Assembly (NCBI GenBank): GCA_963169225.1 | Contig: CAUJDH010000028.1 | Coordinates: 1 to 34,216, forward strand | From: Actinomycetota bacterium | GTDB taxonomy: Bacteria; Actinomycetota; Actinomycetes; S36-B12; UBA10799 | DNA length: 34,216 bases | Reading direction: 5' to 3' | Shown here: piece by piece, positions 1 to 34,216 of the stretch | Layout of the letters: every line of letters begins with the position of its first letter | Position numbering within the stretch: the first letter of the stretch is position 1 | Notes under the pieces: generated by a model | What the model was told of the DNA's origin: nothing | The model's database searches: none | The model's input: only the letters and a program-made list of their open reading frames with translations | Program-made: the position numbers and the translations under genes

Positions 1-1
1 G

Positions 2-955
2 GTGGAACGCTCTGCGACTAAGGCCGCCACCAAGAAGACCAGCCCTGTTCCCAAGGCTAAGCGCAGCTCGCGCGCCAAGTCGACCAATGACGTAGTTGAT
101 CTTCGTCCCCTAGTCGGCACTGCAAACCAAGATCAACTTCCGAACCAGGTTGAAGGTCTCCAACTCATCACCGCCCAGGTCTCGAGTATCAAGCCGAATC
201 CGCAACAGCCGCGTACCGAGTTTGACCCTGATGCTCTCGATGAGTTAGCTATCTCGCTCAAAGAGGTCGGCTTCTTGCAGCCGGTCGTCGTGCGCAAGGT
301 CAAGTCAGGCTACGAACTTGTTGCCGGTGAACGACGTTGGCGAGCCTCGCAGTTAGCCGGCTTTACCGAGATTCCAGCAATCATTCGTTCTACAGACGAT
401 GACGTGCTGCTACGCGATGCCTTGCTTGAAAACCTGCAACGTGTACAGCTCAACCCGATCGAAGAGGCCGCAGCCTACGAACAGCTGCTCAGTGATTTTG
501 GTGGAACCCATGAGGAACTTGCCGCTAAATTGGGACGTTCGCGCCCGCAGGTCACCAACACTCTTCGTCTACTCAAACTCTCGGGATCGGTGCAACGACG
601 AGTGGCCGCTGGCGTCCTGTCTGCTGGCCATGCCCGCGCGCTTGTTGCTATCGAGGACCCGGAAGTGGCCGAGGAGCTAGCAACTCGTGTAGTCGCTGAG
701 GGAATCAGTGTGCGCGGACTCGAAGAGCTCGTCGCTCTAGGTGATGGTGCTAAACGGAAGAAGCGTAAGACTACCTCGGGCACTCCGGATTCGTTGATCG
801 AATACCAAGTGGTTGCCGATCGTTTGAGTGATCGTTATGACACTCGCGTCAAAGTCACTGGCAGCACAAAACGCGGCAAGATCGTTATCGACTTTGCTGG
901 TGTTGAGGACTTGCACCGACTGGTCGAACTACTCGACTCAGATACCCGGGTCTAA
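2..955 (+). CDS. parB: ParB/Spo0J family chromosome partitioning protein (5' end may be cut by the window edge)
   Basis: 317 aa ORF; ParB nuclease-like motif GERRWRASQLAGFTEIPAI and the following HTH region (ENLQRVQLNPIEEAAAYEQL...LGRSRPQVTNTLRLL). Confidence 0.95.
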   Translation: MERSATKAATKKTSPVPKAKRSSRAKSTNDVVDLRPLVGTANQDQLPNQVEGLQLITAQVSSIKPNPQQPRTEFDPDALDELAISLKEVGFLQPVVVRKVKSGYELVAGERRWRASQLAGFTEIPAIIRSTDDDVLLRDALLENLQRVQLNPIEEAAAYEQLLSDFGGTHEELAAKLGRSRPQVTNTLRLLKLSGSVQRRVAAGVLSAGHARALVAIEDPEVAEELATRVVAEGISVRGLEELVALGDGAKRKKRKTTSGTPDSLIEYQVVADRLSDRYDTRVKVTGSTKRGKIVIDFAGVEDLHRLVELLDSDTRV

Positions 956-988
956 CTGTCGACCTAGCGCCAAGCGCAGAATGTGCAG

Positions 989-1933
989 CTAGCCGCGGTC
1001 AATCGCATTGTTGACGAACGTAGTCAGCAATGCAGGGAATTCAAAGTCTGAGGCTTGAACAGACTGCGGGAACAGTGAGGTCTCGGTTACTCCCGGCACC
1101 ACATTGATCTCGATAAAGTGCGGCACACCATCCGAGTTCACGATCAGGTCGGTACGTGACCAGTCCCTTGCACCAAGCGTGGTGTGCGCGGCAACCGCAA
1201 GCTCGTAGGCCTTAGTCAATGCATCCTCACTCAATCGAGCAGGAACAAAGAACTCGGTTGTGCCCGCTGTGTAGCGCGCCGAGAAGTCGTAGATGCCCGA
1301 GTCAGGAACGATCTCGACAGCTGGCAAAGCAATCGGCCCATCACCCAAGTCGACGACGGACACTGCGATCTCGGTTCCTTCGATGAATTGCTCGATGATG
1401 ACCTCGTCGCCGTAGGCGAATGCTGCGACCATTGCTGATGGCAGTTCGTCGGCCGAGTCGACGCGAGTTGCGCCTAGGGCCGAGCCACCACGATTCGGCT
1501 TGACCATGGCAGGCAGGCCGATCTGGTTGGCAACAACTTCCAGCAGACGCTGTGCACCCAGCTCACGGAACACGCCTTGTGGCATGACGACATGGTCGGG
1601 TGTTGCAAATTCCGCGTCTTCTAACAGCCCTGAGGCAACCGATTTGTCGAATCCGCGTCGGCATCCGTTCGCTGTAGAACCAACAAACGGCAGAGCAAGA
1701 GCAGCGAGAACTTCTTGCAAAGAACCGGCCTCGCCCTCTGGTCCGTGCACTAAGGGGAACACGCATGCGGGCTTGGTTCGGATCAATTCGTCTACCAGCG
1801 TCGAATCCAGATCAAGGATCGCAACCTCAAAGTCGGCTTTGCGCAGCTCCTCGGCGATACGACGGCCACTACGAATCGAGACGTCACGTTCTGCTGAGAG
1901 ACCACCTGCGATAACTGCCACTAGTTCGCTCAT
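989..1933 (-). CDS. D-alanine--D-alanine ligase-like ATP-grasp protein
   Basis: GGLSAERDVSIRSG, VKPNRGGSALGATRV, EQFIEGTEIAVSVVD, FIEINVVPGVTETSLFPQ match Ddl family blocks; some catalytic-loop residues diverge. Confidence 0.85.
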   Translation of the reverse strand: MSELVAVIAGGLSAERDVSIRSGRRIAEELRKADFEVAILDLDSTLVDELIRTKPACVFPLVHGPEGEAGSLQEVLAALALPFVGSTANGCRRGFDKSVASGLLEDAEFATPDHVVMPQGVFRELGAQRLLEVVANQIGLPAMVKPNRGGSALGATRVDSADELPSAMVAAFAYGDEVIIEQFIEGTEIAVSVVDLGDGPIALPAVEIVPDSGIYDFSARYTAGTTEFFVPARLSEDALTKAYELAVAAHTTLGARDWSRTDLIVNSDGVPHFIEINVVPGVTETSLFPQSVQASDFEFPALLTTFVNNAIDRG

Positions 1934-2001
1934 TGTTCTCGTTGGCCTTCCTCGTCGGTCTTGCCGTTCTCGTTGGCTTGGGTTTGGGTCGTTGTAATGG
2001 T

Positions 2002-3312
2002 TTAAGGAATCTCGGGTGATGGAGTCGATGGCCCGGACTTGCGGGACTTCGTAGCGCTCGGGCCGAACGTTTCGATCAACTCTTGCTCGGCCTCGATGGT
2101 GGCTGCTAGCCGCCTGACGCCCTCTGGGATCCGATCTAGTGGCGGGAAGCAGTAGGAGACTCGCATGGCATCGCTGCCCTGCTCGTCATCCACGTAAAAG
2201 CCGTTGCCAGGAACATAGGCCACCAAATTGGCAGTCGCCTTCGGAAGCATGGTTGTCGTGTTGATTCCACCGGGCAGAGTCACCCAAGAGAAGAATCCAC
2301 CCTCAGGAACCGTCCAGGTACAGCCGGCGGGCAGGAGCTCTTCCATAGCGCCGATCAGCACGTCACGTCGTTCGCGGTACATCTCGCGGAATGCCTTGAG
2401 CTGCTGGTCCCACGGCTGAGTCGACAGGTACTCGGAGACCGTCATCTGCGAGAAGTTCGATGGGCTAAGTACTGACGATTCTGAGGCCAGGGTTAGCTTC
2501 TCGCGCACGCCGTGGGGAGCCAGTGCCCAGCCCACACGCAAACCAGAAGCGATCGATTTGGAGAAGCTACCTAGATAGATCACGCCTTCAGCATCGTCGG
2601 CACGAATAGCGCGTGGAACAACCCCGTCAAAACCGAGCATGCAGTAAGGATCGTCCTCAAGCACCATGACCTTGTGCTTCAAAGCGACCTCGAGCACCTG
2701 CTTGCGGCGCTCCGGACTTTGGGTGATTCCCAACGGATTTTGGAACGAAGGGATTGTGTAGATCAACTTGGGCTTCTTGCCTTGAGCCACCACGTCCTTG
2801 ATCGCCTCGTCAAGGGCCTCAGGATTGAGCCCGCCCTCGTCGGTGTAAACGTGTACGACCTCGCATTGGAAGGCGCTAAATACCCCAAGTGCCCCGACAT
2901 AGGAAGGCGCCTCAACGAGCACCACATCGCCCGGGTCGCAAAACAGCCGTGTCACCAAATCGAGCGCAGATTGCGATCCAGTTGTCACCACAACGTCGTC
3001 AGGATGCCCTTCAATGCCGGACAACTTCATGACTTCGCAAATTTGCTCGCGAAGTTTGGTGACGCCCTGGCCGCTGCCGTATTGCAAAGCAACTTCGCCT
3101 TGCTCTTTGATCAAGCGCCCGATCATGTCACCCACGTCATCCATGGGCAGCGCAGCCAAATTGGGCATGCCGCCAGCCAGTGAGACAACCTCGGGGCGAG
3201 TAGCAACAGAGAAGAGAGCACGGATCGCCGAAACCTTCATTCCCTCGGTCCGCTTGGCGTACGAATCGACCCATGGATCGAGCCGGGAACCCTGTTGTTG
3301 ACCTTCCGACAT
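2002..3312 (-). CDS. PLP-dependent aminotransferase, class I/II (2-aminoadipate/MocR-type catalytic fold)
   Basis: GSFSKSIASGLRVGW PLP-lysine motif, YTIPSFQNPLGITQS; start chosen at MSEGQQQ (3312) because GGAGGTGAGCAG precedes that ATG. Confidence 0.9.
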   Translation of the reverse strand: MSEGQQQGSRLDPWVDSYAKRTEGMKVSAIRALFSVATRPEVVSLAGGMPNLAALPMDDVGDMIGRLIKEQGEVALQYGSGQGVTKLREQICEVMKLSGIEGHPDDVVVTTGSQSALDLVTRLFCDPGDVVLVEAPSYVGALGVFSAFQCEVVHVYTDEGGLNPEALDEAIKDVVAQGKKPKLIYTIPSFQNPLGITQSPERRKQVLEVALKHKVMVLEDDPYCMLGFDGVVPRAIRADDAEGVIYLGSFSKSIASGLRVGWALAPHGVREKLTLASESSVLSPSNFSQMTVSEYLSTQPWDQQLKAFREMYRERRDVLIGAMEELLPAGCTWTVPEGGFFSWVTLPGGINTTTMLPKATANLVAYVPGNGFYVDDEQGSDAMRVSYCFPPLDRIPEGVRRLAATIEAEQELIETFGPSATKSRKSGPSTPSPEIP

Positions 3313-3402
3313 CTGCTCACCTCCTGTGCTTTGTCTTCGCCTAACTGCTCTGTAGCGCAACTTCCACTATCTCATGAGTCTAGGTGCACTAGAGTGGGAT
3401 AC

Positions 3403-3507
3403 ATGTTCAAGACTTTGTTCAAGGCACTCGTGGCAGTGGCACTCGGCGCTGCTATTGGCTTTGTGGTGGCCCTGTTATTGCCCCGCAAGCGCACTCACCA
3501 CGAATAG
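3403..3507 (+). CDS. 34-aa single-transmembrane micropeptide (MFKTLFKALVAVALGAAIGFVVALLLPRKRTHHE)
   Basis: Short ORF in the gap between divergent/convergent genes; one hydrophobic helix followed by a basic tail (RKR); TAGAGT-N7-ATG leaderless-type start; ends 8 nt before the end of the cwlM-like gene. Confidence 0.5.
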   Translation: MFKTLFKALVAVALGAAIGFVVALLLPRKRTHHE

Positions 3508-3515
3508 CGCGGAGA

Positions 3516-4700
3516 CTACTGGTCGGGTAGCTCAGCGAACGCGGCTGCTTCGACTGCCGCCTCGTGCCCGTCTTCTTCGTTCGCGGTTGGATCGAAGAAT
3601 GCAACAATCGCCTGAGCAATCGCATCAGCCAGAGCATCCCTAAACGCGGCATCTTCTAGCCTGGCCGCATCTTGTGGGCTGGTGAGGAACCCGGCTTCGA
3701 TCCGGACTGCTGGCATGCGTGTGATCCGCAGCAAGTCCCAGGTCTTGCCATGCGGACGACAATCAGGCAAGTCTGTGCGGGCGACGATCTCATCTAGCAT
3801 GAGCTCGGCCAGCCATTGTCCGAGTGCGGACCCACCTTTTTCGTGGCCGAAGTAGTAGGTGGCAACTCCACGGGCATCAGGGTTTGAGTGCGAGTTGGTG
3901 TGCAAGGACACCAACAGGTCGGCACCGTTCTCGTTAGCGTATTGAGCGCGCTGTGCCTCGGAGATTTCGTAGTCAAGATCCATGCTGGTCGGGCGCGTGA
4001 TTAGGACTTGGGTACCGAGCGCTGCCAGGCGACCTTCGATCCGACGAGCAAGGTCATCGGCCACGATCGACTCGGCCAACCGGTTTGCGACAGTTCCGTA
4101 ATCTGGTCCGCCATGACCGGGATCAAGGATCACGACCTTATTGGCGACTCCAGTGCGGGTTTGATCGTAGAAGTGCTCTGAGCGCAAAACACGCGAGGCA
4201 CCGCCGGTAACCGCGCGGTTGAGCCGGTCGAGGTCGGCCCACATCTCAGGGCCGCAGGTTCCATCGGCCGAGGTGCCCACATTGCGCTGGAACTCGCGTA
4301 CCGCGCGATCGGTGTCGGGGCCGAATACGCCGTCTACACGACCGGCATCAAAGCCAAGGTCGTTGAGTCGCTGTTGCAACGCCAACACGTCATCTCCTGC
4401 AGCCATGTGGGTGGCCGAGTACGACAGGATCCGGTCGCCCAGGTTCCAGCGGGCTTCCTCTAGTCGCTTGAAGGTGGCGAGCCCGACAATTCCATCGGAG
4501 TCGATTCCTCGGTCTAGTTGAAAAGCCCGAACGGCTTTATAGATGTCTTCGTCGTAGACGTCATTCGACGCCGAGTCTGTAAGAGAATTTTCGGCCAAAT
4601 ATCCAAGCCGCGCTAACCGTTCGCGAACCTCGACAACTGCTGGCGCTTGGTCGCCTAAGGCAAGCCGAAAGCGTTGACCATTAGTCGCAGATTTGTTCAC
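3516..4700 (-). CDS. cwlM: N-acetylmuramoyl-L-alanine amidase (Amidase_3) with two peptidoglycan-binding domains, CwlM-like
   Basis: DPGHGG, SLHTNSHSN, IEAGFLTSP amidase_3 motifs; two PG_binding_1-like repeats (VREFQRNVGTSADG.., VRAFQLDRGIDSDG..); located next to trxA/parB; GTG start. Confidence 0.85.
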   Translation of the reverse strand: MNKSATNGQRFRLALGDQAPAVVEVRERLARLGYLAENSLTDSASNDVYDEDIYKAVRAFQLDRGIDSDGIVGLATFKRLEEARWNLGDRILSYSATHMAAGDDVLALQQRLNDLGFDAGRVDGVFGPDTDRAVREFQRNVGTSADGTCGPEMWADLDRLNRAVTGGASRVLRSEHFYDQTRTGVANKVVILDPGHGGPDYGTVANRLAESIVADDLARRIEGRLAALGTQVLITRPTSMDLDYEISEAQRAQYANENGADLLVSLHTNSHSNPDARGVATYYFGHEKGGSALGQWLAELMLDEIVARTDLPDCRPHGKTWDLLRITRMPAVRIEAGFLTSPQDAARLEDAAFRDALADAIAQAIVAFFDPTANEEDGHEAAVEAAAFAELPDQ

Positions 4701-4758
4701 GGAATTGTGGATGATTCTCTTGGCAAGACTCGACGTCGATTGACTTCGGTCTGATGGT

Positions 4759-5079
4759 TTAGATGAACTCGTTCAAGTCGCCTAGCAGCGCAGCCTTTGG
4801 CTTGGCGCCAACGATTTGCTTGACAATCTGTCCACCTTGGAACACGGCCATGGTCGGAATCGAGGTGATTCCGTACTGGGCGGCGGTGGCGGGGTTCTCG
4901 TCCACGTTTAGCTTGGCGATCGTGAGCTTCTCGCCGTGTTCGTCCGAGATCTGCTCAAGCACTGGGGCAACCATCTTGCACGGTCCGCACCATTCGGCCC
5001 AGAAGTCGACCAGCACTGGCTTGTCGGCCTGCAGCACGTCGGAGGTGAAGTTTGCGTCGGTAACCGTTGTTGTTGCCAT
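4759..5079 (-). CDS. trxA: thioredoxin
   Basis: FWAEWCGPCKMVAP active site; 106 aa; AAAGGAA Shine-Dalgarno. Confidence 0.97.
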   Translation of the reverse strand: MATTTVTDANFTSDVLQADKPVLVDFWAEWCGPCKMVAPVLEQISDEHGEKLTIAKLNVDENPATAAQYGITSIPTMAVFQGGQIVKQIVGAKPKAALLGDLNEFI

Positions 5080-5189
5080 GGTGTTCCTTTTCTTGTTGCA
5101 GTTAATAGTTGAGTATGGGTGGTTCGGATCGAGTTCGTAGCCTTAGAGCCGAATCGAAGCGGTCATTGTGTTCAACACCCACAATAGGC

Positions 5190-6143
5190 TCAAGATTCCC
5201 GATCGGCTAGCCAACGCTCGGCATCGAGTGCGGCTGCGCAACCGGAACCTGCGGCAGTGATTGCCTGACGGTAGGTGAAGTCCACTAAGTCGCCGCAAGC
5301 GAACACCCCGTCGAGGTTGGTGCGCTGGCTGCGACCTTGAACTGCAACGTAGCCCTCCTCGTTAGTGTCGACTTGACCTTTGACGAGTTCGGAACTGGGA
5401 TCGTGGCCAATTGCGATAAACAAACCAGTGGCTTCGAGCTCGGATTCCTCGTCAGTCTTGAGGTTCTTGAGCTTGAGAGTCGACAGTTTGCCGTCGCCGG
5501 TAGCCTCAGTCACGGCCGTGTCGTAGATAACGTCGATCTTGGGATCGTTGAGTGCACGCTCGACCATGATCTTGGAGGCACGGAACTCGTCACGGCGGTG
5601 AATCAGCGTCACCTTGTTAGCGAATCGGGTGAGGAAGGTTGCCTCTTCCATCGCCGAGTCGCCGCCACCGACGACCACAATGTTCTGGTCTTTGAAGAAG
5701 AAGCCGTCGCAAGTCGCGCACCAAGAAACTCCGTGACCGCTGAGCTCCTTCTCACCTGGGATGCCAAGCTCGCGATAGCGCGCGCCCATCGACAAGATCA
5801 CGGCTGGTGAACGGTACTCGCGGCCCTCGCCATCCTTGATCACCTTGATGTCGCCGGTCAGGTCTAGCTCGACCGCATCGTCGGTGACGATGCGCACACC
5901 AAAGCGCTCGGCTTGGGCGCGCAGATTCATCATGAGTTCTGGACCTTGGATGCCCTCGGGAAACCCAGGGAAGTTCTCGACCTCGGTGGTGTTCATCAAG
6001 GCGCCGCCAGCGGTGACAGAACCCTCAAGCAGAATCGGCTCAAGTTGAGCGCGAGCGGCGTAGATTGCCGCTGTCAGTCCGGCAGGTCCGGAGCCGACGA
6101 TGACGAGATTGCATTCAGTAGTGTTCGAAGTCGTTTCGGTCAT
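5190..6143 (-). CDS. trxB: thioredoxin-disulfide reductase
   Basis: GSGPAGLTAAIYAARA FAD motif, CATCDG redox centre, GGGDSAMEEA NADPH motif. Confidence 0.97.
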   Translation of the reverse strand: MTETTSNTTECNLVIVGSGPAGLTAAIYAARAQLEPILLEGSVTAGGALMNTTEVENFPGFPEGIQGPELMMNLRAQAERFGVRIVTDDAVELDLTGDIKVIKDGEGREYRSPAVILSMGARYRELGIPGEKELSGHGVSWCATCDGFFFKDQNIVVVGGGDSAMEEATFLTRFANKVTLIHRRDEFRASKIMVERALNDPKIDVIYDTAVTEATGDGKLSTLKLKNLKTDEESELEATGLFIAIGHDPSSELVKGQVDTNEEGYVAVQGRSQRTNLDGVFACGDLVDFTYRQAITAAGSGCAAALDAERWLADRES

Positions 6144-6262
6144 GAGCCAACCTTAGTCCAAGAATCTTGCGTGCGATGGAGAACCTCAAGAAGTACCTAA
6201 TCAACTGTTAGCTGACCTGCAAAATTCCCGGGTTCGAGAGACATCAAGTTGGGTTGGTGCTG

Positions 6263-7771
6263 TCATTGGCCTAAGACTTTGACCGTAAGAATCCCACCTT
6301 GATAACCGTCAACGCCAAGCGGCAGTTTGGTGAATTTGATTAAAGCGAACCGAGTGTCGACCGGTCGAGCTTTTCGAATAACGAGTTGGTTGGGCGCATG
6401 TTCGACCTCGTCAAATAGCGCACCTTTACCGGCGAGAAGTTGGTTTTTGGTTCCTGTCGAAATAATCAAGTCAGAATCGGAGCCGATTAGATTGAAGTCG
6501 AAAGCAGACACCGACTGGGTTGATCCCAAATCGATGAGAAGCCCTTCAGTATTGGAGCCACCGAGATTTGCGCTTGAGTAGGAATTGGTTCGCCAGCCTG
6601 TTGTGATGTCGCTGTCATGCACGAGAGCACCCGATTTGGAGCTCGTTAGTTTCTTAGGCTTCTCACCAAAACCCCAGGCAGCAACTATCTGCAGTTCTCG
6701 GTCCGACAGAGTGCCTTCGCCACCCGTATTCGCGAATTGTCGTGTGGAGTTCTCAAACGGGGTGGAGTCGTTGTTGTCGACTTCAGAACTGGCAACCAGC
6801 TCTGTGTCAGGGGATTGAAAAACTGCCACTGCACCCATGCCTAGTAATCCGATCGCGACAACGCTTGCGGCAACACCCATTCCAAGACGGAGCCACTTGG
6901 TGCGATCGTGTCCAGCGTCAACAGTTTGCGGCAACGTTCCGTCATCGTCTGCCGGTAGTTCCTGTTTGATCGACAGCAGGCCAAGTCGTACCTCGCCCAG
7001 GTGCTTGTGCTGATTAGGCCCGATCCGAGTACGCGCCACAAACTGGTCAACCGAGTCAGGTAGCCATGCACGCAACTGTCCTGGCAAGGTGTACTCGGTT
7101 CCGTTGAACGGTGCACGTTCGAGATGGGAGTCGACATCCGCAGGCCAACGTGCAGTCAAACAAGCTTCGAGTACGGCGCCTACCGAATCGATGTCCTCTT
7201 CTGAGTAGCTCGCGCCATGGACAGTGCCGTACATGGCCGCCTGCACGAGGTGTCCACGCAGACGCACTTCACCGTTGGGGTTGACGATCACCGATTGTGG
7301 GGTGATCCGACCGTGTCCCCAATCGTTTGCAGATCCGCGACGATTGAAGTCCGTTCGCCCAAGTGAGATCAGTGCTTCGATAACGCTTTGAGTTAGAGAG
7401 GCTGAATGTTGCGGATTTAGTGGCGAATGAATGAACTCATCAAGTGGAAGCCCGACGACCCATTCGGAAACGATGCACAAATCGTCTTTGTCAGGAACGA
7501 CATCGATAACGCGAACTATTCGACGATCCACAACGGCGCCTGCTCTGTGTGCAGCCCGGTGAATCGCATCGAAGCGTGGGTGCTCGCGGGAAACTACCTG
7601 AATACCCACCACGCGATTGAGCTGCTGATCGTAAGCTCGCCAACGTTCTACGTGCGCGTCTTGTTCGATGAAGTCGTCGAGTCGGTATCGCCCATGACGA
7701 ATAACCGGAACGTGTTCGGCGTTCTCGGGCTGATCAAGCTCGCCAGAGTGATCAGTCGTCGAATGAGGCAT
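6263..7771 (-). CDS. protein kinase-like protein (probable pseudokinase) with TM helix and C-terminal discoidin-like extracellular domain; MurJ/MviN-associated
   Basis: N-terminal kinase-fold sequence without obvious catalytic Lys/HRD/DFG; TM helix VAASVVAIGLLGMGAVAVF; C-terminal domain similar in layout to the C-terminus of mycobacterial MviN (Rv3910); directly downstream of murJ. Confidence 0.75.
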   Translation of the reverse strand: MPHSTTDHSGELDQPENAEHVPVIRHGRYRLDDFIEQDAHVERWRAYDQQLNRVVGIQVVSREHPRFDAIHRAAHRAGAVVDRRIVRVIDVVPDKDDLCIVSEWVVGLPLDEFIHSPLNPQHSASLTQSVIEALISLGRTDFNRRGSANDWGHGRITPQSVIVNPNGEVRLRGHLVQAAMYGTVHGASYSEEDIDSVGAVLEACLTARWPADVDSHLERAPFNGTEYTLPGQLRAWLPDSVDQFVARTRIGPNQHKHLGEVRLGLLSIKQELPADDDGTLPQTVDAGHDRTKWLRLGMGVAASVVAIGLLGMGAVAVFQSPDTELVASSEVDNNDSTPFENSTRQFANTGGEGTLSDRELQIVAAWGFGEKPKKLTSSKSGALVHDSDITTGWRTNSYSSANLGGSNTEGLLIDLGSTQSVSAFDFNLIGSDSDLIISTGTKNQLLAGKGALFDEVEHAPNQLVIRKARPVDTRFALIKFTKLPLGVDGYQGGILTVKVLGQ

Positions 7772-7831
7772 CCGTTAAGAATACGGTATTGGCGCCTGCT
7801 TGCGGAATCTTTTGCCAAGCACTAGTTCAGA

Positions 7832-9556
7832 TCAACTACGCGCACGTTTAAGTCGCCCAGTTACTGCATTGAGTCCTTCTTGGACTTCATTGATCCGTAG
7901 GATTTTGGCGAAGAGCAAATACAGGACCAAAGTGACGATCCCGCCGATGACCAAAGTGGCGAATGCGTTCCACCAACTGTGTGACAGTACATCGACCGAG
8001 AAGCTATCGCCTTGGGAAGTGCCCACTATCCAGATGGCCACAGCCGCGCCGATTGCTGCAGCAGCACATGCCGCGACCATCGCCCGCACAAGTGTGGAGA
8101 TTGTGCGCAGACTGTCGAGCGAACCGAGCCTTACTCGCAACCACACCCAGGTAAACGCGAGGGCTACCCAATAGGCAAGTGCGTAGGCCAACGCCAAGGC
8201 TGCCACTTTGTAGTTATCGGGCGCGATGTCAGCCAGATAGATGGTGAGCGGAATAGCCACGATGTTGTAGCCAACCGTCACGAGGAACGGAGTTCGGGTG
8301 TCTTCGACGGCATACCAACCGCGCAACAGGGTGTAGAAGAGTGAGAACGGGATCAGGCCAATCGCAAACATCGACACCACTATTCCGGTGTAGGCGGCTG
8401 GTTCACCTGCGTTGGCGCCGAAGCCAAAGAAGATCGTGCCAAGTGCCGGACCGAAGAATCCGATGACAGCTGCGCAAGGAGCAAGTAACGAAGCGATCAC
8501 GCGCATACCGCCAGACACCTTGTCGGCAACCTCGCCCAGTTTGCCGTCTGCAGCTGACTGACTCATGCGCGGAAGTAACGCTGTAACAAGTGAGATGGTG
8601 ATCACCGAATGCGGGAGCATGAACACGAGGAAAGCACGTTGGTAGGTCGCGAGGCCTTGAGAGAAGTCGCCCATGGATTGTGCGATCACGTTGGCGTGAG
8701 TAGCCAAGCGAGTGATAACGAGGAACCCGATCTGGTTGACCAATACGAGGCCGATTGTCCAGCCGGCAAGGGTGCCTGACTTGCGCAGACCGTAGCCACG
8801 GAAGTCGAACTTGGGCCGGTACCGGTATCCCATTTTGATCATGAATGGCACGAGCACCAGAGCTTGGGCGACTACACCAATCGTCGTACCTAGTCCGAGC
8901 AATGTGATTTGTCCGGGAGTGATGTTCGCTACCGTGACCGTTCCGACCATCATGACGATGAACGCAATGGCGGTACCGATCACAATGAGGTTGTTGATGA
9001 TGGGGGCAAACATAGGGGCTGCGAAGTGCATTCGAGAATTGAGCACTTGGGAGAACATTGTGTAAAGCCCGTAGAACATGATCTGTGGCAAACAGAACCG
9101 AGTGAAGGCAATAGCTACTTCGCGTTCTTGCGCATCGAACTCTGAGGTCGCGTAGAGGTCGACGATTTGTGGAGCGAAGATAATGGTCACCACTGCCAGC
9201 AGCAGCAAGATGATGCCCACGAGGGTGATCAGTCGGTGGGCATAGCCGTCACCGCCGTCTTTATCGTGCTTCATGTGGCGAATCAGTTGAGGAACAAAGA
9301 TCGCGTTGAGTGCTCCACCGATCACCAGAATGTAGATGATGTTGGGAAGTGAGTTGCCCAGGTAGTACGCGTCAGCAACAATCGCCGAACCGATCGCGGC
9401 GGCCACCACGATGTCGCGAACCACACCCGTGATGCGGGAGATGATCGTGCCTCCGGCCATGATTGCGCTCGATTTCATGACCGCCTTGTTGTCGTCTACT
9501 TCCGCATCGACATCAAGTTCGACTTCGCCTTCAGATGGCGAGACTGGATCACTCAT
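7832..9556 (-). CDS. murJ: lipid II flippase MurJ (MviN family)
   Basis: Multi-pass membrane protein; SSAIMAGGTIISRITGVVRDIVVAAAIG start, PHSVITISLVTALLPRMS, RGWYAVEDTRTPF typical of MurJ. Confidence 0.95.
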   Translation of the reverse strand: MSDPVSPSEGEVELDVDAEVDDNKAVMKSSAIMAGGTIISRITGVVRDIVVAAAIGSAIVADAYYLGNSLPNIIYILVIGGALNAIFVPQLIRHMKHDKDGGDGYAHRLITLVGIILLLLAVVTIIFAPQIVDLYATSEFDAQEREVAIAFTRFCLPQIMFYGLYTMFSQVLNSRMHFAAPMFAPIINNLIVIGTAIAFIVMMVGTVTVANITPGQITLLGLGTTIGVVAQALVLVPFMIKMGYRYRPKFDFRGYGLRKSGTLAGWTIGLVLVNQIGFLVITRLATHANVIAQSMGDFSQGLATYQRAFLVFMLPHSVITISLVTALLPRMSQSAADGKLGEVADKVSGGMRVIASLLAPCAAVIGFFGPALGTIFFGFGANAGEPAAYTGIVVSMFAIGLIPFSLFYTLLRGWYAVEDTRTPFLVTVGYNIVAIPLTIYLADIAPDNYKVAALALAYALAYWVALAFTWVWLRVRLGSLDSLRTISTLVRAMVAACAAAAIGAAVAIWIVGTSQGDSFSVDVLSHSWWNAFATLVIGGIVTLVLYLLFAKILRINEVQEGLNAVTGRLKRARS

Positions 9557-11723
9557 TATGATCTCGCCAATTGTCTAGCTGGTGCACGTTCTCAGAATCG
9601 TCGGTGGGCTCAGGCTGTTCGGGAGTTGGGGCTTTGTCTGCTCGGCGTCGACGAATCGAATTGATTGCCAGCAAGATCACCAGCAATGCAAATGCGGCGA
9701 TCACAACCCAGGTCGCTGCTCGTGCATAAGCCGAGCTGCGAACCGAGATCTCCTCTGGTGAACCCCAATCGGAGCCGTCTGGTGCAACCAATTGGATATT
9801 GACTGGCAAGTCCTCCGAGCCCACGACCTTGACGGGAATTTCCACACTGGTTTTGCGTTTGGCCGGAATCTTGAACTCTGATTCCACATCGGATTCCAAG
9901 CGCACGGATGGTGTGGCATCCAGCCGCACCTTGATTGTCGCGGGTTGATCAAAGTCGTTGATCAGTGTGATCGGAATCGAGCCCGAGTCACCCGAGACGC
10001 TAACTACTTCGCTAGCTACTGCTCGCAACTTTCCTTTGCCTTGGCTGATCTGCTGATTGATTGTTTCGAGCAAAGCGCGACCATTACGACGGTTTCCTTG
10101 CCAAGCCGTTGACTCCGCCCGAAGCAGCGCAGACTGCATCGGGTTGGTGTACTCGGCGCCATTGCTAAGAACCGAGTTGAACGGCTGCAGACTTCTTTGT
10201 GCCGAGGCGATTACTTGAAAGTAGTTTGCGGTACTACGACCAGTAGTGGTGCCGACTGTCGGCTCACGTAAGGCATCGGTGCGTTCGGGCAAGTGTGTTT
10301 CGATGACCTCATCTTGAGAGGCGGCTTTGACCCATTCGGCTTGGTTGACTGTCTTGAGTACAGAATCCAGTACCGCAGTATTGGGAGCCCACAAAGTGGG
10401 GGGAGCCACCACGATAGAAGTCTCTTCTTGCGAAGCAGGCCAAGCACCGATCAGTGCGAAGATCCGTTGGCGTAGACGAACTTGGTCTGCGGGTTCGTCT
10501 GCCTGTTGGGCAAACGCTGCCGAAAGGTCCGGGTCGGCAACCACTCCTGGAACTAGATCCCGGTCAGTCTCGATCTTGGTCATGGGATTACGAGATCGAT
10601 CAAAATATCCGTTGTCTAGTAGCGCATTCCGTGACACCACGGCGAGCATGGAGCCTGCGCGCGAAGAGAAGTTCATGGCTCCAGGGGACATTCTGCCTTC
10701 GGGCAACCAGGTCAGAGATTGGGTAACTGCGGTACCTAAATCAGTCGACAAGGTGGAGGCAGCACTGCGAATTGCGCCAGCGGCGTTGCTCCGCATGTTG
10801 TTCGCTACCAAAGCAGTTGTGTCCGAATGTGCATACGGCATGGCCAGAACGCGTGAACCGTTCAGGGTTTGTTTCGCCCGTGCCAACCAGTTGGCTGCCG
10901 CTTCGTTATGGGTTCCTTTGATTTGTTCGTTCTGGTCATTCAAGTATTCGTAACCGTTGGCTATCGTGGCCACGGTTTGAATCAGTGAAGGATCAACGAC
11001 CCAGGTTGCTGAGTTTTTGGCATTGGGGACACTGATGAGTCCGTTTAGTCGCCCGTTCGTGTCGACTGAAGCGGGAGTCTGGTCAGTCATCAACAAGTTG
11101 GTAGAGGTCTTGTTGGGGATCGTTGCAAGCGGCCAGTACACCAATAAGTTGATCGGTTTGTATTCGCGATCTTTTGGGTACCACGGCAAGAAAGTCTGAG
11201 TGAATCCGAAGTGCGAGGAGTCATTTACATCTGATGCTTGGACTTGGAGCGCATAGATCCCGCTACTTCCCAATGCGATTTCTTTGAATGGGATGGTGAA
11301 CTTGAAAGGTGTCGAACCGCCTGGTGCTAGGCCACCGGAGCTGCCCAGGCTTTGGGTTACCTGGCCGCCAGGTAACGCTCTGGTTGAGGCGATGGAAGTG
11401 TTCGAATCCAGATCAATTACCGATTGCACGCTAGTGACGGGTGATTGTCCAATACTCAAGTTCACCTGAATGGTGTCTATCGGGTTGTCCGACCGGTTGG
11501 TGACTGCGCCAGAGACGACGAGGTTTCGCTTGGGTTGCGGATTAAGCGGTCGCAGCGCGGTGATTGCCACCTCGAGGCCAGATATGCCGGGGTTCGTCTC
11601 AGGCTGTACTGGGTCGTCCGCCTGGGCAGCTGGGGCAGCTATTAGGACCGAAGCGGCAACAAAGAAGGCGACTAGGTAAGCGAGCGCGTTGGTTGAGACC
11701 TTGAGAGGCGAATAGGACTTCAT
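9549..11723 (-). CDS. DUF6049-family secreted/membrane-anchored protein
   Basis: Signal peptide-like N-terminus, C-terminal TM plus RRRR; position between murJ and NUDIX as for Rv3909 homologs; overlaps murJ start by 8 nt. Confidence 0.75.
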   Translation of the reverse strand: MKSYSPLKVSTNALAYLVAFFVAASVLIAAPAAQADDPVQPETNPGISGLEVAITALRPLNPQPKRNLVVSGAVTNRSDNPIDTIQVNLSIGQSPVTSVQSVIDLDSNTSIASTRALPGGQVTQSLGSSGGLAPGGSTPFKFTIPFKEIALGSSGIYALQVQASDVNDSSHFGFTQTFLPWYPKDREYKPINLLVYWPLATIPNKTSTNLLMTDQTPASVDTNGRLNGLISVPNAKNSATWVVDPSLIQTVATIANGYEYLNDQNEQIKGTHNEAAANWLARAKQTLNGSRVLAMPYAHSDTTALVANNMRSNAAGAIRSAASTLSTDLGTAVTQSLTWLPEGRMSPGAMNFSSRAGSMLAVVSRNALLDNGYFDRSRNPMTKIETDRDLVPGVVADPDLSAAFAQQADEPADQVRLRQRIFALIGAWPASQEETSIVVAPPTLWAPNTAVLDSVLKTVNQAEWVKAASQDEVIETHLPERTDALREPTVGTTTGRSTANYFQVIASAQRSLQPFNSVLSNGAEYTNPMQSALLRAESTAWQGNRRNGRALLETINQQISQGKGKLRAVASEVVSVSGDSGSIPITLINDFDQPATIKVRLDATPSVRLESDVESEFKIPAKRKTSVEIPVKVVGSEDLPVNIQLVAPDGSDWGSPEEISVRSSAYARAATWVVIAAFALLVILLAINSIRRRRADKAPTPEQPEPTDDSENVHQLDNWRDHNE

Positions 11724-12253
11724 GGCAATTGATCCAGGAGTTCATCCACGCGCGTGAGTAGTCCACGTTCGTCCGCGTACACGAGCCGGGATTGGAGCTC
11801 CGAGATCGGCACCAGTTCTACATCGGCTACCTCGGCGTCTTCGGTGCTGATTTCGCCACCTACACGTTGAATGAGGAAGTGATGAACCGTCTTGTGGATC
11901 CGCTTGCCGTTCGAGACGAATGAATAATCGACGGATCCGAGTTCTGCCAGGATCTCGCCCTCAAGCCCTGTCTCTTCGCGGACCTCACGAATGGCTGCGT
12001 CTTCTCGAGTTTCGCCAGGTTCAATATGGCCTTTGGGTAAAGACCACATAAGCCGTCCGCGTCGGTCTAGTTTTCCGATCAATGCGGCTCGTAGCTCGTT
12101 ACCGGAGCGATCCAGCACAAGACCGCCAGCACTGGTCTCTTCTTGTGCTTCAACGACCTCGGGTCGGCGAATGTCTGTGGGGACTGGGCGTTTGCCCGTT
12201 CCATCGAAGGGACCAGCTGCGGGTTCAGAAAAATCGCCACGGCCAGTACTCAT
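11720..12253 (-). CDS. NUDIX hydrolase
   Basis: Nudix box GHIEPGETREDAAIREVREETGLEG; overlaps the DUF6049 start; TAGTCT-N6-ATG. Confidence 0.93.
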   Translation of the reverse strand: MSTGRGDFSEPAAGPFDGTGKRPVPTDIRRPEVVEAQEETSAGGLVLDRSGNELRAALIGKLDRRGRLMWSLPKGHIEPGETREDAAIREVREETGLEGEILAELGSVDYSFVSNGKRIHKTVHHFLIQRVGGEISTEDAEVADVELVPISELQSRLVYADERGLLTRVDELLDQLP

Positions 12254-12325
12254 AGGTCAAGACTAGTCAGTTAATGCCTTGTGCCCCATATTCACAATGC
12301 GGTATGCCCGATAAAATGGTTACCT

Positions 12326-13768
12326 ATGACCTCCGAAGTAGCCTCGCCAAGTCCGCTACGCCTCACCCCAGACGCTTTGGCAGCGCAAGTGCCATTGGCG
12401 ATCGAACTTGGTGACAGGTTTGCTGACGCTGGATTCGAGCTCGCTCTTGTAGGTGGAACGGTTCGGGACCTTCTGCTCGGACGCGAAATCAACGATTTGG
12501 ATTTCACCACCGATGCCAGGCCCGAACAAATCAAGCCGCTCGTGTCGGGTTGGGCTGATGACATTTGGGATGTGGGTGCCAGATTCGGCACGATTGGCGG
12601 GAACAAAGACGGGTTTCAGGTCGAGATCACGACCTATCGGACCGAGTCCTATGGGCAGGATTCCCGCAAACCCGAGGTTGCCTATGGCGACACTTTGGCT
12701 GGAGATGTTGAGCGGCGTGACTTCACCATCAACGCTATGGCCATCAAGGTTCCGGCTATCGAGTTTGTGGACTTTTGCGGCGGCATCCCCGATTTGATGG
12801 CTGGGGTGCTGCGTACGCCGGGCACCCCGGAGCAATCATTTGGTGATGATCCGCTTCGTATGCTCCGTGCGGCCCGGTTCGCAGCCCAGTTGGATTTCGA
12901 GGTGGCGCCTGAGGTTTTGCTCGCGATGCGCGAGATGGGTGACCGCTTGGGGATTGTGTCTGCTGAGCGGATTCGTGACGAGTTCGACAAGTTGATCTTG
13001 AGTAAGAATCCTAGGCGAGGTATCGAAATTCTGGTTGCTACTGGGCTTATTGACTACATTGCACCAGAGATCCCAGCACTAGCCCTTGAGATTGACGAGC
13101 ACCATCATCACAAGGATGTGTACGAACATTCGATCAAGGTGCTGGAGCAGGCTATTGATTTGGAACAGTCGCACGAACCACATATGGAACCCGATCTCGT
13201 GCTTCGGTTGGCGGCTTTGTTTCATGACATCGGCAAGCCCAAGACCCGCAAGTTTGAGTCTGGCGGTTCGGTGTCATTTCATCATCACGAGGTAGTCGGA
13301 GCAAAGATGGTGCGCAAACGTATGCGCGAGCTCCGGTACCCGAAGGACACGATTGACCGCGTCTCGCATTTGGTGGCGCTGCACTTGCGGTTTCACGGGT
13401 ACTCCGGCGGCACTTGGTCGGACTCGGCCGTGCGTAGATACGCACGCGACGCTGGCGATGAACTCACCCGTCTACACAAGCTCACCAGGGCTGATTGCAC
13501 TACTCGCAATAAGCGCAAAGCTGCGGCCTTGGCAGCGTCTTACGATTCACTCGAGGCACGGATCGCCGAACTTGAGGAGCAAGAAGAACTTAAGGCTGTC
13601 CGGCCGGATTTGAACGGCGAGCAGATCATGGCGATCTTGGGTATCAGCGAGGGACGAGAGGTCGGTCAGGCGTACAAGTTCTTGTTGGAGCGCCGACTAG
13701 ACCGAGGTCCGGTTGAACCAGATGTTGCCGAGGCCGAACTCAAGGAGTGGTGGGCCGCTCGTCAGTAG
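12326..13768 (+). CDS. pcnA: CCA tRNA nucleotidyltransferase / poly(A) polymerase family with HD domain
   Basis: LVGGTVRDLLLGREINDLDFTTDA, RRDFTINAMAI, LRAARFAAQL, ALFHDIGKP HD motif; start set at MTSEVAS. Confidence 0.93.
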   Translation: MTSEVASPSPLRLTPDALAAQVPLAIELGDRFADAGFELALVGGTVRDLLLGREINDLDFTTDARPEQIKPLVSGWADDIWDVGARFGTIGGNKDGFQVEITTYRTESYGQDSRKPEVAYGDTLAGDVERRDFTINAMAIKVPAIEFVDFCGGIPDLMAGVLRTPGTPEQSFGDDPLRMLRAARFAAQLDFEVAPEVLLAMREMGDRLGIVSAERIRDEFDKLILSKNPRRGIEILVATGLIDYIAPEIPALALEIDEHHHHKDVYEHSIKVLEQAIDLEQSHEPHMEPDLVLRLAALFHDIGKPKTRKFESGGSVSFHHHEVVGAKMVRKRMRELRYPKDTIDRVSHLVALHLRFHGYSGGTWSDSAVRRYARDAGDELTRLHKLTRADCTTRNKRKAAALAASYDSLEARIAELEEQEELKAVRPDLNGEQIMAILGISEGREVGQAYKFLLERRLDRGPVEPDVAEAELKEWWAARQ

Positions 13769-15053
13769 CAGTTTCGGTGACTTGTTCAGTCGTAACTTCC
13801 GCTTCAGAACCGTCGCTAGCTACGACTACCGTGTCGGTCATTTCGACTTCTTCTTGGACTATTTCGCCAGGCGCCGCCACAGGCTTCCTGCCAGGCTTGG
13901 CGAACGGCCCCGAGTTGCGGTATCTGACAAAGATCGGCACGAGAACCATGATGATGCCGACGATTACAGCGAGCCATGCGCCTTTACTCAGGTTGCCGAT
14001 CAGTAGCTCATAGAACACGTTGCTGCCCTTTTGGAACAAAGTGCCTTCAAACGCATTGGTGAACTGGTTTTGACCGATCGATATGACGAGGAACACCGCG
14101 ATTCCGCCAAGGATCCACAGCACACCTGAGATCATTGTCATCCGTAGGCGTCTGGTGGACAGTGCGATCGCTCCGGCGAACAGTGCGATGGCGAACACGA
14201 TCAGCCAAGTGGCGATCGGCACAGTGAGTGCGTAGATCGCTTGCGCTTGTTTAAGTTGGCTCTCGTTCATGAGAACGATGGGGTCAGCGTTGAGTCGGTT
14301 CTCGAAGTCGCTCGCCTTTTGCTGCACTCCTTCTTGGGCATCATTGAGGCGGTCGCTTGCACTGTTGAGTGATTCGTTTGCGCGATCTACCGCACCGTCG
14401 GTCGCTCCATTGATGCGATCACGAACATTGTCGGGAATCTTGTCAGCCAAGTCTTTAGGTAGCTCGAACGAGTCGCTGTTAGTGAGTTGTTTAGGCAGCT
14501 CGATCCCACGCTTCTCCAACGCGGCTTTGATCGCATCGGTCAACGAGTTGAAGTCGACGACTACTTCACCGTTGCGTACCACTGTGCCAGGAGGAGGATT
14601 TCCCTCTAGAACGTCGAGTATGGCAGTCTGTGCGCGAGTAATGATCGTTGCTAATACTTGACGGCCGCTAGTGCTTTGGACCAGGTTGAGTACAAAGGGG
14701 TAGACAAGCGGCTTTAACGAAAAACCGAACTTGCTAAATAGTGCTTTGAGTTGCGGAGCGTTGTCGAGCACGTTCGACTCTTGGACGTATCCCACGATTT
14801 GGTCGGTGGCCCAAGTGGCAACTTCGTCTTGCACAATCGGATCCGACACAGTCTCGTTGACCACGGTCGAGAAGGTCTCCGGATTGGTCACCGTGTTCTT
14901 GCCCCAGAAGCCGATGATGCCAACCGGAAGCAAGATCGCACCTAAGACGAGACAGAGTCCGGCGCAAAAGGCTCTGATCCGAAACTTCCGTTTTGCCGGT
15001 ACCGGATCGGGGGTTGCCGCCGTGATCTCTTCTGGTGCCTCAACTTCTGACAT
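13740..15053 (-). CDS. multi-pass membrane protein of unknown function
   Basis: 437 aa; TM segments (FCAGLCLVLGAILLPVGIIGFWG, WLIVFAIALFAGAIAL, MISGVLWILGGIAVFLVISIG, WLAVIVGIIMVLVPIFV). Confidence 0.8.
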   Translation of the reverse strand: MSEVEAPEEITAATPDPVPAKRKFRIRAFCAGLCLVLGAILLPVGIIGFWGKNTVTNPETFSTVVNETVSDPIVQDEVATWATDQIVGYVQESNVLDNAPQLKALFSKFGFSLKPLVYPFVLNLVQSTSGRQVLATIITRAQTAILDVLEGNPPPGTVVRNGEVVVDFNSLTDAIKAALEKRGIELPKQLTNSDSFELPKDLADKIPDNVRDRINGATDGAVDRANESLNSASDRLNDAQEGVQQKASDFENRLNADPIVLMNESQLKQAQAIYALTVPIATWLIVFAIALFAGAIALSTRRLRMTMISGVLWILGGIAVFLVISIGQNQFTNAFEGTLFQKGSNVFYELLIGNLSKGAWLAVIVGIIMVLVPIFVRYRNSGPFAKPGRKPVAAPGEIVQEEVEMTDTVVVASDGSEAEVTTEQVTETATDERPTTP

Positions 15054-15107
15054 GTTTGGAGCTTATTGCACTAGGAGCACACAATGCGCTTCCTCAGTGT
15101 CACGTAC

Positions 15108-16373
15108 TTATTGGCGTATCAGCTGCGCCTTGCTGCGGCTGTAAATCAGGCCGACTACAACGAGGAAGACTCCGGTGCCGATCGCGGCGACGATGCTCAC
15201 ACCAGAAGCCGGCAAGGTGAGCGCGACTATGGCTACACCGGCTGTGAGCCCAAGGTTGACGGCGATGTCGTAAAGGGTGAATACACGTCCGCGGTATTCA
15301 TCGGTCAAGTCACTCTGAACTGCGGTATCGGCGCAAATCTTCGCCACTTGTCCAGCCATTCCGATCGCTGCGCCGCCGATCATGAGGGCGGTAAGCGAAT
15401 GGATCGCTAACCCTAGGCCGGTCACAATTCCGGCGCCGATGAACACGATCGACGTCCACTTGACTGCGCCAATGCGCCTGACCATCCGGGGCGAACAGAT
15501 AGCTCCGATCAAAGCTCCAAAGCCTGCGGCTGCCAGTACAAGTCCGGTCAGACTCACCGCTTGCGTGGCGTTATCGGGCGACAGGGTATTGCGGATGATC
15601 ATGATGCCGGTCAGTGTCGCGGCACCGAGGGCTACTCGGTGCAGGGCAGTCACTGTGACGGCACGAAAGGCGGGCTTGTGACTGGTCAGGGCGTTCGATC
15701 CATCTATGAGGCCCCGTACGACGCTGCCTATGGTGTCTCGTGGTTCGCTGTCGTCGGGACCGAGCAGGTTCTTTGGCATCCGCAGGGCCAATAGACCTGA
15801 TGCCGCAAAGATCATGGCGCAGGCGATCAACAAAGTGGTTGAGGCTGAGTCACCGCCACCTAGAGTTTGCAGGAGCGCAAATCCGAACACGCCACCGATC
15901 GCGGCGAAGATTGTTCCGGCCGTGGGCGAGTAGGCGTTGGCCGTGACGAGCACACGTTTGTCGACTGTGTGCGGCAGTGAGGCCGAGAGACCTGCGAGCA
16001 CAAATCGGTTGATGCCCAAGGCAATCAACACTGCTACTGCAAGCGCGATGCCAGACGATCCGTTGCTCGTGAGCCAGGCGATGTAGACGACGATCAGCCC
16101 GCGAATGATGTTGCCGTAGAGCAGCACTTGGCGTCGGCGCCAACGATCAAGAAAAACGCCAACGAACGGACCGACGAAAGTGTAGGGAATGTAGATCAGA
16201 GCAAAGGCGAGGGCTATACCCAGCGCATCGGATTGGCGCTCGGGCGAGAACAAAATGAACGAGCTAAGCGACGCCTGAAACAACCCATCACAAAATTGCC
16301 CAACCAAACGAACAGCGAGTAGTTCCCGGAATCTTTTGGATCCTAGAACTACTCGCCATTCAGCTGTTTTCAC
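15108..16373 (-). CDS. MFS transporter
   Basis: Approx. 12 hydrophobic segments; FVGPFVGVFLDRWRRRQVLLYGN is the MFS loop 2-3 motif. Confidence 0.85.
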   Translation of the reverse strand: MKTAEWRVVLGSKRFRELLAVRLVGQFCDGLFQASLSSFILFSPERQSDALGIALAFALIYIPYTFVGPFVGVFLDRWRRRQVLLYGNIIRGLIVVYIAWLTSNGSSGIALAVAVLIALGINRFVLAGLSASLPHTVDKRVLVTANAYSPTAGTIFAAIGGVFGFALLQTLGGGDSASTTLLIACAMIFAASGLLALRMPKNLLGPDDSEPRDTIGSVVRGLIDGSNALTSHKPAFRAVTVTALHRVALGAATLTGIMIIRNTLSPDNATQAVSLTGLVLAAAGFGALIGAICSPRMVRRIGAVKWTSIVFIGAGIVTGLGLAIHSLTALMIGGAAIGMAGQVAKICADTAVQSDLTDEYRGRVFTLYDIAVNLGLTAGVAIVALTLPASGVSIVAAIGTGVFLVVVGLIYSRSKAQLIRQ

Positions 16374-16382
16374 AGATTTAGG

Positions 16383-17462
16383 TTAGCGTGCAACCGTTCC
16401 GGCGATAAATCCTTCGACTGCTTCGCGTGCCTCGTCGTCGGTGTATTGAACCGGCGGGCTCTTCATGAAGTAGGAGCTTGCGCTGAGGATTGGACCACCG
16501 ATGCCGCGATCCTTGGCGATCTTGGCGGCGCGCAGGGCATCGATGATGATGCCGGCCGAGTTGGGCGAGTCCCAAACCTCGAGCTTGTACTCAAGGCTCA
16601 ATGGGATGTCACCGAAGTTGCGACCTTCGAGGCGAATGAACGCCCATTTGCGGTCATCGAGCCAGGCGACATAGTCGGACGGTCCGATGTGGACGTTGCG
16701 GTCCGCGATCTCTTCTTGTAGCTGTGAAGTAACCGACTGGGTTTTCGAGATCTTCTTGGACTCTAGGCGCTCACGCTCGAGCATGTTCATGAAGTCCATG
16801 TTGCCGCCTACGTTGAGCTGGTAGGTACGGTCGACGGTCACGCCGCGATCTTCGAACAGTTTGGCGAGCACGCGGTGGGTGATGGTGGCACCGATTTGGC
16901 TCTTGATGTCGTCGCCGACGATCGGAACGCCAGCGTCTTCGAACTTCTGCGCCCATTCGGGAGTACCTGCGATGAACACGGGCAGTGCGTTGACGAACGC
17001 AACGCCAGCGTCGATCGCGCACTGCGCATAGAACTTGGCTGCCTCTTCGGAACCTACTGGGAGGTAGCACACGAGAACGTCAACTTCGGCTTCCTTGAGG
17101 GCTGCGACTACGTCGACTGGGCTCTGTTCGGACTCTTCGACCATCTCGCGGTAGTACTTGCCTAGACCGTCGAGGGTGTGGCCACGCTGTACTGTCACAC
17201 CGGTCGGAGGAACGTCCGCGATCTTGATCGTGTTGTTCTCGCTGGCCGTGATCGCATGTGCGAGGTCTTGGCCGACCTTTTTGGCGTCGACGTCGAAAGC
17301 AGCGACGAATTCGATGTCGCCAATGTGGTATTCGCCGAACTGGACGTGCATAAGTCCCGGAACGCGATCATTAGCGTCAGCGTTCTTGTAGTACTCAACG
17401 CCTTGGATCAGTGACGATGCGCAGTTACCGACACCGACAACTGCTACGCGGATGTTTCCCAT
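16383..17462 (-). CDS. ino1: inositol-3-phosphate synthase
   Basis: [21 protein letters not shown] Rossmann N-terminus, [27 protein letters not shown]; 359 aa actinobacterial type. Confidence 0.95.
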
Positions 17463-17540
17463 TTTTCTTGCCTTTCATTTTCAGAATCGAAGATTCTTTA
17501 GGTGTGTGAAGTTTGTTGATTTAAGTTTTCTGCTTAGAGA

Positions 17541-18131
17541 TCAGCCAGCTTTGTTGCCGACTTTCTTGCCACCTAGTTGTTCCTGCTCGATCAGCTCGGT
17601 GAGCCAACGAACTTCGCGTTCGGTGCTATCGAGGCCGTGGCGTGCAAGTTCTGCGGTATAACCATCGACCTTCTCAGCGCCTTTGGAGGCTGCGCCCTTG
17701 AGCGAAGCCAAACGTTCTTCCATACGTGACCGGCGACCTTGAAGGATTCTGACCCTCACGTCGCTATCGGTTTGCGAGAAGAACGCAAAGTGCACATCGA
17801 ACCGTTCGTCGTCCCATGTCTCCGGGCCGGTTTCAGCCAAGAGTGACTCGAAGCGTTCTTTGCCGTCTGCTGTGAGTTGGTAGACGATTTTGGAGCGGCG
17901 CCCGGACAATGCCGGGGCACCTGCGTCTGCCGGACCCATTTCACGGATCATTCCTTGACCAAGCATGCGCTTGAGACAGGGGTAGAGCGACCCGTAGGAG
18001 ATGGCGCGGAAGCTACCGAGCACGCTATTGAGCTGTTTGCGCAGCTCGTAACCGTGCATGGGTGAATCGTGCAGAAGACCCAAGACAGCAAACTCCAAGA
18101 CCCCGCTTTTACCGCCGGATTGCTTGGCCAT
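17541..18131 (-). CDS. PadR family transcriptional regulator
   Basis: EFAVLGLLHDSPMHGYELRKQLNSVLGSFRAISYGSLYPCLKRMLGQGMI is the PadR winged helix. Confidence 0.93.
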   Translation of the reverse strand: MAKQSGGKSGVLEFAVLGLLHDSPMHGYELRKQLNSVLGSFRAISYGSLYPCLKRMLGQGMIREMGPADAGAPALSGRRSKIVYQLTADGKERFESLLAETGPETWDDERFDVHFAFFSQTDSDVRVRILQGRRSRMEERLASLKGAASKGAEKVDGYTAELARHGLDSTEREVRWLTELIEQEQLGGKKVGNKAG

Positions 18132-18164
18132 TAGTGTCTCTTTCTACTTCTACTGTTTCGACTT

Positions 18165-18199
18165 GATATATCGAACCGATACATCACAACGATACATCA
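18165..18199. promoter_or_regulatory. Putative PadR operator upstream of the padR-ino1 operon
   Basis: GATATATCG-AAC-CGATACATC inverted repeat (8/9 arm match) followed by a second CGATACATCA 13 bp later. Confidence 0.55.
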
Positions 18200-18282
18200 T
18201 GATTTGCCAAGGCAACAGGGAACTCACCCTTTGTGACCCAGTTCATATGACCAACTGCCCCGCTGGCGCGTATTCTTGATTG

Positions 18283-18801
18283 ATGGCATCTGGACGGGGC
18301 ACCCCAAGCATCAAGGGCACCAAAACGCCCGGCTTGCCGGGCAAGCCAAAGCGTGAACGCCCCGAGCTACGTGAACCAGAATCGGTCGCTAATCCGTATG
18401 CTCCGCGCCGCATTGTCGACCACACTCTCACCAGACGCGCGGCCCTTGGCTCGCTAGTTATGGCCGCTACTGGGGCGAGCGATCACTTGGATCCGCATCC
18501 GCACCTGTTGCGGGCAGCCAAAAACCACGGGCTTGAGGCGGGGATGCCCTGCCCATGGTGCAAAGAAGAAGAGTCGCTCAAGCACCTCAACTATGTCTAC
18601 GGTGACGAGCTTGGTGCCTATTCGGGCCGGCTCAAGACGGAGTCAGAGCTGCACGAGATGGCAACGCAGCACGGGGAGTTTCGGGTGTACATCGTGGAGG
18701 TGTGTATTGATTGCGGTTGGAACCACCTAGTTAAGAGCTATGTTTTAGGTGATGGAGTTCCGCGACCAGCACTTGCGACACCGCGAGACATAATTGAGTA
18801 G
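18283..18801 (+). CDS. DUF5318 family protein
   Basis: CPWCKEEE...CIDCGWNH zinc-ribbon-like cysteines; position between padR and ponA as for Rv0049; TATTCT-N6-ATG. Confidence 0.75.
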   Translation: MASGRGTPSIKGTKTPGLPGKPKRERPELREPESVANPYAPRRIVDHTLTRRAALGSLVMAATGASDHLDPHPHLLRAAKNHGLEAGMPCPWCKEEESLKHLNYVYGDELGAYSGRLKTESELHEMATQHGEFRVYIVEVCIDCGWNHLVKSYVLGDGVPRPALATPRDIIE

Positions 18802-18851
18802 TTCATGGCTAGGTCATAGTCATTGGGAAGCAAGCAGTTTAGGATCGATTC

Positions 18852-20969
18852 GTGATCGACTATCCGCGTAAGGGCAAGACGGGGTTCTCAAGATGGGTCC
18901 CTTCGTTCAAGCTTTTCATTGGCTTGGTCGGTTTTTGCATTATCGCTGTCTTTGGACTCGTTGCTTTGGCGGTGATCTTCACTCCGATTCCAGAGCCGAA
19001 CGAAGTTGCCCGAGCCGAACAAAACATCGTCTATTGGAACGATGGTCACACTGAGATGGGTCGGATCGGCGAATCCAACCGTGTGAGTGTTCCGCTGAGC
19101 GATGTGCCGCTCGTAACTCAACATGCAGTACTCGCGGCAGAAGACCGTGACTACTTCAAGCATGGAGGATTCGATCCAATGGCGCTGGGTCGTGCGACCT
19201 GGGGTCAATTGCGTGGAGAAGCGGGTGCTGGAGGCGCATCTACGATTACCCAGCAGTACGCGCGCAACGCTTTCTTGTCTCAAGAGCAGTCCATCGTCCG
19301 AAAAGTACGCGAGATCATCTTGTCCATCAAGTTGGACTTCACCGAATCCAAAGAGGACATTCTCAGCAACTACCTCAACACGATCTACTTTGGCCGCGGT
19401 GCCTATGGCATTGAGTCTGCTTCGCAGGCTTATTTTGGGCGGCCGTCTAGCAAGCTGAATTTGAATCAATCTGTGGCGCTAGCGGCGATCATCCAGCAGC
19501 CGACGAACCTGGACCCTGAGAAGAACCCCGAGGCACTTAGAGCTCGTATGGACTATGTCGCAGACGGCATGCTCAAAGAGGGTTGGATTACTCAGGCGCA
19601 ACGAAACAAGATTCGTATGCCCGAATTCAAGCCTTATAAGAAGGCAAAGAACGCTTATAAGGGCACGAACGGTTACCTACTTGATTCCGTTCGCCGCCAA
19701 ATGTTGACGCTCGGCTATACCGAGGAGCAGATCAACCTAGGTGGCTTCCACATCGTGTCGACATTCGATCGCGACAAACAGCGGGCGGCAGTGGAAGCAG
19801 TCGAGAACTCTGGTCTGGATCAGAGCAACGGTTTGCGGATCGGTCTGAGTTCTGTGGAGCCTTCGACCGGTGAGATCAAGGCGCTGTACGGAGGTCGCGA
19901 TTACCTCAAGAATCAGCTGTCCAATGCGGACCAAGCTATTGCGTTGGCGGGTTCGACCTTCAAGACGTTCACCTTGGCAGCTGCATTCGAAGATGACATC
20001 GGACTTAACTCTTTGTGGAACGGCAATTCACCGATCAACCAAGGTGGCCACTGGCTGCATAACGAGAACAACGTCTCGTACGGAACTGTTTCACTCGAGA
20101 CCGCGACAGAGCGTTCGGTCAACACTGCTTTCGCGTTGGTCGGCGACAAGGTCGGTCATAAGGCGGTCATGCAGTCGGCAATTCGTGCGGGTCTTCCCGA
20201 GAACACAGTGGGATTGGTTGCCGATGGACAGACGACTTTGGGAACCTCTTCGCCAACAACGCTAGACATGGCCAGCGCGTATGCGACGTTCGCCAATCAG
20301 GGCAACCGGATCGCTCCGACCTCAGTGCTCAAGGTCTCGCGCGCAGGCAACAAAACCGAGTATGAGTACACGCCTGCGCCAACGCGTGCTTTTAGTACCG
20401 ACGTTGCCAACACGGTGAACTACACGCTGCAGCAGGTGGTCAACAGCGGAACCGGAACTCGTGCCCTAAGTCTTGGCAAGCCTGCTGCAGGCAAGACGGG
20501 AACTACTGACAACAACCGTTCAGCTTGGTTCTCTGGTTACACCCCGAATCTCTCGACTGCTGTTGCACTATCGATGCAAGGTAAGGACGGGAATGCCGAG
20601 TCTCTGTCGAGCTTAGGTCTTGGCCATATTGCAGGTGGTAGCTACCCGGCTTCGATCTGGACTAACTATATGAGCCAGGCGCTTGCTAATGACCCGGAAG
20701 AGGAATTCACTTTGCCTGAGAAGTGGCCAGGTGACTACAACCCAGTTCCGTGGATGTCGAACGACGATTGGCAGCCGTACGAGCCGACCAGCGAGCCACC
20801 GACTTCTTCACCAACCGAGAGTCCGACAGGTAGCCCCAGTGGTTCACCAACTGGTTCTCCAACTCAAAGTCAGTCACCACAGAACCGACAGTTGCCAGTA
20901 CCTGGACGCGGTGATGCGGACGGTACCCCGTTTGACTTACTAAACGCGGTACGTCAGCTCTTCTCGTAG
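18852..20969 (+). CDS. ponA: class A penicillin-binding protein (transglycosylase/transpeptidase)
   Basis: EDRDYFKHGGFDP, STITQQYARN (GT51); STFK (SxxK), SVN, KTGTT (transpeptidase); GTG start; Ser/Pro/Thr-rich C-terminus. Confidence 0.95.
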   Translation: MIDYPRKGKTGFSRWVPSFKLFIGLVGFCIIAVFGLVALAVIFTPIPEPNEVARAEQNIVYWNDGHTEMGRIGESNRVSVPLSDVPLVTQHAVLAAEDRDYFKHGGFDPMALGRATWGQLRGEAGAGGASTITQQYARNAFLSQEQSIVRKVREIILSIKLDFTESKEDILSNYLNTIYFGRGAYGIESASQAYFGRPSSKLNLNQSVALAAIIQQPTNLDPEKNPEALRARMDYVADGMLKEGWITQAQRNKIRMPEFKPYKKAKNAYKGTNGYLLDSVRRQMLTLGYTEEQINLGGFHIVSTFDRDKQRAAVEAVENSGLDQSNGLRIGLSSVEPSTGEIKALYGGRDYLKNQLSNADQAIALAGSTFKTFTLAAAFEDDIGLNSLWNGNSPINQGGHWLHNENNVSYGTVSLETATERSVNTAFALVGDKVGHKAVMQSAIRAGLPENTVGLVADGQTTLGTSSPTTLDMASAYATFANQGNRIAPTSVLKVSRAGNKTEYEYTPAPTRAFSTDVANTVNYTLQQVVNSGTGTRALSLGKPAAGKTGTTDNNRSAWFSGYTPNLSTAVALSMQGKDGNAESLSSLGLGHIAGGSYPASIWTNYMSQALANDPEEEFTLPEKWPGDYNPVPWMSNDDWQPYEPTSEPPTSSPTESPTGSPSGSPTGSPTQSQSPQNRQLPVPGRGDADGTPFDLLNAVRQLFS

Positions 20970-22397
20970 CGCAGCTTCTTCTAGTTTGGCAGATTCCTCA
21001 GCTCCCTCTGGCCCTGATCCAGTCGCAGCTTCGGAAGCATCCGTCGCCTTCTTAGGGTCATGCTCCGGATTGAGGATGTCCCGCACGATCATGATGCAGA
21101 AGTAGGTCGTCGCCGCTAGGTGCACAAAGATTCCTACTGCGTACCACTGGCCGTTGAAGCCCTTGGCACCTTCGACGAACGCGAGGTACAGCCAGATCGA
21201 GGCAAAGTAGAACACTTCGCCGGCCTGCCAAATCAGGAAGTCGCGCCAGCGTGGTCGGGCAAGCGCTGCGAGTGGAATCAGCCACAGCACGAACTGCGGT
21301 GAGTAGATCTTGTTCGTCAGGATGAAGGCAGCCAGAACTAGGAATGCCAGCTGCGCCAGACGCGGAGTTTTGGGGGCTTTGAGGCCAAGGATCGCGATGC
21401 CTAAACAAAGCACCAAGAACAAACCCATGGCGAGAATGTTGAGCGCATCGGCGGGGATCTTGAGGCCGATAGTGGACAGCATCATCCAGACCGAGCCGAA
21501 GTCTTGGCCGCGCTCGGAGCTGAACGAGTAGAACGTAAACCAACCCTCGAAGTTGATCAACATGAACGGAATGTTGATCACCAGCCAGGCACCGATTCCG
21601 CCGGCCAGCGACTGCCAAAATGCCTTCATGTTTTTGGTTCGCCAACACACGACCAGGATCGGCCCAAAGAGCAAGAACGGGTAGAACTTGGCTGCTGCGG
21701 CTAACCCCAAGAAGATGCCTGCAGCTACCGGGTTTCGCCTGGCCCAAAGCAGCATCGCTACAGTGGTTAGGGCGATGGCCAGCATGTCCCAGTTGATCGT
21801 TGCGTTGAGTGCGACACAAGGTGCTGCTGCAAGGAGCGCTGCATCCCACGGCCTGGTCGGCACTGTTTTGGCTGTGGCGACAATCGCCACCACGAAGCAG
21901 ACGAACAACATGATCACGTTGGCGGTGAAGAATCCTTGGCCACCGTTACCAAAGACGGGAGTCAGCCAGCTGCCGATTTGCATGAACATACCGGTGAGCA
22001 CCGGGTACTCAAGTTGTTCCTGTCCGGGAAGCGGGTCGCTGATGTACGGGAACACTCCACTGGAGAACCCGCGCAGGGCATAGAGCGGTGGAATATCCGA
22101 GTAACACATTGTGAGGTAACGATCAGGGCTTGCCCAACTGGAGGCGATGCACGGCACCTTCTGGAAGATCCCAATGAGATACGTCACCGCACCGATCGCG
22201 ATCAGCGCCCGGATCGGGTTCCACCAGCCGATCGGTGCCTCCGAGTGGGGCAACCAGCGACGAGTTAGTGGGCCACCGATCCGCTCGGACGATCCAGCGA
22301 CGAACGGGTCGTCTTGAGTTGGTGCGACCGTCGAGGGCTGCGCTGCAGGGGTCACCGTCTCCTGGACGTGTTCCTCAGTTGTCGACTGCTCTGACAT
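20940..22397 (-). CDS. GT87/DUF2029-type polyprenyl glycosyltransferase (probable mannosyltransferase)
   Basis: Multi-TM; EYPVLTGM, NWDMLAIALTTVAMLLWARRNPVAAGIFLGLAAAAKFYPFLLFGPI; start set at MSEQSTTEE. Confidence 0.85.
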   Translation of the reverse strand: MSEQSTTEEHVQETVTPAAQPSTVAPTQDDPFVAGSSERIGGPLTRRWLPHSEAPIGWWNPIRALIAIGAVTYLIGIFQKVPCIASSWASPDRYLTMCYSDIPPLYALRGFSSGVFPYISDPLPGQEQLEYPVLTGMFMQIGSWLTPVFGNGGQGFFTANVIMLFVCFVVAIVATAKTVPTRPWDAALLAAAPCVALNATINWDMLAIALTTVAMLLWARRNPVAAGIFLGLAAAAKFYPFLLFGPILVVCWRTKNMKAFWQSLAGGIGAWLVINIPFMLINFEGWFTFYSFSSERGQDFGSVWMMLSTIGLKIPADALNILAMGLFLVLCLGIAILGLKAPKTPRLAQLAFLVLAAFILTNKIYSPQFVLWLIPLAALARPRWRDFLIWQAGEVFYFASIWLYLAFVEGAKGFNGQWYAVGIFVHLAATTYFCIMIVRDILNPEHDPKKATDASEAATGSGPEGAEESAKLEEAALREELTYRV

Positions 22398-22410
22398 GAA
22401 TCGCAACCTA

Positions 22411-23724
22411 TTAGTCGAGGCCGATGATCTGGTCGAACGCGGCGGTCGTATGACGCACTCGGCATTCGAGTTCGTCACCGACTTGGGGCACACGGCCACC
22501 TTGTCCGACCGTTGCCCGAACGTCTTCTTCAGCCACCCAGATCAGCGACACCTGCATATGCGGGGGCTCAACAAACCAGCGATGCTTACCGCCCCACACG
22601 AACGGCGACCTGGCCCGACCGAGAGACTCGAGCGCACCTGTGCCTACCGACACTGCGCGCTGACGCAATGAGGCAGCTGGGGTAGGTGCCTCAAGCGCAA
22701 CTCCGTGCGAAGTTCCGCCACCCACGACGATAAGCAAACCAGCCTTGGGCACTCCGCGCTGACGGTAGCCAACAGCGCGACCTTTGGATGTTTCGTGTAC
22801 CGCCAAGATTGTTCCTTTGGCTGAGAGTGACTCCGCATCTCCGAGCCATAGTCGGGTTCCCATACGAACGAAAACTGGAATATTGGGCAGTGCCCGCCGC
22901 AGCTGTTTAAGTTCTTGATCATCAAGGTGTGAGACCCACATAGCTACCGCGTCAGAAGTGAGTTGGCATCCTGCATCCTCGAGTTGGCCGACCGCACGCA
23001 GCCATGTGAGTGACCACGACCAGGCTTCGCGCACGCGAGCACTCGCGCCTTTCTCGGGTTGGATGATCGGCGAATCGTCGTGCCAGTTCGATTCAAGCGT
23101 CTCGACGTGGGGAGCTTTGGGTTGGGCGATCGGCAAGTGGAGCGCGAGACCGTACAGCTCGATCCTGCGTTCGCGCAGAGCTTGGCGGATCACATTGTCG
23201 GCAAGCAGGGCGTCCAAGTCTGGCTCGGCGAGACCAAAGCGTCGCATCGAGGTCAAGCCTTCGATAACCACTTTGGGGGCTTCATCATGTGTGTTGACTA
23301 CACCGGTCGCGAGTTCGTGCAGTGCCTCGACGCTGGCCACGGTGCGGATAATCCGATTGCGTAGGCCCTCGCCGGCTTGCCCGCTGTCGATGTAGTCCCA
23401 CATGGCTTCGGCCACGACATCGCGAGCGTCCCACGGTTGCATGACAAGGATCTGACCGCTGAAGAATCGTCCTGCGGCAGCCGCTTCGTAGGGTGTGCCC
23501 ACGGCCATCCGGCTGACACCAATGCGTTCGGCTTCACGCGCCAAATTGGCGACACCAAGTCCGTATCCATTGCCTTTGGCGACCGGCACAATGTCACCCG
23601 AACCCTGCGCATCGGTTGTCGGTTCGCCTTTTGACGGAGTCTTGATGGCGCTGCGCACTTCGGCGGTAACGTTGTCGACATTGGCCCGCCAACGCGGTCC
23701 GTCAACTCGCAAAGTAAAAGTCAT
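22411..23724 (-). CDS. divergent alanine racemase-like PLP protein
   Basis: VPVAKGNGYGLGVANLAREAERIGVSRMAVGTPYEA matches the PLP-lysine region of Alr fold III enzymes (canonical VKADAYGHG). Confidence 0.8.
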   Translation of the reverse strand: MTFTLRVDGPRWRANVDNVTAEVRSAIKTPSKGEPTTDAQGSGDIVPVAKGNGYGLGVANLAREAERIGVSRMAVGTPYEAAAAGRFFSGQILVMQPWDARDVVAEAMWDYIDSGQAGEGLRNRIIRTVASVEALHELATGVVNTHDEAPKVVIEGLTSMRRFGLAEPDLDALLADNVIRQALRERRIELYGLALHLPIAQPKAPHVETLESNWHDDSPIIQPEKGASARVREAWSWSLTWLRAVGQLEDAGCQLTSDAVAMWVSHLDDQELKQLRRALPNIPVFVRMGTRLWLGDAESLSAKGTILAVHETSKGRAVGYRQRGVPKAGLLIVVGGGTSHGVALEAPTPAASLRQRAVSVGTGALESLGRARSPFVWGGKHRWFVEPPHMQVSLIWVAEEDVRATVGQGGRVPQVGDELECRVRHTTAAFDQIIGLD

Positions 23725-24935
23725 TAGGCTGCCTCCTCGCCTTTGCGGCCCTTGCCGAACATGCCCTTGACATTGGCAGCGATTTCGCGGCGACGCATAT
23801 AGAGGTCAAATGCTTTGGCCACGCCAGGACGAAGCGCGTAGTCCCACTCGCCCACATATTCGACTGCGGTGCCGCCGGTGCCCAGCTTGAATCGAATCAA
23901 ACCGAATAGCGGGTCACTCTCGTCGAGGGTGTCGCTGATTCCGCGTAGGTCGTAGACAGTGGCGCCATTGTCGAGTGCATCAGTGATCATTCGCCATTGG
24001 ATCGCATTCGATGGTTTGACCTCGCGGCCGGCATTAGCCGAGGCACCGTATGAGTACCAACTGTGTGGGCCGACTTGGACAGTCGTTGTGGCTGCCAGAG
24101 CTTTGCCCTCGTGGCGGGCTATGTAGAGCCGCATAGTCCGGGCATCAAATTCGTTGAGCGAATCCCACATCTGTTCGAAGTATTCGAGTCCACGCGGGAC
24201 GAACCCATCACGCTCGGCAGTCTCTACATATAGAGGGTGGAACTCGGCTAAGTCCTCGCGAGTGCCGTCAACGATCTCGACCCCCAGCTTGTCGGCCTTG
24301 CGGATGTTGCGGCGCCACAGTTGGTTGAATCCGGCGAAGATCTCGTCCTGGGTACGGCCTTCGAGTGGAACTTGGAACACGTAACGGGGTTGAACGTCAC
24401 CAAAGCCAGCACCGGTATCGGGTTGTTGGGTAAATCCGAAGGCTTTGAGTTGGGCGATAACGGACTGGCCAACTTCGAATTCGTTGTCGGCCTTCACGTC
24501 GCGCAGGCGTAGCGAGTGGATCGGTGCGACATGCTCGCTCTTGGCGGCTGCGATCGCGTCCTTGAGGTTTTTAGCTTCCCATGATCGAACCGGAATCGTT
24601 GGCCCCATCTTGACCATGAAGGCACCTTGGCCTTTGAGCAGATCGAGCATCGGCTGCACGATCTCAGCGACCGGGTATTTGGCCCAATCGACGACTGGGC
24701 CTTCTGGCAAATAAGCGAGCCACAGACGCGATTTGGGAACCTTGCGCGAGAGCACCAAACCGGCTCCTACTTGGGTATCGCCGTCGAACCATCCGATTGA
24801 CATATTGCCCCACTCGGATTTTGCACCCGCCCATTCGGGGATCTGCAGGAACGACACATCGAGCCCGAGGGCTGGGGTGTGAGAGACGAACTCGCGATGA
24901 GTCTCTGGACTGATGATCCGAACGTCGAGTGGCAC
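23724..24935 (-). CDS. FemX/FemAB-family peptidoglycan interpeptide bridge aminoacyltransferase
   Basis: FAGFNQLWRRNIRKADKLGVEI, YEQMWDSLNEFD, WYSYGASANAGREVKPSNAIQWRMITDALDNGATVYDLRGIS; GTG start. Confidence 0.92.
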   Translation of the reverse strand: MPLDVRIISPETHREFVSHTPALGLDVSFLQIPEWAGAKSEWGNMSIGWFDGDTQVGAGLVLSRKVPKSRLWLAYLPEGPVVDWAKYPVAEIVQPMLDLLKGQGAFMVKMGPTIPVRSWEAKNLKDAIAAAKSEHVAPIHSLRLRDVKADNEFEVGQSVIAQLKAFGFTQQPDTGAGFGDVQPRYVFQVPLEGRTQDEIFAGFNQLWRRNIRKADKLGVEIVDGTREDLAEFHPLYVETAERDGFVPRGLEYFEQMWDSLNEFDARTMRLYIARHEGKALAATTTVQVGPHSWYSYGASANAGREVKPSNAIQWRMITDALDNGATVYDLRGISDTLDESDPLFGLIRFKLGTGGTAVEYVGEWDYALRPGVAKAFDLYMRRREIAANVKGMFGKGRKGEEAA

Positions 24936-24971
24936 TATCCAAGACTACGACCAGGCGACTAGATTGGGCTT

Positions 24972-25808
24972 ATGACACCCAGCAGTTCAGCAGGCAGTAG
25001 CTCGAAAAATGGCAGCCCACTAATCGGAGGTCATGTCGATGCGGCTGATCCGGTAAATCAGGCGCAGGCGATTGGTGCCGAGGCTATTCAGATCTTCTTG
25101 GGCGACGGTCAGTCGTGGAAGGGACCGGTGGTCGAGTTTGATCAGGCATTGGTTCCAGGTGCCGAGTCGCCTGAGGCGGCACTGCGTCAGGCCATTGAGG
25201 ATGCTGGTCTCCAGGTCTACGTGCACGCACCTTATGTGATCAATGTGGCGAGTCCGAACAATCGGATCCGGATCCCGTCGCGCAAGTTACTGCAACGCCA
25301 TGTGGATGCTGCCGCCGAGATTGGGGCGGCTGGCGTCATCGTGCACGGAGGTCACGTCACTAAGGATGATGATCCTGATGTTGGGTTCGTGAATTGGCGT
25401 AAGGCCTTTGATCAGTTGGATGCCAAGGTGCCGGTTTTGATCGAGAACACGGCTGGTGGGCAGCATGCGATGGCCAGGCGGCTGGAGGCGATCGACAAGC
25501 TGTGGGCGGCGATCGACAATCCGGAGGCTGGGTTCTGCTTTGACACTTGTCACGCTTGGGCTGGCGGTATCGATATGCCAGATGCGGCCGACCAGCTCAT
25601 GGCGATCACGGGTCGGATCGACTTGGTACATGCCAACGACTCCCAAGGTGACTTCGACTCGGGCCGTGACCGTCACGCCAACTTCGGTGACGGCACAATC
25701 CAAACTGATGCGTTGGTCGAGGCGATCCGCCGCGCAGGCGCCCCGGTGATCTGCGAAACCCCGTCAACGGGAATCGCCGAGGACATAGCGCTCCTAAAAA
25801 ACTCTTGA
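24972..25808 (+). CDS. nfo: deoxyribonuclease IV / AP endonuclease (TIM-barrel)
   Basis: IGGHVDAADPVNQAQAIGAEAIQIFLGDGQSWKGP, VIVHGGHV, VLIENTAGG, GFCFDTCHAWAGG, LVHANDSQGDFDSGRDRHANFGDG. Confidence 0.93.
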   Translation: MTPSSSAGSSSKNGSPLIGGHVDAADPVNQAQAIGAEAIQIFLGDGQSWKGPVVEFDQALVPGAESPEAALRQAIEDAGLQVYVHAPYVINVASPNNRIRIPSRKLLQRHVDAAAEIGAAGVIVHGGHVTKDDDPDVGFVNWRKAFDQLDAKVPVLIENTAGGQHAMARRLEAIDKLWAAIDNPEAGFCFDTCHAWAGGIDMPDAADQLMAITGRIDLVHANDSQGDFDSGRDRHANFGDGTIQTDALVEAIRRAGAPVICETPSTGIAEDIALLKNS

Positions 25809-25836
25809 GTGGGAATACACGGGTTTTGTCCCTATC

Positions 25837-27090
25837 TCAGTTTCCGAGAGTAGTGAGCGAAATGACGCCAATGCCATCAGGACGCATGTAGCTGGGGCCA
25901 GTCGGAACTATGACGGCAAGTAATGAGTATGGCTTGCCTCGTTGATCCAGCGCTTGGTCAAATTTCTTGAGGTTAGCGGCAGCATCATCAATTAGTCCCG
26001 GTCCTAGTTTAATTTCGAAAGCAGCCCAAGCCCCATCAGGCCGCTCGACAATGGCGTCTACTTCTAGACCATTTTTTGCTCGAAAATGAAAGACCTCCGC
26101 ATCCATTAGGTCGGCAAAGGCTCGCAGCTGTTGAACTGCGAGTGACTCGAAAAGAAGCCCTAGTGTTTCAGGGTCTCCCAGGAGCTGTTGTGGGGATCGG
26201 ATCCCAAGAGCAGCGGCAACTAATGAGGTGTCGACTAGATGCCGTTTTGGTGCTTCTCGTAGCGGGGTTCGTGAACGTAGCTTTGGGCTCCATGCCTTTT
26301 GAATTTCTAGAATGTAAACGCGTTCCAATGAGTTTAGATACGAGTCGACAGTAGTTCTATGAAGTGGTCCACTTGATCCACCTGCATCGGCGGCTAAGGT
26401 CGAGATGGAAGCTTCGGTTGCTGTGTTGCGCGCTAGAGAGGTAAGTAGCGACAACACTTTAGTGGGGTTGTGGTGTGAGCCATCAAAACCAGCGATATCA
26501 AGTCGAGCAATTTGCTTCAGATATTCTTTCGCGTATTGTCCGGCGTTTTCGGTTGAAAGGTTGTGGCTCATCGGCCATCCACCAATGATCATCCGTTCCA
26601 CGATATCGGTCAGATTTGGAGAGGAATCCACGCTTCGTGGTGGGGTCCCATCAAGCACATCTTTCAGAGAAACCTCACCGGAGGAATGTTGAGTTTCTTG
26701 CAATGTAAGTGGGTGCATACGAAGCCGTGCGAATCGTCCAGTGCCGGTATGGCGAGTGATGTCGTCAGAAGGAGAAGCTGAACCGGTAAGGATGAACTGA
26801 CCTTTTTGCTGACGTGAGTCAACAACGTGTCGCACTTGGTTCCACAATGAGGGAACGGTTTGCCATTCATCGAGGAGCCGTGGTGTTGGTCCTTCTAACA
26901 CTAACTGTGGATCGGCCAGTGCGAGTTGACGTTGTGTTTGATCAGTTTCGAGGTAGACGGCACTCGAGGCCAGCTGCTTTCCTGTTTCTGTTTTTCCGAC
27001 TGCTTTAGGGCCGTCGATCACTACAGCTCCTACCCATTGGAGTCGGTCCTGGAGAGTCGTGTCCAATAACCGAGGAATGTAGCTACTCAT
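25837..27090 (-). CDS. AAA-type ATPase with DUF4143 C-terminal domain
   Basis: Walker A GPKAVGKTETGKQ, Walker B-like PRLLDEWQ, LTGSASPSDD sensor, C-terminal VDAIVERPDGAWAAFEIKLG nuclease-like fold. Confidence 0.92.
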   Translation of the reverse strand: MSSYIPRLLDTTLQDRLQWVGAVVIDGPKAVGKTETGKQLASSAVYLETDQTQRQLALADPQLVLEGPTPRLLDEWQTVPSLWNQVRHVVDSRQQKGQFILTGSASPSDDITRHTGTGRFARLRMHPLTLQETQHSSGEVSLKDVLDGTPPRSVDSSPNLTDIVERMIIGGWPMSHNLSTENAGQYAKEYLKQIARLDIAGFDGSHHNPTKVLSLLTSLARNTATEASISTLAADAGGSSGPLHRTTVDSYLNSLERVYILEIQKAWSPKLRSRTPLREAPKRHLVDTSLVAAALGIRSPQQLLGDPETLGLLFESLAVQQLRAFADLMDAEVFHFRAKNGLEVDAIVERPDGAWAAFEIKLGPGLIDDAAANLKKFDQALDQRGKPYSLLAVIVPTGPSYMRPDGIGVISLTTLGN

Positions 27091-27110
27091 GGAGGTAATC
27101 TAACTCAAAT

Positions 27111-27202
27111 TATGCAATTTGGCTAGATTAAATTATGCAATTTAGTGTCTAAAGATTATGCAATTTGGCTTATTTTAACTATGCAATTCGGCGTAATTTT
27201 GC
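27111..27202. repeat. Four direct repeats TATGCAATT(T/C) with exact 23-bp period
   Basis: TATGCAATT at 27111, 27134, 27157 and 27180, each followed by divergent AT-rich spacer; repeats end at ~27202. Confidence 0.95.
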
Positions 27203-27408
27203 AAGCTTCGTCCTAGAGCCTCCGCAAACTTCCCTCTAGGCCCATGTTCCGGCTGATGGTTGCCTGGTCTGGTTCAGTGTTGACTGCTCAAGACGGAACT
27301 GACGCGAGTTTCTGACGCCTGGCTAATAGCCAACAGCCACAGGAGCTCTTTTCAAATCCGACCTTGTCAGCTAATAACCAGTGAGTTATTCTGGTAGAAC
27401 GCTATTAA

Positions 27409-27457
27409 GACCTTCTGCCCCGGACCGACCGGGGCCATTAGTCCAGAGGAGGTGGTC
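27409..27457 (+). promoter_or_regulatory. rpsF 5' UTR hairpin; candidate S6:S18 autoregulatory leader
   Basis: CCCCGG-ACCGA-CCGGGG hairpin (27418-27434) nested in TCTG/CAGA and GACC/GGTC pairings, with GAGGAGG SD in the 3' side; CCG in loop. Confidence 0.5.
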
Positions 27458-27463
27458 TGATTT

Positions 27464-27754
27464 ATGCGTAAATATGAAGTAATGATCATTCTTGATCCCG
27501 ACCTAGAAGAGCGAACTGTCGCTCCGAGTCTTGAGACCTACCTGAACGTTGTTCGCAACGATGAAGGAACTGTCGACAATGTAGATATCTGGGGTCGTCG
27601 CCGTTTGGCATATGAGATTCAGAAGAAGAGCGATGGCATCTACGCCGTTGTTGATCTGACCTGCAAACCAGAGACGGTTGCAGAGCTTGATCGTCAGCTT
27701 TCGCTGAACGAGGTAGTCCTGCGGACCAAAGTTATTCGTCCCGAAGCTGCCTAG
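27464..27754 (+). CDS. rpsF: 30S ribosomal protein S6
   Basis: [42 protein letters not shown]. Confidence 0.97.
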
Positions 27755-27798
27755 TTTTAGTTACTAGTCGCTAACTACCTGTATCGAAAGGAATCCTC

Positions 27799-28287
27799 AT
27801 GGCTGGATTACCACTCATCACTATCGTCGGTGCACTCACTGATGATCCTGAACTGCGTTTCACCTCAAGTGGTGACGCTGTTGCGAACTTCACCGTGGCT
27901 TCGAACTCGCGAGTTCGTGACCGTGAAAGCGGCGAATGGAAAGACGGAGACGCAACATTCTTGCGTTGCTCGATCTGGCGTCAATACGCTGAGAATGTCG
28001 CGGAGTCGCTTACTAAGGGCACCCGTGTGATCGTGACCGGACGTCTCAAGCAGCGTTCGTACGAGACTCAGCAGGGTGAGAAGCGCACTGTGTTCGAGGT
28101 TGACGTCGAAGATGTCGGCCCGTCGCTTCAGTGGTCAACTGCAACTGTCACCAAGGTTAACCGTGGCGGCGGAGGCGGAGGCTTCGGCGGTGGAGGAAAT
28201 GCTGGCGGCGGCAACGGTCGCGCAGTTCCTAACGATGACCCGTGGGCAAGCCCGCCTGCAGTCGGTTCTGACGAGCCACCTTTCTAA
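27799..28287 (+). CDS. ssb: single-stranded DNA-binding protein
   Basis: OB-fold [30 protein letters not shown]; Gly-rich linker; acidic tip DEPPF. Confidence 0.97.
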
Positions 28288-28360
28288 GACCAAACAGAGG
28301 TGCAGGGGCATAGCGCTCCTCACACTCATTCGATAAAGATCATTTACGGAGAATCAAGAA

Positions 28361-28606
28361 ATGGCACAAAAGACTAAAGTTCCACCACGGCCCATCAAGA
28401 TGAAGCCGTGCTCGTTCTGCAAAGAAGGCGCACCAACTATCGATTACAAAGACACCGGGCTGCTACGTAAGTACATCTCGGATCGCGGCAAGATTCGTGC
28501 CCGTCGGGTAACCGGTAACTGCGTGCAGCACCAGCGCGACATCGCTATGGCGGTCAAGAACGCCCGCGAAGTTGCTCTGCTGCCCTACACGTCGAGCCCA
28601 CGGTAA
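28361..28606 (+). CDS. rpsR: 30S ribosomal protein S18 (cysteine-containing C+ form)
   Basis: CSFCKEG...[43 protein letters not shown]. Confidence 0.97.
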
Positions 28607-28618
28607 GGCGGAACTGAT

Positions 28619-29065
28619 ATGAAACTCATTCTGACTCAAGAAGTAGACGGTCTCGGCGCAGCCGGCGACATTGTCGATGTCAAGGACGGCTACGGCCGTA
28701 ACTACTTGCTCCCCAATGGTGTTGCCATTGCGTGGACCAAGGGTGCAGAGAAGCAGATCACTCAGATCAAGCGTGCCCGTGAGGCCCGCGAGATCCGTGG
28801 TCTCGAGCATGCTAACGAAGTCAAGCAGCAGATCGAGGCGCTCGACATCAAGCTTCCAGTTCGCGCAGGCGAGCAGGGCAAGCTGTTCGGTTCAGTCACG
28901 GTTGCCGATATCGCTGGTGCGATTCGCTCCGCCGGTGGACCACTCGTCGAGAAGCGTTCGATCACCCTGTCGAAGCCAATCAAGACTGTTGGCTCGCACA
29001 AGGTGTCGATTCGCCTCCACCCTGAGGTAGCGGTTAGCGCTGCTGTCGACGTGGTGCCTGCTTAA
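28619..29065 (+). CDS. rplI: 50S ribosomal protein L9
   Basis: [36 protein letters not shown]. Confidence 0.97.
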
Positions 29066-29091
29066 TCTGGACTACTTAATCTGAACGACTG

Positions 29092-29168
29092 AAGCGGGCT
29101 GTGAAAAGCTCCCCACGAAAAACGGGAACTACTTGCGTTTTTCTTAGGGGACTTTTCGCAGCCCGCTT
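29092..29168. terminator. Long imperfect hairpin after the rpsF-ssb-rpsR-rplI operon; probable bidirectional terminator
   Basis: AAGCGGGCTG.GAAAAG..CCCC..GAAAAACG / CGTTTTTC...GGGG.CTTTTC.CAGCCCGCTT, ~28 paired bp, 11-nt loop. Confidence 0.8.
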
Positions 29169-29194
29169 CTCGTTTGGGTGAGTAGCTCCTTGGC

Positions 29195-29704
29195 TTAGCT
29201 GAGCAGGGTCGTGCGTACGTAGTCGACCACGCCTGGGGTGGAGGACTCGCATATGGCTAGTACGTGTTCGAAGTCGGACATGTTGCCGTACCAAGGGTCG
29301 GGGACTTCTAGGTCGCCGGCAATCGAATCAGATGAGTCGGGTTCGAACGAGCGGAACATTTTGATCTTATCCTCGTTGGACAGTGCTGTCGTTGATTCGG
29401 TGAGCGAGGCCAATCGCTTGACATCGTCGTAGTTACTGGAGTCCATCACTAGGACTAGGTCCGCATTGCGCAGCATTTGTGCGCTGAACTTCTGCGCGCT
29501 GTGGTTGAGCTCGTAGCCGTGGTCGGCTAGCACTCGGTTGGTGCGTCGGTCGGCATCTTCACCTACGTGGTACCCAGCTGTTCCGGCTGATTGGACCTCG
29601 ACTTGGTCTCCAAGCCCGGCCCCATCCAATTGTTGCCGGAGCACCGCTTCGGCGATAGGTGAGCGGCAGATGTTTCCCAGGCAGACTGTGTAGATGGTGA
29701 CCAT
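29195..29704 (-). CDS. low-molecular-weight protein tyrosine phosphatase
   Basis: VCLGNICRSPIAEAVL (CX5R P-loop), VPDPWYGNMSDFEHV (DPWY acid loop); start chosen at MVTIYTV. Confidence 0.93.
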   Translation of the reverse strand: MVTIYTVCLGNICRSPIAEAVLRQQLDGAGLGDQVEVQSAGTAGYHVGEDADRRTNRVLADHGYELNHSAQKFSAQMLRNADLVLVMDSSNYDDVKRLASLTESTTALSNEDKIKMFRSFEPDSSDSIAGDLEVPDPWYGNMSDFEHVLAICESSTPGVVDYVRTTLLS

Positions 29705-29786
29705 GGGTGCGAGTGTATTGCGCAATCGATTGCGCTGCGTCAAGGGGTTTACGTCGAGTGGCGACGGGAATCATGAAAGGGAAGTA

Positions 29787-29800
29787 TTTAGGTACCTAAA
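29787..29800. promoter_or_regulatory. Perfect 14-bp palindrome TTTAGGTACCTAAA upstream of the 64-aa ORF
   Basis: Reads identically on both strands; 1 nt upstream of the GAGGAG SD. Confidence 0.6.
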
Positions 29801-29813
29801 CGAGGAGAATCCG

Positions 29814-30008
29814 ATGGAACGCAATGAGCAGGATGGTCAGTCGAGTGAGGCGGACAGCAACCTCGATGATGAGCATGTGTTGAGCAACGACGAAGCCGAA
29901 AATGTAGTTGGCGGTGAGGGCGAAGATTCAGCTGCAAATATGGATCCTTCGGCAAAGCCTAAAAAGAAGAAGAAAATTGTCAGCGCATTCGGAAGTTGGG
30001 TTCATTAG
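29814..30008 (+). CDS. 64-aa small protein with double-glycine-type leader motif
   Basis: MERNEQDGQSSEADSNLDDEHVLSNDEAENVVGGEGEDSAANMDPSAKPKKKKKIVSAFGSWVH; SD GAGGAG 6 nt upstream of ATG. Confidence 0.6.
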   Translation: MERNEQDGQSSEADSNLDDEHVLSNDEAENVVGGEGEDSAANMDPSAKPKKKKKIVSAFGSWVH

Positions 30009-30060
30009 GGCGCGACCTAAGAATGTTCGTGGCCTGAGTCGTGACGTGGGTAACTTTCTT

Positions 30061-30200
30061 TTATCAACAGGTTTGGGAAAGTATTTTCGCAGGTCAGAGG
30101 CCTATTAACAGCAGATAGGTCGCACTATCCACAGGCTATACACATGGCAATAACCACAGATTTGAGAGATATTCACAGGCTTTCCACTAAATGATTCACA
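30061..30200 (+). promoter_or_regulatory. Cluster of DnaA-box-like motifs upstream of dnaB
   Basis: TTATCAACA (30061), CTATCCACA (30125), CTATACACA (30136), ATAACCACA (30150), ATATTCACA (30169), TGATTCACA (30192); several followed by GG. Confidence 0.45.
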
Positions 30201-30285
30201 GGTACTAGTCGGTAGCCACTGTTTATGGCCTCGTTTATCTGTAATTCGCCAGACGAATGTCTGACCTCCGATATAGACAAGTCTT

Positions 30286-31692
30286 ATGAGTATTTCCGAA
30301 TCGTTCCCGGCCCCTTCATACGCCCCTGGCGGTGAGGCTCCGCGTAGTGATTCGGACCGTCCATCAGTGGAGCGAACCCCGCCCCAGGACATCGCAGCCG
30401 AGCAGTGCGTCCTCGGTGCCATGCTGTTGAGCAAGGACGCAATCGCCGATGTCGTGGAGACCCTTCGCGGAACTGATTTCTATAAGCCAGCCCACGAGAC
30501 AGTGTACGAAGCAATCCTCGATCTCTATGGTCGTGGTGAACCTGCCGATGCTGTCACCGTGGCTGACCACTTGGCAAAATCGGGCGATCTGCTGCGCATT
30601 GGCGGCGCCCCTTATTTGCACACGCTAACCGCCAGCGTTCCGGTTGCCTCCAACGCCGGTTACTACTCTCGGATCGTCAGCGAGCAAGCGACTCTTCGCC
30701 GGCTCGTCACTGCGGGAACGAGGATCGCGCAGTCTGGTTATGACGCCGAGGGAGATGTCGATCGGCTAGTTGATCAAGCCCAGGCCGAAATCTATGACGT
30801 TGCCGGTAACAACAGCTCTGAGGATTACCAAGTCATCGAGTCGATCATCGAGGGTGCGCTTACCGAGATTGAGACGATCCAAAGTCGTGACGGCCAGTTG
30901 GTGGGTGTTCCGACTGGCTATACCGAACTCGACAAATTGACCAACGGCCTACACCCGGGCCAGATGGTGATTATCGCTGCCAGGCCTGCCATGGGTAAGT
31001 CGACCTCGGGTCTTGATATTGCCCGCAATGCGAGCATCAAGCACGGTATGACCAGTGCAATCTTCTCGCTCGAAATGAGCCGCAACGAGATTCTGATGCG
31101 TTTGCTCTCCGCTGAGGCTCAGATTCACTTGGGCAAGATCCGCGGTGGTGGCATGCAAGACGCTGACTGGGCTCGAATCGCGGCCAAGCGCGAAGCTATG
31201 AGCAAGGCGCCGCTCTATATTGACGACTCTCCTAACCTCACCATGATGGAGATCCGTGCTAAATGCCGTCGCCTCAAACAGCAACACGATCTCAAGCTGG
31301 TGGTCATCGACTATATGCAGCTCATGACAAGTGGCAAGCGTGTCGAGTCTCGCCAACAAGAGGTCAGCGAATTCTCCCGATCCCTCAAGCTACTGGCCAA
31401 GGAACTCGAAGTTCCCGTGATCGCGATCAGCCAGCTCAACCGTGGCGCCGAGCAGCGCAACGACAAGAAGCCAATGCTTGCCGACCTTCGTGAATCGGGT
31501 TCGCTCGAACAGGACGCTGACATGGTCATGTTGCTTCACCGCGAAGACGCCTACGACCATGAATCAAGGCCAGGCGAGGCCGACATCATCGTGGCTAAGC
31601 ACCGTAACGGACCGACGGCAACGATCACGGTTGCGTTCCAAGGCCACTACTCGCGCTTCGTCGACATGGCTCAGGACGACGGCGGCTTCTAA
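30286..31692 (+). CDS. dnaB: replicative DNA helicase (no intein)
   Basis: PPQDIAAEQCVLGAMLLSKDAI, ARPAMGKST Walker A, VVIDYMQLM Walker B, LADLRESGSLEQDADMVMLLHR. Confidence 0.97.
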   Translation: MSISESFPAPSYAPGGEAPRSDSDRPSVERTPPQDIAAEQCVLGAMLLSKDAIADVVETLRGTDFYKPAHETVYEAILDLYGRGEPADAVTVADHLAKSGDLLRIGGAPYLHTLTASVPVASNAGYYSRIVSEQATLRRLVTAGTRIAQSGYDAEGDVDRLVDQAQAEIYDVAGNNSSEDYQVIESIIEGALTEIETIQSRDGQLVGVPTGYTELDKLTNGLHPGQMVIIAARPAMGKSTSGLDIARNASIKHGMTSAIFSLEMSRNEILMRLLSAEAQIHLGKIRGGGMQDADWARIAAKREAMSKAPLYIDDSPNLTMMEIRAKCRRLKQQHDLKLVVIDYMQLMTSGKRVESRQQEVSEFSRSLKLLAKELEVPVIAISQLNRGAEQRNDKKPMLADLRESGSLEQDADMVMLLHREDAYDHESRPGEADIIVAKHRNGPTATITVAFQGHYSRFVDMAQDDGGF

Positions 31693-34022
31693 GGTTTGAC
31701 CTTTTTAGCTTTCGAGGCTTTGGCCGCATCGATCTGAGACTGGATTGTTTTGAGGCCCGTGGTGGCATCCGCTTCAGTTTGAGCTGCCATCCAATGGAAG
31801 TACATGAGCCAGTCTTGCGCCCACACCATCGTGACAGCACTCTGACCATATGACTGCGAGAACTTGTGCGAATCCACCTCGAAGTCGAGATTGCCCGACT
31901 TGCCACTCCACCCACCAATAGTGCTGTCGATGAGTTCTGTAGCTGCAGATAAGTCATCGCCCGCCTCGGCTCGAGGCGTTACGACCTTTGGATCCACCGT
32001 TGGCTTTCTAGCTGCTTTCGCTTCTTTGTCCTGGATCGCTTGGTAATCGGCATCGATCGTGCGCGCGTAGTGGTGCGCAACGTCCGCCGCTTCGGTACGG
32101 GTGGCTGAAGCAACCTGGGAATCAGGAATCGGGGCAAGGCCAAACTGTGGCATCGTGCGCACCATAGAAGCCGCCACGAATACGTGATCGATTGAGTTGG
32201 CGACCGAGGACCAGGCAGTCGCATCGACTTTAGTCGCGCCACCCTGAGTAATAGCCATATCGAACACATCATCGGCCCGGATCTTGGCTTCAAATGCGTC
32301 GTGTGCAGCCTGGTGTACCTCAGCGTTGTCTGACTCCTGCAAAGCCGACGTGAGATACTTATAGGCAGCGGCGAAATAGTCCGCGGTCGTATTTACAGAC
32401 TTGTCCAAGATGGTTTGCACTTGAGCTGCAACACCACTGGGCCACATGATGGCCGTCACCACGAGACTGCACAACAAACCAATGCCCACGTCTTGGAGTC
32501 TGAGTTCGTCTATCTTGATGGACAGACCGCCTGAAGCCAATGAAACCAACATGATGAACCAAACGGTAAAGCCAGCTTGTTTGGCGACCATCACGTATTT
32601 GCCAGCTGGATACCAGGTCGCAATAAATGCCACGAACGGCAGCAAAATGATCAAGGCAGTCATATTGCCACCGATGGTCACTAGCAAGAGGACACAGATA
32701 ACGAAACCGATGATCGTACCCAAGGCTGCACCCCATGCGTTCTTGCGCGAGGACTGAGCATCGAGCTGCAGTGCTGCCACGGTTCCCAGCACCACCCAGA
32801 ATCCCTGGGTGAGATGGAAGATTTGGGTGATCGCAACCGCCAGGGTCACTGTTGTCGCCGATTGAATCGCACGCCTAAACCACGGGGACTTGGGAGTGAA
32901 GTTAGAGCGCAGCATCCGGGTTGGGCTGGCCGTGGATTCGATCATTGAGATTGTTTGAACGTTGGGATCGTGCGCGATTTCGCTATTAGTCGTGTCGACT
33001 TTCTCACCAAGCGCTAACCGAGTATGGCGCACGATCATGGCAGTTAAAAATGTAGCGATCCGGTAGTAGAAACTGGCATCCAAGAACTTTTTGAGTTCGT
33101 CGATCTGTCCAGCTTCCAATTGTTTGCTAGCTATCACCGGGAGTTGCTCTGCATGTTGATTGTGAGCTTTGACAAGTCCATCAATCACAGGAGCAGGGCC
33201 TTGACCGACTATCGCTTTACCGCAGGCATCCAGCGCATCGTGAACTTCGTGCAACATCTCGAGGTCTGCTGGGGTCGCCGTCTGCGTTTTGTCGCTCGGC
33301 CAGCGCAGAGCGATTCGCAGACGAGTGACGTCATCAACTAGCTGAACAAGACCACGATCCCGGGAGGTGGCGTTGCCCGGCCGCTCAAGCTTGCCGTCGT
33401 GAGTCTCCGACACCTTGGTTGTCGCCGCGACCAGTTCGCGCATCTTTGATGCTGTTTGATCATCGGTGGCTTTGGGATCCAATGGTTTGGATCCGGCGAC
33501 TACAGCAGCAGAAGCAATGAGAGCTTTGCTGACCGCTTTGCAGATGTCGGAAGTTTGGTAGCTCGGCCACAAGACGATGGCCGAGATCGCTGCAATCAGT
33601 GAACCTGCCGCGTAGCAGATGAGGGCCGATGGCAAAGTGTCGACAGGTTGCGGAGTGGTGACGGCGACAACGTAAGTAAGTAGGAGCGTGATGTAAGCAG
33701 AACCGACGTACCCGCGTAATAAGACTGAGTAGGCGAGGGCGAAAACCAAGAGGGCTGTCACGATCAAGGCCACAGCCAAAATGAGTGCGGCAAAAGCACC
33801 GATGGCGATCAAGGCCATTCCAATGATGCCGCCGACGATATAGGCCATGAACCGGTCTTTGCGGGTGCCACCAAAGTCCGATAAGACGAGGAAGCAGAAC
33901 ACACTAAACGTTGCATAAAAACCGGTCGGCCCGATGTCTAGGACCAGGTTCATTATGAGTGCAACTGCGGTAACGACTATGGCAGCGCGGAATGCTTTGC
34001 CAGTTGGCCGTTTCTGCGTCAT
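31689..34022 (-). CDS. FUSC (aromatic acid exporter-like) family membrane protein
   Basis: 777 aa, two blocks of TM helices separated by cytoplasmic helical regions; GTVAALQLDAQSSRKNAWGAALGTIIGFVICVLL FUSC-type second domain; GGGAGG SD. Confidence 0.85.
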   Translation of the reverse strand: MTQKRPTGKAFRAAIVVTAVALIMNLVLDIGPTGFYATFSVFCFLVLSDFGGTRKDRFMAYIVGGIIGMALIAIGAFAALILAVALIVTALLVFALAYSVLLRGYVGSAYITLLLTYVVAVTTPQPVDTLPSALICYAAGSLIAAISAIVLWPSYQTSDICKAVSKALIASAAVVAGSKPLDPKATDDQTASKMRELVAATTKVSETHDGKLERPGNATSRDRGLVQLVDDVTRLRIALRWPSDKTQTATPADLEMLHEVHDALDACGKAIVGQGPAPVIDGLVKAHNQHAEQLPVIASKQLEAGQIDELKKFLDASFYYRIATFLTAMIVRHTRLALGEKVDTTNSEIAHDPNVQTISMIESTASPTRMLRSNFTPKSPWFRRAIQSATTVTLAVAITQIFHLTQGFWVVLGTVAALQLDAQSSRKNAWGAALGTIIGFVICVLLLVTIGGNMTALIILLPFVAFIATWYPAGKYVMVAKQAGFTVWFIMLVSLASGGLSIKIDELRLQDVGIGLLCSLVVTAIMWPSGVAAQVQTILDKSVNTTADYFAAAYKYLTSALQESDNAEVHQAAHDAFEAKIRADDVFDMAITQGGATKVDATAWSSVANSIDHVFVAASMVRTMPQFGLAPIPDSQVASATRTEAADVAHHYARTIDADYQAIQDKEAKAARKPTVDPKVVTPRAEAGDDLSAATELIDSTIGGWSGKSGNLDFEVDSHKFSQSYGQSAVTMVWAQDWLMYFHWMAAQTEADATTGLKTIQSQIDAAKASKAKKVKP

Positions 34023-34050
34023 GAAAACCTCCCGAAATGGATTCTGGAGT

Positions 34051-34216
34051 TCAGGTTACAGACTTTGCAGATTCGATTCGTGCCACGGTCTGCGATGCCA
34101 TCCAGTGGAAGTACAAGAGCCAATCCTGCGCCCACAGCGCGGAGACCGCAGCGTTGGCGTAAGTCGACTCGAACTTGTGCCCATCGATCTCGAAGTTATC
34201 GGGCCCCGAGCAGCCA
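34051..34216 (-). CDS. C-terminal fragment of a second, tandem FUSC-family paralog (truncated by window edge)
   Basis: Reverse-strand translation ...CSGPDNFEIDGHKFESTYANAAVSALWAQDWLLYFHWMASQTVARIESAKSVT* aligns with ...SGNLDFEVDSHKFSQSYGQSAVTMVWAQDWLMYFHWMAAQT of the neighbouring gene. Confidence 0.85.
   Translation of the reverse strand, partial: GCSGPDNFEIDGHKFESTYANAAVSALWAQDWLLYFHWMASQTVARIESAKSVT

What the first reader, a model, noticed from the sequence alone, without database searches (positions are those of the whole stretch)
27091..27202. Exact 23-bp-periodic TATGCAATT repeats at the promoter of a DUF4143 ATPase
Seen directly: TATGCAATT occurs at 27111, 27134, 27157 and 27180, each exactly 23 bp apart, with only the core conserved and AT-rich spacers diverged. 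The array starts 20 bp upstream of the start codon of the minus-strand ATPase gene. Constant phase with diverged spacers points to selection for protein binding on one DNA face (about two helical turns), such as a multi-site operator or iteron-like array, rather than a recent tandem duplication. DUF4143 ATPases are widespread but functionally obscure. A cis-array tied to the gene suggests the ATPase, or a cognate regulator, binds it, possibly as a self-regulated selfish or defence-like single-gene unit.
Basis: partly seen in the sequence, partly recalled or inferred. Interest (0 to 1): 0.75.

Follow-up and report, generated by a model that had tools for sequence, protein, structure and literature searches.

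The report
Self-recognised 23-bp operator array, DUF4143 ATPase
A very common but uncharacterised bacterial ATPase-nuclease gene carries, just before its start, a short row of repeats spaced exactly 23 bp whose spacing is kept across several bacterial phyla while the sequence changes together with the protein's DNA-reading helix, so the protein most likely binds and controls its own promoter.

Summary
TATGCAATT occurs four times at exact 23-bp steps upstream of a PDC-S01/DUF4143 ATPase gene. In 168 homologues the best upstream self-match lag is 23 or 46 bp in 125. None of 300 control ORF upstreams reaches lag-23 score 22/40, against 74% of these genes. The period is conserved in the phyla sampled; the repeat sequence is not. 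Repeat similarity follows protein identity. Beyond overall identity, the protein stretch that best predicts it is residues 242-253, the recognition helix of a predicted winged helix (permutation p<0.001). Arg/Lys at residue 245 goes with G at repeat position 17 (80/96 against 14/71 otherwise). Arrays sit over the core promoter, often of a leaderless gene. In two same-family genomes the nfo-rpsF site lacks the gene. Best reading: the ATPase-nuclease binds its own array head to tail and represses itself, with 23 bp set by contacts between neighbouring protomers and the sequence set by a fast-changing helix. Binding is well supported computationally; repression, the link to ATP and nuclease activity, and a defence role are inferred. 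The held-out test of the residue-base rule is weaker (p=0.03-0.09). I found no published account of this array.

The parts
27097..27192 (-). 23-bp-period array, four units of 23 bp plus flank; core AAATTGCATAAT on the gene strand
27097..27102 (-). TAGATT, candidate -10 element of a leaderless promoter (starts 12 bp before the ATG; no Shine-Dalgarno seen)
   Evidence: sequence; 42 of 117 array-bearing homologues have TANNNT at exactly -12 against 1.8 per position on average
25837..27090 (-). 417-aa AAA_14 + DUF4143 ATPase-nuclease, PADLOC PDC-S01
26686..27090 (-). P-loop ATPase domain (G27..GKT, D74-E75-W-Q, T102-G-S)
   Evidence: motifs near-invariant; AF2 model mean pLDDT 91.9
26236..26466 (-). 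predicted winged helix, residues 209-285
   Evidence: helices 209-221, 229-240, 245-257, strands 261-266 and 282-285 in the model
26320..26358 (-). recognition helix, residues 245-257; Arg245 is the residue that covaries most strongly with the repeat
26008..26148 (-). PD-(D/E)XK nuclease-like core (E315, E343, D345, E359-x-K361)
   Evidence: E343, D345, E359 and K361 in 98-99% of 167 homologues, E315 in 92%

Best explanation
The array is the operator of the gene it precedes, read by the gene's own product. A winged helix between the ATPase and the PD-(D/E)XK nuclease domain binds each unit. Recognition-helix residues 242-246 choose the base steps; Arg or Lys at 245 reads G at repeat position 17. 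Protomers bind head to tail at a fixed 23-bp pitch set by contacts between proteins, so the period is kept while the letters drift together with the helix. Because the array covers the -35/-10 region of an often leaderless promoter, binding should repress transcription. ATP state or an infection signal may release it. Shown by computation: array, conserved period, promoter overlap, covariation with the helix. Inferred: binding itself, repression, head-to-tail contacts. Speculative: release on infection and nuclease action.
For: Lag 23 or 46 is the best upstream lag in 125 of 168 homologues, with shuffles flat. Control ORF upstreams in the same loci: 0 of 300 with lag-23 score >=22/40, against 74%. 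Nine of 11 annotated plasmid homologues have lag 23 as best lag and one more has 46 just ahead of 23: Collinsella (two), Bacteroides ovatus, B. uniformis, Prosthecochloris, Actinomyces, Lentilactobacillus, Spartinivicinus, M. riyadhense, Azotobacter. Repeat similarity rises from 0.26 (baseline) below 30% protein identity to 0.74 above 80%. The 10-residue window at 243-244 is the best of all windows in two disjoint sets of pairs (<42% and 42-90% identity), p(max)<0.001 in 1000 permutations; the AF2 model, mean pLDDT 91.9, puts this at the N-terminus of a winged-helix recognition helix. A register found without protein data gives residue 245-position 17 as the top pair, reached by none of 200 full or 200 within-cluster (50% identity) shuffles. 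R/K245 with G17: 80/96 against 14/71 (p=5e-17); among representatives below 45% identity 10/13 against 0/16, p=1e-5. Arrays cover the -35 position in 54 of 57 leaderless-type promoters.
Against: No binding or expression data. Held-out loci agree in direction only: R/K x G17 p=0.03-0.09 in the joint register, p=0.24 for loci below 80% identity in the first register; the register of degenerate repeats is often ambiguous. Related loci inflate pair counts. Direction of control is inferred from position; L013 has its promoter-like box upstream of the array, and L012 and L077 have arrays that end well upstream of the box. One PDC-S01 clade, Thermus pTT27 and some others lack the 23-bp array.
Confidence: 0.77

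Rival explanations
1. A separate host or neighbouring regulator binds the array and the ATPase only rides along.
For: Two Collinsella plasmids carry a small HTH gene just upstream of the DUF4143 gene.
Against: No common neighbour in the other annotated loci or in the window. A host regulator would not change its site with the ATPase's helix, nor differ between paralogues of one genome (mean repeat similarity 0.31 against a baseline of 0.26-0.29).
Confidence: 0.08
2. The array is mainly an assembly or recognition site for the defence or selfish function (nucleation platform, titration decoy or self-marker for the nuclease), with regulation secondary, as DnaA or Orc1/Cdc6 assemble on origin boxes.
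For: Fixed pitch and several copies; wHTH-bearing Orc1/Cdc6 and archaeal STAND ATPases are among the structural matches; nuclease motif conserved.
Against: Promoter overlap in most loci. No second array in the own genome. The gene is chromosomal, between nfo and rpsF.
Confidence: 0.12
3. Recent tandem duplications that drift, with no binding role.
For: Some arrays are nearly perfect copies (L007, L048, L135).
Against: The same period in unrelated sequences in several phyla, absent in control upstreams; covariation with one helix.
Confidence: 0.02
4. The repeats act in RNA, as a leader.
For: They lie close to the start codon; in L013 a promoter-like box lies upstream of the array.
Against: 56 of 117 loci have a -10 at -14 to -11 and none of these has a Shine-Dalgarno motif, so transcripts should start at the start codon. 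In 9 of 10 Bacteroidota loci a TAnnTTTG box lies close to the start codon, downstream of the array where array ends were computed.
Confidence: 0.02

Closest known systems
PDC-S01 (PADLOC phage-defence candidate; AAA_14-DUF4143)
   Same: All 16 aligned members match PDC-S01 models. PMC12988326 calls it the fourth most common defence across prokaryotes, with ATPase and PD-(D/E)XK domains.
   Different: The papers found describe no cis array, DNA-binding specificity or mechanism; the only open-library text naming DUF4143 is on Argonaute in Thermus.
RptR defence-island repressor (PMC12255303)
   Same: Autoregulator that binds direct repeats over its own promoter.
   Different: Separate small homodimeric repressor, 9-bp repeats, conserved site TAGCTA. 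Here the effector is the candidate binder, the pitch is 23 bp and the site sequence is not conserved.
Orc1/Cdc6 (2qby) and Pyrococcus STAND ATPase paby2304 (2qen)
   Same: ATPase plus winged helix; among the better structural matches. Orc1/Cdc6 binds origin DNA.
   Different: TM-scores only about 0.24-0.50; no replication role indicated.
BrickBuilt 23-nt tandem repeats of Porphyromonas gingivalis (PMC4596501)
   Same: Same period, intergenic tandem array.
   Different: Part of a MITE; no ATPase mentioned; relation untested.

Membership tests
PDC-S01 / DUF4143 ATPase | AAA_14 and DUF4143 domains above Pfam cut-offs | tested here: met
   53.3 and 113.4 bits against 27 and 28.1
PDC-S01 / DUF4143 ATPase | PADLOC PDC-S01 model match | tested here: met
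   PDLC04790 237.8 bits
PDC-S01 / DUF4143 ATPase | Walker A/B and PD-(D/E)XK residues intact | tested here: met
PDC-S01 / DUF4143 ATPase | anti-phage activity | not testable with these tools
   unvalidated for PDC-S01
autoregulatory operator array | repeats overlap the gene's own promoter | tested here: met
   promoter elements are sequence matches, not mapped starts
autoregulatory operator array | gene product reads the repeats | tested here: inconclusive
   covariation with the recognition helix; no binding data
autoregulatory operator array | product changes transcription of its own gene | not testable with these tools
   needs a reporter assay
plasmid or origin iterons | array tied to a replicon origin | tested here: not met
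   chromosomal nfo-rpsF site; two same-family genomes have nfo and rpsF neighbouring without the gene; no second array in the genome

The most novel reading that the evidence does not exclude
PDC-S01 is a family of self-addressed DNA-binding ATPase-nucleases: each member carries a private DNA address repeated at a fixed 23-bp pitch at its own promoter, address and reading helix co-diverge so that paralogues and incoming copies stay insulated, and head-to-tail assembly on the array holds the nuclease off until infection or loss of the array releases it.
Probability: 0.3. Interest if true: 0.9.

Novelty: new variant of a known kind. Interest (0 to 1): 0.76.

Why it matters
PDC-S01 is among the most widespread candidate defence genes in prokaryotes and has no known mechanism. 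A private operator at fixed pitch gives each of thousands of members a ready DNA ligand, a predicted contact residue and an assembly geometry to test. It also offers a natural series for how a protein-DNA recognition code drifts while spacing stays fixed.

Tried and rejected
Chance repeats (0 of 1000 shuffles) and a genome-wide motif were rejected. A conserved AAATTGCATA-type motif upstream of homologues was not found; only the period is conserved. A PDB sequence search found nothing, NCBIfam nothing, tRNAs none, and the sigma-70 consensus scan found nothing on the gene's strand. BrickBuilt was followed in the literature only. One literature query failed on its syntax. One Python call timed out and was redone. 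One search ended with an error after printing the switch pairs; its table was redone.

Full report
WHAT IS THERE. Four copies of TATGCAATT lie at 27111, 27134, 27157 and 27180 of the window. On the gene strand the units read AATTGCATAGTTAAAATAAGCCA, AATTGCATAATCTTTAGACACTA, AATTGCATAATTTAATCTAGCCA and AATTGCATAATTTGAGTTAGATT, followed by ACCTCC and the ATG. The gene at 25837-27090 (minus) encodes 417 residues with AAA_14 and DUF4143 domains and matches PADLOC PDC-S01. Walker A, Walker B and the E-D...ExK residues of a PD-(D/E)XK nuclease are near-invariant in 167 homologues. The genome has one DUF4143 gene. Two genomes of the same family had no match to the ATPase, yet have nfo and rpsF neighbouring with 244-252 bp between, so gene and array are probably a single-gene insertion here; local GC is also lower (51% and 49% in the two 1-kb bins that hold gene and array, against 53-60% elsewhere in the window).

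THE PERIOD IS CONSERVED, THE SEQUENCE IS NOT. In the first 13 homologues from several phyla and the window, each upstream region was scanned for self-match at a range of lags. Lag 23, or 46 = 2 x 23, was best in all 14. Over 168 homologues the best lag was 23 in 112, 46 in 13, 22 in 11 and 24 in 5; shuffles spread their best lag widely, at most 9 at any one. Of 300 upstreams of other ORFs in the same loci, none scored 22 or more of 40 at lag 23, against 74% of DUF4143 genes. Among 11 annotated plasmid homologues the best lag was 23 in nine and 46 with 23 second in one; Thermus thermophilus pTT27 lacked it. In a further set of 61 loci, which includes those 11, 48 had 23 or 46. Arrays hold about three units and end a median 19 bp before the start codon. 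On the protein tree the window's side is almost uniformly 23. One large clade has instead no direct array and in several members a strong inverted repeat (for example L030, L044, L166, L170, L177), and 22- or 24-bp arrays occur in scattered branches.

THE ARRAY LIES ON THE PROMOTER. In 117 array-bearing loci, mostly Actinomycetota, TANNNT occurs at exactly -12 in 42, against 1.8 per position; 56 have it at -14 to -11 and none of these has a Shine-Dalgarno motif, the signature of leaderless genes. In 57 such loci the array covers the -35 position in 54 and reaches the -10 in 42. In the window the last unit ends in TAGATT, which starts 12 bp before the ATG. In 9 of 10 Bacteroidota loci a TAnnTTTG box (the -7 consensus known for that phylum, from general knowledge) lies near the start codon, downstream of the array where array ends were computed (for L180 and L181 compare the sequences).

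THE PROTEIN COVARIES WITH THE ARRAY. Repeat units were turned into 23-column profiles and compared over all rotations. Similarity stays at baseline (0.26) for proteins below 30% identity and rises to 0.74 above 80%. After removing overall identity, every 10-residue window of the protein was tested as a predictor of repeat similarity. The best window starts at 243 for pairs below 42% identity and at 244 for pairs at 42-90%; none of 1000 label permutations reached the observed maximum. An AlphaFold2 model (mean pLDDT 91.9), collected after the first scan had already pointed to 233-258, has helices 209-221, 229-240 and 245-257 and a strand pair: a winged helix whose recognition helix begins at 245. 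Repeats of 124 loci were then put in register without any protein information beyond sequence weights; 12 runs gave the same optimum, 4.08 bits against about 2.5 for column-shuffled repeats, with a weak consensus CTGCAAAnTGTAGnGT. Of all residue-position pairs, residue 245 with position 17 ranks first and 245 with position 16 second; no full (200) or within-cluster (200) permutation reached it. Arg or Lys goes with G, and Glu or Asp tends to C, as expected from known side-chain/base contacts. With all 167 loci the R/K-G table is 80/16 against 14/57; representatives below 45% identity give 10/3 against 0/16. R prefers T at position 16 and K does not (33 of 53 against 0 of 43; counts by residue). 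The window has R245 and TG at 16-17; its 61%-identical relative L130 has H245 and reads AAATCTTCAAAT instead of AAATTGCATAAT.

LIMITS. Held-out loci agree in direction but weakly (p=0.03-0.09 in the joint register; p=0.24 for those below 80% identity in the first register). Repeat registers are uncertain for degenerate arrays. Loci are related and many come from metagenome bins; sampling is dominated by Actinomycetota. In the third, closest set of pairs of an earlier run (60-97% identity, 157 pairs) the best windows lay elsewhere, so the helix signal comes from moderately and distantly related pairs. Archaea were not examined. Nothing here measures binding, transcription, ATPase or nuclease action.

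MECHANISM. The simplest account is self-recognition: winged helices of successive protomers sit on successive units, contacts between proteins fix the pitch at 23 bp (about 2.2 turns, so a helical rather than one-face arrangement), and occupancy of the -35/-10 region represses the gene. Paralogues in one genome have different repeats (mean similarity 0.31), which fits insulation between copies. Why specificity drifts so fast, what relieves repression and what the nuclease cuts are open. Structure comparison places the protein among STAND/AAA+ ATPases with winged helices, with low TM-scores.

NOVELTY. I found no description of the array: the term DUF4143 gave one paper on another subject, PDC-S01 three, and other queries none on point; subscription papers are not covered. 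Autoregulation over repeats is a known kind (RptR); a family-wide fixed pitch with co-diverging address in an ATPase-nuclease appears to be a new variant.

Noticed in passing
L020, L030, L044, L166, L170, L177 (just upstream of the gene): PDC-S01 members without a 23-bp array often carry a strong inverted repeat before the start codon instead, suggesting a dimer-type operator.
   Followed up: partly
L027, L113, L114, L144 (24 bp); L158, L161, L019, L116, L029, L023 (22 bp): Arrays with a pitch of 22 or 24 bp occur in scattered branches; whether protein contacts changed with them is not known.
   Followed up: partly
Porphyromonas gingivalis, PMC4596501: BrickBuilt elements carry unexplained 23-nt tandem repeats; the period matches, but a link to DUF4143 ATPases was not tested.
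   Followed up: no
L178, L179 (Collinsella aerofaciens plasmids): A small helix-turn-helix gene lies directly upstream of the DUF4143 gene in both.
   Followed up: no
L183 (Actinomyces oris plasmid): The DUF4143 gene lies next to a type I-U CRISPR cas3 gene.
   Followed up: no
L236-L239, L075-L077: PDC-S01 homologues occur on contigs labelled as phage or viral (L236-L239 from human faeces); not checked whether they are true phage genomes.
   Followed up: partly
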